Positions 1-64,000 of a DNA stretch of 64,000 nt are shown here, one piece after another (positions within the stretch are counted from its first letter, which is position 1; every line of letters starts with the position of its first letter). The DNA is taken from assembly GCF_002847305.1 (NCBI RefSeq), contig NZ_CP025408.1, forward strand, positions 310,001 through 374,000, written 5' to 3'. This DNA is from Paracoccus tegillarcae (lineage in GTDB: Bacteria; Pseudomonadota; Alphaproteobacteria; Rhodobacterales; Rhodobacteraceae). The notes beneath the pieces are model-generated. The model did no database searches and was not told the DNA's origin. It saw only the letters and a list, made by a program, of their open reading frames with translations. A program made the translations under genes and the position numbers.

Positions 1-312
1 CTTCTGCACAAAGACCCGCACATCGCGTCCGCGCCGGTTCAGGTCCAGCATGACATAGACAACCCGCTGTCCCGGCCCGTGATAGGTATATTGCCCGCCC
101 CGACCGACCTGATGCACCGGAAACCGCGCCTGCAACAGATCGGCGGGTTTGGCGCTGGTGCCGGCAGTATACAGCGGCGGGTGTTCGACCAGCCAGATCA
201 GCTCATCCGCCTCGCCCGCGTGAATGGCGGCGACGCGCGCCTCCATCGTGGCAAGGGCATCGTCATAATCGGTCAGGCCGGGCGCTGTGATCCATTCGGG
301 CATGGCAATCAT
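1..312 (-). CDS. lipB: Octanoyltransferase LipB (partial, N-terminal 104 residues)
   Basis: LipB moves octanoyl groups from acyl carrier protein to the lipoyl domains of 2-oxoacid dehydrogenases, the first step of lipoate synthesis. The visible part has [18 protein letters not shown] at residues 43-60 and the family signature [12 protein letters not shown] at 71-82. The rest of the gene, including the catalytic Lys and Cys expected further along, lies beyond the window edge, so integrity cannot be judged. The start is the ATG at 312; a second in-frame ATG lies three codons downstream. It lies 28 bases downstream of soxR on the same strand and could be read through from it. Confidence 0.9.
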
Positions 313-340
313 GTGGCACCACCTGCGTTCAGGCGCAAGT

Positions 341-790
341 TCAGTCACCCAGCAGATAGCGCGGTCCCGGCCCATCGGCGGCGGAGCGGTCATCGGGGTT
401 ATACAGCGGGCAGGTATCCAGCGACAGGCAGCCGCAGCGGATGCAGCCATCCAGCCGCTCGCGCATGCGTTGCAGATCGGCAATGCGGGCGTCGATCTTG
501 ACGCGGAAATCGTCGGAAATCCGTTCCCAATCACGGCGGTTCGGCGCGCGATGCGGCGGCAGGTCGGCCAGATGGCTCGCGATCTCGGCCAGCGCAAACC
601 CCATATTCTGCGCCGCGATCACGAAAGACAGCCTGCGAATATCCGACCGCGCATAACGCCGATGCCCACCCGCATTGCGCACGGGCGCCAGAATGCCATG
701 CGATTCGTAAAACCGGATCGCGGACACCGCCAGACCGGTCCGCTGTGACAGATCGCCGATGGTCAGACCCTGAGCAGGAAGTGTGGCCAT
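341..790 (-). CDS. soxR: Redox-sensing MerR-family activator SoxR
   Basis: This 149-residue regulator has a MerR winged helix at its N-terminus ([20 protein letters not shown], residues 11-30) and a dimerisation helix. Near the C-terminus is the cysteine cluster C116-X2-C119-X-C121-X5-C127, which in SoxR holds the [2Fe-2S] centre. That spacing separates SoxR from other MerR proteins such as CueR or ZntR. Family members activate promoters when the cluster is oxidised by redox-cycling compounds or nitric oxide. The ATG at 790 is preferred because residues upstream in the longer reading frame run through the divergent promoter. The divergent VOC gene, with a SoxR-type operator between them, is the likely target. 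Confidence 0.93.
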
Positions 791-798
791 TTTTTCCC

Positions 799-829
799 TT
801 GATCTAAAGCTAACTTGAGAAATTACACA
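799..829 (+). promoter_or_regulatory. SoxR-type operator/promoter between soxR and the VOC gene
   Basis: Positions 803-820 read TCTAAAGCTAACTTGAGA, which matches the enterobacterial soxS operator CCTCAAGTTAACTTGAGG at 14 of 18 positions by my alignment. It sits between a possible -35 (TTGATC, 799-804) and a weak -10 (TACACA, 824-829) separated by 19 bases, the stretched spacing typical of MerR-family promoters. Direction is inferred towards the VOC gene at 878; autoregulation of soxR is also possible. Confidence 0.7.
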
Positions 830-877
830 TGGATTCGCGGCACAAGTCCAGCCGCCAATTTTTACGAGGATCTCAAG

Positions 878-1255
878 ATGACCCGACTGGAACATGTGAA
901 CGTGACCGTTGCCGACCCCGACGCCACCGCGAAACTGCTCTGCGATCTCTTCGGCTGGCATGTCCGCTGGTCCGGCGAGGCAATGCAGAACGGGCGCACC
1001 GTGCATGTCGGCAGCGATGACAGTTATGTCGCGCTGTTTTCCCATGGCGACGATCAGGCAGGGCCGATTGACAGCTACCGCACCCGCGCCGGGCTGAACC
1101 ACATCGCCGTGGTGGTCGACGATCTGGCCGCGACCGAGGCGCGGGTCGTCAGGGCGGGCTACGTGCCGGGCAAACATGCCGACTACGAACCGGGCCACAG
1201 GTTTTACTTTACCGAGGAAAACGGCGTCGAGATCGAGGTGGTCAACTATGACTGA
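878..1255 (+). CDS. VOC-family (glyoxalase/bleomycin-resistance fold) protein
   Basis: A 125-residue single-domain protein with the paired beta-alpha-beta-beta-beta modules of the vicinal oxygen chelate superfamily. It begins LEHVNVTVADP, and the second module contains LNHIAVVVDDL and ends in FTEENGVEIEVV. Candidate metal ligands are His6 (EHV), the His of LNHIA and the Glu of GVEIE. Members include lactoylglutathione lyases, dioxygenases and resistance proteins, and the substrate cannot be read from sequence. The ATG at 878 follows an ACGAGGA ribosome site; the longer frame upstream would cross the promoter. Its position behind the SoxR box suggests a role against electrophiles or redox-active compounds. 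Confidence 0.8.
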   Translation: MTRLEHVNVTVADPDATAKLLCDLFGWHVRWSGEAMQNGRTVHVGSDDSYVALFSHGDDQAGPIDSYRTRAGLNHIAVVVDDLAATEARVVRAGYVPGKHADYEPGHRFYFTEENGVEIEVVNYD

Positions 1256-1308
1256 TCTTGGATTTTCGCGCCGGCGGTGGGCAGGCCCACGGTTCCGCAT
1301 CAACGCCC

Positions 1309-1342
1309 TTGCCGCGCGGCTGGCCAAGCCGCCGCGCGGCAA
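1309..1342. terminator. Perfect 12-bp GC-rich inverted repeat
   Basis: TTGCCGCGCGGC at 1309-1320 is exactly complementary to GCCGCGCGGCAA at 1331-1342, with a 10-base loop. It lies between the VOC gene and yghU. There is no T-tract on either strand, so an intrinsic terminator is only one possibility. The remainder of the 269-base gap shows no supported gene. Confidence 0.4.
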
Positions 1343-1524
1343 ACTCGCGCCGTTGCCGACCAACCTGCATCTGCGCCGCGACATCGGTTTGCCGGCAGAA
1401 AGGTATGAGCCCACCGATCGCAGTCAGCTCAGATTTCCGGGCTTCTGATCCGCCCGTCGGTTGAACTTTCGACGCGGCACCCACATTTCGCATTGCCAAG
1501 CGCAGACAAAAAACAGGACCGATC

Positions 1525-2394
1525 ATGACCACCGAATACACCCCGCCCAAGGTCTGGACATGGGACAGCAAGAATGGCGGCGAGTTCGCCAGCATCAACC
1601 GCCCCATCGCCGGCCCCACGCATGACAAGGACCTGCCGGTCGGCAAGCACCCGCTGCAGCTTTATTCGCTGGCCACACCCAACGGCCAGAAGGTCACGAT
1701 CCTGCTGGAGGAGCTGCTGGCCCTTGGCAAGGACGCCGAATATGACGCCTGGCTGATCAAGATCGGCGATGGTGATCAGTTCGGCAGCGGCTTTGTCGAT
1801 GTGAACCCGAACTCGAAAATTCCAGCGCTGATGGATCATTCCGTCAATCCGCCGCAGCGTGTCTTCGAATCCGGCTCGATCCTGCTGTATCTGGCCGAGA
1901 AATTCGGGGCTTTCCTGCCCACCGATCCCGGCGCGCGGACCGAGGCGCTGAACTGGCTGTTCTGGCAGATGGGCGCTGGCCCCTATCTGGGCGGCGGTTT
2001 CGGGCATTTCTATCACTACGCGCCCGAAAAGATCGAATACGCCATCGACCGCTTCACGATGGAGGTCAAACGCCAGCTTGACGTGCTGGACCGTCACCTT
2101 GCCGATCGCCGCTTTATGGCGGGCGAGGAGTATTCGATTGCCGATATGGCGATCTGGCCGTGGTATGGGCGGCTGCTGACCGGCGACGCCTATGGCGATG
2201 CGGCCAGTTTCCTTGATGCGCAGATCTATAAGAACGTGCTGCGCTGGCAGGCCGAAATCGCCGCCCGCCCCGCCGTTCAACGCGGCATCATGGTCAACAA
2301 GACCTCGGGCGAGCCATCCGAACAACTGCACGAACGCCACGACGCGTCCGATTTCGAGACCCGGACGCAGGACAAGCTGGAACCGCAGGCATAG
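1525..2394 (+). CDS. yghU: YghU-type glutathione S-transferase / disulfide reductase
   Basis: A 289-residue cytosolic GST with an N-terminal extension (residues 1-45) before the thioredoxin-fold domain (LQLYSLATPNGQKVTILLEEL, given in parts: LQLYSLATPN then GQKVTILLEEL) and an all-helical C-terminal domain. Length and the extension match the nu-class E. coli YghU/YfcG group, which bind two glutathiones and reduce small disulfides. The motif ESGSILLYLAEK supplies the glutathione gamma-glutamyl contact. The ATG at 1525 follows AACAGGA. Placement near soxR fits a thiol or oxidative-stress role, but no SoxR site was seen directly upstream. Confidence 0.9.
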   Translation: MTTEYTPPKVWTWDSKNGGEFASINRPIAGPTHDKDLPVGKHPLQLYSLATPNGQKVTILLEELLALGKDAEYDAWLIKIGDGDQFGSGFVDVNPNSKIPALMDHSVNPPQRVFESGSILLYLAEKFGAFLPTDPGARTEALNWLFWQMGAGPYLGGGFGHFYHYAPEKIEYAIDRFTMEVKRQLDVLDRHLADRRFMAGEEYSIADMAIWPWYGRLLTGDAYGDAASFLDAQIYKNVLRWQAEIAARPAVQRGIMVNKTSGEPSEQLHERHDASDFETRTQDKLEPQA

Positions 2395-2526
2395 GCGGCA
2401 GCCCGCTGATCCCCAATCGCATCAGAGGGCAAGCGCCTGTCCGTGGGGTGGCGCCCCGAACCTGTGGTCTGCGCGCTCTATCGCGCCATCCACATGTTTT
2501 CGTCGCACTAAGCACCAGCATCACCA

Positions 2527-2558
2527 AAGCGCCTGCCCGCCCGGACGGGCAGGCGCTT
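2527..2558. repeat. Perfect 13-bp inverted repeat
   Basis: AAGCGCCTGCCCG (2527-2539) pairs exactly with CGGGCAGGCGCTT (2546-2558) around a 6-base loop. It sits between yghU and the broken small gene. An imperfect partner, GCAAGCGCCTGTCC, occurs about 100 bases upstream near 2429. It may terminate yghU transcription, though no T-tract follows, or it may be a remnant of a mobile repeat. Confidence 0.45.
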
Positions 2559-2600
2559 GCCCGGCGGGCCTGCGGCCGTTGCTCCGGGCGGGAGGTTTGG

Positions 2601-2840
2601 TCAATCCTCGATTGTGATTGAAGAGGCGTTGAAAAGACGTGGCCCTTCGACCGCAGAGGATGACATACGTCCACCAAGTCCACGCTTGATTCCAGCTACA
2701 AACTCTTCGAGCGTAGCGACCCTGAGATAGTCACCCTTAAAGCGGGTTGGTGAAACGACATACATTCCATCGCTATGCTTGTGAGGCTTTACAATCTCAC
2801 CAGCCTTCGCTCAACGCGAAACCGTCGCGTATACCTTCAT
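2601..2840 (-). pseudogene. Small hypothetical protein gene interrupted by an in-frame TGA
   Basis: Read from the ATG at 2840, the frame gives MKVYATVSR, then TGA at 2811-2813, then AKAGEIVKPHKHSDGMYVVS and on to a natural stop at 2601, 79 residues in all. A purine-rich GGGGGG site precedes the ATG. Codon choice (GGA, GTA, TCA, AAG) and roughly 48% GC in a sampled row differ sharply from the neighbours, which suggests transfer. A single CGA-to-TGA change could explain the stop. I do not recognise the family. It could also be expressed as a shorter protein from an internal start such as the ATG at 2765. Confidence 0.5.
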
Positions 2841-2883
2841 TGCATTTTCCCCCCATGTTTATTCAAGCGACAGTCGTCAGCAA

Positions 2884-2915
2884 GAAGAGGCCCGGAACTG
2901 CATCCGGGCCTCTTC
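2884..2915 (-). terminator. ilvC terminator hairpin
   Basis: GAAGAGGCCCGGA (2884-2896) is fully complementary to TCCGGGCCTCTTC (2903-2915) with a 6-base loop, 20 bases past the ilvC stop. On the minus strand it is followed by a short T-rich run. Confidence 0.75.
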
Positions 2916-2934
2916 ACATCCAATAGCGCTGAAA

Positions 2935-3990
<1,056 letters not shown>

Positions 3991-4045
3991 CTAAGCCGTT
4001 AACCTGCCGCTGTCCTGTTCATTCATCACGATTTCTGGCAGTATA

Positions 4046-4090
4046 TCGAAAAGATCATGCTCGTTTAATTATCATGTCGAAAAAATCATG
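4046..4090 (+). promoter_or_regulatory. Phased direct repeats, candidate Lrp/AsnC operator
   Basis: TCGAAAAGATCATG at 4046-4059 recurs as TCGAAAAAATCATG at 4077-4090 (13 of 14 bases identical), 31 bases apart, close to three helical turns. The second copy includes the start codon of the first regulator gene. Helically phased sites are usual for Lrp-type octamers, so this is a plausible autoregulatory site that might also affect divergent ilvC. Confidence 0.5.
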
Positions 4091-4543
4091 CCTGATATCA
4101 CAGATCGCCGCATTCTGCGCCACCTGCTAGCCGATCCCGACGCGCCAGCAGCCGAACTGGCGGAACGCGCGGGCATCACCACTGCCAGCTTGTGGCGACG
4201 TCTGGAAAAGCTGCGCGCCCAGGGGGTGTTGAAGGCGATTGAACAGCGCATCGACTGGCGCGCCCTGGGCTGGGAGGTCGAGGTCAGCCTGCGCTTTACC
4301 CTCGACAAGACCGAGCCGCGCGCATTTGACGAATTCCTCGACGCCGCCCGCGCGGTTCCCGAGGTCACCGAAATCCAGACCTTTCTGGGCAGCGTCGATC
4401 TGCGCCTGTCGGTCATTGCCCGCGACATGGCGCATTGGCAGCGGATCTATCGCGACAGCATCCTGTCGCTGCCCCATGTCGCCGACAGCGATGCGTTGAT
4501 GCTGGTCTCGACCATCAAGAACAGCACTGAGCTGGCATTGTGA
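4088..4543 (+). CDS. Lrp/AsnC-family transcriptional regulator (first of a pair)
   Basis: The 151-residue protein has an N-terminal winged helix (DRRILRHLLADP, then AELAERAGITTASLWRRLEKL) and a C-terminal RAM/AsnC ligand-binding domain (VEVSLRF through LPHVADSDALM). Family members respond to amino acids or related small molecules and form dimers and octamers. Its stop overlaps the start of the next Lrp-type gene, so the two are translated together. Lying opposite ilvC suggests a branched-chain amino-acid signal, which is inference. Two AsnC proteins encoded in tandem could form mixed oligomers. Confidence 0.88.
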   Translation: MPDITDRRILRHLLADPDAPAAELAERAGITTASLWRRLEKLRAQGVLKAIEQRIDWRALGWEVEVSLRFTLDKTEPRAFDEFLDAARAVPEVTEIQTFLGSVDLRLSVIARDMAHWQRIYRDSILSLPHVADSDALMLVSTIKNSTELAL

Positions 4544-4998
4544 CCACGTTTGACGACACCGATCAGGCGATCCTGCGCATTCTGTCGCGCGATGCGACGC
4601 AAAGTGCGGCCTCTATTGGCCGCGCCCTTGGTCTGACCCAGCCCGCGACATGGCGACGAATCAAGCGGCTGACCGATTCCGGTGTGCTGGCCGGGCGGCG
4701 CGTGGTGCTGGACCATGCTGCGCTTGGCTTTGGCGTGACGGTATTTCTGGGCATCCGCCTTGCCACCAAGGGCCGCACCAGCCTTGAGGATTTCGAACGC
4801 GCCGTGACCGCCATCCCCGAGGTGCAACTGGTTCAGCATGTGTTGGGCCAATTCGATTACCGCCTGCGCGTTACCGCCCGCGACATCAGCGATTTCGAGC
4901 GCATCCTGCGTCGCCGTATCATGACCCTGCCCGGCGTCGGTCAGGTCGAGGCGAACGTCATGCTGTCCGAGGAACGCCGCCCCGGCCCCTTGGGATAA
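4540..4998 (+). CDS. Lrp/AsnC-family transcriptional regulator (second of a pair)
   Basis: This 152-residue protein starts at a GTG overlapping the TGA of the preceding regulator. Its helix-turn-helix is QAILRILSRDATQSAASIGR then ALGLTQPATWRRIKRL, followed by the RAM domain (GVTVFLGIRLATKG to LPGVGQVEANVMLS). It is only distantly similar to its upstream partner, so the pair is not a recent duplication. No cognate target other than the locus itself can be named. About 210 bases without a supported gene follow. Confidence 0.88.
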   Translation: MTTFDDTDQAILRILSRDATQSAASIGRALGLTQPATWRRIKRLTDSGVLAGRRVVLDHAALGFGVTVFLGIRLATKGRTSLEDFERAVTAIPEVQLVQHVLGQFDYRLRVTARDISDFERILRRRIMTLPGVGQVEANVMLSEERRPGPLG

Positions 4999-5212
4999 GT
5001 CCGAGCCTTGCTGAATCGCAATTAGACCCGATCAACCGGGGCAAGGTGACGCGACGGCTGATACTGACCGCTACGGCAGTGCCACGCGCCACGTTGCAGC
5101 GCATAGCGGATCGCACCGAGCCCCCCCCGATCGACGATCATCCCGGATGGCCGGCCCAAAGCGCGACAAGCTGACTATTGCGCGGCGGCCTTTGGCGCGG
5201 CAAACAGCGTTC

Positions 5213-5692
5213 ATGCCCTATGACTGGCGCGATATCGGGGAAGGCGAGGCCAGGCTGGTGCTGTGGCCTTTTCGCTCATTGCCGCGCAAGGGATTTGTCT
5301 GGTTTATCGCGGTGACGGTGACGCTGCTGGCCATGCCGCTGCTCGCGGTGCTGGGCTCTGTGATCCTGTGGGGGCTGTTGCCGTTCATGGCGCTGACGGT
5401 CTGGGGGATGTGGTATGCGCTGCAACGCAGCTATCGCAGTGGCGAGACGCGCGAAGTGCTGATGCTGAGCCCCACCCGCCTGTCCCTGATCCGCAGCGAT
5501 CCGGGGCGCAGCGAACGCCACTGGGAAACCAACCCCTACTGGGTACGGCCCATCCTGCGCGCAGGCCCGGTCGAGGATTACCTGACCCTGACGGATGGCG
5601 CGCGCGAGATCGAACTGGGCGCCTTTCTGACACCCGAGGAACGCCGCACCCTGCATGACCAGCTTCTGCGTCGGCTTGCCGATCTGCGCTAG
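5213..5692 (+). CDS. DUF2244 integral membrane protein
   Basis: A 159-residue protein starting MPYDWRDIGEGEARL, with two adjacent transmembrane helices (FVWFIAVTVTLLAMPLLAVL and SVILWGLLPFMALTVWGMWY) and a soluble C-terminal half containing RHWETNPYWVR and a terminal helix. This layout matches DUF2244, a family of unknown function common in alphaproteobacteria, sometimes near cytochrome oxidase genes. I chose the ATG at 5213 because family members usually begin near MPY; an upstream ATG at 5147 would add 22 basic residues of unlikely coding quality. Neighbours give no functional hint. Confidence 0.8.
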   Translation: MPYDWRDIGEGEARLVLWPFRSLPRKGFVWFIAVTVTLLAMPLLAVLGSVILWGLLPFMALTVWGMWYALQRSYRSGETREVLMLSPTRLSLIRSDPGRSERHWETNPYWVRPILRAGPVEDYLTLTDGAREIELGAFLTPEERRTLHDQLLRRLADLR

Positions 5693-5723
5693 CGGCCGCC
5701 CGCCAGCCCCGCCCTCTACACAG

Positions 5724-5753
5724 AAAAACGGCGCCCGATACAGTCGGACGCCG
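5724..5753 (-). terminator. yqeY intrinsic terminator
   Basis: CGGCGCCCGA (5729-5738) pairs with TCGGACGCCG (5744-5753), with nine of ten pairs, and on the minus strand is followed by TTTTTCTGTG. It lies 33 bases past the yqeY stop and is a conventional Rho-independent terminator. Confidence 0.8.
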
Positions 5754-5786
5754 CAATCATCGCTGAGCGGTCAGTGAACGCCGCCG

Positions 5787-6251
5787 TCAGGCCAGCAGCT
5801 TTTCCTTGACCATCGGACCGACCGTGCCGAAATCCATCTGACCGGCGTGACGGGTCCGCAATTCGGCCATCACCCGGCCCATATCGCGCACCGATTCGGC
5901 ACCCAGATCATTGATCGCCTTTTCGACAGCGCCGGCGGTTTCATCCGCCGACATCTGTTTGGGCAGGAATTCCTGGATCACGCCGATCTCGTTCTGTTCC
6001 TTTTCGGCCAACTCCATCCGGCAGCCTTCTTCATAGGCCCGCGCCGATTCCTGGCGCTGCTTGACCATCTTGGACAGAATCGCGATCAGATCGGCATCGG
6101 CCAGTACCGCCTCGTCGCCCGCACCGCTGCGGGCCGCGATCTCGCGGTCCTTGATGGCTGCGCTGATCAGGCGCAGTGTCGACAGGCGCTCGCTGTTGCG
6201 GGCCTTCATCGCCTCTTTCGTGGCGGATTGCAGTTGCACACGCAAATCCAT
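5787..6251 (-). CDS. GatB/YqeY-domain protein
   Basis: A 154-residue helical protein equivalent to the C-terminal tRNA-binding domain of GatB, beginning MDLRVQLQSATKEAMKARNS and containing LSTLRLISAAIKDREIAAR and EFLPKQMSADE. Stand-alone YqeY proteins are widespread. They are thought to bind tRNA, and their exact function is not established. The ATG at 6251 has a GGTGAT site in front. It diverges from carA across 142 bases with no recognised operator. Confidence 0.92.
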   Translation of the reverse strand: MDLRVQLQSATKEAMKARNSERLSTLRLISAAIKDREIAARSGAGDEAVLADADLIAILSKMVKQRQESARAYEEGCRMELAEKEQNEIGVIQEFLPKQMSADETAGAVEKAINDLGAESVRDMGRVMAELRTRHAGQMDFGTVGPMVKEKLLA

Positions 6252-6393
6252 GATATCACCTTTGATGACGTACCGCCCAGATGGCGGGAAGCCCGGCATT
6301 TAGTGCCTTGGGCGACGCAATTCAAGCGACGCCCGCTTGACCCCGGGCCCCACGGCCCCTATTCACACGACGATTTCACGTCAGAGGTGCCAC

Positions 6394-7548
6394 ATGGCCA
6401 ACAAACCCACAGCCTGCCTGGCGCTCGCCGATGGCACCGTGTTTTATGGCCAAGGCTTTGGCGCAACCGGCGAAGTGGTGGCCGAACTGGTCTTCAACAC
6501 CGCCATGACCGGCTATCAAGAGATCATGACCGATCCCTCCTATGCCAGCCAGATCGTCACCTTCACCTTCCCCCATATCGGCAATACCGGCATCACCCCC
6601 GAGGATGACGAGGCGCCCGAGCCCGTGGCCAGTGGCATCGTCGTCAAATGGGACCCGACCGAGCCGTCGAACTGGCGCGCAGCAGGCGATCTGGTCGACT
6701 GGATGGAACGGCGCGGCCGCATCGGCATCGGCGGCGTCGATACCCGCCGCCTGACGCGCGCGATCCGCATGCAAGGGGCACCCCATGTCGTGCTGGCTCA
6801 TGACCCCGAGGGCAATTTCGACATCGCCGCACTGGTGGCCAAGGCGCGCGACTGGAAAGGCCTTGTCGGTCTGGACCTCGCGCGCGAGGTCAGCTGCGCC
6901 CAGAGCTATCGGTGGGATCAGGGCCTGTGGTCCTGGGGCAAGGGCTTTGCCGAGGGCGCGACACAGGAAAAACCCTTCCGCGTTGTCGCACTGGATTACG
7001 GCGCCAAGCGCAATATCCTGCGGTCGCTGGCCTCGATTGGGGCCGAGGTCACGGTTCTACCCGCCACCGCGACAGCCGAAGACGTGCTGGCCCATGATCC
7101 CGAGGGTGTGTTTCTGTCCAACGGCCCCGGTGATCCCGAGGCGACCGGCGACTATGCGGTGCCGATGATCCAGTCGCTGCTGGGCCGCGACCTGCCGATC
7201 TTTGGCATCTGTCTGGGCCATCAGATGCTGGCGCTGGCACTGGGAGCCAAGACCATCAAGATGAACCACGGCCATCACGGTGCGAACCATCCGGTCAAGG
7301 ATAAAGAGACCGGCAAGGTCGAAATCACCTCGATGAACCACGGTTTCGCCGTTGACAGCCAAACCCTGCCCACCGGCGTCAAGGAAACCCATATCAGCCT
7401 GTTTGACGGCAGCAATTGCGGCCTGCGGGTCGAGGATAAGCCCGTCTTTTCAGTGCAATACCACCCCGAGGCGGCGCCGGGTCCGCAGGACAGTTATTAC
7501 CTCTTTGAACGCTTTGCCGATGCAATGGGGCAAAGGCGGCCAGGATAA
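6394..7548 (+). CDS. carA: Carbamoyl-phosphate synthase small subunit
   Basis: CarA hydrolyses glutamine and passes ammonia to CarB for carbamoyl phosphate, the precursor of arginine and pyrimidines. The 384-residue protein has the N-terminal CPSase_sm_chain domain (FNTAMTGYQEIMTDPSY) and a C-terminal class I glutamine amidotransferase. The nucleophile Cys is in GICLGHQM and the His-Glu pair in QYHPEAAPGP. An AGAGG ribosome site precedes the ATG. carB is not in the window, so the subunits are unlinked or carB lies elsewhere. Confidence 0.97.
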   Translation: MANKPTACLALADGTVFYGQGFGATGEVVAELVFNTAMTGYQEIMTDPSYASQIVTFTFPHIGNTGITPEDDEAPEPVASGIVVKWDPTEPSNWRAAGDLVDWMERRGRIGIGGVDTRRLTRAIRMQGAPHVVLAHDPEGNFDIAALVAKARDWKGLVGLDLAREVSCAQSYRWDQGLWSWGKGFAEGATQEKPFRVVALDYGAKRNILRSLASIGAEVTVLPATATAEDVLAHDPEGVFLSNGPGDPEATGDYAVPMIQSLLGRDLPIFGICLGHQMLALALGAKTIKMNHGHHGANHPVKDKETGKVEITSMNHGFAVDSQTLPTGVKETHISLFDGSNCGLRVEDKPVFSVQYHPEAAPGPQDSYYLFERFADAMGQRRPG

Positions 7549-7557
7549 ATGCCTGCC

Positions 7558-7572
7558 TTAACAGGTTCTTAA
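7558..7572 (+). promoter_or_regulatory. CtrA-type binding site TTAA-N7-TTAA
   Basis: TTAA at 7558-7561 and TTAA at 7569-7572 are separated by exactly seven bases. This is the full consensus for the alphaproteobacterial response regulator CtrA. The site lies 43 bases upstream of the glycosyltransferase start, in the only gap between carA and that gene. The flanking bases CAGGTTCTTAAGACCTG also form a near-palindrome. Confidence 0.6.
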
Positions 7573-7614
7573 GACCTGACATGCGAGCAATGGGCGAGTT
7601 TCAGGATTTCGCCC

Positions 7615-9894
7615 ATGCAGCAGATTGCTTCTCAACTCGCGAAAATGCCGGTCGACGGGACAACACCCGTTGACCTGCCGGACAATGTCCTGCCGCTACC
7701 GGGCCTGGGGCAACCGCCCGCAGGCCGGGGTGACCAGGCAACGCCCAACGCCCCGCCCGCCCGCAACTTGCGGCCGCTTGGGCAAATCCTGCTGGAAGAC
7801 GGCGCGATCAGCCCTGACCTGTTGCTCAAGGCCAGCATTCTGCGCAAGCGACAGGATGTGCGGCTCGGGGAAATCCTGCTGGCTCATGGCTGGCTGACCG
7901 AAGAGGCGCTGACCCGTGCGCTGTCACGTCAATGGCGCACGAATACGGTCGATCTGGCACAAACACCCCCCGATCCGCGCCTGATCGACATGCTGGGCAG
8001 CGAATTTTGCCTGACCAATGCCGTGGTGCCGTGGCGTCGGACGGGCGGGCTGACCTGGGTTGCCACTGCGCGGCCCGAGGCATTCGCCGATCTGACCGAT
8101 CAAATGCCCGCGGCTTTCGGTCATGTCCGGATGCTGCTTTGTTCAGAGGTTCAGGCGCAAGAGGCCATTCTGGCGACCCGCCGCACCGCCCTGATCCGCA
8201 CCGCCGAAACCCGCGTGCCGGCCCATGAAAGCTGCCGCGACAGGGTCGAGGGGCGTTCGACCCGGCTGGCCCTTGCCGCGCTGACGATCCTTTTTGCAGG
8301 GATCAGCCTTGCGCCGTTTCTGACGTTCTCGGTGTTGGCCGGCTGGACGATCCTGACCCTGCTGACGGCTGCAATATTAAAGCTGCTGGCCTTTGACGCG
8401 GCCAGGAAAGAAGACGCGGAACAGGCTGTGCATCGGGCCAAACTTGCCTCTGGCCAGGTCACACCCGATGAGATGACCGGGCCCTTTCCGATGATCTCGG
8501 TAATGGTGCCGCTTTTTGCCGAAAGCGATATCGCCGGCAAGCTCGTCGCACGGCTGACGCGGCTGACCTATCCCCGCGAGTTGACTGATATCGTTCTGGT
8601 CGTCGAGGAAAACGACCAGATCACCCGCAACGCGCTGGCCGATACGGGTCTGCCGCGCTGGATCCGCGTCGTGACCGTGCCGGATGGACCGATCCAGACC
8701 AAGCCAAGGGCGTTGAACTTTGCGCTCAGTTTCTGCCGTGCGCAGATCGTCGGTGTCTGGGATGCCGAGGATCGGCCGGAACCCGATCAGTTGCACAAGA
8801 TCGCCCGCCGCTTTCATTTCGCACCTGACAACGTCGCCTGCCTGCAGGGACGGCTGGATTTCTACAATCCGCGCACCAACTGGCTGGCGCGCTGCTTTAC
8901 CGTCGAATACGCAACCTGGTTTCGCGCCATTCTGCCCGGCGTGGCGCGCATGGGGCTGGTTGTGCCACTGGGCGGGACGACACTGTTCTTTCGCCGCGCG
9001 GCTTTGGAAAAAGTGGGGGCCTGGGACGCGTGGAACGTGACCGAGGACGCCGATCTGGGTGTCCGGCTTGCCCGCCGCGGCTACCGGACCGAGATCGTCG
9101 ACACCACCACAGACGAAGAGGCGAATTGCCGCGCCCTGCCCTGGATCAAGCAGCGTTCGCGCTGGCTCAAGGGCTATGCGATGACCTGGGCGGTGCATAT
9201 GCGCGATCCGCGCGCCTTGTTGCGCGATCTGGGTCCCAAGCGGTTCATCGGGTTTCAGGTGCAGTTTCTGGGCACGCTGTCGCAATATTTGCTGGCGCCG
9301 ATTCTGATCAGCTTTTGGGCGATCACCGCCGGCTTGCCCCATCCGCTTGGCCCGACACTGGCGCATCTGTGGGGTGGTCATGCCTTCACCGCCCTCTTCA
9401 TGCTGTTTGTCGGGGCCGAGGTTCTGAACATCGTCATCGGTGTCTGGGCAGTGCGCATCGACAAGCTGCGGCATCTGCGGCTGTGGGTGCCAACGCTGCA
9501 CTTCTACCACCCGCTTGGCTGTCTTGCCGCGTGGAAGGCAATCTATGAGGTGATTGCCAAACCCTTCTACTGGGACAAGACGGCGCATGGCGTGTTCGAC
9601 GACAGCCATATCGAACCCGTCAGCCAGCCCGGCGCGATCACTGCGGCACAAGTGCCGGATCCGGTATCACGGCTCAGGCCAACCGGTATGCTGCCCGATA
9701 CGGTCGGCATCCCTTTTCTCGGGCAGCTTGATGACAGCCGCGCTTTGGCAGTGGAACGACAAGCGGCCGATCCGGCCGCTGGCCATCGCGACGATGTGAC
9801 ACAAAACCCGGACCCGACCGATATGGGTGAACCGCAGCGCGCCTGCATCCCACCGAGGCGCAAGATCGTCGGCATGAGATCACCCGGAAGCTAG
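7615..9894 (+). CDS. Membrane glycosyltransferase family 2 with N-terminal GspE/MshEN-like domain
   Basis: This 759-residue protein begins with a low-complexity stretch, then a GspE-type N-terminal module (residues 55-195, LGQILLEDGAIS and LGEILLAHGWLTEEALTRAL), then two transmembrane helices (about 219-262). The GT2 catalytic domain follows: VWDAEDRPEPDQ near 383, NVTEDADLGVRLARRG near 476 and QRSRWLKGY near 513 are the acidic metal-binding, catalytic and Q-x-x-R-W motifs of processive synthases. More helices occupy the C-terminal region, and a disordered tail of about 90 residues ends the protein. The product may be an exopolysaccharide; the sugar is unknown. MshEN modules can bind cyclic-di-GMP, so allosteric control is plausible. 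Confidence 0.85.
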   Translation: MQQIASQLAKMPVDGTTPVDLPDNVLPLPGLGQPPAGRGDQATPNAPPARNLRPLGQILLEDGAISPDLLLKASILRKRQDVRLGEILLAHGWLTEEALTRALSRQWRTNTVDLAQTPPDPRLIDMLGSEFCLTNAVVPWRRTGGLTWVATARPEAFADLTDQMPAAFGHVRMLLCSEVQAQEAILATRRTALIRTAETRVPAHESCRDRVEGRSTRLALAALTILFAGISLAPFLTFSVLAGWTILTLLTAAILKLLAFDAARKEDAEQAVHRAKLASGQVTPDEMTGPFPMISVMVPLFAESDIAGKLVARLTRLTYPRELTDIVLVVEENDQITRNALADTGLPRWIRVVTVPDGPIQTKPRALNFALSFCRAQIVGVWDAEDRPEPDQLHKIARRFHFAPDNVACLQGRLDFYNPRTNWLARCFTVEYATWFRAILPGVARMGLVVPLGGTTLFFRRAALEKVGAWDAWNVTEDADLGVRLARRGYRTEIVDTTTDEEANCRALPWIKQRSRWLKGYAMTWAVHMRDPRALLRDLGPKRFIGFQVQFLGTLSQYLLAPILISFWAITAGLPHPLGPTLAHLWGGHAFTALFMLFVGAEVLNIVIGVWAVRIDKLRHLRLWVPTLHFYHPLGCLAAWKAIYEVIAKPFYWDKTAHGVFDDSHIEPVSQPGAITAAQVPDPVSRLRPTGMLPDTVGIPFLGQLDDSRALAVERQAADPAAGHRDDVTQNPDPTDMGEPQRACIPPRRKIVGMRSPGS

Positions 9895-10044
9895 AAGTAA
9901 AGCCTGTCCCCGACGTTCGGACAGACCGAGGTCGCAAGGGTGAAATGTTGGTCGCGACGAGAAAGGTCCTTTAGCTCACATCGGCAGCATCGCCCTCGGG
10001 CCGCAGATCCAACGCGCAACGAAACGCCCGGCGCGCCCTGCACG

Positions 10045-10072
10045 AAAGGCGCTGCCCGCGGACAGCGCCTTT
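10045..10072 (+). terminator. Terminator hairpin after the glycosyltransferase
   Basis: AAAGGCGCTG (10045-10054) is fully complementary to CAGCGCCTTT (10063-10072). The stem ends in a TTT on the plus strand and in AAA-flanked form on the other, so it may serve both converging genes. The 250-base gap holds no supported gene. Confidence 0.65.
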
Positions 10073-10103
10073 GGCTGATTTTGAACTCTGTCATGCAACA
10101 GGT

Positions 10104-10127
10104 GTGAGCGGCACAACCGCCGCTCAC
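10104..10127 (-). terminator. Inverted repeat downstream of hsp20
   Basis: GTGAGCGGC (10104-10112) pairs exactly with GCCGCTCAC (10119-10127), 20 bases beyond the hsp20 stop. No T-run follows on the minus strand, so it is a weak terminator candidate. Confidence 0.45.
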
Positions 10128-10146
10128 CATTTCTGGAGCCAAAAAA

Positions 10147-10602
10147 TCATGCGTCCAGTTTGTCGATCCGACGGCCGTCCAGCTTGGCAATTTCGATCTG
10201 GCGGGGCTTCAGCGCCTCGGGGATCTCGCGCAGCAGGTCGATATGCAGCATGCCATCGACATGGCTGGCACCGTCGACACGAACATGATCGGCCAGGGTG
10301 AATTTGCGCTCGAACGCGCGGGTGGCGATACCGCGATGCAGAAAGGTCCGGTCTTCGCCCTCATCGGCCTTGCGCGCGGCGATCACGACGGCGCCGTCGC
10401 GGACCTCGACCGACAGGTCGTCAGCCGCGAAACCAGCCACGGCGATGGAGATGCGATAGGCATTCTCGCCGGTTTTCTCGATGTTATAGGGGGGGTATCC
10501 GGTCTGGGCCAGGTCGCTGGCCAGGGCGCGGTCCATGGCATCGGCCATACGATCAAAGCCAACAGAGGCCCGGTAAAGCGGGGCCAGGTCAAGATTACGC
10601 AT
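10147..10602 (-). CDS. Hsp20-family small heat-shock protein
   Basis: A 151-residue IbpA-like chaperone that holds unfolded proteins. It starts MRNLDLAPLYRASVGFDRMA, the usual class A beginning of alpha- and gammaproteobacterial members. An alpha-crystallin domain spans about residues 38-130 (PPYNIEKTGENAYRISIAVA and RGIATRAFERKFTLADHVRV), and a C-terminal tail contains a proline-flanked segment, REIPEALKPRQIEI, where IbpA has its I-X-I/V anchor. It follows glcF by about 100 bases but has its own structured leader and is probably an independent heat-shock unit. Confidence 0.93.
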   Translation of the reverse strand: MRNLDLAPLYRASVGFDRMADAMDRALASDLAQTGYPPYNIEKTGENAYRISIAVAGFAADDLSVEVRDGAVVIAARKADEGEDRTFLHRGIATRAFERKFTLADHVRVDGASHVDGMLHIDLLREIPEALKPRQIEIAKLDGRRIDKLDA

Positions 10603-10607
10603 TGTGA

Positions 10608-10655
10608 CATCCTTTCAAAGCGATGCGTGTCTGCCCCCCGAAAACCGGGCGGGCA
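10608..10655 (-). ncRNA. ROSE-like RNA thermometer in the hsp20 leader
   Basis: On the minus strand the leader's last hairpin (10625 down to 10608) is CAUCGCU, loop UUGA, AAGGAUG. The Shine-Dalgarno AAGGA lies in the 3' arm, seven bases before the ATG. The opposing arm contains UCGCU, matching the conserved U-U/C-G-C-U of ROSE elements, and the fold needs a G-G pair facing the Shine-Dalgarno, as known ROSE hairpins do. A second stem with one bulged G lies just upstream (10632-10655). ROSE elements are known to melt on heating and release the ribosome site of small heat-shock genes in alphaproteobacteria. Confidence 0.6.
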
Positions 10656-10704
10656 ATCAGCTGGCGCGTTTGACGCCATCCAGCATGACAGAAAGCTGGG
10701 GAGG

Positions 10705-12009
10705 TCAGGCGATTTTTTCAAGACCTGCGTGGTGCAGCGCCGCAGGCTTCGGCCCGCCGGTCGCCCAGTCCAGCAATTGCACCGTGTGGACGATGGGCAG
10801 TTCGGTCCCGCCCTCGATCTGGACCATGCAACCGATATTTCCGGCGGCGATGATATCGGGCGCGATAGCCTCGAGCGTGGTCACCTTGCGCTCGCGCAAC
10901 TTGGCCGAAATCTCGGGCTGCAACAGATTGTAGGTCCCCGCCGAGCCACAACACAGATGCGGATCGGCAGGTTCGACCACCGTAAAACCGACCTCGGCCA
11001 GCAGTGTCTTGGGCGCGGTCTTGACCTTTTGGCCGTGCTGCAAGGAACAGGCCGAATGATAGGCCACGCGCCCGGTGGCCTGGCCCGGGGGCAGCCCGTG
11101 GCGTTCCAGAAACTCGGTGATGTCCAGTGCCAGCGCCGAGACGCGGCTGGCCTCGGCCTCGATCGGGTCGCCCTCGAACAGGTGCCCGTAATCCTTGATC
11201 GTGGTGCCACAGCCCGAGGTGTTGATGACGATGGCATCCAGCGCGCCTCGTGCCTCGCAGGCCAGCAGCCGCCCGATGCTGTCGCGGGCGCTGGCTCGCG
11301 CGGCATCGGTACGCCCCATATGCAAGGTCAGCGCACCGCAGCAGCCGAACGCATCGGGGATCACCACCTCGCAACCGGCGCGTGTCAGCAGACGAATGGT
11401 CGCATCGTTGATTTCGGTATCCAGTGCACGCTGCGCGCAGCCGATCATCAACGCCACACGGGCACGCGTCGGACCCTCGGCCGGGAAGGTCTGCCCATCG
11501 TCGTTGCGGCTGACCGGCGGTATCGATTTCGGCGCCATCGCGATCATCGCGCGAAGGCGCGCATCAGGGATCAGACGCGAAAAGGGCCGCGCCAGCTTGG
11601 CCCCGAACAGCGCCAGACGAAAGCGGCGGTGATGGGGCACAACAGCCCCCAACATCCAGCGCAGCGCGCGGTCGCGCCATGGGCGGCGATAGGTCTGTTC
11701 GACATGTTCGCGGCCATGTTCGATCAGTTGCGCGTAATTCACCCCCGAGGGGCAAGTCGTCACGCAAGCAAGACAGCCAAGGCAGCGGTCCAGATGCAGC
11801 GCGGTTTTGGCATCGGCGGGCCGACCGGATTCCAGCATCTCTTTCATCAGATAGATGCGGCCGCGCGGGCTGTCCAATTCATCGCCCAGCACCTGATAGC
11901 TGGGACAGGTCGCGGTGCAAAACCCGCAATGCACACAAGCGCGCAGTTGCCTGTTGGAGCGTGCGATCTGCGGGTCTTGCAGCTGTTCGTCGGTAAAATT
12001 CGTCTGCAT
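10705..12009 (-). CDS. glcF: Glycolate oxidase iron-sulfur subunit
   Basis: GlcF is the electron-transfer subunit of the membrane-associated glycolate oxidase that makes glyoxylate. This 434-residue protein has two [4Fe-4S] motifs near the N-terminus (CVHCGFCTATCP near residue 30 and CLGCLACVTTCPSGV near 79) followed by two CCG/DUF224 domains (DAFGCCGAL and DPHLCCGSAGTYN). Its ATG at 12009 abuts the glcE stop, so the two are coupled. Order D-E-F follows the E. coli glc operon. Confidence 0.95.
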   Translation of the reverse strand: MQTNFTDEQLQDPQIARSNRQLRACVHCGFCTATCPSYQVLGDELDSPRGRIYLMKEMLESGRPADAKTALHLDRCLGCLACVTTCPSGVNYAQLIEHGREHVEQTYRRPWRDRALRWMLGAVVPHHRRFRLALFGAKLARPFSRLIPDARLRAMIAMAPKSIPPVSRNDDGQTFPAEGPTRARVALMIGCAQRALDTEINDATIRLLTRAGCEVVIPDAFGCCGALTLHMGRTDAARASARDSIGRLLACEARGALDAIVINTSGCGTTIKDYGHLFEGDPIEAEASRVSALALDITEFLERHGLPPGQATGRVAYHSACSLQHGQKVKTAPKTLLAEVGFTVVEPADPHLCCGSAGTYNLLQPEISAKLRERKVTTLEAIAPDIIAAGNIGCMVQIEGGTELPIVHTVQLLDWATGGPKPAALHHAGLEKIA

Positions 12010-13047
12010 TCAACCTGCCCCCTGCAAGATCGCGCGCGGGTCGAAACGGCCCTGCAATTCCGCATTCAGCCGTGCCGTGACCGGGTCGGGCGCGGGCAGG
12101 ATCACCTGAGTGTCGCCGCTGATCCGGGTGGCATGGCCGGAGAATTTCGGCAAGGCAGGCTGGGTACCCGCTGGCACCAGCGCGTGGATCAGCGCCCCGC
12201 CCCAATCAACCGCGACCACATGTGGCAGGCTGGCAATCAGCGCTGGCGCCTCGCCCGGTCGGCAGATGATGCGCCAGAGGTCGCCGTCGGAATGGATATT
12301 TGGATGAAGAAGAAGCCAGGCTTGCGGATCACCCTCCGTCAATTCACCGAACTCGGCCAGCCGTGCGGACAGGGCCTTGCGCCGGATGCTGACGCTGCGC
12401 TCCAGCCCCTCCAAACGCAGGATCGCGCCGTGACCCGGCAGCCATGCCGCGCCTGAGATTTCATAAGGGCCGGTCAGGGCGGAGGTGAGTGCCGCGATGG
12501 CGGCGGTCGCATCGAGGCCAGGCAATGAGAGTGTCTGGCTGACCGGTGCGATGGGCGTGGTTCGAAAGCTGAGTTCGGTCAGGACGCCAAGCGTACCGCG
12601 GCTGCCGGCCATCAGTTTGGACAGATCATAGCCGGTGACATTTTTCATCACCCGGCCGCCATTCTTGACGATCTGGCCGTCGCCGGTGACGAAACGCACC
12701 CCGATCAGCGCATCGCGGCAGGCGCCGACCTGCACCCGGCGCGGACCCGAGGCGTTGGCCGCGACCACACCGCCGATGGTCGAACCGGGGCGCGCATCGG
12801 GTTCAAAGCCCAGCATCTGCCCTTCGGCTTTCAGCGCGGCCTGAACATCGGCCAGTGGCGTGCCGGCCCGGACGACCAATATCAGCGCCTCGGGTTCATA
12901 AAGCGTGATGCCCCGCAATGCCGTTGTCCGCAGCCGGTCTGCCTGTCCTTCGCCGGGGCGCAGCCGGGTTCCGCCGCCGATGATCGACAGCGGCGCACGG
13001 GCCTTGCGGATGATGTCGGCTAGGGCGAGCTCTGTCTCAGGCTGCAT
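12010..13047 (-). CDS. glcE: Glycolate oxidase FAD-binding subunit
   Basis: A 345-residue PCMH-type FAD protein that pairs with GlcD. FAD-binding segments include SIIGGGTRLRPGE near residue 22 and PGSTIGGVVAANASGPRR near 83, with GGRVMKNVTGYDLSKLMAGS near 128. The start is the ATG at 13047, inside the last codons of glcD; the extra upstream residues of the longer frame overlap glcD further and lack a ribosome site. An internal segment, WLLLHPNIHSDGD, is encoded by a copy of a local DNA repeat. Confidence 0.93.
   Translation of the reverse strand: MQPETELALADIIRKARAPLSIIGGGTRLRPGEGQADRLRTTALRGITLYEPEALILVVRAGTPLADVQAALKAEGQMLGFEPDARPGSTIGGVVAANASGPRRVQVGACRDALIGVRFVTGDGQIVKNGGRVMKNVTGYDLSKLMAGSRGTLGVLTELSFRTTPIAPVSQTLSLPGLDATAAIAALTSALTGPYEISGAAWLPGHGAILRLEGLERSVSIRRKALSARLAEFGELTEGDPQAWLLLHPNIHSDGDLWRIICRPGEAPALIASLPHVVAVDWGGALIHALVPAGTQPALPKFSGHATRISGDTQVILPAPDPVTARLNAELQGRFDPRAILQGAG
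12294..12315 (+). repeat. Repeat-like 22-base segment inside glcE
   Basis: Bases 12294-12315 match 20 of 22 positions of the tail of the intergenic repeat at 20545-20566 (core GATATTTGGATGAAGAAG). Here it lies within glcE in coding sequence, in frame, and lacks the GC hairpin of the other copy. Confidence 0.5.
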
Positions 13048-14482
13048 TCGGTCGCCCCTCGCGGCGGCTGGCAGAGGCATCCAGCGGAAACACCTTGGCC
13101 GCGTTCAAGAGCCAGCGCGGGTCGAACACGTCCTTGACCTGCATCTGCGCCTCAAGATCGACCGGCGCGAACTGCACCCCCATCAGGTCACGCTTTTCGA
13201 TACCTACCCCGTGTTCACCTGTCAGGCAGCCGCCGACCTCTACACACAGCCGCAGGATATCGGCGCCCAGGGCCTCGCAGCGTTCCAGATCGCCGGGCTT
13301 GTTGGCGTTATAGAGGATCAGCGGGTGCATATTGCCGTCGCCCGCGTGAAAGACATTGGCCACGCCCAGACCGGCCTCGGCGGACATATCAGCGATGCGC
13401 GCCAGCACCTTGGGCAGCGCGGAAACCGGGATGGTGCCGTCGAGGCACATGTAATCGTTGATCTGCCCCATCGCGCCAAAGGCCGATTTACGACCCAGCC
13501 AGATGCGCGCGGATTCCGCCTCACTGCGCGATTCGCGAAATTCTATGGGCGCGTGACGCATGGCGATGGCGCGGATCAGAGCAAGCTGTTCGTCGATTTC
13601 AGGGGCGGTGCCTTCGACCTCGATAATCAGCAGTGCCTCGCAATCGGGATATCCGGCCTTGGCGAATTCTTCGGTCGCGCGGATGCAGGGGCGGTCCATG
13701 AATTCGATGGCCACCGGCAGGATGCCTGCGCGGATGATGTCGGCCACGCAGGCACCCGCGACCTCGCTGCTGTCAAAGGCGACCAGCAAGGGCCGCGCGC
13801 CCGACGGCTTGGGCAGGATACGCAGAGTCGCCTCGGTGACGATGCCCAGTTGCCCCTCGGAGCCGCAGACGACACCCAACAGATCCAGCCCCGCCGCCTC
13901 GCCCATCGGGCCGCCCAGCTCGACGATACTGCCGTCCATCAGCACCATGGTGACGCCCAGCAGGTTGTTCGTGGTGACGCCATATTTCAGACAATGCGCG
14001 CCGCCGGAATTCATGCCGATATTGCCGCCAATGGCACAGGCAAGCTGGCTGGAAGGATCGGGCGCGTAGAAAAAGCCCAACCCGTCCACCGCACCTGAAA
14101 CCGACAGGTTGGTGCGCCCGGTCTGCACCCGGATCAGGCGGTCATCGGTGCTGATTTCCAGCACCTCGGTCATCCGCGCCAGCCCGATCACGACCGCATC
14201 TGCAGTCGGCATGGAGCCCCCGGCAAGGCTGGTCCCCGCACCCCGCGGCACGACGGGAACCCCTTCGGCATGGCAGATGCGCAGGATCGCCGCGACCTCT
14301 GCCGTGCTGGCCGGCAGCACCACGGCCAGAGGTGGGCACCGATAGGCCGCCAATGCGTCGCATTCATAGGCCCGCGTCTCTGCCGGATCGTCGATCACGG
14401 CATCGGGAACGGCGGCCCGCAGCGCCGCTGAAATGGCATCGCGGCGGGCGATGACGCGCTGATCAGGTTCTGGCATCTGCAT
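13037..14482 (-). CDS. glcD: Glycolate oxidase catalytic FAD subunit
   Basis: GlcD oxidises glycolate to glyoxylate. The 481-residue protein has a PCMH FAD-binding domain (VPVVPRGAGTSLAGG near 75 and GGNIGMNSGGAHCLKYG near 152) and a C-terminal FAD-oxidase cap (HAGDGNMHPLILYNANKPGD and CLTGEHGVGIEKRDLM). It is the first gene of glcDEF and has a GGGAGGG ribosome site. D-lactate dehydrogenases are close relatives, but the adjacent glcE and glcF settle the assignment. Confidence 0.95.
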   Translation of the reverse strand: MQMPEPDQRVIARRDAISAALRAAVPDAVIDDPAETRAYECDALAAYRCPPLAVVLPASTAEVAAILRICHAEGVPVVPRGAGTSLAGGSMPTADAVVIGLARMTEVLEISTDDRLIRVQTGRTNLSVSGAVDGLGFFYAPDPSSQLACAIGGNIGMNSGGAHCLKYGVTTNNLLGVTMVLMDGSIVELGGPMGEAAGLDLLGVVCGSEGQLGIVTEATLRILPKPSGARPLLVAFDSSEVAGACVADIIRAGILPVAIEFMDRPCIRATEEFAKAGYPDCEALLIIEVEGTAPEIDEQLALIRAIAMRHAPIEFRESRSEAESARIWLGRKSAFGAMGQINDYMCLDGTIPVSALPKVLARIADMSAEAGLGVANVFHAGDGNMHPLILYNANKPGDLERCEALGADILRLCVEVGGCLTGEHGVGIEKRDLMGVQFAPVDLEAQMQVKDVFDPRWLLNAAKVFPLDASASRREGRPNAA

Positions 14483-14515
14483 CGGAAAACCCTCCCGGTT
14501 CCGGCCTTGCCGCGA

Positions 14516-14752
14516 TCAGTTGCGGCTCATGATTGCTGCAATTTCATCCTTCAGATGCGCGCGCTTGTGGCGCAGTTCTTTTTCCGCATCGTCCGTGATT
14601 GGCGGATTGTAGGTGACAGCGCTATGAACCTTGTCATTCACTTGATCATAGTCATCCAGCAGTCGCGCGAAATGCGCGTCCGACAGTTTGAGCTCATGGA
14701 TTTTCACTGCGTCGTCCGGAAACTCTTCGTGAATCGCATGCGGCGTCGCCAT
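14516..14752 (-). CDS. DUF465 (YdcH-like) small helical protein
   Basis: A 78-residue, highly charged, coiled-coil-like protein containing FARLLDDYDQVNDKVHSAV and EKELRHKRAHLKDEIAAIM. It matches DUF465, a family of unknown function frequent in alphaproteobacteria, of usual size. The ATG at 14752 has GAAAGGG upstream. It sits between glcD and a divergent membrane gene, and no functional link is apparent. Confidence 0.85.
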   Translation of the reverse strand: MATPHAIHEEFPDDAVKIHELKLSDAHFARLLDDYDQVNDKVHSAVTYNPPITDDAEKELRHKRAHLKDEIAAIMSRN

Positions 14753-14845
14753 GGCCTTGCCCTTTCGTGGCTGGGGTCGTTAGCATGACGATAAGACAGC
14801 GATCAGGGGCTTTCAATGGCGCGGGCCGCGACATAAGGACATGCA

Positions 14846-15607
14846 ATGATGCCCGACCTGCCTTTCCCTCTCATCCTTGGCGTCACAGATGTCGTGGCAC
14901 TGGCTTTGCTGTTTGGCGGGTGGCTGCTGATTGGCTGGTTTACCGAGCATCCGCCGCAGGGCAAGCCCTCTGTCTCGGTGCTGATGAAAAGATACCGCCG
15001 CGAATGGATGCGCCATTTCGTGACCCGCGAACCCCGGATTTTCGACGGCAATATCCTGAACAGCCTGCGCGAAGGCACCGCCTTTTTCGCCTCGGCCTGC
15101 ATGATCGCCATCGGCGGCACGCTGGCACTGATTGGCAATACCGACCAGTTGCGCGGACTGGCGCGCGAGTTCGAGTTGGGTCAGGGCACCGCGTTGCTGT
15201 GGGAGATCAAACTGCTGGTCCCGATGTTCTTTGTCGTGAACGCATTTCTGAAATTTGTCTGGGCGCATCGGTTGTTCGGCTATTGCGCGATCATGATGGG
15301 ATCGGTGCCGAATAATGCCGACGACCCCGAGGCGCTGCCGCGCGCCGATCAGGCAGCCGAGTTGAACATCACCGCCGCCCGCAGCTTCAATTCCGGGCTG
15401 CGCAGCGTCTACTTCGCGATCAGTGCGCTGGCCTGGCTGGCCGGGCCCTGGGCACTGCTTGCGGGGGCGGCGCTGGTGCTGTTCATCACATGGCGGCGTG
15501 AATTTGCCAGTCGGTCGCGCGCCGTGATCATGCAGGCCCTGCCCGCGCCGCGCCTGTCGGTCGGGACCAAATTGCCCGGTCTGGAACCACCGCCTGCGTC
15601 GCGCTGA
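14846..15607 (+). CDS. DUF599 membrane protein
   Basis: A 253-residue protein with about four membrane helices: residues 8-30 (LILGVTDVVALALLFGGWLL), around 78-100 (GTAFFASACMIAIGGTLALI), around 127-145 and around 195-220. Between helices 1 and 2 is a basic segment, MKRYRREWMRHFVTREPRIF, with FDGNILNSLREGTAFFAS, the hallmark of DUF599. The function is unknown. AAGGACATGCA precedes the ATG. It converges on the liu operon across about 90 bases that hold no clear gene or terminator. Confidence 0.85.
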   Translation: MMPDLPFPLILGVTDVVALALLFGGWLLIGWFTEHPPQGKPSVSVLMKRYRREWMRHFVTREPRIFDGNILNSLREGTAFFASACMIAIGGTLALIGNTDQLRGLAREFELGQGTALLWEIKLLVPMFFVVNAFLKFVWAHRLFGYCAIMMGSVPNNADDPEALPRADQAAELNITAARSFNSGLRSVYFAISALAWLAGPWALLAGAALVLFITWRREFASRSRAVIMQALPAPRLSVGTKLPGLEPPPASR

Positions 15608-15695
15608 GGGCAGCACCGACCCAACGCCGGGTGGCAGGTCAAAGGCCCGTCTTTGCCCATGCCAAGCGTTGAGGACCCGGCGGGTTTGCGCAGAT

Positions 15696-16478
15696 CTAAC
15701 CTTGCCAGCGCGGTTTGCGCTTGTCGAAAAAGGCCGTGATGCCTTCGGGGGCCTCGTCGCCCTCCCACGCCGCGACCAGGCGGTCTATGCTGTCGCTGAT
15801 GCGCGCCTCGTCGATCACCGGACCGTAGGCACGGCATTGCGCCTTGGCGGCGGCGACAGCGCCGGGCGCGGCCTGCAGGAACGGGGCAATCTCGGCCTCG
15901 ATGGCGGCGTCCAGATCACCGCTATCAACGGCCCGGGCGGCAAGGTTCAAATGCGCCGCCTCATCGGCGTCGAACAACCGCGCCGAGAAATAGACCCGCC
16001 GCGCCTTGTCCTCGCCCATCCGCGCCAGAACATAGGGGCCGATGGTCGCGGGGATCAGGCCCAGCCTGACCTCGGTCAGCCCGAATTTCGCACCGCGCGC
16101 GGCAATGGCGATGTCGCTGACGGCCATCATGCCGATGCCGCCGCCAAAGGCATTGCCGTGCACGCGCGCGATCAGCGGTTTGGGCAGCAGGTTCAGCCCG
16201 TTGAGCATCATCGCCAGATTGCGCGCGCCCTTGCGGCGCGTGTCGGCATCGGCCCCGATCTGCTGGCGCATCCAGCCCAGATCGCCACCCGCGCAAAAGC
16301 TGGCGCCCTCGGCGGCCAGAACGACGACCCGCACATCCGGGTCCGCCCCAAGCTGCTGGGCCGCCTCGGTCAGTTCGGCGATCATCTCGGCAGACAGGGC
16401 GTTGTGCTTGTCGGGCCGGGCCAGCCAAAGCGTGGCCACGCCGCGCGGGTCGGTGTCGATGCGGATGGTGTTGAACAT
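15696..16478 (-). CDS. liuC: Methylglutaconyl-CoA hydratase (enoyl-CoA hydratase family)
   Basis: The 260-residue crotonase-fold enzyme hydrates 3-methylglutaconyl-CoA to HMG-CoA in leucine breakdown. The oxyanion-hole segments are GASFCAGGDLGWMRQQ near 60 and HGNAFGGGIGMMAVSDIAIA near 108, with the second-hydratase Glu region KFGLTEVRLGLIPATIGPYV. Placement last in an operon with methylcrotonyl-CoA carboxylase and HMG-CoA lyase decides the substrate; in isolation the sequence would only say enoyl-CoA hydratase. The ATG at 16478 is used; a longer frame overlaps the lipoprotein gene. Confidence 0.9.
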   Translation of the reverse strand: MFNTIRIDTDPRGVATLWLARPDKHNALSAEMIAELTEAAQQLGADPDVRVVVLAAEGASFCAGGDLGWMRQQIGADADTRRKGARNLAMMLNGLNLLPKPLIARVHGNAFGGGIGMMAVSDIAIAARGAKFGLTEVRLGLIPATIGPYVLARMGEDKARRVYFSARLFDADEAAHLNLAARAVDSGDLDAAIEAEIAPFLQAAPGAVAAAKAQCRAYGPVIDEARISDSIDRLVAAWEGDEAPEGITAFFDKRKPRWQG

Positions 16479-16489
16479 GGCGGGTTTCC

Positions 16490-17068
16490 TTAACCGATAT
16501 CGAATTGCCAGACAGGTGACATGGTGCATGCCCCGCCGCCTGCCTGCTGCGCAGAGAACGGGCCCAGCCACAGGCGATAGTGACCAGCGGGCAGCGCACC
16601 GGCCTGCCCCAATGCCGGCACCAGCGGCACCGACATCACCGCGCCCGTGGCAAGCTGCGCTGCCGATACGCCACTGCTGCGGCCGGCGGCACTGGCCCTC
16701 ATGGGCAGATCCTGCCATCCGGCGCCGGTCTGCCGTTGCAGCCTTGACGCGGTTCCGGGCACATTTAGCGTGACGTTGCCCCCGGTCGCGCGATAGGACC
16801 GCGCCTGCAGAAACAGCGCCTGCCCTGCGCCCGAGGCGGTCACGCGCTGCGGGGCGTAAAGCTGAATGTCGAAACCGTTGCAATTGCGATAACCGATCCG
16901 CCGCAACCCGGCGCGTTGCGCCCCAAATTGCGCCTGCGCGCTGGCCATATCCGGCACCGGAGAGGTCGAGGCAGGTGGTTGCGACATGGATGCGCTCGGG
17001 GCCTGCCCGCCGGTCGCGGCACATCCCGCCAGCAGCGCCACCGCCATCAGCCCCACCCGCGCGGTCAT
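16490..17068 (-). CDS. Hypothetical lipoprotein in the liu operon
   Basis: A 192-residue protein with a lipoprotein signal: MTARVGLMAVALLAGC, with Cys16 after LLAG. A Pro/Ser/Ala-rich linker follows, then a beta-rich domain with two further cysteines (NCNGFDI and GGACTM). I do not recognise the family. It overlaps liuE by four bases (ATGA), so it is cotranslated with a cytoplasmic pathway even though it should sit in the outer or inner membrane. The odd placement is the main point of interest. Confidence 0.75.
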   Translation of the reverse strand: MTARVGLMAVALLAGCAATGGQAPSASMSQPPASTSPVPDMASAQAQFGAQRAGLRRIGYRNCNGFDIQLYAPQRVTASGAGQALFLQARSYRATGGNVTLNVPGTASRLQRQTGAGWQDLPMRASAAGRSSGVSAAQLATGAVMSVPLVPALGQAGALPAGHYRLWLGPFSAQQAGGGACTMSPVWQFDIG

Positions 17069-17922
17069 GACGCCACCCGCATCGCGCGCGCCATTAGCGC
17101 CGCCTTGTCGATGACCGTCATGTCCAGTCCGGTCTGATAGCCCTGCGACGCCAGATGGCCCGCGACGCGTTCGGTCGCGACATTGCCCTTGGCGCCCGGC
17201 GCATAGGGACAGCCGCCCAAACCGCCAACTGCGGCGTCAAAGACTCGCAGCCCGCGCGCCAGTGAGGCGTCGATATTCATCAGCGCGCGACCGGCCGTGT
17301 CGTGATAATGCCCCGCCAGATTGGCCGGCGCGACCTCGTCCAGAACCGCCGACAGCATCGCGTCGATCTTTTCCGGTGTGCCCTGCCCGATCGTGTCGCC
17401 AAGACTGATTTCATAGCATCCCATATCGCGCAGCGCCGCCGCTACGCGGGCCACGTTTTCAGGCGGGGTCGGTCCGTCGAAGGGGCAGTCGGTTACCACG
17501 CTGACATAGCCGCGCACCGGAATGCCATCGGCCTGTGCAGCCTGCGCCACGGGCGCCAGACGTTCCAGACTTTCTGCGATGGTGGCGTTCAGGTTGGCCT
17601 TGCTGAACCCTTCGGACGCGCTGGCAAAGATCGCCACTTCGCTGGCCTGCGCCGCGCGCGCGCCCTCGTATCCCTTCATGTTCGGCGTCAACACGGCATA
17701 GCTGACGCCGGGCTCGCGGGTGATCCCCGCCATGACCTGCGCCGCATCGGCCATCTGCGGCACCCATTTCGGGCTGACAAAGCTGGTCACTTCGATCCGC
17801 CGAAACCCGGCAGTCGACAAGAGGTCGACCAGCGCAATCTTTTCCGCGGCGGGGATCAGGCGCTTTTCGTTCTGCAACCCGTCGCGCGGACCCATTTCGA
17901 ATATCTCGACCCGGTCAGGCAT
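17065..17922 (-). CDS. liuE: Hydroxymethylglutaryl-CoA lyase
   Basis: Cleaves HMG-CoA to acetoacetate and acetyl-CoA, the last step of leucine degradation. The 285-residue TIM-barrel protein starts MPDRVEIFEMGPRDGLQNEK (catalytic Arg and Asp in GPRDGLQ) and has the metal-binding HYHDT. The signature GLGGCPYAPGAKGNVATE contains the catalytic Cys. The ATG at 17922 lies inside the end of the GST gene; the nine extra residues of the longer frame have no support. Confidence 0.95.
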   Translation of the reverse strand: MPDRVEIFEMGPRDGLQNEKRLIPAAEKIALVDLLSTAGFRRIEVTSFVSPKWVPQMADAAQVMAGITREPGVSYAVLTPNMKGYEGARAAQASEVAIFASASEGFSKANLNATIAESLERLAPVAQAAQADGIPVRGYVSVVTDCPFDGPTPPENVARVAAALRDMGCYEISLGDTIGQGTPEKIDAMLSAVLDEVAPANLAGHYHDTAGRALMNIDASLARGLRVFDAAVGGLGGCPYAPGAKGNVATERVAGHLASQGYQTGLDMTVIDKAALMARAMRVAS

Positions 17923-18565
17923 CGGGGATCTCGTAAAAGTCGCGGGCATACATGCTGTCGCCGCCCTTTTCTATTGCTCGCAGATAGGCCGGGCGCGCCT
18001 CCATGCGGTCGCGATATCCGGCCAGCGCCGGATAGTCGGCAGCAGGGACATAGCGAAACAGCGCGTCGATATTGAAGCCCATCATGCAGTCAGCGGCGGA
18101 AAAACCGCTGCGCAGCAAGGTTTCCCGATCGCTGAGCTGATTTTCGAGCGCCCGCGCGGTGACGGCCAGCCGTTTGGTTTCCAGCTTCATCATGGGAATT
18201 GAGCGAGCCGCCTCGGGGCGCAGAAAGATATGCTGGATATTCAGCGACTGCAGCGTGGCGCCCTGCGTTTCGGCATAGCTGACCCATTCCAGAAAATCGG
18301 CACGTTCGGGATCGCCGGGCTGGGGCGCGAGACGGCCCTCGCGTTCGGTCAGGTATTGCACGATCGCACCGGATTCGAAGATCGCGCGATCATCTATTTC
18401 CAGCGCCGGGATGCGGCCTGCGGGTGACATGGCCAGAAATTCGGGGCTGCGCAGCGAGCCATCGGTCAGCGACCAGTGCTGCAGATCATAGGACAGGCCC
18501 AGTTCTTCCAGCAGCCACAGCACCCGCATCGAGCGCGAGCCGGGGATGTGATGCAAGCGGATCAT
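17915..18565 (-). CDS. Glutathione S-transferase-family protein in the liu operon
   Basis: A 216-residue protein with an N-terminal thioredoxin fold (IRLHHIPGSRSMRVLWLLEE, residues 2-21), the glutathione-contact ESGAIVQYLTER and an all-alpha C-terminal domain. It overlaps liuD by four bases and liuE by eight. It resembles GSTs often annotated in alphaproteobacterial catabolic operons. Its reaction here is unknown; conjugation of a reactive unsaturated acyl intermediate or maleylacetoacetate-type isomerisation are guesses. Confidence 0.85.
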   Translation of the reverse strand: MIRLHHIPGSRSMRVLWLLEELGLSYDLQHWSLTDGSLRSPEFLAMSPAGRIPALEIDDRAIFESGAIVQYLTEREGRLAPQPGDPERADFLEWVSYAETQGATLQSLNIQHIFLRPEAARSIPMMKLETKRLAVTARALENQLSDRETLLRSGFSAADCMMGFNIDALFRYVPAADYPALAGYRDRMEARPAYLRAIEKGGDSMYARDFYEIPDA

Positions 18566-20490
18566 GCGTCTTCCTCTTCCAGTCGGATCAGGGGGGCGCC
18601 GGCTTCGACCTGATCGCCTGCCGCTGCCAGCACTTCGGCCACGACGCCGTCGCGGGCGGCAGTCAGGCTGTGTTCCATCTTCATCGCCTCCAGCACGGCC
18701 AGACGGTCGCCCGCGCTGACCTGCTGCCCGGCCTCTACATGGACGGATTTCACCAGCCCCGGCATCGGCGACAGGGTCAGCGCCGTATCGCCCGCAGCCC
18801 CCGCATCGCGGGCCAGCGGGTCCAGCGGGATCAGGGTAAAGGCGCGCCCGCCAAAGACGCTGACGCCTGCATCATGCTCGACGATCCGGTTGCGCCGCAG
18901 CGCATCGTTCACCCACCAGCGATCACCCTGCCAGCGCACCTCATGGCGCGTGCCGTCCAGGGTCACTCGCGCCGCACCAGGACCCAGCACCTCCAGCACG
19001 GCCTCGCCGCCATCCCACAAAATCGTGCGGCGCATTGGCTGCCAAAGGGTCATGCCGCCCGTGGTCGTGCGATCCGCCAGGCCTGCCAGTCCGATGACCC
19101 CAAGTGCGATGGCGGCAGGATCGGGTTGCGCGGCGGCGACCAGATCATCCAGATCGCGTTCGATCAGACCGGTATCGACATCGCCCTGACGAAAGCCCGC
19201 ATGCCGCGTGAGCGCGATCAGGAAATCCAGGTTGGTCACGCTGCCCGCGACCTCCGTATCAACCAGCGCAGTTTCCAGTTCGCGCAAGGCGATGGCGCGG
19301 GTCGGGCCGTGGGTGACGATCTTGGCAATCATCGGGTCGTACCAGGGGCTGATCGTGTCGCCCTGCCGAATGCCGGTTTCAATGCGGGCATGATCCGGGA
19401 ATTCCAGATGCGCCAGCGTGCCGGTGGCAGGCAGAAAGCCCGCGGGCACATCCTCTGCATAAAGCCGCGCCTCGAACGCGTGGCCCTGAATATGCAGGTC
19501 ATCCTGTTCGGCGGGCAGTGGCTCGCCACTGGCGACACGCAACTGCCATTCGACCAGATCGACGCCGGTGATGGCCTCGGTCACCGGGTGTTCGACCTGC
19601 AGGCGGGTGTTCATTTCCATGAACCAGAAACCGTCCTCGCGCAGGCCATTGCTGCCATCGACGATGAATTCGATGGTTCCCGCGCCCTTATAGCCGATGG
19701 CCTCGGCGGCGCGGGTGGCGGCGGCGCCCATGATCTTGCGAATTTCCGGCGTCATGTCGGGGGCGGGTGCTTCCTCGATCACCTTCTGGTGGCGGCGTTG
19801 CAGGGAACAATCGCGTTCGTACAGATGGACCGCACGCTCACCGTCGCCAAAGACCTGCACCTCGATATGGCGCGGTTGCAGGATGTATTTCTCGATCAGC
19901 ACATCGGGGTTGCCAAAGGCGTTCTTGGCCTCTGACCGGGCCGATTGCAGCCCGTCGTTGAACCCTTTGGGATCATCGACACGGCGCATGCCCTTGCCAC
20001 CGCCGCCCGCCACGGCCTTGATCAGCACCGGATAGCCGATCTGCTCGGCCTGCTGGGCCAGATGGGCCGGATCCTGATTGCTGCCGTGATAGCCCGGCAC
20101 GACGGGTACGCCTGCCTCTTCCATCAGCGCCTTGGCCGCGTCCTTCAGGCCCATGGCACGGATCGCCCTGGCAGATGGGCCGATGAAAACCAGCCCCGCT
20201 GCCTCGACCGCTTCGACGAAGCCCGGGTTTTCGGACAGGAAACCATAGCCCGGATGGATTGCCTGCGCCCCTGTGTCCCGCGCGGCCTGAATGATGGCGT
20301 CGTCGCGCAGATAGCTGTCGGCGGGCGCGGGGCCGCCCAGGTAAACGGCCTCATCGGCCATGGCGACGTGGCGCGCGGCGCGGTCGGCGTCTGAATAGAC
20401 TGCCACGGTGGCCACCCCCATCCGGCGGCAACTGTCGATGACGCGGCAGGCGATTTCGCCGCGATTGGCGATCAGGATCTTGTGGAACAT
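18562..20490 (-). CDS. liuD: Methylcrotonyl-CoA carboxylase, biotin-containing alpha subunit
   Basis: This 642-residue subunit carboxylates its own biotin and passes the group to LiuB for 3-methylcrotonyl-CoA. Domains in order are biotin carboxylase (residues 1-445, with the ATP-grasp loop VAGGGGKGMRRV, MNTRLQVEHPVTE), a BT linker domain, and a C-terminal biotinyl domain with the Lys of VLEAMKMEHSL near residue 607. The linker length and adjacency to liuB support MCC rather than acetyl- or propionyl-CoA carboxylase. A GAGGGGC site precedes the ATG. About 80 bases with a repeat element separate it from the upstream ASCH gene. Confidence 0.95.
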   Translation of the reverse strand: MFHKILIANRGEIACRVIDSCRRMGVATVAVYSDADRAARHVAMADEAVYLGGPAPADSYLRDDAIIQAARDTGAQAIHPGYGFLSENPGFVEAVEAAGLVFIGPSARAIRAMGLKDAAKALMEEAGVPVVPGYHGSNQDPAHLAQQAEQIGYPVLIKAVAGGGGKGMRRVDDPKGFNDGLQSARSEAKNAFGNPDVLIEKYILQPRHIEVQVFGDGERAVHLYERDCSLQRRHQKVIEEAPAPDMTPEIRKIMGAAATRAAEAIGYKGAGTIEFIVDGSNGLREDGFWFMEMNTRLQVEHPVTEAITGVDLVEWQLRVASGEPLPAEQDDLHIQGHAFEARLYAEDVPAGFLPATGTLAHLEFPDHARIETGIRQGDTISPWYDPMIAKIVTHGPTRAIALRELETALVDTEVAGSVTNLDFLIALTRHAGFRQGDVDTGLIERDLDDLVAAAQPDPAAIALGVIGLAGLADRTTTGGMTLWQPMRRTILWDGGEAVLEVLGPGAARVTLDGTRHEVRWQGDRWWVNDALRRNRIVEHDAGVSVFGGRAFTLIPLDPLARDAGAAGDTALTLSPMPGLVKSVHVEAGQQVSAGDRLAVLEAMKMEHSLTAARDGVVAEVLAAAGDQVEAGAPLIRLEEEDA

Positions 20491-20512
20491 GGGTGCCCCT
20501 CGGGTTGGCGGC

Positions 20513-20566
20513 AGCCGGGGGCTTCGCGCCCCCGGACCCCCGCGGGATATTTGTATGAAGAAGAAT
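20513..20566. repeat. Hairpin-plus-tail intergenic repeat (REP-like)
   Basis: CCGGGGGC (20515-20522) pairs with GCCCCCGG (20528-20535) around TTCGC. A run of ACCCCCGCGG follows, then the tail GGATATTTGTATGAAGAAGA. The layout resembles short intergenic repeats that I recall as common in Rhodobacteraceae genomes. It is the only full copy I see in this window; a tail-only copy lies within glcE. It separates liuD from the ASCH gene inside the operon. Confidence 0.6.
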
Positions 20567-20569
20567 CGG

Positions 20570-20947
20570 TCATGCCAGTACCTCGACCAGCCGAAAGCGT
20601 TCGCAGACCAGCATCATGTCGGGATCGAAGCCGCCATTTCGGGTGAAAAAGGCGATGTGGCCCTGTTGCCAATCCTCAAAGCTGCCTTCGCCCTCGGCCA
20701 GTGCAAAATCTTCGGGCACGTCGCGAAAGCGGCAGGTCGTCACCTCGACCGTTTCGATCAGCAGGGCCGGATTTTCGTCCCAGTCCAGCGCGATGTCGCG
20801 GCGGCCAACAACCGGCATCGCCTCGCCGCCCTCGTCGAAATCACGCAGCGCGCCGCAGGTCGCGGTCTTGGCGCCAGAGCGCACCAGCGACAGAAGCTGT
20901 TCGTTCAACTGGCGCGAATCGCCGAATTTGAAGCCGACCTGTTCCAT
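20570..20947 (-). CDS. ASCH-domain protein
   Basis: A 125-residue single-domain protein with the ASCH beta-barrel features FKFGDSRQLNEQLLSLVRSG then AKTATCGAL, and EDFALAEGEGSFEDWQQGH near 85-103. ASCH proteins are related to PUA domains, and some hydrolyse N4-acetylcytidine or bind RNA. No role in leucine metabolism is known. It is packed three bases downstream of liuB. ATG at 20947 follows the liuB stop closely with no separate promoter. Confidence 0.85.
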   Translation of the reverse strand: MEQVGFKFGDSRQLNEQLLSLVRSGAKTATCGALRDFDEGGEAMPVVGRRDIALDWDENPALLIETVEVTTCRFRDVPEDFALAEGEGSFEDWQQGHIAFFTRNGGFDPDMMLVCERFRLVEVLA

Positions 20948-20950
20948 CGC

Positions 20951-22555
20951 CTACATCCTGAAGACGCCAAAGCGCGTCGGCTCGATCGGTGCATTCAGCG
21001 ACGCACGCAGGCTGAGCGACAGCACGTCGCGGGTCTTGCGCGGGTCAACGATGCCGTCATCCCAAAGCCGCGCGCTGGCATAAAGCGGGTGCGACTGGCG
21101 TTCGAACATCTCGACCGTCGGGCGTTTGAATTCGGCCTCTTCCTCGGGTGACCAAGTGTCGCCCTTGCGTTCGATGCCGTCGCGCTTGACCGTCGCCAGA
21201 ACGCCGGCCGCCTGTTCACCGCCCATGACCGAGATGCGGCTGTTGGGCCAGGTCCAGAGGAAACGCGGGCTATAGGCGCGACCGGCCATGCCGTAATTGC
21301 CCGCCCCGAACGAGCCGCCGACCAGCATGGTGATCTTGGGCACATTGGTGGTCGCCACCGCCGTCACCATCTTGGCGCCGTGGCGGGCAATGCCTTCGTT
21401 TTCGTATTTGCGGCCGACCATGAAGCCGGTGATGTTTTGCAGAAAAATCAGCGGGATGCCGCGCTGGCTGCACAATTCGATGAAATGTGCGCCCTTCTGC
21501 GCGGCCTCGGAGAACAGCACACCGTTATTGGCCACGATGCCCACGGGGCAGCCGTCGATATGCGCAAATCCGGTGACCAGCGTTTCGCCAAAGCGCGCCT
21601 TGAATTCGTCGAAACGGCTGCCATCGACGGTGCGGGCGATCACCTCGCGGATGTCATAGGGGGTGCGCAGATCGCCGGGCACCACGCCCAGCATTTCCTC
21701 GGGGTCATAGGCGGGGGCCTCGGGGCTTTGCCAGGTCACCGTCTGCGGCAGGCGGCGGTTCAGGTTGGCGACGGCGCGGCGGGCCTGTGCCAGCGCATGG
21801 GCGTCATCCTCTGCCAGATAATCGGCCACGCCCGACAGGCGCGTATGCACATCACCGCCGCCCAGATCCTCGGCTGTCACCACCTCGCCGGTGGCGGCCT
21901 TGACCAGCGGCGGGCCGGCCAGAAAGATGGTGCCCTGATCGCGCACGATGATCGACACATCGCACATGGCCGGCACATAGGCCCCGCCCGCCGTGCTTGA
22001 TCCCATGACCACGGCGATCTGCGGGATGCCCTTGGCGCTCATCCGTGCCTGATTGTAGAAGATGCGCCCGAAATGGTCGCGATCGGGGAACACTTCGTCC
22101 TGATTGGGCAGGTTCGCGCCGCCAGAATCGACCAGATAGACGCAGGGCAGGTTGCATTGTTCGGCGATCTCTTGCGCGCGAAGGTGCTTTTTCACCGTCA
22201 TCGGGTAATAGGTGCCGCCCTTGACCGTCGCGTCATTGGCCACGACCATCACGTCCTGCCCATGAACGCGCCCGATCCCCGCGATCACGCCTGCGCCCGG
22301 TGCAGCGCCGTCATACATGCCATGCGCCGCCGTGGCGCCGATTTCCAGAAACGGCGAGCCGGGGTCCAGCAGGTTTGCCACCCGTTCACGCGGCGGCATC
22401 TTGCCGCGCGATGTGTGACGCTCCATCGCTTTGGGGCCGCCGCCCGCCAGCACAGCGTCAGCCGCCTCGCGCGCGGTCGCCAGCAGATCCAGATGTGCCT
22501 CACGGTTGGCACGGAAGGCGTCGGAAGTGGTCAGGGCGGCGGAGGTCAGTTTCAT
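20951..22555 (-). CDS. liuB: Methylcrotonyl-CoA carboxylase, carboxyltransferase beta subunit
   Basis: A 534-residue carboxyltransferase that accepts CO2 from LiuD-biotin. The N-terminal half has the oxyanion and CoA-binding segments ([20 protein letters not shown] and [20 protein letters not shown]), and the C-terminal half has [20 protein letters not shown] and [19 protein letters not shown]. It starts [11 protein letters not shown] at 22555; the 44 residues upstream in the long frame overlap the LprI-like gene and are rejected. Confidence 0.95.
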
Positions 22556-22556
22556 G

Positions 22557-23021
22557 TCAGAATCCCTGCAGGTCGCGCAATTGAAAGGTGCGTTGCGCTG
22601 TATGGCGCATTCGGCAGTCGGCAGCCGAGATGACCCGCATCGAGCCATCGCCGTATCGGTCATAGGCAAGCGTGCAATCCGCGTCACGAAAGGCGATCCA
22701 CGCGCGCTGCGCCGTCAGCAGCGCATCGGCAAGGCCGGGCTGGTCGGAAAAGGCGTCGCGGGTTTTCTGGTATTCGCGGTTCAGCAGGCTGTCCCAATCG
22801 TTTGTTTCAGCCATCATGCACTGGCTGATGGCAAAGGTCGTGTCGGGTTGTTCCTGAGCGCTGGAACAGGCCGAGGCGGCGTTACCGACGCAGTCTGGCG
22901 TGCCTTCGCCCCGCGCGGTCGCGTCAAAGCAGGCCTCGACCGCGCCCGGTTCGACCGATGCCTCTTGCGCGGCCAATGGGGCCGACAGCAACAGGAGGGC
23001 AAGCAGTGGATATCGCATCAT
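22557..23021 (-). CDS. LprI-like (DUF1311) secreted protein in the liu operon
   Basis: A 154-residue protein with a clear signal peptide ([20 protein letters not shown]) and a DUF1311/LprI domain: [38 protein letters not shown], then [19 protein letters not shown]. Family members are periplasmic, and LprI of Mycobacterium inhibits lysozyme. Six or more cysteines suggest disulfides. It overlaps the AMP-ligase stop by four bases and precedes liuB by one base, so it is cotranscribed with catabolic enzymes for no obvious reason. Confidence 0.85.
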
Positions 23022-24550
23022 TCGGCCTCCGCCAGTTTGCGCAGCTCTCGCCGCATGACCTTGCCCGTGACCGTCATTGGCAGGGCGTCCAGAAAGGCGA
23101 TCTCGCGCGGGTAGGAATGGGCTGCGGACAAGCGCCTTGCGTGGGTTTGCAGCTCAACGCCCAGTTCATCCGACGCATGAAAACCATCTCGCAAGACAAT
23201 GTAAGCCTTGACGATTTCGGTGCGTACCGGATCAGGCTTGCCGATCACGCCGGCCTGCGCAACGGCTGGATGTTTCAGCAGGCAATCCTCTATCTCGGAC
23301 GGGCCGATGCGGTAACCGGCGCTGGTGATCACATCGTCGTCGCGCCCGACAAAGCGGATATAGCCGTCCTCGATCACGCCCCGGTCGCCGGTCACGAGCC
23401 AATCGCCGCGAAACTTCTGCGCGGTGGCATCAGAGCGGTTCCAATATTCCAACATCATGCTGGCCGCGCCGCGTCGCACGGCGATATCGCCCTCGCTCTC
23501 GGTCGGCTCGCCGGTTTGGTCGATGATCTGCACATCGAACCCCGGCACGGCCTTGCCGATGGCGCCCGGTTGGGCGGCAAACAGCGCGCCCGATGATGCG
23601 GCCACCATGTTGCATTCGGTCTGGCCGTAGAATTCGTTGATCGTCAGCCCAAAGGCCTGCCTGCCCCAATCCAGCATCTCGGCCCCAAGCGTCTCTCCGC
23701 CCGATGCGACGCTGCGCAGTCCGGGAATGGAAATGTCGGCGGCTTTCAGCATCTTCAGCGCGGTCGGCGGGAAAAAGACGTTCCGCACGCCGCAATCGGC
23801 AATCAGACGGGACACGGCGGCGGGGTCGAACTTGGCCATCCGTGCCGCGACGACAGGAACGCCAAGCGCCAGACCCGGCATCAGAACGTCGAACAGCCCG
23901 CCGATCCATGCCCAATCGGCGGGGGTCCACAGGCAATCGCCGTCTTGGCCAAGCTGATCGTGGCTCATGCTGACGCCAGGCAGATGGCCGGTCAGAACGC
24001 GATGCCCGTGCAGCGCGCCTTTGGGTGCGCCGGTCGTGCCAGAGGTATAGATGATGACCGCCGGATCTGCCGGGCCGGTCGCCACGACCTTCAACGGCCC
24101 CGCATCTGGCAGGCCGTCTTCCGGCACAATGACGCGCAGGTCGGGAAAGCCTGCCAGCATCTCGCGGCCCTCAGCATCCGCGAGCACGGTGCGGATGCCG
24201 GCATCACGCAGGCGCAGGTCCAGTGCGTCAGGCCCGAACAGTTTGAACAGCGGCACCGAGATTGCGCCCGAGGCCCAGATCGCCAGATGGGCAGCAGCGG
24301 TCCAGGCAGACTGCGTGCGCAGCACCGCCACGCGGTCGCCGGCCTGCGCATCAAGCACGGCGGCGAGGCGTGCGGTCATCGAGGTCAGATCACCAAAGCT
24401 GACCCGATGCGGGCTGCCGTCATATTCGATGATCGCCGTCGCATCGGCGGCATGGTTCAGGCATTGCTCGGCCATGTTCAGCCGCGCCGGCAGGTTCCAG
24501 TGAAACCCGTCGCGCATTGCCTGATAATCATGGCCGGTCGGTGCTGTCAT
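23018..24550 (-). CDS. AMP-forming acyl-CoA synthetase
   Basis: A 510-residue ANL-superfamily enzyme that activates an acid through an acyl-AMP and joins it to CoA. Motifs are VIIYTSGTTGAPKGALHGH near 165, INEFYGQTECNM near 300, and the hinge and C-terminal Lys region VTGDRGVIEDGYIRFVGRDD and LPMTVTGKVMRRELR. Inside a leucine/isovalerate operon it plausibly activates isovalerate or a related branched acid, or acetoacetate produced by LiuE, which is inference. It has four-base overlaps with the genes on each side. Confidence 0.88.
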   Translation of the reverse strand: MTAPTGHDYQAMRDGFHWNLPARLNMAEQCLNHAADATAIIEYDGSPHRVSFGDLTSMTARLAAVLDAQAGDRVAVLRTQSAWTAAAHLAIWASGAISVPLFKLFGPDALDLRLRDAGIRTVLADAEGREMLAGFPDLRVIVPEDGLPDAGPLKVVATGPADPAVIIYTSGTTGAPKGALHGHRVLTGHLPGVSMSHDQLGQDGDCLWTPADWAWIGGLFDVLMPGLALGVPVVAARMAKFDPAAVSRLIADCGVRNVFFPPTALKMLKAADISIPGLRSVASGGETLGAEMLDWGRQAFGLTINEFYGQTECNMVAASSGALFAAQPGAIGKAVPGFDVQIIDQTGEPTESEGDIAVRRGAASMMLEYWNRSDATAQKFRGDWLVTGDRGVIEDGYIRFVGRDDDVITSAGYRIGPSEIEDCLLKHPAVAQAGVIGKPDPVRTEIVKAYIVLRDGFHASDELGVELQTHARRLSAAHSYPREIAFLDALPMTVTGKVMRRELRKLAEAE

Positions 24551-25260
24551 GTCGTCTCACCCGGCAGGGCAAAGCCGAATGCCTGACCTTCCTTGAACGC
24601 TTTGCGGTCATTGCCTTCGGTCGGGATGCCGGGCTGCAGCATGCGGGCCAGATGCATCAGGTTCCAGCACATGATCGTCGTGTTGCGGCGGGTGAAATCA
24701 TTGTCAAAGCCCACGCGTCCGCCATCTTCACGTTGATCGCCAAAGCTTGGCCCCGGCCCCGCCTCTCCGATCCAGCCGCAATCGGCCTGCGGTGGAATGG
24801 TATAGCCCAGATGGTTCATCGCGAAGGTCAGCGTCATCGCCGTATGCTTGATGCCGTCTTCATTGCCGGTGATCACGCAACCGCCGGTCTTGCCGTAAAA
24901 GATCGACTGCCCCTTGTCGTTCAGCATCCCCGACATTGCGTAAAGCCGTTCGATCAGGATGCGGCAGACGCTGCTTTCCTCGCCCAGCCACAAGGGCGTG
25001 CCAATGACCAGAATATCGGCGTCGCGGACCTTGGGCCACAGCGCATCGGGCCAGTCGTCGCGGTCCCAGCCATGCTCGCGCATATCGGGATAGATACCGG
25101 GCGGGACGTGATGATTCAGCATATGGATATGCTCGACGGCCAGGCCCTGCCCGGCCATCAGATCGCCAGCGGCCTGCAACAACACCTGCGTGTGACTGTC
25201 CGCACTGCGTTTTTGCAGCGAACAGTTCACGAAAAGCGCGCTGAGGCCCTGTTCGGTCAT
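24547..25260 (-). CDS. Flavodoxin-like NAD(P)H-dependent FMN reductase
   Basis: A 237-residue protein with a flavodoxin fold: [20 protein letters not shown] binds the FMN phosphate, [18 protein letters not shown] gives the second loop, and [20 protein letters not shown] the third. It overlaps liuA by four bases. Family members reduce quinones or nitro compounds. Here it might link the acyl-CoA dehydrogenase to another acceptor or protect from quinones; there is no direct evidence for either. Confidence 0.82.
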
Positions 25261-26420
25261 CCCACCAGACCCATCAACTCGCGACCGACCAGCATGCGGC
25301 GGATCTCGCTGGTGCCGGCACCGATCTCCATCAGCTTGGCATCGCGGAACAGGCGGCTGACCACGCTGTCATTCAGGAAGCCCGCGCCGCCAAGCGCCTG
25401 CACGGCCTGATGCGCCTGCACCATGGCCTGTTCGCTGCAATAAAGGACCGCACCCGCCGCGTCCTGCCGCGTGACCTTGCCCGCATCGCAGGCCCGCGCG
25501 ACCTCGTAGAGATAGGCGCGCGAGGTGTTCAGCGCGACATACATATCCGCAATCTTGCCCTGCATCAGCTGGAACGAGCCGATCGGCTTGCCGAACTGCT
25601 TGCGCTCGGCCAGATAGGGCAGCACCTCGTCAAGACAGGCGGCCATGATGCCTGTGCCGATGCCTGACAGCACCACGCGTTCGTAATCCAGACCCGACAT
25701 CAGCACGCGCACGCCACGGCCTTCCTCGCCCAGAACATTCTCGAACGGGATTTCGCAATTTTCAAAGATCAACTCGCCGGTGTTCGACCCGCGCATCCCC
25801 AGCTTGTCGAAATGCGGGCTGGTCGAGAAACCGTCCATGCCACGTTCGACGATAAAGGCGGTGATGCCCTTGCTGCCGGCATCCGGGTCGGTCTTGGCGT
25901 AAACCACCAGCGTTTCCGCGTCGGGTGCATTGGTGATCCAGTATTTGTTGCCGTTCAGAACATAGCGGTCATTCCGCTTTTCGGCCCGCAGCTTCATGCT
26001 GACCACATCGCTGCCTGCGCCCTCTTCGGACATGGCCAGCGCGCCGACATGCTCGCCGCTGCAAAGCTTGGGCAGGTATTTCGCGCGCTGTTCATCGCTG
26101 CCGTTCAGCTTGATCTGATTGACGCACAGGTTCGAATGCGCGCCGTAAGACAGGCTGACACTGGCGCTGGCGCGGGCGATTTCCTCGACCGCAATGGTAT
26201 GGGCCAGATAGCCCATGCCCGAGCCGCCATATTCCTCGGAAACGGTGATGCCCAGCAGACCCAGTTCGCCCATTTCGCGCCACAGATCGTTGGGGAATTC
26301 ATTGGTCTGATCTACCTCGGCGGCGATCGGTTTGACGCGCTCTTGCGCCCAACGGTGCACCATATCGCGCAACGCATTCACGTCTTCGCCCAGATCGAAT
26401 TCCATCCCTTGCGTGAACAT
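25257..26420 (-). CDS. liuA: Isovaleryl-CoA dehydrogenase
   Basis: The 387-residue acyl-CoA dehydrogenase makes 3-methylcrotonyl-CoA and passes electrons to ETF. It has the FAD-domain signatures [17 protein letters not shown] near 135 and [20 protein letters not shown] near 345. The catalytic base is the Glu in [12 protein letters not shown], the position used by isovaleryl-CoA dehydrogenases rather than the C-terminal one of short-chain enzymes. It is the first gene of the operon, with a GGAGGAGG ribosome site and its own promoter and palindrome upstream. Confidence 0.95.
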
Positions 26421-26443
26421 CGCAGGCCTCCTCCCCCATTTAT

Positions 26444-26493
26444 TGAACGTACGTTCATTTAATCTTATGCGCGACCCCGCCCCCTTGCGTCAA
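26444..26493 (-). promoter_or_regulatory. liu operon promoter with 14-bp palindromic operator
   Basis: On the minus strand a -35 TTGACG (26493-26488), 18 bases, then a -10 CATAAG (26469-26464). Directly after it is the perfect palindrome TGAACGTACGTTCA (26444-26457), placed to overlap the likely transcription start. Palindromes of this style are bound by TetR-family repressors, including acyl-CoA-responsive ones. No regulator gene lies next to the operon in this window. The rest of the gap to 26614 shows no gene. Confidence 0.7.
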
Positions 26494-26614
26494 GCAAAAG
26501 CCTGCGCCGTGCAGCACGATCCGTCAACCGCCGGCAGAAAGCCGCGCGTTCGCATCGCTAGGGAAAACCCGACCGATCTGTTACGATGACCGCGTTCAAT
26601 GAAAGAGGCTGACA

Positions 26615-27130
26615 ATGCGTTTGATCTTTGTTTTCATTGCCTTGGCGACATTGCCAATCGGCGTCCTGCCTGCGGCGGCGGCTTGCGCAACAGGTGGACA
26701 AAGCGTCTTTTCCTGCAGTTTTCATGGCGGCAGCAAAGAGGTTCAGCTTTGCCTGCATACTGACCGCGTCACCTATGCATTCGGCCGTCCGGGCCAACGA
26801 TCCGAGCTGCAATTGGCCGCGCCTCTTGATCAGTCGGAGTTTCTGCCCTGGCCGGGAATCGGTCCGACGATGTTCAACACGATGGTCTTTTTCAACAACC
26901 GCCATGGCTATGCAGTCACTGGCACGCTGGAACGCGGCACTCAGGAAAACCAGCCCGTGGCCGAGCCGGGCGGACTGATCGAGGTCAGCCGTGACGGCCA
27001 GTCGCTGGCAACCCTGCGCTGTGATGCGGGTTCGGTCCGCGATGGGCTGGACGCGATCCATGATGCCAAGCGGGCCGCCGGCGCGTGCTGGGACCACAGC
27101 CGGCAGGTCTGGGCTGCATGCCGGAACTGA
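26615..27130 (+). CDS. Hypothetical secreted protein
   Basis: A 171-residue protein with a signal peptide (MRLIFVFIALATLPIGVLPA, cleavage near AAA-C) and a mature region containing about six cysteines (CATGGQSVFSCSF, VQLCLH, LRCDAGS, GACWDHS and AACRN), suggesting a disulfide-rich periplasmic domain. The middle segment VTYAFGRPGQRSELQLAAPL resembles small conserved beta-rich periplasmic proteins, but I cannot name a family. It has its own GAAAGAGG ribosome site and lies between the liu promoter and a TRAP operon, with no clear link to either. Confidence 0.7.
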   Translation: MRLIFVFIALATLPIGVLPAAAACATGGQSVFSCSFHGGSKEVQLCLHTDRVTYAFGRPGQRSELQLAAPLDQSEFLPWPGIGPTMFNTMVFFNNRHGYAVTGTLERGTQENQPVAEPGGLIEVSRDGQSLATLRCDAGSVRDGLDAIHDAKRAAGACWDHSRQVWAACRN

Positions 27131-27240
27131 GCGCAGAGTGCGGACTCGTTTCGTTGACAGATGCGTGCGGCGACGCCAACCTGTCGAAGACCGGCGGCAC
27201 GCAGAACCGCCCCATCAACGCCCGACAAGGAGAAGACGAC

Positions 27241-28206
27241 ATGACCCGACAGATCAGCCTGATCGCGCTGCTGGCAATGGCCAGCCCGGCGCTGGCACAG
27301 ACCAGCTGGGACATGGCCACGCCCTACGGCGACACCGTGTTCCACACCCAGAATATCAGCCAGTTCGCAGAAGAGGTTGCCACCGCAACCGATGGCGGCC
27401 TGACCATCACGGTCCATTCGGCGGGCAGCCTGTTCGGCCATCCCGAGATCAAGGATTCCGTGCGTCGCGGGCTGGCCCCGATCGGCGAGGTGCTGATGAG
27501 CCGGCTGGCCAATGAAGACCCGGTCTTCGAGGTCGACTCGATCCCGTTTCTCGCCACCGGCTACGATCAGGCCAAGCGCCTGTGGGATGCCAGCCGCGAG
27601 ACCATCACCCAAAAGCTGGCCGATCAGGGGCTGACGCTGCTCTTTGCCGTGCCGTGGCCCGGACAGGGCACCTATACGCAGGCACCTGTCGAGGACGCGT
27701 CGGCCTTCCAGGGCCAGAACATGCGCGCCTATAACGCCGCGACCGAGCGGCTGGCGCAACTGCTGGGCGCGACCCCCACGCAGATCGAGGCCGGCGACAT
27801 TCCAACGGCGTTCTCGACGGGGCGCGTCGCCTCGATGGTGACTTCGCCCTCGACCGGGGTCAGTTCGCAGGCATGGGATTTCACCAGCAACTATACCGAT
27901 ACGCAGGCCTGGCTGCCCAAGAACATGGTGATCGTGAACACCGAGGCGCTCAACGCCTTGCCCGAGGATCAGCAATCGGCGATCACGCAGGCCGCCGCCG
28001 CCGCGGAAACGCGCGGTTGGGATCTGTCCACGATAGAGACGCAGGCCGCAACCGAAGAACTGGCGGCCAACGGCATGACCGTCGCCGCCCCGACCGAGGC
28101 GCTGCAGGCCGAGTTGCTGGCCATTGGTGAAACGATGACCGCCGAGTGGATGGAACGCGCCGGACCAGAGGGTCAGGCCATCATCGACGCCTATCGCGCC
28201 GAATGA
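27241..28206 (+). CDS. TRAP transporter solute-binding protein (DctP family)
   Basis: A 321-residue periplasmic protein: signal peptide ending ASPALAQ near residue 20, then the DctP fold (ATPYGDTVFHTQNISQFAEE, HSAGSLFGHPEIKDSVRRGL and FQGQNMRAYNAATERLAQLL). DctP proteins usually bind carboxylates through a conserved Arg; RAYNAATER is the likely site region. The substrate is not determinable here. The ATG has AAGGAGAAG in front. It heads a P-Q-M operon, with the Q gene starting in an ATGA overlap. Confidence 0.9.
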   Translation: MTRQISLIALLAMASPALAQTSWDMATPYGDTVFHTQNISQFAEEVATATDGGLTITVHSAGSLFGHPEIKDSVRRGLAPIGEVLMSRLANEDPVFEVDSIPFLATGYDQAKRLWDASRETITQKLADQGLTLLFAVPWPGQGTYTQAPVEDASAFQGQNMRAYNAATERLAQLLGATPTQIEAGDIPTAFSTGRVASMVTSPSTGVSSQAWDFTSNYTDTQAWLPKNMVIVNTEALNALPEDQQSAITQAAAAAETRGWDLSTIETQAATEELAANGMTVAAPTEALQAELLAIGETMTAEWMERAGPEGQAIIDAYRAE

Positions 28207-28757
28207 GGCAAGCGCTGGCCCGTGTCTATGCTGGGGGGCTGTGGCTGGCTTGTGCCTGTCTGGTTGCCATCGCCACGCTGGTTCTGATCCAGATCCTGGG
28301 CCGGCTGATCGACCGGGCGGCGATGGCACTTGGCGCTGCGCCGCCGCAGATCATGGTGCCATCACTGGCCGAGATCGGCGGCTTTCTGTTGGTCGCCGCG
28401 ACGTGCCTTGCGCTGGCGGGCACGCTGCAGCAGGGCGGGCATGTCCGCGTCACAATGATCGCGGGCGCGTTGCCCGCGCCCCTGGCCCGCATGGTCACGC
28501 TGCTGGCCGTTGCGATGGCGACCGGGCTGGCCCTCTGGGCGACGTGGCATTCGGCGCTGCAGGTGGTGGACAGCTGGCAGTTCGACAGTGTCAGCTATGG
28601 CATCATCAGAATCCCGCTCTGGCTGCCGCAAGGGGTGATGACATTGGGGCTGGCGCTGATGGCGATAGCGTTGATGGAATCGCTGGTGGTCATGCTGGGC
28701 GGGGGCGTCCCGGCCTTCATGGCCGCCGAGGACAGCGCCGGGATCGAAGGGGACTAG
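28203..28757 (+). CDS. TRAP transporter small permease (DctQ family)
   Basis: A 184-residue membrane protein with four predicted helices (VYAGGLWLACACLVAIATLV, EIGGFLLVAATCLALAG, LVTLLAVAMATGLALWATWH-like and VMTLGLALMAIALMESLVVM). DctQ subunits bridge the binding protein and the large permease. The chosen ATG at 28203 overlaps the DctP stop; an upstream start in the same frame would run antiparallel to DctP's end and is rejected. The stop abuts the DctM start. Confidence 0.88.
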   Translation: MRQALARVYAGGLWLACACLVAIATLVLIQILGRLIDRAAMALGAAPPQIMVPSLAEIGGFLLVAATCLALAGTLQQGGHVRVTMIAGALPAPLARMVTLLAVAMATGLALWATWHSALQVVDSWQFDSVSYGIIRIPLWLPQGVMTLGLALMAIALMESLVVMLGGGVPAFMAAEDSAGIEGD

Positions 28758-30062
28758 ATGGAGATCCTGCCGCTTGCCGCGCTGTTGATCGTCGCCTTGT
28801 TCGGACTGCTGGCCACAGGCCTTTGGGTCGGCTTTTCACTGATTGGGGTGGGCCTGATCGCAATGCTTTTGGCCGCGCCCGCCCCACCCGGTCCGGTGTT
28901 CGCCACAAAGGTCTGGGGCGCGCTGAATGTCTGGGATCTGACCGCCCTGCCGATGTTCATCTGGATGGGCGAAATCCTGTACCGTTCGCGCCTGTCCTCG
29001 GATCTGTTTCAGGGATTGGCGCCATTTACCCGGCTGCTGCCTGGTGGCCTGCTGCACGTCAACGTTCTGGGCTGCGCAATCTTTGCCGCCGTCAGCGGGT
29101 CATCAGCCGCCACCACGGCGACCGTGGGCCGCATGGCGCTGCCAGAGTTGAAACGGCGCGGCTATGATCCGAATATCAGCGTCGGCTCGCTGGCTGGATC
29201 TGGCACCATGGGGTTCCTGATCCCGCCCTCCATCATCCTGATCGTCTACGGCGCCGCGACCGAGCAATCCATCGCAAGGCTGTTTCTGGCCGGCGTGTTG
29301 CCCGGCCTGATGCTGGCGCTGTTGTTTTCGGGCTGGATCGCTGTCTGGGCGCTGACCCACCGCGACCGCATGCCCGACCCCGAGCCGGCGTCAACCGGAC
29401 CGGAAAAGATGCGTGCGCTGAAACTGCTGCTGCCGGTCGTGGGACTGATCGTCGCGGTGATCGGCTCGATCTATGCGGGCATCGCCTCGCCGACCGAGGC
29501 CGCCGTGATCGGCGTTCTGGGGGCGATGGTGATTGCCTGGGCCACCGGCGGTCTGGATCGCCGCGCCGCTGTGGATGCGCTGCTGGGCGCGGCGCGGACC
29601 AGCGCGATGATCTGTTTCATCCTGATGGGCGCGGCCTTTCTGACGGTCGCGATGGGCTATACCGGCATTCCGCGCGCACTGGCCGGATGGGTCGGCGAGC
29701 AGGGGTTTTCGCCCAACTGGTTGCTGATCGCGCTGATGGCGCTGTTCATCCTGCTGGGATGTTTTCTGGACGGCATTTCGATGGTCGTACTGACCGTCTC
29801 GATCATCCTGCCCATGGTTCTGGCCGCCGGGATCGACCCGATCTGGTTCGGCATCTTTCTGGTGCTGGTGGTGGAGATGAGCCAGATCACCCCGCCTGTC
29901 GGCTTTAACCTCTTCGTCCTGCAATCGGTGACGGGGCGCAATATCTTTGACCTTGCCCGCTGCGCCCTGCCGTTCTTTTTGCTGCTGGTCGCGGCGGTGC
30001 TGATCCTGATGGTCTTTCCCGGCCTCGCTCTGTGGTTGCCCTCGACCATGATGGCGCGCTAA
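28758..30062 (+). CDS. TRAP transporter large permease (DctM family)
   Basis: The 434-residue polytopic protein is the ion-coupled translocation subunit, with about 11-12 helices. Typical sequences are FAAVSGSSAATTATVGRMAL (a conserved glycine/serine loop), GSLAGSGTMGFLIPPSIILI and the C-terminal EMSQITPPVGFNLFVLQSVT. It completes a P-Q-M operon whose substrate is unknown. The stop is eight bases before cobC, which may therefore be cotranscribed. Confidence 0.92.
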   Translation: MEILPLAALLIVALFGLLATGLWVGFSLIGVGLIAMLLAAPAPPGPVFATKVWGALNVWDLTALPMFIWMGEILYRSRLSSDLFQGLAPFTRLLPGGLLHVNVLGCAIFAAVSGSSAATTATVGRMALPELKRRGYDPNISVGSLAGSGTMGFLIPPSIILIVYGAATEQSIARLFLAGVLPGLMLALLFSGWIAVWALTHRDRMPDPEPASTGPEKMRALKLLLPVVGLIVAVIGSIYAGIASPTEAAVIGVLGAMVIAWATGGLDRRAAVDALLGAARTSAMICFILMGAAFLTVAMGYTGIPRALAGWVGEQGFSPNWLLIALMALFILLGCFLDGISMVVLTVSIILPMVLAAGIDPIWFGIFLVLVVEMSQITPPVGFNLFVLQSVTGRNIFDLARCALPFFLLLVAAVLILMVFPGLALWLPSTMMAR

Positions 30063-30070
30063 GCGACGAT

Positions 30071-30616
30071 ATGACCCGTCTTTTTCTGATCCGCCATGCC
30101 ACGCCCCTGAACGAAGGACGCCTTGCGGGCCGCCGTGACGTGTCCGCTGATTGCAGCGACGTCGAGGCCGTTGCGGCCGTGCGCGCGCGCCTGCCCGAGG
30201 GTGCCGCGCAATGGTGCAGCCCGGCGCTCAGGTGTCGAATGACCGCCGACGCGCTTGGGCTGGTGGCCCCCGATTTGCACCAAGAGCTTTGGGAACAGGA
30301 TTACGGCGCGTGGGAGGGCCTGCCCTTCGACCAGCTTCCCGATCTGGGCCAGCTTGGTCCTGCCGAACTGGCCAGCCACCGACCCGAGGGCGGCGAGAGC
30401 TTTGGCGATATGGCCGCGCGTGCGGTGCCGCGTCTGGCTGCCGCCAGTGGTGACACGGTCGTCGTCGCCCATGCGGGCACCGTTCGTGCGGGCCTGTCCA
30501 TGGTGGTCGGCCCGGCTGCCCTGTCATTCACGGTGGCCCCTCTATCGCTGACCGTGCTGCGCAAGACCGGCACCGACTGGTCGGTCGAGGCCGTCAACCT
30601 GACCGCCGCCCCATGA
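30071..30616 (+). CDS. cobC: Histidine phosphatase family protein, probable alpha-ribazole phosphatase CobC
   Basis: A 181-residue phosphoglycerate-mutase-fold enzyme with the phosphohistidine motif LIRHATPLNEG, GALRCRMTADAL-like substrate loop and the second His in VVVAHAGTVRAGLS. CobC-type enzymes remove phosphate from alpha-ribazole phosphate in cobalamin assembly. The next gene, cobD, encodes another cobalamin enzyme, which makes this the best role. The ATG at 30071 is used because residues upstream in the frame match the end of DctM. No cobalamin riboswitch was seen upstream. Confidence 0.78.
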   Translation: MTRLFLIRHATPLNEGRLAGRRDVSADCSDVEAVAAVRARLPEGAAQWCSPALRCRMTADALGLVAPDLHQELWEQDYGAWEGLPFDQLPDLGQLGPAELASHRPEGGESFGDMAARAVPRLAAASGDTVVVAHAGTVRAGLSMVVGPAALSFTVAPLSLTVLRKTGTDWSVEAVNLTAAP

Positions 30617-30626
30617 CGGGCCGCGC

Positions 30627-31541
30627 ATGATCGCCGCGCTGATTGCGCTGATCGTCGATGCGGCAATCGGCTGGCCCGATGCGATCTACCGCCGGATCGG
30701 CCATCCCGTTACCTGGCTGGGACGGTTGATTTCAGCGCTGGAACGACGCCTGAACCGAGGGCCACACCGGATCGCCAAGGGCGCTGTGGCCACAACCCTT
30801 ACCATCGCCGCATGCGCCCTGCCCGCCTGCCTGATCGCAGCCGATCTGCCCCGTCTTTTCATCGGCTTGCTGGCCTGGCCGCTGGTGGCTGCGCGCTCGT
30901 TGCATGACCATGTCGCCGCCATCTTGCGGCCCCTGCTGTCGGACGATCTGAGTGCAGCGCGCCGCGCCACCTCGATGATCGTCGGGCGCGATGTCACCCA
31001 AGCGGATGAGCCCGCCATCAGCCGCGCCGCACTGGAAAGCCTGGCCGAGAACGCCTCGGACGGGGTGATCGCGCCGCTGTTCTGGCTGGCGATTGGCGGC
31101 TTGCCCGGCATCGCCGCCTACAAGGCGATCAACACGCTGGATTCGATGATCGGTCACCGCAATGCGCGCTATGAGGAATTTGGCAAAATCGCGGCACTCC
31201 TGGATGATCTGGCCAACTGGATACCGGCGCGGCTGACCGCATTGCTGCTGGCGCTGGCGGCGATGTCGCGTGCGGCGTGGCGCGCGGCGATCCGCGACGC
31301 CCGGCGCCACCGCTCGCCCAATGCCGGCTGGCCCGAAGCCGCGATGGCCGGCGCGCTTGGCGTGCGGCTGTCGGGGCCGCGCCAATATGGCGAGCGGATC
31401 GCAGATGAGCCATGGCTGAACGGCACCGCCCCCGATCCTAAATCCGGCGACTTGCGGCGCGGGCTACGGCTTTATCGCCGCATGTTGGTCATGGCCGGAC
31501 TAGGACTGCTGCTAGCAACCACCATCTGCCAGGTATTCTAA
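30627..31541 (+). CDS. cobD: Adenosylcobinamide-phosphate synthase (CobD/CbiB)
   Basis: An integral membrane protein of 304 residues that joins aminopropanol or its phosphate to adenosylcobyric acid. It contains IDAAIGWPDAIYRRIGHPVTWLGRLI-like N-terminal residues (GHPVTWLGRLI), ESLAENASDGVIAPLFWLAI, and AAYKAINTLDSMIGHRNARY, all family-defining. A five-helix layout is expected. It begins 10 bases after cobC. Some 86 bases without a gene separate it from the decarboxylase locus. Confidence 0.93.
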   Translation: MIAALIALIVDAAIGWPDAIYRRIGHPVTWLGRLISALERRLNRGPHRIAKGAVATTLTIAACALPACLIAADLPRLFIGLLAWPLVAARSLHDHVAAILRPLLSDDLSAARRATSMIVGRDVTQADEPAISRAALESLAENASDGVIAPLFWLAIGGLPGIAAYKAINTLDSMIGHRNARYEEFGKIAALLDDLANWIPARLTALLLALAAMSRAAWRAAIRDARRHRSPNAGWPEAAMAGALGVRLSGPRQYGERIADEPWLNGTAPDPKSGDLRRGLRLYRRMLVMAGLGLLLATTICQVF

Positions 31542-31627
31542 GCCACAGAAACCGGAACTTGTTGCATTTTCCCTCGCATGACAGGGCCTGATGCGTATAA
31601 ATCGGCCCCGAGTAAAAAGGCTGCCTC

Positions 31628-32903
31628 GTGACCAAGACCGTTTCCCTGACCGATCGTCTGCTGTCCCTGCGGGAATTGCCGCCAACGCCGGCCTATCTCT
31701 ACGATGCGCAGGGTCTGGCGGCACGCATCGCGCTGCTGCACGATCACATGGGCGCGCTGTTTCAGCCCAGCTTTGCGATCAAGTCGAACCCCAATCTGGC
31801 GTTGTTGCGCCTGATCGCGGAACAGGTCGCGCATATCGACGCATCGTCGTTTCACGAGGTCGAACGCGCCCTGTCCATCGGCGTCGCGCCCCACCGCATC
31901 AGTTGGTCCGGCCCCGGCAAGCGCCAGTCCGAACTGGCGGTACTGGCCGGGCGCGGCATCACAATCGTGGTCGAGGCCGAGGATGAAATCGACGCGCTGG
32001 CGGGGATTTGCACCGATCTTACAGCCCCCCAACGCGTGGTCCTGCGGATCAACCCAGATCACGTGCCGCGCGGCTTTGGCGCATCGATGTCGGGCAAGCC
32101 CAGCCAGTTCGGGATCGACGAGCCTCGCGCAACCCATGCCATTGACCGGATCGAGGGCTCAGCCGGGCTGCATCTGGCCGGGTTTCACGCCTATACCGGA
32201 TCGAACTGTCTGGCAGCCGAACCGATCGCCGAGAATTTCGCCAACCTCGCCCGCATATTCACCCAGGCAGCAGCGCATCTGGGTCGCCCGGTTGAAACGC
32301 TGATCTTTGGCGCGGGCTTCGGCCTGCCCTATCATCCGGGCCAAGAGCCGCTGGATATCGCCGAGGTCGCGGCTGGCAGGACCGGCGCTGGCGTCGTTAT
32401 CTGATGATCCGCTGACCGCCGATGCCGCCCGGCTGCTGGAAATCGGCCGCTGGATCACCGGCCCGAATGGCGCGCTGGTGACCGAGGTGCTGTCGGTCAA
32501 GGAAAGCCGGGGCACGCGGATCGCCGTTTGCGATGCCGGGTTCAACAATCATCTGGCCGCAGCCGGCATGATGGGTGCGGTTTTTCGAAAGAACTACCCC
32601 TTTGCCGTCTTGCGTTGCGCACGGGGCGGCGATGAGGTCGAGCATCAGATCGCCGGCCCGCTTTGCACCTCGATCGACACCATGGCGCGCAAGCTGATGT
32701 TGCCGCCGCTGTCGCGCGGCGATGTGCTGGCGGTGCTGCTGTCGGGTGCCTATGGGCTGACCGCCAGCCCGACCCGTTTCATCAGTCACCCCGAACCCGG
32801 CGAATACCTGATCGACGCGGGCGGCGGCCTGACCGATATCAGCGAAAGCCGGTTGAACGCATCCGGCAGCCTGATGGCTGACCTGACCGAGGCACGCGCA
32901 TGA
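31628..32903 (+). pseudogene. Fold-type III PLP-dependent decarboxylase, split by a +1 frameshift
   Basis: The first frame (31628-32404, GTG start) gives the alanine-racemase-like barrel: PTPAYLYDAQGL near 20, PLP lysine in FAIKSNPNLALL near 52, and LHLAGFHAYTGSN. The second frame carries the C-terminal beta domain to 32903 (VLSVKESRGTRIAVCDAGFN, then YGLTASPTRFISHPEPGEY). They join at about 32365-32390, where one extra base shifts the frame and DIAEVA continues as LAGPALASLSDDPL. Joined length is about 424 residues, normal for ornithine/diaminopimelate-type decarboxylases and for those tied to ligase-plus-carrier loci. The downstream ATGA overlap is intact. The frameshift may be a recent mutation or a sequence error. 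Confidence 0.8.
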
Positions 32904-33814
32904 GCACGCCGATATCCGTCAAGATCATGGGTTTTCCGCGCTCGGGCACCTCGTTGCTGCAACGTTTGCTGGACGCCCATCCGCAGGTTTATGCCCCGCC
33001 AGAACCTTATGTCTTTTCGGGCGCCGCGCGCATGATCGCGGAAAGCCGCGGCGAGGGGCCTGATCTGGGGATGCTGACCGGGCTCAGCTTTGCCGGGTTT
33101 CCGCCCGGACAGGTGATCGACCGGGTCCGGCGCTTTGCCACCTCTTTCCTCGATGAGGGCGCAGCCGCGGCAGGCAAGCCTGTCTGGGCCGAGAAATCCG
33201 CCTTCGACATTTTTGACCTGCCCCAGATCGAGACGCTGCTGGCCGGTCATTACCGTTTCATCTGCGTGATCCGCAATCCGCTGGACGTGGTTGCCTCGAT
33301 GAAGGACCTGAGCGATGTGATGGGCCACAACGTGCCTGCGATGCGGCCCTACCTGATGCGGCATGACAGCTTTTGGCTGGCCTATGCCGAGGCCTGGCGC
33401 GAGCAGACGCAGGCGTTGCTGGATTTCCACGACCGGCAGGGCGACGCCTCGCTGCTTTATCGCTATGAGGATCTGACCGCAGACCCTGATACGCAACTGG
33501 CCCTGATCGCCGATCATATGGGCATCACGGCCTTTCCCGCAGGGGGCGGCCAGCCCGGCGACAAGATCGGGTTGGGCGACTGGAAGACTTTCGCCACCAC
33601 CGGCATCAGCCGCGCACCTGTTGCCCGGTGGCGCAAGACCCTGCCTCGCTCATCGGCGGCGGCGGTGCTTGAGATTGTTGCGCCACTGATGCAGCGGCTG
33701 GACTATGACCGCCCGACCATTCGCGCCCCGCGCAGCCGCGACGAGCGCATCACCCAGTATCAACGCGCCAAGCGGCTGGCGATGGAAACGCGCGACAAGG
33801 GTCAGCCCTCATGA
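32900..33814 (+). CDS. PAPS-dependent sulfotransferase family protein
   Basis: A 304-residue enzyme with the 5'-phosphosulfate loop GFPRSGTSLLQRLLDAHP at residues 11-28 and the 3'-phosphate motif FICVIRNPLDVVASMKDL near 115. A later Tyr-Glu-Asp segment, LLYRYEDLTADP, is typical of carbohydrate and amine sulfotransferases. The substrate is unknown. It overlaps the decarboxylase and the ligase by four bases each. This coupling suggests that the sulfated product is an intermediate or end product of the same pathway. Confidence 0.88.
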   Translation: MSTPISVKIMGFPRSGTSLLQRLLDAHPQVYAPPEPYVFSGAARMIAESRGEGPDLGMLTGLSFAGFPPGQVIDRVRRFATSFLDEGAAAAGKPVWAEKSAFDIFDLPQIETLLAGHYRFICVIRNPLDVVASMKDLSDVMGHNVPAMRPYLMRHDSFWLAYAEAWREQTQALLDFHDRQGDASLLYRYEDLTADPDTQLALIADHMGITAFPAGGGQPGDKIGLGDWKTFATTGISRAPVARWRKTLPRSSAAAVLEIVAPLMQRLDYDRPTIRAPRSRDERITQYQRAKRLAMETRDKGQPS

Positions 33815-35253
33815 CCCACCCGCTTTTACGCTTTGCCGAACTTGCGTCGCAGGACCCGGATGCGCTGGCCGTCATTCAGGGCGACCACGCGCTTGGCCGC
33901 GCCGACCTGATCGGGCGGGCCGGCGCGCTGGCCCAGGGCCTGTCGCTGGCCTCTGGTGCGCGTGTGTTGGTTCAACTGCCCAACAGCCCCGACATGATGG
34001 CGCTGGTCCTGGCGATCTGGGCGCAAGGCGGGCTGCCGATGTTTCTGTCTGCCAAATCGCCCGCAACCCATCTCGACGCGATCATCGCACGCCACGCACC
34101 GGCGCATGTGATAGACATCGCGGCGCTTGAGGCATTGCCCGCCGGTCAGGCGTCGCTGGATCTGCCGGTCTTGCCGGGTGACGCCGATGCCTCTGTTGTG
34201 TTCACCTCCGGTTCGACCGGGATGCCCAAGGGTGTGGTGCAAAAGGCCGCGACCCTGACCAGCGGGGCCGACCGCGTGGCACGGGTCATGGGTTATGGGC
34301 CATCCGAACGGATCCTCGTGCCGGTCCCATTCGCCCATGATTATGGCTGGGGGCAGATGCTGTCCTGTTTCATCGGCGGCCATACGTTGATCCTGCCCTC
34401 GCGCGACAGTCTGGTCGATATCAGCCGCACGATCAGCCGCGACGTCCCTACCGTTCTGGCCGGCGTGCCTTCGCTGTTTGCCGGGCTGTTGCACGGCATT
34501 TCGGACTTTGAGAATAGCCAGACAGACAGTCTGCGCATCGTGAGCTCCACCGGTTCGCCCTTTGCGCCCGCGCTTTACGCGGCGCTGCGCACGCGGCTGC
34601 CCGATGTCCGTATCCTGCGCAATTTCGGACTGACCGAGACCTATCGCAGTTGCTGCCTGCCGCCCGAGATGGCCCAGGGCGAGGCTGACAGCGCAGGCCG
34701 TCCCATCGAGGGCGTGACCATCGCCATCGCCGGCCCCGACGGGCGGCCCCTGCCCGCGGATCAGGAGGGTGAGGTGGTGCATCTGGGCGCGGGTGTCTTT
34801 GATCGCTATCTGGACGACCCCGATGCGACCGCCCGCAGCCGCCGTACCTGCGGCGATCTGGGGATAGGTGTGTTTACCGGCGATATCGGGCGGCTGGATC
34901 AGGACGGTTTCCTGCATCTTGCCGGCCGCCGCGACCGGCTGGTCAAGTCGATGGACATCCGCCTCAACCTGAGCGATGTCGAAGCCGCGCTGACGGCGCT
35001 GGCCATGGTCACTGAAACCGCCGTGATCGCCCGCCCCAATCCGATGAGCGGCGTCGAACTGGTCGCTTTCTGCACCGCGCGGCCCGACATCACCGCCCCC
35101 GATATCCGCCGCGCTGCCAACCGCGCGCTGCCCGCGCATATGCGCCCCCGAGAGATCACCGTGCTGGACGCCCTGCCCCGCACGCCTGTAGGCAAAACCG
35201 ACTACCCCGCGCTGGCCAACTGGTCCGCATCCACACAGAAAGAAACCCTATGA
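33811..35253 (+). CDS. AMP-forming acyl/aryl/aminoacyl ligase feeding the carrier protein
   Basis: A 480-residue ANL-superfamily enzyme: P-loop SVVFTSGSTGMPKGVVQKA near 127-145, NFGLTETYRSCCLP near 275, VFTGDIGRLDQDGFLHLAGR near 355, and a C-terminal catalytic Lys in TPVGKTDYPAL. Unlike CoA synthetases it is followed at once by a stand-alone carrier, so it likely loads that carrier, as DltA or exosortase-associated ligases do. The acid activated cannot be read from the sequence. Confidence 0.88.
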   Translation: MTHPLLRFAELASQDPDALAVIQGDHALGRADLIGRAGALAQGLSLASGARVLVQLPNSPDMMALVLAIWAQGGLPMFLSAKSPATHLDAIIARHAPAHVIDIAALEALPAGQASLDLPVLPGDADASVVFTSGSTGMPKGVVQKAATLTSGADRVARVMGYGPSERILVPVPFAHDYGWGQMLSCFIGGHTLILPSRDSLVDISRTISRDVPTVLAGVPSLFAGLLHGISDFENSQTDSLRIVSSTGSPFAPALYAALRTRLPDVRILRNFGLTETYRSCCLPPEMAQGEADSAGRPIEGVTIAIAGPDGRPLPADQEGEVVHLGAGVFDRYLDDPDATARSRRTCGDLGIGVFTGDIGRLDQDGFLHLAGRRDRLVKSMDIRLNLSDVEAALTALAMVTETAVIARPNPMSGVELVAFCTARPDITAPDIRRAANRALPAHMRPREITVLDALPRTPVGKTDYPALANWSASTQKETL

Positions 35254-35492
35254 CCGACCTTGCCACCCGCCTGCACGCCTTCATCGCCGAAGATGCAGGA
35301 CTGGACGCCGCCGAGTTCACCGCCGATACGGAATTGTTCTCAGAGGGCTATATCGACAGCTTCACCATGACCTCGGTAATCGGCTGGCTGGAAGAGGAAA
35401 CCGGCATCACCATCGCCCAATCGGCCGTGACGCTGGAAAACTTCGACACCATCAACCGGATGGTCGCATTCGTGGCGCGCGAAAAGGGCTAA
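35250..35492 (+). CDS. Stand-alone acyl/peptidyl carrier protein
   Basis: An 80-residue four-helix protein with the phosphopantetheine attachment site in SEGYIDSFTM (Ser37 preceded by Asp36), followed by WLEEETGITIAQSAVTLENF typical of helix III. It is acidic and has no fatty-acid-synthase context. The ATG overlaps the ligase stop. It is expected to carry the ligase product as a thioester to a transferase. Confidence 0.9.
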   Translation: MTDLATRLHAFIAEDAGLDAAEFTADTELFSEGYIDSFTMTSVIGWLEEETGITIAQSAVTLENFDTINRMVAFVAREKG

Positions 35493-35501
35493 AGAAAAAG
35501 A

Positions 35502-36497
35502 ATGGATTTTGAACGGCTCACTCTCGAGAACGAGTCCGAAATTCTTGCTTTGTTGCAGGATGTCTGGCCGCGTCTTTATGGTGCGACCGGCTGTCCGCAA
35601 TTTTCAGCCGACTATCTGCGCTGGCTCTATGGCGGGCCAGACTGCTCACGTCATCTGTTGCTTGGCTGCCGAGAAAAGGGGCGATTGGTCGGGCTGAAAG
35701 CCTATCTGTCGCGCGACCTTCTATTGGACGGCCAAGCGCGATCAGCCAGCCTTTCAACACATCTGACCATCCGGCCAGACCTTGATCCGGCGTCACGTCT
35801 GGCCATCGCCGCAGAGCTGTCTCGGCTGCACCCGCTGACAAACGATGGCGCGCACGATCAGCGCGACGCGCTACTTGCCTTTTTCGAAGGAAATAAGACG
35901 CTCGTCCGCAATATCACGCGGATGGCCATGCAGCAAAAGCTGAACCTTGTTTCGTTGCCGTTCACGCAGGCGATTGTTAACGTCCGCAAGGTCAATGCAG
36001 CTGCCGCAGAGTTCGACAATGTTTCAGTGCGCCAGATCCAACTGGCCGGCGTTCGAGAAATGGTCAGTCGTCTTTTATCGATCGCCCCAGAGAGCCAACT
36101 CGTTTGGTGCCCTACAAATGCCATGCGCATTCATCATCTTTCCCAGGCTCCGGGCTCCCTTGTCCTGATCGCTGAAAACGATCAGGGGCAGGTGGATGGC
36201 CTCTTAGGCGGGTATCGTATGGATTGGCTGAAAAATGGCTCGGTAACTCAAATGTTCATTATCGAAAGTCTGATCACCAGCGGGACCGCGACGTCCGCGA
36301 AATTATTGGCCGAAGCCGCACAGTACAGCGCGATGCAGGGTTTTCGCGGCGTGGTGATAGAGAATTCAACTATGATCGAAGCTGCCGACGCCCGACGATT
36401 GGGCATCATGCCGACTCAACGCGAGATGATTTTGGCGGTCCGTTCGCGCCTGCCACTTCCTGATCCGATCAAATCGTTCTCGCTGGATGTGAAATAA
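35502..36497 (+). CDS. GNAT-like acyltransferase (tentative)
   Basis: The 331-residue protein has an N-terminal half like GNAT-fold proteins (EILALLQDVWPRLYG, FSADYLRWLYGGPD and GRLVGLKAYLSRDLLL near 62-77) and a second related-looking half (LVLIAENDQGQVDGLLGGYR near 222 and a C-terminal helix-strand region). I infer a double GNAT fold, which could take the group from the carrier. It begins nine bases past the carrier stop, after a purine-rich AAGAAAAAGA. Codon use becomes AT-richer from here; a sampled row at 36061 is about 52% GC. Confidence 0.55.
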   Translation: MDFERLTLENESEILALLQDVWPRLYGATGCPQFSADYLRWLYGGPDCSRHLLLGCREKGRLVGLKAYLSRDLLLDGQARSASLSTHLTIRPDLDPASRLAIAAELSRLHPLTNDGAHDQRDALLAFFEGNKTLVRNITRMAMQQKLNLVSLPFTQAIVNVRKVNAAAAEFDNVSVRQIQLAGVREMVSRLLSIAPESQLVWCPTNAMRIHHLSQAPGSLVLIAENDQGQVDGLLGGYRMDWLKNGSVTQMFIIESLITSGTATSAKLLAEAAQYSAMQGFRGVVIENSTMIEAADARRLGIMPTQREMILAVRSRLPLPDPIKSFSLDVK

Positions 36498-36498
36498 T

Positions 36499-38313
36499 TC
36501 AACTTCTGCCTGCAGGCCTCTTTCCCTCCAACCGCTGTTTGCGAGTTTCAAGACCCTCGATCGCGGCTTCCCCGATAGAGGCCCGTCTGGCGACATCGAT
36601 CAAGAGGTCAATCTGCGTGGAATTTGCGTGGGAGCGCGCAATATTGCACAAGATGGTAACCGTGCGCTTGTCAGGCACCGTTGACTCATCAGCTAACCTG
36701 TTCAGCAAACGCTCAATCCCTTCTCCGCTGCGCCCGGTCTTTACGTGCGCCTGCAAGGTCAGCGTATCCAGCTGTCTGCGTGAGTTCGGACCAAAGTCAT
36801 AGTCCCCTTGCTCCAACTCGGTCGCCATCTCGATTACCTCGTCGAAGCCGCCCGTCTGAAACAAATCGATGAACCCTTTCATAACATCGCGAACAGCCGA
36901 ATCCGATCTGTCGCGAAATTTCAGACGCTCGGTATCATGGCCGCGCGTTTCGGCGTATTTGAGCAGCAAATCGAAATCTGCCGGCCGGCCGACCTTAAAC
37001 AACGGCCCCCGAGCCAAAGCAAACAAGTGATCGGGGCGCTGATGAGCGGCTGTCAGGCTTTGCCGACCGGTTCGTATTTGATCATTGCCACTGTCGTCGT
37101 CGTCCCATGATCCGTCCAGCAAAGACGCGTAGCGGGGATCGAGAAACACCAATTGCAAATGATCCAATGCGTCGCGGTCACGCCCCAAACGCAACAGCGC
37201 GGTGACAAAGATGCGATGCAGTTCCATATCTGATGGTCGCTCAAGCAGCAGCGGGCCATCGCGCAAGACCAGCGGCTCTAGCAGGTTTGCGGCCGCCTCA
37301 AACTCGTCGGCCATGAGCAACGCATTGCCGTACCCGTGCGCCTCTATTACCTGCTGCCCCTCGGAACGGTCGTTGCATTGCTTTAGAAGGTCGGCGGTGA
37401 CTCGATCGCCCAAATTCGGTTTGGTGTGGTGCGGGCTGGATTCAAGAAACGTGTATTGAAAATCACTCAGGTAAGCCGCTTCCAATGCTGCAACGTATTC
37501 TACGTCGTCGTCGACTTCGTTTATAAAATTGGCGACAGCCGTGCGCTGCAGGCATTTTGACTGATATTGCGATATCAGTGCATCTTGCGCCGAGAAGGTT
37601 GATGGTTGCGAGACCGGCGACACCATTAACAGCATCAGCGCATGCTTGTTTGATTGACGCACTGCGTCATGGAACCTGCACAAGCTGTTTTCAACATCCT
37701 CGACGCCAAACTCGTGCAATTCGAAGCGTCCGGGATAGTCCGCCGTCATTCGTCTTGTCGGCTGCACATTCATATAGATCCCATTCGCGGAATCGTACCA
37801 TTGGCGTGTGCTGCCAACCACGCCCAAAATCACATCTGCTTCGGAAATATTTGCATAAGATGAATTGTAGATCCGGCGAATGCGGCGCATCTCGGCATCG
37901 GGATAAGCAACGCTGAAATGTAATTGCATATCGACAAGCTCATCGCCGACGGCGACCAGAGCCTCGTCCACGTTTTCGGGCCTCTGAGTTGCCCAGAGTA
38001 TTTCATTTGTCGCAACATCGAGGTTAAAAATATTGTAGCGCTGGAATTGTTTTACAGCGTCGCCAGGCATATCTGGGTTGTAGGGGCTTGATATGACGTT
38101 CTTCCCACCGATCATCAGCGCCTTTTCGATCGATCGAGCAAAACAGTTTCCGGCTACGAAGAATTTCGCGTTCTCAGCGATCATTTTATTCGATTTGATC
38201 TCAGGTCGCGCAAATGGAAACAGGCGATCTCGGCCTCGCTTTACGCTTGGATACATCCGGAGCTTATTGCCCGCTGCAATAGAATTGGCTTCTTCAACAG
38301 ACAGAATTTTCAT
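36499..38313 (-). CDS. GSCFA-domain protein with a C-terminal helical-repeat region
   Basis: This 604-residue protein has the family motif G-N-C-F-A-R at residues 55-60 (FFVAGNCFARSIE) and a second block, GVVGSTRQWYDSANGIYMNV, followed by LMLLMVSPVSQPSTFSAQDA. GSCFA proteins are SGNH-hydrolase-like and often sit in surface-polysaccharide loci; the Cys replaces the usual Ser of that motif. From about residue 320 on, the sequence looks like TPR-type helices. It is convergent with, and abuts, the preceding cluster. Base composition is much lower in GC (rows at 40-47%), indicating separate origin. Confidence 0.75.
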   Translation of the reverse strand: MKILSVEEANSIAAGNKLRMYPSVKRGRDRLFPFARPEIKSNKMIAENAKFFVAGNCFARSIEKALMIGGKNVISSPYNPDMPGDAVKQFQRYNIFNLDVATNEILWATQRPENVDEALVAVGDELVDMQLHFSVAYPDAEMRRIRRIYNSSYANISEADVILGVVGSTRQWYDSANGIYMNVQPTRRMTADYPGRFELHEFGVEDVENSLCRFHDAVRQSNKHALMLLMVSPVSQPSTFSAQDALISQYQSKCLQRTAVANFINEVDDDVEYVAALEAAYLSDFQYTFLESSPHHTKPNLGDRVTADLLKQCNDRSEGQQVIEAHGYGNALLMADEFEAAANLLEPLVLRDGPLLLERPSDMELHRIFVTALLRLGRDRDALDHLQLVFLDPRYASLLDGSWDDDDSGNDQIRTGRQSLTAAHQRPDHLFALARGPLFKVGRPADFDLLLKYAETRGHDTERLKFRDRSDSAVRDVMKGFIDLFQTGGFDEVIEMATELEQGDYDFGPNSRRQLDTLTLQAHVKTGRSGEGIERLLNRLADESTVPDKRTVTILCNIARSHANSTQIDLLIDVARRASIGEAAIEGLETRKQRLEGKRPAGRS

Positions 38314-38352
38314 CGTCGATCGGATATCTGGCGTTAGTCAAGACACACTAAA

Positions 38353-38428
38353 TGGTGGGCGGTGAGGGGCTCGAACCCCCGACATTTTCGGTGTAAACGA
38401 AACGCTCTACCAACTGAGCTAACCGCCC
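38353..38428 (-). tRNA. tRNA-Val (anticodon TAC)
   Basis: The minus strand folds into a complete cloverleaf: acceptor GGGCGGT/ACCGCCC, D arm GCTCAGTTGGTAGAGC, anticodon loop TTTACAC giving TAC, T arm GGGGGTTCGAGCCCCTC-like, and encoded CCA. Its 3' end faces the AT-rich GSCFA gene, a position used by integrating elements. Confidence 0.95.
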
Positions 38429-38441
38429 CACGACTGGCCTC

Positions 38442-39041
38442 TTAGCTGTTGCCGTCCAAGGTGGCAAGACGCAAGCTTTCATCCTCTTGCCAGATCTCGT
38501 GCTGGCCGTTTCGGATGACCTGAACCGCGCCCTGAAATTGCGCCATTTCGGCAAAACGCTCCATCGGCAATCCTAACGCCACGACCCGCATCATCCGCAG
38601 CGTGATCCCGTGGGTCACGATCAGCGCGGGGCCGGTCAGATCGTCAAGAAAGCTGCGGCAGCGCGCGCGCAAAGAGTCAAAGCCCTCGCCCTGCGGCGCC
38701 CCGTCATACCAGCCGAATTGGGACCCCGCGAAAAGCTGCGCATTTTGCGCCTTGATATCTTCGTAACGCTGCCCGCTGAAGCCGCCGATATCAATCTCGC
38801 ACAGGCGCTCATCCTCTTGATAGGGTTGACCGTCAAAGACGATTTGGGCGGTCTGGCGCGCGCGGCCCTGCGGGCTGGCGTAGCGCGCAGCCTCGATCCC
38901 GCTGACCAGCCGTGACTGGGCGTGCGCCTGGGCCGTGCCCAGATCGGTCAGGTTAGAGTTCATGCGACCCTGCATCCGCCCTTCGGCGTTCCAGACCGTC
39001 TGGCCATGACGCATCAGGTAAAGGTCTGGATAGTCGGGCAT
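38442..39041 (-). CDS. Histidine phosphatase family protein
   Basis: A 199-residue phosphoglycerate-mutase-type phosphatase. The phosphohistidine motif LYLMRHGQTVWNAEGRMQGR is at residues 7-26, the substrate-loop Arg in SPQGRARQTAQIV near 60, the acid in EIDIGGFSGQRYEDI, and the second His in ALIVTHGITLRMM near 150. The target is unknown, and a cobalamin role is not supported since the Cob genes are distant. ATG at 39041 is the natural start; the upstream residues lie opposite nothing conserved. Confidence 0.85.
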   Translation of the reverse strand: MPDYPDLYLMRHGQTVWNAEGRMQGRMNSNLTDLGTAQAHAQSRLVSGIEAARYASPQGRARQTAQIVFDGQPYQEDERLCEIDIGGFSGQRYEDIKAQNAQLFAGSQFGWYDGAPQGEGFDSLRARCRSFLDDLTGPALIVTHGITLRMMRVVALGLPMERFAEMAQFQGAVQVIRNGQHEIWQEDESLRLATLDGNS

Positions 39042-39118
39042 CTGTCCTCGCAAAGCAAACGCGGGGCGGTCAATTGCCGCCCCGCGCGCTGATAGCCGCC
39101 CGACAATGCGAGCGTCAA

Positions 39119-39880
39119 TCACCAGATGAAATCGTCCGCATCCAGCTGGCCGCGCCGGGTATCCTCGATCACCAGCCGGTGCGACCCATAGGTGAAGTGC
39201 ACGTCATTGCCGACCTGGTTCAGACGGGCCGAGACATCCGACCAGGTGTTCAGGCCGTTCCAGCTGCGCAGGTCGATATCATCATCGCCCGGCTCGAAAT
39301 CGGTAATGACGTCGCGCCCGGCGTCAAAGACAAAACGATCTGCCCCTTCATTGCCGGTCAACGTGTCGTATCCGTAGCCGCCATGCAGGGTGTCATTCCC
39401 CTCGCCGCCAACCAGACGATCAGCGCCACCGCCCGCAAACAGAAAGTCGTCGCCTTCGCCACCATTGGCAAAGTCATTGCCCGCGCCCAAATTGGCCCGG
39501 TCATTGCCCGAAGCGGCCCAGAGCGTGTCATTACCCGTCCCGCCCTCGACCGTGTCATTGCCCTCGCCCGGTTGCAGCATGTCGTGGCCCGCCCCGCCCG
39601 ACATGAAATCGTCTCCGCTCACATCGCGCAGGACGTCGTTGCCGTCGCTGCCATACATCCGGTCCTCGCCCTTGCCACCCTGGATGATGTCCCGGCCATT
39701 GCCGCCCTGCAGGTAGTCATTCTCATCGTCGCCGTTGATCGTGTCATTTCCAGCGCCGCCGAAGATGACGTCCTCGCCGTCCCGACCTGATATGATATCA
39801 GCCCACCGCGTGCCGCGCAGAAGGTCTGCCGCGTCCGTACGGTTTATCTGGCGGACCACTTGGCCCGCTTGCAAGGTCAA
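39119..39880 (-). CDS. RTX-type calcium-binding repeat protein
   Basis: A 253-residue protein almost wholly made of glycine/aspartate-rich nonapeptide repeats (GGAGNDTIN, GGNGRDIIQ, GGKGEDRMY, GGTGNDTLW, GGEGNDTLH and GGYGYDTLT). It ends in the serralysin-like C-terminal block FVFDAGRDVITDFEPGDDDI with DADDFIW. Such proteins are normally exported by type I secretion through a C-terminal signal and fold with calcium outside the cell. No ABC exporter or outer-membrane channel lies in the window, and no enzymatic domain is visible. It may be a short adhesin or matrix protein. Confidence 0.85.
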   Translation of the reverse strand: MTLQAGQVVRQINRTDAADLLRGTRWADIISGRDGEDVIFGGAGNDTINGDDENDYLQGGNGRDIIQGGKGEDRMYGSDGNDVLRDVSGDDFMSGGAGHDMLQPGEGNDTVEGGTGNDTLWAASGNDRANLGAGNDFANGGEGDDFLFAGGGADRLVGGEGNDTLHGGYGYDTLTGNEGADRFVFDAGRDVITDFEPGDDDIDLRSWNGLNTWSDVSARLNQVGNDVHFTYGSHRLVIEDTRRGQLDADDFIW

Positions 39881-39952
39881 CGGGGACAGCGCGCGCCTAT
39901 TCCATCAGTCGCCGAAAAAACTCGCGCCGCCGCACAGTTTGCTGAAACTGGG

Positions 39953-40873
39953 TCAGCGCGGTTGCTGCCAGGGGCGGCCATCGGCCAGTTCCACCGCCAG
40001 ATGGTCGACCAGCGCCCGCAGCTTGGCCGGCATCGGGCTGACGGGCGGCCAGACCGCCATGATCGGCAGCGCGCGCGTTTCGGCATCGGGCAGGACCTGA
40101 ATCAACCGCCCGGATTTCAGCACCTCGCTGACAATGAAGCCCGGAAGGATCGCCAGGCCCAGACCGGCGACGGCCATATCGCGCATCGCCTCGCCGTTGT
40201 TGATGGTGATGCGGCGGCGCACCGAGGCCGAGACCAACCGCCCGCCCTGCCTGAACTGCCACATCTGGGCATCGGGGATATGGCTGTAGCCGATGACCAG
40301 ATGGTCGCTCAGGTCAGCCGGGCTGTCAGGCGCCTTGTGCAGGCTTAGGTAATCGGGACTGGCACAGGCGATCAACCGATCCTCGCACAGCTTCCGGCCG
40401 ATCAGCGCCCCGTCACGGCCCGCACCGACACGGACGGCCAGATCAACCCCCTCGCGTGCCAGATCACGGGTGCGGTCGTCGTAATCGACCTGCAACTCCA
40501 GTTCGGGATGGGCGCTGGCAAAGCGTGCCAGAATGGCCGACAGATACATGGTCCCAAAGCTCATCGGGGCGGCGATGGACAGGCTGCCACGCAGGGGCGC
40601 TGCGCCGTCCATGCTCCAGGCCGCACTTTCGGTCGCGGCGATCAGATCGGCCAGCGCCGGTCCCAGGCGTTCAGCCAGTCGCAAGGCGGCCTCGGTCGGT
40701 GCGATGCGGCCTGCGTGACGGCGGAACAGTGCCGCGCCGATGGCTGTTTCGAAATCAGCGATCCGTTTGGAGACGACCGATTTCGACAGGTTCAGCCGCG
40801 CCGCAGCAGAGGTGACGGTGCCAAGCTCCATCACGGCGAGGAAGGTTTGCATCTGGTGAATGTCATATCGCAT
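39953..40873 (-). CDS. LysR-family transcriptional regulator
   Basis: This 306-residue protein has an N-terminal winged helix (MQTFLAVMELGTVTSAAARL, then NLSKSVVSKRIADFE) and a substrate-binding domain (GSLSIAAPMSFGTMYLSAIL and EGVDLAVRVGAGRD). It diverges from the ring-cleaving dioxygenase gene across a region with a long inverted repeat, so it probably regulates that gene and itself. ATG at 40873 is used; the 43 extra residues upstream cross the operator. Confidence 0.9.
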   Translation of the reverse strand: MRYDIHQMQTFLAVMELGTVTSAAARLNLSKSVVSKRIADFETAIGAALFRRHAGRIAPTEAALRLAERLGPALADLIAATESAAWSMDGAAPLRGSLSIAAPMSFGTMYLSAILARFASAHPELELQVDYDDRTRDLAREGVDLAVRVGAGRDGALIGRKLCEDRLIACASPDYLSLHKAPDSPADLSDHLVIGYSHIPDAQMWQFRQGGRLVSASVRRRITINNGEAMRDMAVAGLGLAILPGFIVSEVLKSGRLIQVLPDAETRALPIMAVWPPVSPMPAKLRALVDHLAVELADGRPWQQPR

Positions 40874-40902
40874 GGCCGCACCATAGCGCCGCGCGCGGCG
40901 TT

Positions 40903-40935
40903 CGCAATAACCGAACGCCACCTTCGGTATTTGCG
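40903..40935. promoter_or_regulatory. Inverted repeat operator between the LysR gene and the dioxygenase
   Basis: CGCAATAACCGAA (40903-40915) and TTCGGTATTTGCG (40923-40935) are complementary at 11 of 13 positions with a 7-base centre. Size and position suit a LysR-type recognition site controlling both divergent genes. Confidence 0.6.
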
Positions 40936-40991
40936 GGATAGCGTTCTGACCTGACGCAAGCCACATTGACCTCAACGAAAGGAGACCAATC

Positions 40992-41933
40992 ATGGACCTC
41001 ACTGGAATTCACCATCTGACAGCAATCACCGCCGACGCAAAGGGCAACAACCGTTTCTACACCGATACGCTTGGGCTGCGCCGGGTGAAAAAGACCGTCA
41101 ATCAGGACGACACCTCCGCCTACCACCTGTTCTTCGCCGATGGCGCAGGCAGCCCCGGCACTGACCTGACCTTCTTTGACTGGCCCGCCGCCCGGGAACG
41201 TCGCGGCACGCATTCGATCAGCCGCACCGGGCTGCGCGTCGATGAAGGCAGCCTGGATTACTGGGCCGGGCGTCTGCGTGATGGCAAGCTGACGCAAGGC
41301 GATGTCACGACGCTGGACGGGCGCGGCAGCCTTGATTTCGAGGACCCCGAGGGGCAGCGTTTCCGGCTGACCGCCGCAACCGCAGACGACCCGCATCCCT
41401 GGGATCGCAGCCCGGTTCCGGCCGAGCATCAGATCCGTGGGCTCGGCCCGATCACAATCTCGGTGCCCGACCTCGCCCCGACCGAGGCCGTGCTGACGCA
41501 GGTGATGAACATGCGCCGGGTGCGTGACTATGCCAGCCCCGATGGCGAGGGGCAGGTGCATGTCTTCGAGATGGGCGAAGGCGGCCCGGCAGCCGAGTTG
41601 CACGTTGCTCTGCAACCCGATCTGCCGACCGCACGACAGGGTGCCGGCGCGGTGCATCACGTCGCGTTCCGCACCCCGGATGTGCCGGCGATCCACGAAT
41701 GGGCAAAGCGACTGCAACAGTTCCGGGTCGCCAGTTCTGGCGAGGTCGAGCGGTACTATTTCCGCTCGCTCTATTTCCGCGAGCCGGGCGGCAACCTGTT
41801 CGAGATCGCCACGGACGGACCGGGCTTTGCCGTGGACGAACCCTTCGAGACGATGGGCGAGTCGCTGTCGCTGCCGCCCTTCCTCGAAGCCCGGCGGGCG
41901 CAGATCGAGGCCAATCTGAAACCGCTGGACTAA
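40992..41933 (+). CDS. Ring-cleaving (VOC-type) dioxygenase, MhqO/YkcA family
   Basis: A 313-residue protein with two VOC modules: [20 protein letters not shown] (residues 5-24) and [20 protein letters not shown] near 216, ending in [20 protein letters not shown] near 256. Fe(II) ligands are expected at His8/His9, His217/His218 and the Glu of LFEIA. The family includes hydroquinone-specific dioxygenases (MhqO in Bacillus), though the substrate here is unproven. An AAAGGAGA site precedes the ATG. It is probably regulated by the divergent LysR protein. Confidence 0.88.
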
Positions 41934-41952
41934 ACGTGGATTGAACAGGAAT

Positions 41953-41980
41953 AGGGCGCCTTACCGGGCGCCCTTTTTCT
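41953..41980 (+). terminator. Intrinsic terminator after the dioxygenase gene
   Basis: AGGGCGCC (41953-41960) pairs with GGCGCCCT (41967-41974), followed by TTTTTCTTT. It lies 20 bases past the stop and is a textbook Rho-independent terminator. Confidence 0.9.
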
Positions 41981-41998
41981 TTGCGTTGAGCGGCTGGT

Positions 41999-42421
41999 CT
42001 ATTGCGCCGGGGCGCCCATGATCATCCAGCTTGTGCCAAACCGGTCGGTCAGCATCCCGAAAGCGGATGAAAAGAACGTCGGACCCACGGCCATGCTGAT
42101 CTGGGCATCAGGCGACAGCGCGTCAAAGATGCGCTTTACCTCGGCCTCGTCCTTCAGCGAAATCGCGACGGACGCGCCGGCCATCTTCTGGCCACCGAAT
42201 TGCGGCGGCATATCAGCGCCCATCAACACGCCTCCATCGGGCAGATCGACCTGCCCGTGCATGATCCAGCCGGTTTGCTCGGGCGGCATTTCGGGCATTT
42301 CGGTGCCTGCGGGCATGTCGGAAAACCGCATCAGTTGCGTGGCGCCGCCGAAAATCTCGGCGTAAGTGGTGAATGCCTCATAGCATTGACCCTGGAATGA
42401 CAGGTAGGGGGTGAATTGCAT
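41999..42421 (-). CDS. PhnB-like VOC-family protein
   Basis: A 140-residue protein starting MQFTPYLSFQGQCYEAFTTY then AEIFGGATQLM, the PhnB/3-demethylubiquinone-methyltransferase-like VOC variety, with AVGPTFFSSAFGMLTDRFGT near the end. Members are widespread and mostly without assigned substrate. It stands between the dioxygenase terminator and divergent ychF, with a GGAACC-type ribosome site, and looks monocistronic. Confidence 0.87.
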   Translation of the reverse strand: MQFTPYLSFQGQCYEAFTTYAEIFGGATQLMRFSDMPAGTEMPEMPPEQTGWIMHGQVDLPDGGVLMGADMPPQFGGQKMAGASVAISLKDEAEVKRIFDALSPDAQISMAVGPTFFSSAFGMLTDRFGTSWMIMGAPAQ

Positions 42422-42503
42422 GGTGGTTCCTTTCCGCGCGTCAGGCTGGACTTGTGCCTGCCCCGGCTATAGGTAACCGCCGAATTCAGGAAAGGTTGCA
42501 ATC

Positions 42504-43601
<1,098 letters not shown>

Positions 43602-43609
43602 GCCACCGC

Positions 43610-44599
43610 CTAGATCGTGGCGATGACCGCAAGGCAGTCGCCAGCTTGCACCAGCCCCGGAAAATGCCGGGCGGCAAGAATACCGTCGCGATGGGCCGTG
43701 ACCTCGACCGGGGCCGCGCCGGTACGGTCGAGCGGCCAGATTTTCGCAATGGCCTGATCCTTGCGCACCTGATCGCCCAGATCCGCGAGCGGGTGCAGCA
43801 GCCCGTCACGCGTGGCGAAGTGAAAGCAAACGTCATCCGGCATGTCCAGCATGCGGCTGCCGCCCTCCAGCTCGATGCCGCCGGGCAGGATGCCGACATG
43901 CCGCAGAACGTTTTGCGCACCGCGAATGGCGATTTCGGCGGATCGGGCCGTGGCGGTGCCACCTCCGCCAAGCTCTGTCGTGACAAAGACCTTGCCCTGC
44001 GACTCCACCGCCGTGTCGAACATGCCCACGGCGTCGATCTCGCGCATCATCATGCTGTAGGGTGCGCCAAAGGCACGGACGGCGGCGACGCAGGCGGCCT
44101 GCTGGTCCGCATCGTCCAGATAATGCGCAGCCGCATAAGGCAGGAAATCCAATGTCTTGCCGCCTGAATGGTAATCCAGAACGACATCGGCAAGCGGCAC
44201 CAGCACGTCGTTGATATAATTGGCGATCTTCTGGCTGACGGTACCGTCGGGCTTGCCCGGGAAGGCCCGGTTCATATTGACCTGATCGATCGGGCTGACC
44301 CGCGTCCCGGCGCGGACCGCCGGGTAGTTCATATAGGGCAGAATGATGATCCGGCCGCTGATCTCGGCAGGGTCGATCTCATAGGCCAGATGTTGCAGCG
44401 CAATCGGGCCTTCGTATTCGTCGCCATGGTTGCCCCCGGTCAACAGCGCCGTCGGCCCCTGCCCGTTCGCAATCACCGTCATCGGGATCATCACACTGCC
44501 CCAGGCGCTATCATTGCGGCTATAGGGCAGACGCAGAAAGCCATGGGTCTTGCCGGGACCGTCCAGCGGAATGGTCGGGGAAATCGGGTTTTGGGTCAT
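43610..44599 (-). CDS. doeB: N-alpha-acetyl-L-2,4-diaminobutyrate deacetylase DoeB
   Basis: The 329-residue M14-type zinc amidohydrolase removes acetate from N-alpha-acetyldiaminobutyrate, the second step of ectoine breakdown. Zinc-site residues are in TGGNHGDEYEGPI near 53 and VLDYHSGGKTLDF near 140, and the catalytic Glu in VFVTTELGGGG. It overlaps doeA by four bases and is the last gene of the ueh-eut-doe operon. It converges on ychF with an eight-base gap and no separate terminator seen. Confidence 0.93.
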   Translation of the reverse strand: MTQNPISPTIPLDGPGKTHGFLRLPYSRNDSAWGSVMIPMTVIANGQGPTALLTGGNHGDEYEGPIALQHLAYEIDPAEISGRIIILPYMNYPAVRAGTRVSPIDQVNMNRAFPGKPDGTVSQKIANYINDVLVPLADVVLDYHSGGKTLDFLPYAAAHYLDDADQQAACVAAVRAFGAPYSMMMREIDAVGMFDTAVESQGKVFVTTELGGGGTATARSAEIAIRGAQNVLRHVGILPGGIELEGGSRMLDMPDDVCFHFATRDGLLHPLADLGDQVRKDQAIAKIWPLDRTGAAPVEVTAHRDGILAARHFPGLVQAGDCLAVIATI

Positions 44600-45792
44600 G
44601 CCTTCACCAGCATCTTGCGCGGCATGTCGCAGAACAATTCGGGCGCGCCATCGGTGATGATGATGGATTCCGTGGTTTCATAGCCCCAATCCTCCATCCA
44701 GAGGCCGGTCATGAAGTGGAAGGTCATGCCCGGCTTCAGCTCTGTCTGATCCCCCCGGCGCAGCGACATGGTGCGTTCGCCCCAATCGGGCGGATAGCTG
44801 AGGCCGATGGGATAGCCGGTGCGGTTGTCCTTGACGATGCCGTAACGGTCCAGAACGGTGAAAAAGGCCGCCGCGATGTCTTCGCAGGCATTGCCGGCGC
44901 GGGCAGCGTCCAGCCCGGCCTCCATCCCTTCCAGCACGGCCTTTTCGGCCTCGATCATCTCCTTGGGCGGCTTGCCCAGAAAGATCGTGCGCGATAGCGG
45001 GCAGTGATAGCGCTGATAGCAGCCGGCAATTTCGAAGAAGGTGCCCTCGTTGTTCTTCATGGGCTGGTCGTCCCATGTCAGATGCGGCGCGGCGGCGTCT
45101 GGCCCTGAGGGCAGCAGCGGCACGATGGCGGGGTAATCGCCGCCATAGCCTACGCCCTCGTCATATCGCAGACCGGCATCATAGATATCGGCCACCAGAT
45201 CGCATTTGCGCATGCCGACCTCGACCTTGTCGGCGATGCGGCGATGCATGCGTTCGACGAAATGCGCGGCGCGGCGCATATAGGCCAGTTCCTCGTCCGA
45301 CTTGACCGCGCGCTGCCAGTTGACCAGCCCGGTCGCGTCCAGCAATTGCGCCTCGGGCAGACCGGCCAGCAGGCGCTCATGCGCCTTGGCGGAATACCAG
45401 TAATTGTCCATCTCGACGCCGATAAAGCCGCGATGCCAGCCCTTGTCGGCCAACGTGGCCCACAGGTAATCCATCGGGTGGCGCTCGACCGATTGCACAT
45501 AGTAATCGGGGTAACCGATGATGTGATCGTCGGTCATCCAGACGGTGCGCAGCGCGCCATTGCCGTCCTGCCCGCGCCCGAACCAGATGGGCGAGCCGGT
45601 CGGCCCCACAATCACGCATTGATGCACATAGAAGGACCAGCCGTCATAGCCGGTCAGCCAGGCCATGTTGGACGGATCGCTGACGATCAGCAGATCGAGG
45701 CCCAGCTTGGCCATGCTTTCGCGCGTCTGGCGCAGGCGGCGTTCATATTCGGCGGTCGAGAACCGTTCGGGGGTGCGCTGCAGTTCGGGCAT
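44596..45792 (-). CDS. doeA: Ectoine hydrolase DoeA
   Basis: A 398-residue M24/creatinase-fold hydrolase that opens the ectoine ring to N-acetyldiaminobutyrate. It contains RFSTAEYERRLRQTRESMAK, a creatinase-type N-domain, and a pita-bread domain with VYGGDYPAIVPLLPSGPDAA-like segment (YGGDYPAIVPLLPSG), FFEIAGCYQRYHCPLSRTIF and DWGERTMSLRRGDQTELKPG near the end. Some metal ligands typical of aminopeptidases are not present, as in other DoeA proteins. It follows eutC with a three-base gap. Confidence 0.93.
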   Translation of the reverse strand: MPELQRTPERFSTAEYERRLRQTRESMAKLGLDLLIVSDPSNMAWLTGYDGWSFYVHQCVIVGPTGSPIWFGRGQDGNGALRTVWMTDDHIIGYPDYYVQSVERHPMDYLWATLADKGWHRGFIGVEMDNYWYSAKAHERLLAGLPEAQLLDATGLVNWQRAVKSDEELAYMRRAAHFVERMHRRIADKVEVGMRKCDLVADIYDAGLRYDEGVGYGGDYPAIVPLLPSGPDAAAPHLTWDDQPMKNNEGTFFEIAGCYQRYHCPLSRTIFLGKPPKEMIEAEKAVLEGMEAGLDAARAGNACEDIAAAFFTVLDRYGIVKDNRTGYPIGLSYPPDWGERTMSLRRGDQTELKPGMTFHFMTGLWMEDWGYETTESIIITDGAPELFCDMPRKMLVKA

Positions 45793-45795
45793 GAC

Positions 45796-46767
45796 TTATC
45801 CTTGCGAAAAGATCGTCAGCACATGGCTGGCGATGGCGGTGTCCTGAATGCCGGTGCCGGTCAGGTCTGCGATGGTGATCTGATCGGTCCCGGTGCGCCC
45901 GGGCGCGGCGCCAGAGATGATCTGGCCCAGTTCGGGAAAATCCAGCGGCGGCGCGAACAATCCCGCCAACAGCGCGGCGCGCAGTTCGCCCATGGCCTGC
46001 GTCTGGCTGAGCCGGTCGGCGACATACAGATCGGCGCGGTCCAGACACAGCGGGTCCAACTCGTTCTTGCCGGGCTGGTCGCTGCCCATGGCGGTAACGT
46101 GCTGCCCGGGTTGCAGCCATTCCGCCCGCAGGATGGGCTGGCTGGCCGGCGTGGTGGTGACGATGATGTCGGCGCCGGCGGCGGCCTGCTGAGGATCAGC
46201 CTCGGCGCGCACGGACAAACCGCCCTCGCCGTCCAGTTCAGCGGCCAGCGCGCGCGCCTTGTCCGGATCGCGTGCCCAGATGGCAACCTCGGTGATCGGG
46301 CGAACCAGCCGCAATGCCTGCAACTGCATCCGCGCCTGCAGACCGGCGCCAAAGATGGCGACGCGCGCCGCATCCGCACGGGCCAGATGGCGGGCCGCAA
46401 CACCACCCGCCGCAGCCGTCCGCAGATCGGTCAGGTAACCGTTATCCAGCAGCACCGCACGCACCCGCCCCGTCTCGGCCGACAGCACCACCATCAGCCC
46501 CGAGGTCGAGGGCAGCCCGCGCGACGGATTGTCGAAAAAGCCGGGCGAGATCTTGACCGCAAAGCCCGGCAGCCCCGGCACATAGGCGGTTTTCACATCC
46601 ACCTCGCCATTCACATCGGGCAGATGCATCGACAGCACCGGCGGCATGACCACATCGCCCGCAGCCAGCAGGGCAAAGGCGTTTTCGATCACATCGATCA
46701 ATGCGGCGTCCAGATAGACGCGGGCGCGCAACTGGTCTTCGTTCAGGATCAGGGTCTCGTCACTCAT
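45796..46767 (-). CDS. eutC: Ornithine cyclodeaminase-family protein EutC
   Basis: The 323-residue mu-crystallin/ornithine cyclodeaminase homologue belongs to the hydroxyectoine part of the pathway and helps turn hydroxyectoine into ectoine by a route not fully settled. Its Rossmann region includes ARVAIFGAGLQARMQLQALR near 120 and GADIIVTTTPASQPIL near 180; the N-terminal substrate loop has VKTAYVPGLPGFAVKISPGF. It overlaps eutB by four bases. Confidence 0.9.
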   Translation of the reverse strand: MSDETLILNEDQLRARVYLDAALIDVIENAFALLAAGDVVMPPVLSMHLPDVNGEVDVKTAYVPGLPGFAVKISPGFFDNPSRGLPSTSGLMVVLSAETGRVRAVLLDNGYLTDLRTAAAGGVAARHLARADAARVAIFGAGLQARMQLQALRLVRPITEVAIWARDPDKARALAAELDGEGGLSVRAEADPQQAAAGADIIVTTTPASQPILRAEWLQPGQHVTAMGSDQPGKNELDPLCLDRADLYVADRLSQTQAMGELRAALLAGLFAPPLDFPELGQIISGAAPGRTGTDQITIADLTGTGIQDTAIASHVLTIFSQG

Positions 46768-47717
46768 GTTTCCCCCCGGACGATGGCGGCGTGGCGGCTG
46801 GGGTCGATATTGGCACCTGACAGGATCAGCACCAGCGGTCCCTTGGCGGTCAGCTTTTCGGCGATCACCGCACCTGCACCGACCGCGGCCGCGCCCTCGA
46901 CCATTTCGCCATCCGCAACCGACAATTGGCGAATGCCTGCCGCGATCTCGGCCTCGGTCAGCAGGATCACCTCGTCGACCAGATCACGCACCATCGGAAA
47001 GGTCAGGTGGTTTTTCAGGCCGATGCCGCCACCCAGACTGTCGGCCAGCGTCTCTTGCTCTTCGACCTCGACAGGCTGGCCTGCATCAAGGCTGGCGGCC
47101 ATGGCCGCGCCGCGCTCCATGCTGATGCCGATGATGCCGATATCGGGGCGCAGCGCGCGGACGGCAGCGGCCACCCCGGCCAGCAAACCACCACCGGACA
47201 GCGGGATCGCCAGAACTGCGGCATCGGGGATCTGCGTCAGGATCTCTAGCCCCAGTGTCCCCTGCCCGGCGATCACATCGGCATGGTCGAAGGGCGGGAT
47301 CAGCGCAAAGCCCTCTTCGCGTTGCAACCGCCGCGCCTCCTGGAAGGCCTCGTCCTGACTGGCGCCGATCACGCGCGCCTCGGCACCCAGATCGGCAATC
47401 GCATCCAGTTTGTTTTGCGGCACAAGGCGCGAGACACAGATCACAGCCGGGATGCCCTGTTCGCGCGCAGCATGGGCCAGCGCGCGGCCATGGTTGCCGG
47501 TCGAGGCGGTTGTCACACCCGCCACCTTGCCCAGACGCGCCACCGCATTGCTGGCGCCGCGCAGTTTGAACGAGCCGGTGATCTGTTGATGTTCGCATTT
47601 CAGCCAGACCGGCACACCAGCCTGTCGCGACAGGCTGGCAGACGGCTTGAACGGCGTTTCGCGGACCAGCCCCTGGATGCGATCCTTTGCGGCCCGAATA
47701 TCGTCTAATGTCACCAT
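46764..47717 (-). CDS. eutB: Threonine-dehydratase-like PLP enzyme EutB
   Basis: The 317-residue fold-type II PLP enzyme likely removes the hydroxyl group of hydroxyectoine or its derivative. The PLP Lys is in ITGSFKLRGASNAVAR near 48, the phosphate cradle is near 176 (LAIPLSGGGLLAGVAAAVR), and ASTGNHGRALAHAAREQGIP near 75 is typical of serine/threonine dehydratases. The ATG at 47717 is preferred over the GTG three codons upstream. It lies inside the end of eutA by seven bases. Confidence 0.9.
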   Translation of the reverse strand: MVTLDDIRAAKDRIQGLVRETPFKPSASLSRQAGVPVWLKCEHQQITGSFKLRGASNAVARLGKVAGVTTASTGNHGRALAHAAREQGIPAVICVSRLVPQNKLDAIADLGAEARVIGASQDEAFQEARRLQREEGFALIPPFDHADVIAGQGTLGLEILTQIPDAAVLAIPLSGGGLLAGVAAAVRALRPDIGIIGISMERGAAMAASLDAGQPVEVEEQETLADSLGGGIGLKNHLTFPMVRDLVDEVILLTEAEIAAGIRQLSVADGEMVEGAAAVGAGAVIAEKLTAKGPLVLILSGANIDPSRHAAIVRGET

Positions 47718-48433
47718 GTGCGGCACCTCGTTAAAGAATAGGGGCCAGCCATCGGCAGCCGGGCCTGATCCAGCATGGCCCAGAACAGCGTCAGATTCGA
47801 CGTCAGCACCGGCTTGCCCAGCATCGCCTCCAGCCGAGGGACGACGCGCAGGGCGGGCAAGGCGGTACAGGACATGAACAGCGCCTGAGCATCACTGTGA
47901 TCGGCGGCCAGCACCGCGTCAATCATTGCCTGATCGGTCAGCCGCGCCATGTCCCGATCATCCTCGAAACCCATCGAGTTCTGGCTGACCAGTGCGACGC
48001 CATTTTGCGCAAAGTAATCCGCCACCGGCACGGCGGTCTGGGGCAGATAGGGTGTCATCAGCGCGATCCGGTCCAGACCAAGCGCCCGCAAGGCCCGCAC
48101 CGCACCGCCCGCCGGTGTGCTGATCGGGGCGCGATTGTCGCCCAGCAGTGACGGCAGATCATCGCCCAGCACCGCACCAGCCGAGGTGCAGGCGAAACCG
48201 ATCCCCGCCAGTGGCACATCGGGCACCAGCAAGCTGGCGGCATCGCGAAGACGCGGCCCGGTGGCGCGCAGATTGTCGGGCGTGGTCGGGTTGTCAAAGG
48301 CGATCCGTGTGGTGTGCAGCCGCGTGCCCGCGGGCATCAGCATGGCGGCGTCGCCCTCGGTCGTCATGTCGGTTGCCAGTGCAATCAACCCGAACCGCAC
48401 GACCGGATCGGACTGCAGCAGATCTGACTGCAT
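47711..48433 (-). CDS. eutA: EutA, maleate-isomerase/Asp-Glu-racemase-like protein
   Basis: A 240-residue protein related to arylmalonate decarboxylase and maleate isomerase. It has an active-site Cys in IGFACTSAGAVLGDD near 79-84 and a second in ALFMSCTALPALRVV near 186. EutA is encoded with EutBC in hydroxyectoine clusters and is needed for hydroxyectoine use; the exact reaction is unsettled. It lies one base downstream of usp and overlaps the eutB start. Confidence 0.87.
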   Translation of the reverse strand: MQSDLLQSDPVVRFGLIALATDMTTEGDAAMLMPAGTRLHTTRIAFDNPTTPDNLRATGPRLRDAASLLVPDVPLAGIGFACTSAGAVLGDDLPSLLGDNRAPISTPAGGAVRALRALGLDRIALMTPYLPQTAVPVADYFAQNGVALVSQNSMGFEDDRDMARLTDQAMIDAVLAADHSDAQALFMSCTALPALRVVPRLEAMLGKPVLTSNLTLFWAMLDQARLPMAGPYSLTRCRTW

Positions 48434-48434
48434 G

Positions 48435-48875
48435 TCAGACGACCATCACAGGACAGTCCGCAAGGCCAGTGACCTTATGGCTGACGGACCCCAGCAGATA
48501 GCCTTCGGTGCTGCCCAATCCGCGCGAGCCGACCACGATCAGGTCGTGGCCCTTTTCCTTGGCAAAGGCGATGATTGTACGGGCGGGCTGACCGGCCTTG
48601 ATGAAGGCGCTGACATTCTCGACGCCGGCGTCCTTGGCATGGCTCTTGGCATAGTCGGCGGCATCACGCGCCGCCCCGCGCATCGCGTCGTCCAGATGCC
48701 CTGGCTGAGACGCACCGCGCACCATGGACAGCGATGCCTCGAGCATGGCGTGATGGCGATAGACGGTCAGGATGGTCAGCGCCGCGCCCGTCAGCTTGGC
48801 CAGCGCGGACGCCTTTTCCAGCGCCCTTTCGGCCCCGACCGACCCATCATAGGGCACCAATATGCGTTCAAACAT
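48435..48875 (-). CDS. usp: Universal stress protein (TeaD-like)
   Basis: A 146-residue UspA-fold protein: MFERILVPYDGSVGAERALE at residues 1-20 and the ATP-binding loop VVGSRGLGSTEGYLLGSVSH, with the G-X2-G-X9-G-S pattern. In Halomonas the equivalent TeaD binds ATP and dampens the TeaABC transporter. Here it follows uehC by 11 bases, so the same role is likely, although this is by analogy. Confidence 0.9.
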   Translation of the reverse strand: MFERILVPYDGSVGAERALEKASALAKLTGAALTILTVYRHHAMLEASLSMVRGASQPGHLDDAMRGAARDAADYAKSHAKDAGVENVSAFIKAGQPARTIIAFAKEKGHDLIVVGSRGLGSTEGYLLGSVSHKVTGLADCPVMVV

Positions 48876-48886
48876 GTTGCGCCCCC

Positions 48887-50173
48887 TTATTTATTGAACG
48901 CGAGATCACGCAAAAACAGCGCGATTTGCGGAAAGAAGATCAGCGCCACCGACACCGACAGCAGCATCATGATAAAGGGCGGCGTGCCCCGGACCACCTC
49001 GGCATAGGGCCGTTTGAAGACCGCGATGGCGGTGAAGATATCGCAACCAAACGGTGGCGTGGCCGAACCGATGGCGACCTGCAGGGTGATGATCGTCCCG
49101 ACCAGCACCGGGTCCAGCCCGACATCTGCCACAACTGGCGCAAAGATCGGCACAAGGATCAGGATCACGACGATCGGGTCCACGAACATGCAGCCAATGA
49201 AAAACGCGACCGAAATGGTGAACAGCACGCCATATTGCCCCATCTGGTCAATGCCGATGCCGCCCAGAATGGCCTGCGGGATCTGCGCAAAGCTGATGAC
49301 ATAGGAAAACGCAGCGCCCGCGCCCACCAGAATAAAGACGACGGCGGTGATCAGCCCCGTCGATTTGGCGGTGGACCACAGGGTTTTCACGTCCATTTCG
49401 CGAAACACGATCATCTCGAGGATCAGCGCATAGAGCACACAGGCCGCGGCCGCCTCGGTCGGGGAAAAGATGCCGCCATAGATGCCGCCGACGATGATGA
49501 CCGGAAAGCCCAATGGCCACAGCGCCGAGCGCACGGCCTTGCCGCGTTCAGGCCAGCTGGTCTTGGGTTCGGTCGGCACATTGTGGCGGACGGCGTAGAA
49601 GTAGGAATAGACCGAGAACAGGAACAGGATCAGCAGACCCGGCCCGATGCCCGCGATGAACAGTTCCGAAATCGAAGTGCCCGACACAACGCCATAGATG
49701 ATCATGCCGATGGAGGGCGGGATCAGAAAGGCGATGTCGGATGCGTTGACGATCAGCGCCAGCACAAAGCTGTCCTTGTAGCCGGCCTTCAACATGCGCG
49801 GGCGCAGCGGGCCACCAACGGCAACAACCGTTGCCTGAGTGGAGCCCGACACCGCGCCAAACAGCGTACAGGCGGTTGCGGTCGACACGGCCAGACCGCC
49901 CTTGAGATGCCCCACAAAGGCCATCACCAGGTCGATCAGCCGGTTGGCCGATTGCCCGCGCGTCATGATGTCGGCGGCAAAGATGAACATCGGCACGGCG
50001 ATCAGACTGGCGGGCCTGATCCCGGCCAGAATTTGCTGGACCATCGTGTCCAACTGACCAAAGCCACCGAACAGCATGACAAAGCCGATCAGCGAACCGG
50101 CCAGCAGTGGGATCATCATCGGAAAGCCCAGCAGCAGCAGGACGATCATGATGCCGAAAATGGTTGCAGCCAT
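48887..50173 (-). CDS. uehC: Ectoine/hydroxyectoine TRAP transporter large permease UehC
   Basis: The 428-residue DctM subunit has about 12 membrane helices, with FGAVSGSTQATVVAVGGPLR near 115 and SDIAFLIPPSIGMIIYGVVS near 142; the end is RGTPPFIMMLLSVSVALIFF. Substrate is assigned by operon position with uehA and the eut/doe enzymes. It follows uehB with a three-base gap. Confidence 0.93.
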   Translation of the reverse strand: MAATIFGIMIVLLLLGFPMMIPLLAGSLIGFVMLFGGFGQLDTMVQQILAGIRPASLIAVPMFIFAADIMTRGQSANRLIDLVMAFVGHLKGGLAVSTATACTLFGAVSGSTQATVVAVGGPLRPRMLKAGYKDSFVLALIVNASDIAFLIPPSIGMIIYGVVSGTSISELFIAGIGPGLLILFLFSVYSYFYAVRHNVPTEPKTSWPERGKAVRSALWPLGFPVIIVGGIYGGIFSPTEAAAACVLYALILEMIVFREMDVKTLWSTAKSTGLITAVVFILVGAGAAFSYVISFAQIPQAILGGIGIDQMGQYGVLFTISVAFFIGCMFVDPIVVILILVPIFAPVVADVGLDPVLVGTIITLQVAIGSATPPFGCDIFTAIAVFKRPYAEVVRGTPPFIMMLLSVSVALIFFPQIALFLRDLAFNK

Positions 50174-50176
50174 GGA

Positions 50177-50827
50177 TCAGACCTCCTCTTCGCGGGTATC
50201 GTCGTAGCCTTCCAGCGTGCTCGTCGACAGCCAGATATCCTTGTCGATCATGTTCTTCACGGTGGTCAGCATGTATTGCAGGCCGGTCAGGAAAAACCCG
50301 AGCGGCACCCAGACGATGATCCACCATTGCGGGATCTGCAGCGCCGGCAACAGCCGGCCCCTGCCCATCTGCGCCATCAGGTAATCGACCGAATACCAGC
50401 ACAGCAGCAGCATCATCGCACCGGTGATGCCCGAGATGATGATCATCATCGTCTTGCGCATCCGAAACGGCATTGCGTCGAAAAAGGCAGACATGCGGAT
50501 GTGGCGGCCATGGCGCGCGGCATAGGAAATGCCGGCGAAGGTGATCAGGATGATCAGCGCCTGGTTCAGTTCTTCGGAAAAGAAGATGCTCTCGCCCAGC
50601 AGATAGCGTCCAACCACATTGGCCACCGTGTTCGCTGCCATCAGCAACACGCCAGCAGCCAGAAGGAACGCTTCGATCTTGGCGATGACCACGTCGATGA
50701 CACCAAGGATGCCCGGCAGCCCCGAGACATATTTGGAATCGTCGATATCGTCGTCGAGGCTGGGCGTTTCGGCCGCAGCGATCATGTCCGGATCAGGATC
50801 CGGAGCCCGCTTGTCATCCAACGTCAT
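50177..50827 (-). CDS. uehB: Ectoine/hydroxyectoine TRAP transporter small permease UehB
   Basis: A 216-residue DctQ-family membrane protein with an unusually long, acidic cytoplasmic N-terminus (residues 1-45, [20 protein letters not shown]) before four helices ([60 protein letters not shown] and [20 protein letters not shown]). It lies 79 bases after uehA, with a hairpin between. Confidence 0.9.
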
Positions 50828-50865
50828 GGCCGCTGTCCCTCATGCGCCGTTGCGTCCGTGAAAAG

Positions 50866-50896
50866 AAGGGGCCCGACCAAAGCGGCCGGGCCCTTT
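50866..50896 (-). terminator. Hairpin between uehA and uehB, likely attenuator
   Basis: AAGGGGCCCG (50866-50875) pairs with CGGGCCCTTT (50887-50896) at nine of ten positions. On the minus strand it is followed by TTCTTTTC. It could partly stop transcription so that the binding protein is made in excess over its permease. Confidence 0.65.
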
Positions 50897-50905
50897 CGGA
50901 TGGGT

Positions 50906-52069
50906 TTAGTTGCTTGCGGGCGCTGCCTCTGCGTCGGCAGCTTCGTCGCCTTCCATGGGCTCTTCGTCCATGGTGGCCTCTTCGCCTTCTGCAGCTTCGC
51001 CTTCGGCGGCCATATCGTCACCTTCGGCGGCTTCGCCTTCGGCAGCCATATCATCACCAGCACCGCCGCTTGCGGCATCAACGTCGGCTTTCATCTGGTC
51101 CAGAATGGCCTGCGCCTGCTCGCCACCGATGTTCAGGAACTCGGCTTCGACCGATTCTGCGGTCGCCTTGAAGGGCGCGCGCTGTTCCTCGGTCAGGGTG
51201 GTGATGGTCATGTCAGGCTTGGCTTCCTGGATCTTGGCCAGCGACTCTTCGGTCAGGCCATCCTGATATTCCAGGATATAATCGAAGGCCACGTCGATCG
51301 CGTTCTGGACAACCTGCTTGTCCTCGTCGGGCAGGCCCTCGAAGAATTCCTGATTGGCCATCACTGCGGTGGTGAAGTTGTTGTGGCCTGCCCGCGTGAT
51401 GTGGTCGGTCACTTCATACATCTTGGTCGATTCGATGAAGAAGGCCGGGTTTTCCTGACCCTGAATGATGCCCGTCTGCAGCGCACCGTAGACCTCGCCC
51501 CATGGCAGCGGCGTCGGCGTCGCGCCAAATGCCTGATAGCTTTCGACCAGCAGCGGATTGGTCATCACCCGGAATTTGACCTCGTTCAGCGAAGCCGGGT
51601 CGGTGACCGGGCCGGTCGTGGTCATCATGACCTCGCCCTCGGGGAACATCGTCAGCAGTTCCAGACCCTGCTCGGCGTAAAGCGGCGGGAACAGCTCGTT
51701 GATCGCCTTGGATTCGCGGAAGAACGCGAAAAGCTGATCCTGATCGGCGGGCAGCAGGTAGGGCACAAAGAACACCTGCGCCTCGGGGATCAGCGCGCCG
51801 GTAAAGCCTGGCGACTGGTCAACGAATTGCAGGATGCCGGACTGAGCCTGCTCCATGATGTCGGCGCTTTCCCCAAGCGTGCCAAAGGGGAAAAGCTGCA
51901 CTTCGTGATCGGAATTGGCCTCGACCTCTTCCTTGAATTTCTGGGCGAATTTGCCCTGAACCTCTTCCATCGCCTCTTCGAACGCATAGCGCCACGTATC
52001 GGCCTGCGCCAAACCCGAGCCCAGCATCAGGGCGGTAAGGCTGGCGGCAGTGAGTGTCTTGTAGGTCAT
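50906..52069 (-). CDS. uehA: Ectoine/hydroxyectoine binding protein UehA with acidic C-terminal extension
   Basis: The 387-residue periplasmic protein has a signal peptide ending LAQA near 22, then a DctP fold closely like known UehA (DTWRYAFEEAMEEVQGKFAQ and EANSDHEVQLFPFGTLGESA; EVKFRVMTNPLLVESYQAFG). Typical UehA proteins are about 325 residues. Here some 55 extra residues (about 333-387) are rich in Glu, Asp, Ala, Met and Gly and contain an exact tandem 12-residue repeat, GDDMAAEGEAAE. The ATG at 52069 has CAGGAGATGAC in front; the long frame upstream crosses the promoter. Confidence 0.92.
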   Translation of the reverse strand: MTYKTLTAASLTALMLGSGLAQADTWRYAFEEAMEEVQGKFAQKFKEEVEANSDHEVQLFPFGTLGESADIMEQAQSGILQFVDQSPGFTGALIPEAQVFFVPYLLPADQDQLFAFFRESKAINELFPPLYAEQGLELLTMFPEGEVMMTTTGPVTDPASLNEVKFRVMTNPLLVESYQAFGATPTPLPWGEVYGALQTGIIQGQENPAFFIESTKMYEVTDHITRAGHNNFTTAVMANQEFFEGLPDEDKQVVQNAIDVAFDYILEYQDGLTEESLAKIQEAKPDMTITTLTEEQRAPFKATAESVEAEFLNIGGEQAQAILDQMKADVDAASGGAGDDMAAEGEAAEGDDMAAEGEAAEGEEATMDEEPMEGDEAADAEAAPASN

Positions 52070-52190
52070 GTCATCTCCTGTTGTCGCCGATCTGGGCATC
52101 AACAACGCCCGACCGATCAATTTGATGCGCCGCACGTTTTCGCGCGGCACTGGCTGTTCCAAGCTTTCGGAGCAACTTCTTTCCGTGTCA

Positions 52191-52232
52191 ATTTATGTAT
52201 TAAATCATGACAATCTGGGCGGCGGCTGTCAA
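52191..52232 (-). promoter_or_regulatory. uehA operon promoter and candidate EnuR operator
   Basis: On the minus strand TTGACA (52232-52227), a 17-base spacer and CATGAT (52209-52204) form a good vegetative promoter. The palindrome ATTTA-TGTAT-TAAAT (52191-52205) overlaps the end of the -10 and is a likely repressor site. The remainder of the gap to enuR, 52070-52307, shows no gene. Confidence 0.6.
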
Positions 52233-52307
52233 ACAACTCGACACAGTCTATCGCCAGCAATGCTTGATAAAGTGCCCAGGATGCGGGTTTTTCGCGCTCT
52301 GCGCTGA

Positions 52308-53672
52308 CTAATGCCGCGGCGGCGATACCAACCGCGCCACCACGTTCAATCCGCGCTCCAGCTCTTGCAGATCGGGGCCGCCAAGACAAATCCGCAGCGC
52401 GGCGACGGAATCAATGACCGAAAATCCCGATCCCGGCGCCAGCGCCACGTCCTCGCGCAGGGCGCGATGAATGATGTCCTGTTCGTCGATACCGGGCGGC
52501 AGGGGCAGCCAGCGGTGCAAACCATGCGGAAAACCGGTCGCTTCTGCCCCAAGGATGCGCTGCGCCAGCCGGTTGCGTATCGCCAGTTCGACGCGCTGAG
52601 CCGCCAACAGATCATCGGCCATGCCACTGTCGATCCAGTCAGACGCGATCTCGGCCATCAGCGGCGTGGCCATCCACGCCATCGCCTGATGCCGGTTCAG
52701 CGCCCGCTCGGCCAGCGATTCTGGCATGGTCAGAAAGCCCAGCCGCAGCCCCGGCGACAGCGATTTCGACAGCCCCGTGAAATAAAAGCTGCAATCAGGC
52801 GCAAAGCTGCTGACGGGCGGCGGGCGACGCGGCGAAAGCGGCCCCAACGCATCGTTTTCGATGATCGTCAGCCCTGTTTCGCGGGCCGCCAGTGCCAGTT
52901 CCTCGCGCCGCTCGCGGTCCATGATGCGGGCAAAGGGGCCGGCGCCCGAGGGCAGCAGAAACACCGCGGTAACCCGGCCGCTGCGCGCCGCGGCCCGCAG
53001 CGCATCGGGCAACATGCCGCGCGCGTCGCCGGCAATGCCGCGCAGGCGCAGATGCAAATAACGGCAGGCAGGGGCCAGCGTGTGACAGGTCGAGCTTTCG
53101 GTCGCGATTTCGTCGCCCGGCTCGCCCGCACTCATCAGCGCGACCTGCATCGCGGTGGTGTTGCCATTGGTGATCAGGATCCGCTGCGCCGGCACCACCA
53201 TGCCGCAACGCGCCAGCCAGCTTGCCGCCATGCCGCCATAAAGCGCCATGGTCTGGCGCGGCCGAAAGGAATACATCGCGGGATCCGGCATCCGGTCGGC
53301 CACGCGGTGCAGGCTGTCACGCCAGGCCTGTGCAATCAGCGGCAGCCGCACCGGGGTCATCATCGACATGTCGATGGGTGGACGATCGGCGGGTGCGCGA
53401 AACCATGGCACCTCGACTGTTTCACGCGGCCCCGACTTTACGAAACTGCCACGCCCGACCTGCCCCGAGATCAGATCGGCGCGGATCAGTTCCTCATAGG
53501 CGCGGCTGACAGTCTGCACCGACAGGCCCAGCTGATAGGCCAGATCGCGATGCGGTGGCAGTCGGTCGCCCGACCGCAAGCTGCCGGCGTCAATCGCCGC
53601 CGCCATCGCCTGTGCAAGGCTGCGATAGGCCGGGCGGGTGATATCTTCTCGTCTCAGGGGCCAATGCGACAT
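52308..53672 (-). CDS. enuR: MocR/GntR-type regulator of ectoine catabolism EnuR
   Basis: A 454-residue protein with a GntR winged helix at residues 1-75 (SLAQAMAAAIDAGSLRSGDR and DLAYQLGLSVQTVSRAYEEL) fused to an inactive class I aminotransferase domain with a PLP Lys in YFTGLSKSLSPGLRLGFLTM. EnuR is the known repressor of ueh/eut/doe operons, released by N-alpha-acetyldiaminobutyrate or diaminobutyrate through PLP. ATG at 53672 is chosen because the long upstream extension has no GntR sequence. It lies upstream of uehA on the same strand. Confidence 0.93.
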   Translation of the reverse strand: MSHWPLRREDITRPAYRSLAQAMAAAIDAGSLRSGDRLPPHRDLAYQLGLSVQTVSRAYEELIRADLISGQVGRGSFVKSGPRETVEVPWFRAPADRPPIDMSMMTPVRLPLIAQAWRDSLHRVADRMPDPAMYSFRPRQTMALYGGMAASWLARCGMVVPAQRILITNGNTTAMQVALMSAGEPGDEIATESSTCHTLAPACRYLHLRLRGIAGDARGMLPDALRAAARSGRVTAVFLLPSGAGPFARIMDRERREELALAARETGLTIIENDALGPLSPRRPPPVSSFAPDCSFYFTGLSKSLSPGLRLGFLTMPESLAERALNRHQAMAWMATPLMAEIASDWIDSGMADDLLAAQRVELAIRNRLAQRILGAEATGFPHGLHRWLPLPPGIDEQDIIHRALREDVALAPGSGFSVIDSVAALRICLGGPDLQELERGLNVVARLVSPPRH

Positions 53673-53700
53673 TGGCACAGATTCACCTGTAGACGGCCCC

Positions 53701-53716
53701 TTGTCCAGATTGACAA
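53701..53716. promoter_or_regulatory. Inverted repeat in the enuR-doeX intergenic region
   Basis: TTGTC and GACAA flank a 6-base centre (TTGTCCAGATTGACAA) in the 72-base gap between the divergent genes. A TTGACA on the plus strand overlaps it. It may be the site of DoeX or EnuR control. Confidence 0.4.
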
Positions 53717-53744
53717 AACCGCGGGCTGCGGAAACAAGCGACGC

Positions 53745-54230
53745 ATGACCCAGCCTCGCCTCGATGAACGCGACATTGCCATACTGGCGGTTCTGGCCCG
53801 CGAGGGCCGGATCGCCAAGACCGATCTGGCCGCCCGCGTGAACCTGTCCCCTACCCCCTGCTGGGAGCGGATGAAGCGGCTGGAAAAAGCTGGCCTGATC
53901 CGTGGGTATCGCGCCGAAATCGACCTGGCAGCACTTGGCCCTCATGTCCAGGTCTTTGTCACGGTCGAACTGGACAGCCACAAGGCGGAGAATTTTCAGA
54001 CATTCGAACGGGTTGTCGCGCGGATGGATCAGGTCGTCGGGTGCTGGGCCATTGGCGGCGGCTATGATTATCTGATGCAGGTGATCGCGGGCGATGTGGC
54101 CGCGTTTCAGGATCTGATGGACGGGCTGCTGGAAAGCCGCGCCGGCGTGCGTCGGTATTTCAGCTATATCGTGACCAAGCCGGTCAAGGAAATGCCGCCG
54201 GTTACCGCCTTGCTGGATGTGACGCGCTAG
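53745..54230 (+). CDS. doeX: Lrp/AsnC-family regulator DoeX
   Basis: A 161-residue Lrp-family protein with helix-turn-helix ERDIAILAVLAREGRIAKTD then LAARVNLSPTPCWERMKRL and a C-terminal RAM domain (VQVFVTVELDSHKAENFQTF, GGGYDYLMQVIAGD). AsnC proteins of this type accompany ectoine-degradation genes and are named DoeX. It diverges from enuR and is followed by a broken SRPBCC gene on the opposite strand, with the two stop codons sharing bases. Confidence 0.87.
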   Translation: MTQPRLDERDIAILAVLAREGRIAKTDLAARVNLSPTPCWERMKRLEKAGLIRGYRAEIDLAALGPHVQVFVTVELDSHKAENFQTFERVVARMDQVVGCWAIGGGYDYLMQVIAGDVAAFQDLMDGLLESRAGVRRYFSYIVTKPVKEMPPVTALLDVTR

Positions 54231-54725
54231 CGAGCTTTTGGCTGGTCCTGGGCCTCGCCATCGCTGAAACCAACCGCCACCAGCTTGCGCCATCGCTTTT
54301 GTAGGTGCCCGGAAAACCAATGGGCAAACGCGGCGATGAAGGGCGTCAGAATCCCTGCGTCGATCTCTACATGGTCGCTGGATAGCGTGCCGTCACCCGT
54401 CGGCTCGACTGAAATCAGGTGCGTCCAACGGCGGATCATTGGGCTGTGCCCATCATCCAGCAGAAATTGCCGCGCGCCCTGCGCGTCTGGCCGCGACAGG
54501 CCGCGAGAGGCCGATAACCTGACGTCCAAAAGGCAGAACACCAAACAGGTACAACCCGACGACGTAAACGCGCGAGTGCCAGCGTTCAGCAACTGCTGAA
54601 GGATCGTGCGGCTTGACCATGACCAGCGGTCGGGCGACATAGCGCAACAGTTGGGGCCTGTTCACCTCGGCCCAGATCCGGCTTGGCGATGCCTCCAGTC
54701 GCGTTTCCAGAAAGATCTCTTTCAC
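54227..54725 (-). pseudogene. SRPBCC-family protein gene disrupted by a 10-bp duplication
   Basis: The N-terminal part (MKEIFLETRLEASPSRIWAE, LPFGRQVIGLSRP) and C-terminal part (DAQGARQFLLDDGHSPMIRR, EIDAGILTPFIAAFAHWFSG) belong to one START/SRPBCC fold but lie in different frames. At the junction, 54489-54498 (GGCCGCGACA) is repeated as 54499-54508 (GGCCGCGAGA). Removing one copy restores a 162-residue-class protein. A tandem duplication is therefore the likely cause. The gene lies opposite to doeX and doeC, which usually are adjacent. Confidence 0.8.
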
Positions 54726-54873
54726 AACACCATCCGCGACACTGCACAGACCTGCGGAAAGATATGCCGGCCAACCGACGATAAACAGAGGATTCCTCTG
54801 CCCGCGCCGCCACCTTTAGCGAAATCGCCTGCGCGAGACCGCGCATCTTCCATCCCGAACACGGAGGTGCGCA

Positions 54874-56334
54874 ATGCTTGATGATCTTTCCGACCGCTTG
54901 GTCGACCGCCTGACCGATCGGGCGCTATTGACCGATCAGGGCGATTTCCCTGGCAATGGCCGTCTGGCCGTGCGCGACCCCGCCACCGGTGATCTGGTCG
55001 CGCAGGTGGCGATCAGCGATGCCACGAGCGCGCGCGATGCGGTGGATGCCGCACAGGCCGCTTTTGCCGGGTGGTCCGTCACCCTGCCCCAACACCGCGC
55101 CGATATCCTGCACCGCTGGCACGCGCTGATCATCGAGGCCAAGGAAGACCTTGCGCGCATCATGGTGGCTGAACAGGGCAAACCGATCAGCGAGGCGCGC
55201 GGCGAAATCGACTATGCCGCCAGCTTCGTGCAATTCTACGCCGAAGAGGCGCTGCGCCCGAATATCGAAGGCGTCACCAGCCATCTGGCCGATGCGGAAA
55301 TGGAACTGTGGCGCGAACCCGTGGGCGTCGCCGCGCTGATCACACCGTGGAACTTTCCCTGCGCCATGATCACCCGCAAGGCCGCCGCCGCATTGGGCGC
55401 GGGCTGCACCATGGTCATTCACCCTTCGGCTGAAACGCCCCTATCGGCACTGGCGCTGGCGGTGCTGGCACAGCGCGCCGGCTTCCCCGACGGCGTGGTC
55501 AATACGGTGATCGGCGATGCCGCCACCATCGTTGGCGAATGGACCGGTGATGCACGGGTGCGGGCGCTGTCTTTCACCGGCTCGACCGAAGTCGGGCGGT
55601 TGCTTTATCGTCAATCCGCCGAGACGGTGAAACGTCTGGTGCTGGAACTGGGCGGGCATGCGCCGTTTATCGTCTTCAAGGGCGCCGATCTGGATCGCGC
55701 CGTGGCCGAGGCGATCAAGGCGAAATTCGCGACCTCGGGGCAGGATTGTCTGGGCGCGAACCGCTTTTACATCCACCGGCCGATCTATGAAGATTTTTGC
55801 GCGCGCTTTACGGCGGCGGTCGAAAAGCTGACGCTTGGTGCGGGCATGAGCGACCCCGATATCGGCCCGCTGATCCACGATCGCCAGATCGAAAAACAGC
55901 AGTCCCATGTGGATGACGCGGTCGCCAAAGGTGCGCGTCTGCTGACCGGAGGCAAGGTCGCCACAGACCAGGGCCCGCTGTTCTTCCAGCCGACCGTGCT
56001 GGCAGATGTGACCGATGACGCCGCGATCATGCGCGAGGAAACATTTGGCCCCGTCGCAGCGCTTAGCGTGTTTGACGACGAGGACGAGGTGATCGCGCGC
56101 GCCAATGCCAGCGAATACGGGCTGGTGGCCTATGTCCACAGCCTTGATCCGCGCCGCATCTATCGCCTGACACGGGCGCTGCAATACGGCATGGTCGCGG
56201 TGAACCGCACCAAGGTCACCGGCGCGCCGATCCCGTTTGGCGGGATGAAGCAGTCCGGAATTGGCCGCGAAGGCGCAAGGCAGGGCTTGGAGGCCTTTAC
56301 CGAAATCAAATATGTCTGTCGCGACTGGGGATGA
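54874..56334 (+). CDS. doeC: Aldehyde dehydrogenase DoeC/Ssd (aspartate-semialdehyde to aspartate in the ectoine pathway)
   Basis: A 486-residue NAD(P)-dependent aldehyde dehydrogenase: catalytic Cys in FATSGQDCLGANRFYI near 291, general-base Glu in LVLELGGHAPFIVFK near 257, cofactor motif FTGSTEVGRLLYRQ near 235 and PWNFPCAMITRKAAAAL near 154. It belongs to the succinate-semialdehyde dehydrogenase subfamily, which is why homologues are called ssd, but context with doeD suggests oxidation of aspartate semialdehyde. An ACGGAGG site precedes the ATG. Confidence 0.88.
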   Translation: MLDDLSDRLVDRLTDRALLTDQGDFPGNGRLAVRDPATGDLVAQVAISDATSARDAVDAAQAAFAGWSVTLPQHRADILHRWHALIIEAKEDLARIMVAEQGKPISEARGEIDYAASFVQFYAEEALRPNIEGVTSHLADAEMELWREPVGVAALITPWNFPCAMITRKAAAALGAGCTMVIHPSAETPLSALALAVLAQRAGFPDGVVNTVIGDAATIVGEWTGDARVRALSFTGSTEVGRLLYRQSAETVKRLVLELGGHAPFIVFKGADLDRAVAEAIKAKFATSGQDCLGANRFYIHRPIYEDFCARFTAAVEKLTLGAGMSDPDIGPLIHDRQIEKQQSHVDDAVAKGARLLTGGKVATDQGPLFFQPTVLADVTDDAAIMREETFGPVAALSVFDDEDEVIARANASEYGLVAYVHSLDPRRIYRLTRALQYGMVAVNRTKVTGAPIPFGGMKQSGIGREGARQGLEAFTEIKYVCRDWG

Positions 56335-56427
56335 GTTGCGATTGACCTGCCGCCATATGGAAAACCCGGCCCGGAACACAGAGGCACTGCCCACCCGGAG
56401 CGCGACAAAAGAAGAAGGAACAACAAG

Positions 56428-57798
56428 ATGCTGACCAATGACGAACTGGCGAAATGGGACCGCGAGAATTTTTTCCACCCCTCGACCAATCTGGGCCAAT
56501 TCGCGCGCGGCGAGGCGCCGCAGCGCATCGTCACCGGTGGCGAGGGTGTGTTCATCACCGACCGTGACGGCAACCGCCTGCTGGACGGGTTTGCCGGGCT
56601 CTATTGCGTGAACGTCGGCTATGGCCGTCAGGAAATCGCCGAAGCCATCGCCGAACAGGCGCGCGAGCTGGCCTATTACCACGCCTATGCCGGCCACGGG
56701 TCCGAGGCGAACATCACGCTGTCGAAAATGGTCATGGACCGCGCGCCAGAAGGCATGGCGCGGGTTTATTTCGGGCTTGGCGGCTCGGACGCGAATGAAA
56801 CCAACATCAAGCTGATCTGGTATTACAACAATATCCTTGGCCGCCCCGAAAAGAAAAAGATCATCAGCCGCTGGCGTGGTTATCACGGCTCTGGGCTGAT
56901 GACCGGCAGCCTGACCGGGTTGGAACTGTTCCACAAGAAATTCGATCTGCCGCTGACGCAGGTGATCCATACCGAGGCGCCCTATTATTATCGCCGCCCC
57001 GATCTGGCGATGAGCGAGACCGATTTCACCGCCCATTGCGTCGCCAAGCTGGAGGAACTGATCGCAGCCGAAGGGGCCGACACCATCGCCGCCTTCATTG
57101 GCGAGCCGGTTCTGGGCACTGGCGGCATCGTGCCGCCGCCCGCCGGTTACTGGCCCGCGATCCAGAAGGTGCTGGACCGCCACGACATCCTGCTGATCGC
57201 CGATGAGGTCGTCACCGGCTTTGGCCGTCTTGGGTCGATGTTCGGCAGCGATCACTACGGCATGAAGCCCGACCTGATCACCAGCGCCAAGGGCCTGACC
57301 AGCGCCTATGCACCGCTGTCGGCCAGTATCGTCGGGCAGCGCATGTGGGATGTCTTGACCAAGGGCACCGACGAATATGGCGTGCTTGGCCATGGCTGGA
57401 CCTATTCCGCACATCCGATCGGGGCGGCGGCCGGCATTGCCAACCTCAAACTGATCGACGATCTGGGGTTGGTAAAGAACGCGGGCGAGACGGGTGCCTA
57501 TTTCGTGCAGACCATGCGCGAGGCCGTGGGCGAGCACGCCAATGTCGGCGAGGTGCGCGGCGAGGGGATGCTGTGCGCGGTCGAACTGGTCGCAGACCGT
57601 GACAAACGCCAGTTCTTCGATGCCGCCGATGGCAAGGGCGCCAAGGTCGTCGCCGCGATGCTGAAGCGCGGGGTCATCGCGCGCGCCATGCCGCAAGGCG
57701 ACATCCTGGGCTTTGCGCCGCCTTTGTGCCTGACGAAAGCCGAAGCCGATCAAATCGTCTCGGTGACGAAGGACTCGATTGCCGAGGTTCTGGGCTAA
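56428..57798 (+). CDS. doeD: Class III aminotransferase DoeD/Atf (diaminobutyrate transaminase)
   Basis: A 456-residue PLP enzyme: fold-type I with [20 protein letters not shown] near 67, [20 protein letters not shown] near 262 (metal-free PLP pocket Asp), the Schiff-base Lys in [19 protein letters not shown] near 290 and [16 protein letters not shown] near 326. It would convert L-2,4-diaminobutyrate to aspartate semialdehyde, the substrate of DoeC. It lies 93 bases after doeC with an AGAAGGAAC site. Confidence 0.9.
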
Positions 57799-57840
57799 AT
57801 CAGCCGGGGCGGGCCCCACACGATCGGATCAATGCAATAG

Positions 57841-57866
57841 GGGGCGGGCGATCAGCCTGCCCCTTT
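57841..57866 (+). terminator. Terminator after doeD
   Basis: GGGGCGGGC (57841-57849) pairs with GCCTGCCCC (57855-57863) at eight of nine positions, then TTTCTCC. It overlaps the stop of the convergent mobA-like gene. Confidence 0.7.
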
Positions 57867-58436
57867 CTCCATTCTGGACAACTGGTCCAGCGTATCAACA
57901 TCCCCCAACAGACCGGGCGCGTCGATCAGTGCCCCGGCTGGCAGGTCACGGATCAGACGACCCGCCCCCTGATCACCGCCGAGCGCCGCAATTCTTGGCA
58001 CCCAGCTTTGCGGAAAACAGGCGGGCGGCATTGGCGGGCCGGTCAGATCGCGGCTGGCCGATGGCATCTCATCGGTGCAGGCTGCCATGACATCGGCAAG
58101 CAGCCCCGGCGTAACGTTCGGCATGTCGCCCAGAACGATCAGAATGCGCGCCGGGGCACCGGCTGCGGCAAGCCCCGCCCGCAAGCTGTCGGATTGCTGA
58201 CCCTGCGCGATGCGGATCACCTCGAATCCGTCCAGATAGGGCGCGGTTTGCGGATCGGTGATGACCGCGATCAGGCGGATCCGTGGCAGATCCCGCAAGG
58301 CCTGCGCGGCATGGCCCACCAGCGGCTTGCCCCGAAACGGCACCAGCAGCTTGTTGTCATCGCCAAAACGACGCGACGCCCCCGCCGCCAGCAAAAGCGC
58401 GGTGACATCGGCAGGTGGCGGCGCAGAGATGGACAT
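57852..58436 (-). CDS. MobA-like NTP transferase
   Basis: A 194-residue nucleotidyltransferase with LLLAAGASRRFGDDNKLL near residues 15-32, LRAGLAAAGAPARILIVLGD near 85-104 and DMPNVTPGLLADVM. This is the GT-A-like fold of molybdopterin cytidylyl- or guanylyltransferases (MocA/MobA). No molybdopterin gene is adjacent, so the nucleotide transferred and partner enzyme remain open. The ATG at 58436 is used, and residues further upstream overlap the tRNA. Confidence 0.82.
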   Translation of the reverse strand: MSISAPPPADVTALLLAAGASRRFGDDNKLLVPFRGKPLVGHAAQALRDLPRIRLIAVITDPQTAPYLDGFEVIRIAQGQQSDSLRAGLAAAGAPARILIVLGDMPNVTPGLLADVMAACTDEMPSASRDLTGPPMPPACFPQSWVPRIAALGGDQGAGRLIRDLPAGALIDAPGLLGDVDTLDQLSRMEKGAG

Positions 58437-58448
58437 ATCGTGATCCTT

Positions 58449-58525
58449 TGGCGATCCCGGAAGGACTTGAACCCTCAACCTGCCGATTAGAAGTCGGCTG
58501 CTCTATCCAGTTGAGCTACGGGACC
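58449..58525 (-). tRNA. tRNA-Arg (anticodon TCT)
   Basis: The minus strand forms a full cloverleaf: acceptor GGTCCCG/CGGGATC (one G-T wobble), D arm GCTCAACTGGATAGAGC, anticodon loop CTTCTAA reading TCT, T arm GAGGGTTCAAGTCCTTC-like, and encoded GCCA. It lies 12 bases from the mobA-like start. Confidence 0.95.
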
Positions 58526-58577
58526 GTATTGCCGCCTTTTGCGTGATCGGGCGGTCAGGCGCAAGCAGCGCGATCAG

Positions 58578-58934
58578 CTAGTCGGCGACGCGGCAACCCT
58601 GGGCAACGGGTGTGTCTGCCGTCTCGGGCCCCTTGGTGATCATTGCTTCGTCGCCCTTGACCCAGATCTGATAGCCCGGCGCGGTCTGATCGCTGCGATA
58701 GCGCGCGCCCGAGGCGGAGCGAACCAGCGTCAGCACCATCAGCTTGCCGTCGATCACCGTCGAGGCATAGCCCGCATCCGATTGCGGCGGGTTGAGAAAG
58801 ACAACCGGCACGCTCACGCCCCCATCACATCGATAGGTCACGGGCAAAAGTTCAGGCGTCGCCTCGCGCGGCGACATTGCGGCAGCCGGGGCGGCCAGGC
58901 AGGTAAGCAACAAGGACAGTCGGTAAATCGACAT
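58578..58934 (-). CDS. MliC-like periplasmic lysozyme-inhibitor-domain protein
   Basis: A 118-residue secreted protein with signal MSIYRLSLLLTCLAAPAAAM. The mature part has the MliC/PliC pattern: VTYRCDGGVSVPVVFL near 33-48, DGKLMVLTLVRSASGARYRS near 63-82 and YQIWVKGDEAMITKGPE near 90. These inhibit C-type lysozyme in other bacteria. ATG at 58934; the longer frame reaches into the GNAT gene. No lipobox is visible, so it should be free in the periplasm. Confidence 0.78.
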   Translation of the reverse strand: MSIYRLSLLLTCLAAPAAAMSPREATPELLPVTYRCDGGVSVPVVFLNPPQSDAGYASTVIDGKLMVLTLVRSASGARYRSDQTAPGYQIWVKGDEAMITKGPETADTPVAQGCRVAD

Positions 58935-58942
58935 GGTTCGCC

Positions 58943-59407
58943 TCACAAATCGCGGGTCATGAAAATACTGTGCGGATCGGGACGGTAGCTGCCAAATGGC
59001 GGGCATTCGGCAAAGCCTGCGCGTGAATAGAGGCCGCGCGCCGCGCCGAACGCCTCTTGCGCCCCGGTTTCCAGCGACAAGCGCGACAGTCCCGTGGTTC
59101 CTGCGTGGCCAAGCAGATGATCCAGCAGCATTCGCGACAGGCCACGGCCCCGATTTTCGCGCAGGACATGCATGGATTTGATCTCGCCATGACCTTTGGC
59201 GATGGTCTTGATGGCCCCCATTGCCACGGGCCGGCCCTCTTCGCGCAGGACGTAAAAGGCGATCTCGGGCCTGTCCAGGTCAGCGCGTGGCATCATATGG
59301 ATCGATTCGGCGGGTGTCTGGGACTGCATTTCGGCCGCGTGGCGCTGAAACAGCAGCGTCAGATCGTCGGTCAAGGGGCTTTCACGCGTTATCGTCAATG
59401 CGTCCAT
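58943..59407 (-). CDS. GNAT-family N-acetyltransferase
   Basis: A 154-residue GCN5-related acetyltransferase. Motif A is [20 protein letters not shown] near 98-117 (acetyl-CoA pyrophosphate loop R-x-x-R-G-x-G), preceded by [16 protein letters not shown], and the C-terminal part has [18 protein letters not shown], resembling ElaA/YitI-type members. The substrate is unknown. It overlaps the NDUFS4-like gene by 13 bases; ATG at 59407. Confidence 0.85.
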
Positions 59408-59706
59408 GGCGCGCGGCGATCGGTCGCGAAATTCTCGCCATAGCCACGGGCGCGGATCTTGGGGGCGCGGCCATGCGGGTCGACCACCGTCACCTCGATC
59501 CCGCGGAAACGGGCGTATTCCTCGGCCTGCTTGCGGGTGTCGAACCGCAGACGGACCTGACTTTGCGTATCGTCGCTGCTGGTCCATCCCATCAGCGGAT
59601 CAATCTCGCGCGCGTCAGCCGGCGGGAACTCCAACACCCAGTTCTTGCTGCGGGCATTGCCCGATTGCATGGCGTTACGGGCAGGCTGATAGATGCGGGC
59701 GCGCAT
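59395..59706 (-). CDS. NDUFS4-like accessory subunit of respiratory complex I
   Basis: A 103-residue protein matching the ETC_C1_NDUFS4 family: [60 protein letters not shown] and the C-terminal [17 protein letters not shown]. In mitochondria NDUFS4 supports complex I assembly and NADPH binding; alphaproteobacteria such as Paracoccus have the homologue encoded apart from the main nuo operon, as here. Confidence 0.9.
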
Positions 59707-59823
59707 GGCGGCTCCTTCAAGCGGTGTCGGCATGTTATCGCCAAAGCAGGCGGCCGGATCAAGCCCCCGGAAACGATCTGCCGTGTCAGGGCGTTGACCT
59801 TGCGTCACCCAGAGGAGGATACC

Positions 59824-60138
59824 ATGATAGCCACACGCAACCTGTGCCTGATCGCAATTCCGCTGGCGCTTGCCGCCTGCGCGCCGCCACCACCCTCGCC
59901 GCCCAATGTCGAGGTTCTGATCGTCGATGAAACGCCGGCGCCGACTGCCGATGACAGCTGTGGTGCAGCGGCCTATCAGCAGTATATCGGGCAGACCTCG
60001 CCACAGATCAGCCTGCCCTCTGGCAGTGTGTTCCGGGATTATCGCACCGGCGATCCGGTCACGATGGACCTGAACCCATCCCGGCTGAACTTTGAGTATG
60101 ACCGCACGGGCAAACTGGTCAAGGTCAGCTGCGGCTGA
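59824..60138 (+). CDS. Lipoprotein with I78 peptidase-inhibitor domain (first of two)
   Basis: A 104-residue lipoprotein: signal [19 protein letters not shown] with lipidated Cys19, a Pro-rich linker, then the I78 inhibitor domain ([60 protein letters not shown]). The family inhibits serine peptidases in other organisms. A GAGGATACC site precedes the ATG. It is a paralogue of the next gene, 78 bases downstream. Confidence 0.83.
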
Positions 60139-60216
60139 CCCGACAGGCCTGTGATTTCGGGTTGATCGGCGGCGGTGTTAAACTGCCGCTGATCACAATT
60201 GCACGGGACCAACGCG

Positions 60217-60474
60217 ATGAAACGCATCACCCTTACCACCCTGGGCCTGCTGGGGCTGGCCGCCTGCCAGCCGGTTCCGCCCCCGCCGCCGGCCACCTGC
60301 GATGACAGCTACCAGTCACTCGTCGGCAGCAATATCGGCGCCGTGACCCTGCCCTCGGGCCTGACCCACCGCATCATTCCACCGAACACCGCCTATAACG
60401 AAGACTTCAGCCCCGACCGTCTGAACGTCTTTGTCGATGACAAGGGCTGGATCGCACGGGTGACCTGCGGCTAA
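60217..60474 (+). CDS. Lipoprotein with I78 peptidase-inhibitor domain (second of two)
   Basis: An 85-residue lipoprotein: MKRITLTTLGLLGLAAC with Cys17, a short proline run (PVPPPPP), then DDSYQSLVGSNIGAVTLPSG, LTHRIIPPNTAYNEDFSPDR and LNVFVDDKGWIARVTCG. It shares the LPSG, NPSRLN/SPDRLN and VxCG blocks with its neighbour but has lost the first domain Cys (DDSC is DDSY here). The pair probably arose by tandem duplication. Confidence 0.83.
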   Translation: MKRITLTTLGLLGLAACQPVPPPPPATCDDSYQSLVGSNIGAVTLPSGLTHRIIPPNTAYNEDFSPDRLNVFVDDKGWIARVTCG

Positions 60475-60492
60475 GCGCCGCGCTGACATGGC

Positions 60493-62679
<2,187 letters not shown>

Positions 62680-62717
62680 GCGGCTCAAGTTGGGCGCGCG
62701 GCGGTGAAAGTCAAGCG

Positions 62718-62746
62718 GCGCTGCTGACCGATTGCGTCAGCAGCGC
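62718..62746 (-). terminator. Perfect 11-bp hairpin between the DadA-like gene and uvrB
   Basis: GCGCTGCTGAC (62718-62728) is fully complementary to GTCAGCAGCGC (62736-62746) around a 7-base loop, nine bases past the DadA-like stop. There is no T-tract; a Rho-assisted or weak terminator is plausible. Confidence 0.55.
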
Positions 62747-62754
62747 GACTTGGT

Positions 62755-63969
62755 TCATTTCTTCAAACGCCCGGGCTGCAACGCATCCCATCCAGCACCG
62801 CCATCCATCTCGTCGGCCAGAATTTCGGCGGTGACGGGACCAAGGGTAAAGCCCTGATGGCCGTGGCCGAAATGCGCCCACAGGTTTTCATGGTCGGGCA
62901 CACGCCCCACCACCGGCAGCATGTCAGGCATGCAGGGGCGACGGCCGGTCCAGGGTTCGGCCTCGACCGGGGCGCCGATATCGAACAGCTCTTTCGCCGC
63001 CTCTTCACCATGCTTCAACTGCGGCGGCGACATGCGCGGATGCGGTGTCAGTTCGGCAGCGGTGGCGATGCGCAGGCCGCGACGCATGGGGGACATCACC
63101 ACCGAATTGCCAAAATCGGCGATCGGGTGATTGGGCGGGCGTTCCATATGGTAATGCTTGTGATAGCCGCGCTTGTAGACCATCGGCACGTTCAGCGCAT
63201 AGCGCGCCAGCAGCATCGGTGACCAGGGGCCAAGCGCGATGACGGCATGTTCGCCCTCGCCCTCATCAGCCTGCCAGCCCTTGCCCGCACGGTGCAAATC
63301 GCCCGCGTCGCCCACCAGCACGATGCCGCCGCGTTTCTGGAACAGCGCCGCATAGGCCGCCACCAGCGCACCTGGATCAGCGCAATTCCAGCTGTCAGAC
63401 CAATGCGTTGCGCCCTCAACCTCGATCTTGACCGAAGGTTCCAGCGCAGCCAGTTGCTTGCCGTCCAGCAAGGTCGCCTCGACCCCGAATTCGGTCAGGA
63501 ATCGTTCGGCCACCTTGCGCGCCTTGTCCATGCGCTTGGGTGTCCGGTGCAGTTCGATATAGCCGTCCTTGCGGATAATATTGCCGATCCCCGCCGCCTC
63601 GATCAGCGGACCGTGGCGTTCGGTCGATTGGCGGATCAGCTTGCCCCAGGTTAGCGAGGCGCGCTTATGCGCCGCCGGCAGCGAGTTCTTTGCATAGGTC
63701 AGAACCGCATGCGCCTGCGACAGCAGGCCGGGGATGTTCCACTTGACGTCATAGCCACGACCCAGGGCAATCTGCATCAGCGCGCCCGGCGCCAGCGGCA
63801 TCGCATAGGGTTCTACCGCCTCGGTCTGGATCAGACCGGCATTGCCATAGCTGGTCTCGCGCCCCGGCGCGGTGCGGTCGATGATGGTGACCTGATGCCC
63901 ACGCGCCTGCAGGGCAAGCCCGGTGCTGACACCAACCATCCCTGCCCCAAGTACCAGAATCTCTGCCAT
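62755..63969 (-). CDS. DadA-like FAD-dependent D-amino-acid dehydrogenase
   Basis: A 404-residue DAO-family flavoprotein with the FAD dinucleotide motif MAEILVLGAGMVGVSTGLAL at residues 1-20, APGRETSYGNAGLIQTEAVE near 38, HAVIALGPWSPMLLARYALN near 250 and GRRPCMPDMLPVVGRVP and HFGHGHQGFTLGPVTAEIL near the C-terminus. DadA enzymes oxidise D-amino acids at the inner face of the membrane and feed quinones. No racemase gene is adjacent. A GGAGGTAGC site precedes the ATG. Confidence 0.88.
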   Translation of the reverse strand: MAEILVLGAGMVGVSTGLALQARGHQVTIIDRTAPGRETSYGNAGLIQTEAVEPYAMPLAPGALMQIALGRGYDVKWNIPGLLSQAHAVLTYAKNSLPAAHKRASLTWGKLIRQSTERHGPLIEAAGIGNIIRKDGYIELHRTPKRMDKARKVAERFLTEFGVEATLLDGKQLAALEPSVKIEVEGATHWSDSWNCADPGALVAAYAALFQKRGGIVLVGDAGDLHRAGKGWQADEGEGEHAVIALGPWSPMLLARYALNVPMVYKRGYHKHYHMERPPNHPIADFGNSVVMSPMRRGLRIATAAELTPHPRMSPPQLKHGEEAAKELFDIGAPVEAEPWTGRRPCMPDMLPVVGRVPDHENLWAHFGHGHQGFTLGPVTAEILADEMDGGAGWDALQPGRLKK

Positions 63970-64000
63970 AGCTACCTCCGCCCGAATATTGCGCGACAGA

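Follow-up and report, generated by a model that had tools for sequence, protein, structure and literature searches.

What do six neighboring genes of Paracoccus tegillarcae make together, given that they appear to encode a PLP decarboxylase, a sulfotransferase, an AMP-forming ligase, a carrier protein, a GNAT-like protein, and a GSCFA protein? The genes lie in the window (the whole 64,000-nucleotide stretch that was analysed), and a literature search found no biochemical data for any cluster member. We predict, at roughly even odds (a probability of about 0.5), that a cytosolic module assembles an omega-amino acyl group on a carrier and hands it on. The locus is laid out as follows.

31628..32404, plus strand: N-terminal PLP-binding half of the decarboxylase (BtrK/VinO/LysA fold), with a premature stop; PF02784, 111 bits
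32307..32903 (mechanical ORF; homology from ~32370), plus strand: C-terminal sheet half of the decarboxylase, in another frame; PF00278, 56 bits
32900..33814, plus strand: PAPS-type sulfotransferase (Sulfotransfer_3); PF13469, 72.8 bits
33811..35253, plus strand: VinN-type AMP-forming ligase, whose predicted substrate group is a side-chain carboxylate; PF00501, 184 bits, and PF13193
35250..35492, plus strand: carrier protein of 80 aa with attachment Ser37 in GYIDSFT; PF00550, 40 bits
35502..36497, plus strand: N-myristoyltransferase-fold protein (the "GNAT-like" gene, P0005) of 331 aa, C-terminus ...FSLDVK
36499..38313, minus strand: GSCFA protein (SGNH superfamily) with a long C-terminal extension, convergent; PF08885, 63.6 bits

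Pfam matches bear out the sulfotransferase, the ligase, and the 80-residue carrier of the first-pass annotation. The ATGA overlaps it described are real at 32900, 33811, and 35250, the GNAT-like gene does start nine bases past the carrier gene, and the convergent GSCFA protein on the minus strand is confirmed by a match well over the PF08885 cut-off of 25 bits. The GC content of the GNAT-like and GSCFA genes is 0.51-0.56 vs 0.635-0.666 in the four genes before them, so these two may have arrived separately. Scans for promoters and terminators found no excess over shuffled sequences.

Searched against the PDB, the substrate region of the ligase matches VinN (3wvn) best. The recognition proposed for VinN (PMC7756342) assigns Asp230 to the alpha-amino group and Ser299 and Arg331 to the alpha-carboxyl group. 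The window ligase keeps the equivalents of Asp230 and Arg331 and has a conservative replacement of Ser299 by Thr. This D, [ST], R code is found in all 17 ligases compared (the window and 16 related loci) and in 0 of 20 other PF00501 matches of the same genome, a control set that includes some incomplete or NRPS domains with poor alignments. Among full-length TIGR03098-like ligases (n = 15, with the truncated L083 left out), the code is found in 5/5 whose stored locus includes a decarboxylase vs 1/10 whose stored locus does not (L076; Fisher p 0.002). It is also present in five of the six ligases above the TIGR03098 cut-off, namely those whose stored locus has a decarboxylase, and in the ligase of exosortase locus L030. 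We predict that the substrate of the ligase is an acidic amino acid (Asp, 3-methyl-Asp, or Glu), which it would adenylate at the side-chain carboxylate and load on the phosphopantetheine of the carrier.

The PLP decarboxylase was annotated correctly in that both domains are present, but they are split over two frames by a frameshift. The TIGR03099 match covers profile positions 24-253 on the N-terminal piece and 266-398 on the C-terminal piece, and the frame changes near 32370-32400 in the coding-frame model of the window. This model has two places in the window where one frame passes directly into another on the same strand with no in-frame ATG or GTG within 45 bases; the second is at 58036. 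The break may be either a real mutation or an assembly error. Homologues in three related loci (L066, L069, and L014) occupy a single frame, and the frameshifted gene retains its conserved motifs. A programmed frameshift is ruled out because the relatives' decarboxylases that were compared all read in one frame. A single TGA in the G023 decarboxylase was considered as a break and rejected, as it is a slightly earlier protein end.

In the PDB, the N-terminal half in the window matches BtrK best (96 bits vs 83 for diaminopimelate decarboxylases), and the intact L014 homologue gives 187 bits to BtrK vs 149 to the best diaminopimelate decarboxylase. In a tree of homologues (window pieces left out; L090 had no usable sequence), BtrK groups with the ligase-linked decarboxylases (support 0.96) and LysA falls apart from them. 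The exosortase decarboxylases form a separate clade, the placement of which has a support of 0.22. An ordinary enzyme (a second diaminopimelate or ornithine decarboxylase) beside an unrelated acyl-CoA ligase by chance would share the fold family, and TIGR01048 (LysA) does score 131 and 69 bits on the two halves, under its cut-off of 297.9. We consider this coincidence highly improbable, as the true LysA sits elsewhere in the genome (479 bits), TIGR03099 and BtrK outscore the LysA-type models, the VinN code is present, and all nine family genomes with the decarboxylase have a ligase in the fetched stretch.

VinO decarboxylation requires prior thioester formation (PMC11284099). Here, a BtrK/VinO-type enzyme would strip the alpha-carboxylate strictly after loading. 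The product would bear a free primary amine, as for example in a beta-alanyl- or GABA-S-carrier. Loading and decarboxylation are predicted from linkage, phylogeny, and active-site residues, and the carrier-bound amine chemistry proposed at first pass gains support from the BtrK/VinN-type enzymes. If the frameshift is not an assembly error, the present isolate has probably lost the decarboxylation step.

The decarboxylase, ligase, and carrier co-occur in relatives, and more often than by chance. The order decarboxylase-sulfotransferase-ligase is identical in Pseudorhodobacter aquimaris. Polysaccharide genes (glycosyltransferase family 61; ManC and Gmd) adjoin related loci, in support of the envelope polymer suggested as a possible acceptor. 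The cluster is rare among bacteria, and a search of viral contigs with the ligase confirmed none.

N-myristoyltransferase (NMT) occurs in animals, fungi, and plants; it acylates an N-terminal glycine and uses its own C-terminal carboxylate as base. The label "GNAT-like" for the protein encoded after the carrier is right about the tandem GNAT fold, which spans the full length, and misses that the protein is specifically NMT-like. In the structure comparison, all 50 rows shown in both VIA-align lists are NMT chains; other tandem GNATs, such as MshD and FemX, are not among the matches listed there and may be relatives as well. The last residue of the protein model is the last aligned one and stands opposite human NMT residue 496. 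The modeled protein thus ends at the NMT catalytic position, that of the C-terminal carboxylate, and catalysis is predicted. The C-terminus is exactly D-[VIL]-K in 13/13 alignment members plus L066, a comparison that left out P0015 and the L012 fragment.

Judged by sequence alone, the NMT assignment would be weak. No Pfam family matches P0005 up to an E of 10; of the 13 members, three have an NMT match (best E 0.048) and one an NMT_C match (E 0.012). A further NMT sequence match has an E of 0.025, and a general GNAT Pfam model outscores the NMT models (E 0.0013). PF01233 has no match in 299 Pseudomonadota genomes, and the control genomes are likewise without a match. Among 198 family genomes the NMT-like protein is found in the window genome alone. 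The order-wide search found it in 7 of 390 genomes, with strong matches in the window genome and G568 and weak partial ones in five, and a profile search retained 10 of 7996 candidates, P0005 included. A plasmid tblastn with the protein gave no match, and a literature search for a bacterial NMT gave no direct match. The six loci that have the NMT-like gene all include a carrier, and five include both decarboxylase and ligase. The fold and the C-terminus suggest that this protein may make an amide at the amine of the carrier-bound group and use its C-terminal carboxylate as the base.

Relatives appear to have additional transfer partners. An MBOAT and a DltD-like protein accompany the set in L012, L013, and L014, and the best NCBIfam model of the L012 MBOAT is DltB (157.5 vs a cut-off of 375). 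These DltB- and DltD-like partners support the transfer to an acceptor that had been proposed. In the window genome, the MBOAT model PF03062 has no match (the control matched in 3/14) and there is no significant DltD-like match (best E 0.054), so the Dlt-like export step of the relatives probably cannot run here. No MBOAT homologue was found in the fetched 18.7 kb of G568 either, so the GSCFA-type operon that this stretch contains may normally do without one. The missing partners and the frame switch could also mean that what is left is a decaying remnant of the pathway, its remaining genes either non-functional leftovers or used otherwise. We find this doubtful, given that all of the other genes are open and keep their family residues, that the broken decarboxylase has its motifs, and that G568 likewise does without MBOAT.

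The NMT-fold protein may instead be a release enzyme, one that would move the amino acyl group from the carrier to the amine of a sugar, lipid, or protein to form an amide. The position of its gene, right behind that of the carrier, fits such a role, and another transferase would be needed because no MBOAT was found in the window genome. However, an MBOAT is found together with the NMT-like gene in L012, L014, and L016 (in L016 the gene end alone, at a contig edge) and would already release the group, which makes this role unlikely.

GSCFA proteins are listed as having no known activity in a 2022 review of SGNH proteins (PMC9487903). We found no GSCFA homologue at 1e-5 in the 17 loci first compared, and a linked homologue in L066 of the same genus (41% identity over about 310 residues). 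The idea of a chance neighbor was rejected, as GSCFA is found inside the operon of same-genus G568. Sulfotransferase homologues occur in L014 and L016 (38-39% identity) and were not found in the fetched stretches of L012, L015, and L066, the first two of which end at contig edges. In all, a sulfotransferase is seen in three of the six loci that have the NMT-like gene. From linkage we infer that an SGNH-type protein (GSCFA here, DltD-like with a DltB-like MBOAT in relatives) may contribute to the O-transfer of the group onto a sugar polymer of the envelope, and that the sulfotransferase may sulfate the unit or the acceptor.

The omega-amino acyl module, which we prefer, could be extended: tentatively, P0005 may be a bacterial true relative of NMT with the same C-terminal-carboxylate catalysis, which N-acylates a carrier-held beta- or gamma-amino acyl group in envelope-polymer decoration with GSCFA as the transferase partner. 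The module would provide testable chemistry for the exosortase-A-associated ligase/decarboxylase pair, which NCBIfam classes just as hypothetical equivalogs, and a possible context for GSCFA proteins. The presence in bacteria of an NMT-fold protein next to a carrier protein, with a C-terminus that is NMT-like and exactly conserved, could inform the origin of NMT and the way in which tandem GNATs transfer acyl groups.

Several known systems resemble parts of the cluster. VinN/VinL/VinO (vicenistatin) and the proposed BolO/BolC/BolN (bolagladin) likewise combine a free-standing AMP-forming ligase, a stand-alone carrier, and a PLP decarboxylase, and their ligases resemble ours in the VinN-type pocket of Asp230/Ser299/Arg331 (PMC11284099 and PMC7756342). 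Possible counterparts of BolQ, the bolagladin acyl-CoA dehydrogenase, adjoin the ligase in L014. Unlike those pathways, the six genes include no PKS or NRPS, and NMT-fold, GSCFA, and sulfotransferase proteins (in relatives, MBOAT) are present instead. BtrI/BtrJ/BtrK (butirosin) includes the closest solved decarboxylase, BtrK; BtrJ belongs to a different ligase class, and the butirosin pathway acylates an aminoglycoside.

The exosortase-A pair TIGR03098/TIGR03099 provides the best NCBIfam models of ligase and decarboxylase, but the scores are under the equivalog cut-offs (ligase 255 vs 592; decarboxylase halves 194 + 126 vs 478, and the intact L012 homologue 311) and the exosortase decarboxylases form their own clade. 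The link to the exosortase-A-associated pair drawn at first pass is not supported by these scores. DltABCD (D-alanylation) shares an AMP-forming ligase and a carrier with an attachment Ser (PF00501 and PF00550 over cut-off) and differs in that our cluster has an extra decarboxylase and the window genome no MBOAT match. Compared with eukaryotic NMT, the NMT-fold protein has 10-16% identity among the matches listed, is bacterial, and is linked to a carrier protein.

The module is real, conserved and rare, and the copy in the P. tegillarcae genome is probably incomplete. Five of the six genes called in the first-pass annotation stand, as do the ATGA overlaps of consecutive genes (three, at 32900, 33811 and 35250), the nine-base spacing ahead of the GNAT-like gene, and the convergent orientation of the GSCFA gene. 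The decarboxylase, called there as a single gene with no break reported, is not one frame. Training a coding-frame model on the window gives a frame switch at 32400, and the gene falls into two parts:

31628-32404, PLP-binding domain part of the decarboxylase, in its own frame
Running to 32903, C-terminal sheet domain part of the decarboxylase, in another frame

Across the 64 kb, the model gives two direct same-strand switches without an in-frame ATG or GTG within 45 bases, this one and one at about 58036. The decarboxylase is in a single frame in relatives (genomes G723 and G568, and Pseudorhodobacter aquimaris), and the G723 protein is 63-64% identical to the two halves. The apparent break may be a real mutation or an assembly error.

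The best PDB match for the substrate region of the window ligase is VinN, the vicenistatin ligase. Excerpts on VinN propose Asp230 for the alpha-amino group and Ser299/Arg331 for the alpha-carboxyl group of beta-methylaspartate, and give the beta-carboxyl as the group activated (PMC7756342). The window ligase has D, T and R at these positions, and D/[ST]/R occurs in all 17 aligned ligases, including one from a Sphingomonas exosortase-A locus. These pocket residues do not distinguish Asp from Glu as the substrate acid. The window ligase is the only one of the genome's 21 PF00501 matches with the VinN code; a second AMP-binding ligase in the window (23018-24550, minus strand, PF00501 191.5 bits) lacks it. 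Among ligases resembling the exosortase-A model TIGR03098 (16 matches from 181 genomes, one incomplete sequence left out), the code is present in 5/5 with a decarboxylase in the stored locus versus 1/10 without one (Fisher p 0.002).

The closest solved decarboxylase is BtrK (butirosin), which in a tree groups with ligase-linked decarboxylases from four loci (L029, L035-L037; support 0.96), separate from the diaminopimelate decarboxylase LysA; the exosortase clade is placed at a support of only 0.22. The genome encodes a proper LysA at another site, outside the cluster. For vicenistatin, an excerpt states that decarboxylation needs prior thioester formation (PMC11284099). Loading of an acidic amino acid on the carrier, followed by removal of its alpha-carboxylate, is likely the ancestral function of the module.

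The neighborhood survey proposed in the first-pass annotation found decarboxylase, ligase and carrier recurring together. Six loci have the N-myristoyltransferase (NMT)-like gene, first described as GNAT-like, with context: the window, L066 (G568, same genus), L014 (P. aquimaris), L015 (at a contig end in a Paracoccus MAG), L016 (also in a MAG), and L012, where the NMT-like gene has its end at the contig edge and 20,000 of the contig's 22,204 bases were compared. All six have the carrier gene, and five, counting the window's broken copy, have decarboxylase and ligase. The exception is L015, whose only ligase trace is a 16-residue scrap at the contig end (11257-11304, minus strand), 94% identical to the window ligase, versus just 34% for the adjoining NMT-like gene. 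The sulfotransferase occurs in three loci (window, L014, L016), with the decarboxylase-sulfotransferase-ligase order common to the window and L014, and GSCFA in two (window, L066). Mechanical ORFs and tblastn give the L066 order, on one strand with overlapping ends, as carrier-GSCFA-decarboxylase-ligase-NMT-like. The L016 contig is labelled Klebsiella pneumoniae; the other named carriers of the set here are Pseudorhodobacter and Paracoccus, and the bin may be mislabelled.

At E <= 1e-60, the decarboxylase is found in 9/394 family genomes, with a ligase in the compared stretch in all nine and a carrier detected in six. Window-type ligases are rare: 3/394 family and 3/125 genus genomes at the same threshold, own genome counted in both. 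Related triads on two Paracoccus plasmids lie beside glycosyltransferase family 61, serine acetyltransferase, and SGNH or lipase genes, and the G723 decarboxylase-ligase pair adjoins ManC and Gmd. Next to the L014 ligase, two separate ORFs (17743-18956) encode the N- and C-terminal domains of an acyl-CoA dehydrogenase; L013 also has a piece of this enzyme.

GC is 0.51-0.56 across the GNAT-like and GSCFA genes (35500-38500) versus 0.635-0.666 in the four upstream genes, and a tRNA-Val gene (38353-38428) adjoins the stretch; the two genes may therefore have been acquired. The minus strand at 39119-39880 encodes a small protein whose repeats are of the RTX calcium-binding type (PF00353).

GSCFA belongs to the SGNH superfamily, with no known activity according to an excerpt of a 2022 review (PMC9487903). 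Three of the six loci (L012, L014 and L016, where only a 53-residue end is left at the contig edge) have an MBOAT gene, as does L013. The protein adjoining MBOAT in L012, L013 and L014 begins with a hydrophobic stretch and shows two motifs, GTST and, C-terminally, D-D-x-H; it has no Pfam match and, by motif inspection, appears to resemble SGNH/DltD proteins. P. tegillarcae has no match to PF03062 (MBOAT), and the best match of the DltD-like protein in its genome is non-significant (E 0.054). In two operons GSCFA takes the place that MBOAT and the DltD-like protein have in other loci, and this linkage by itself suggests a putative transfer role for it.

Amide formation by the NMT-like protein on the carrier-bound amine is tentatively predicted. 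For the whole proposal, from ligase loading and decarboxylation through this amide to SGNH-type O-transfer and sulfation, we estimate a probability of about 0.5. The core of the module probably works like the VinN/VinO and BtrK systems; the window module differs from them in carrying an NMT-fold enzyme besides such a core.
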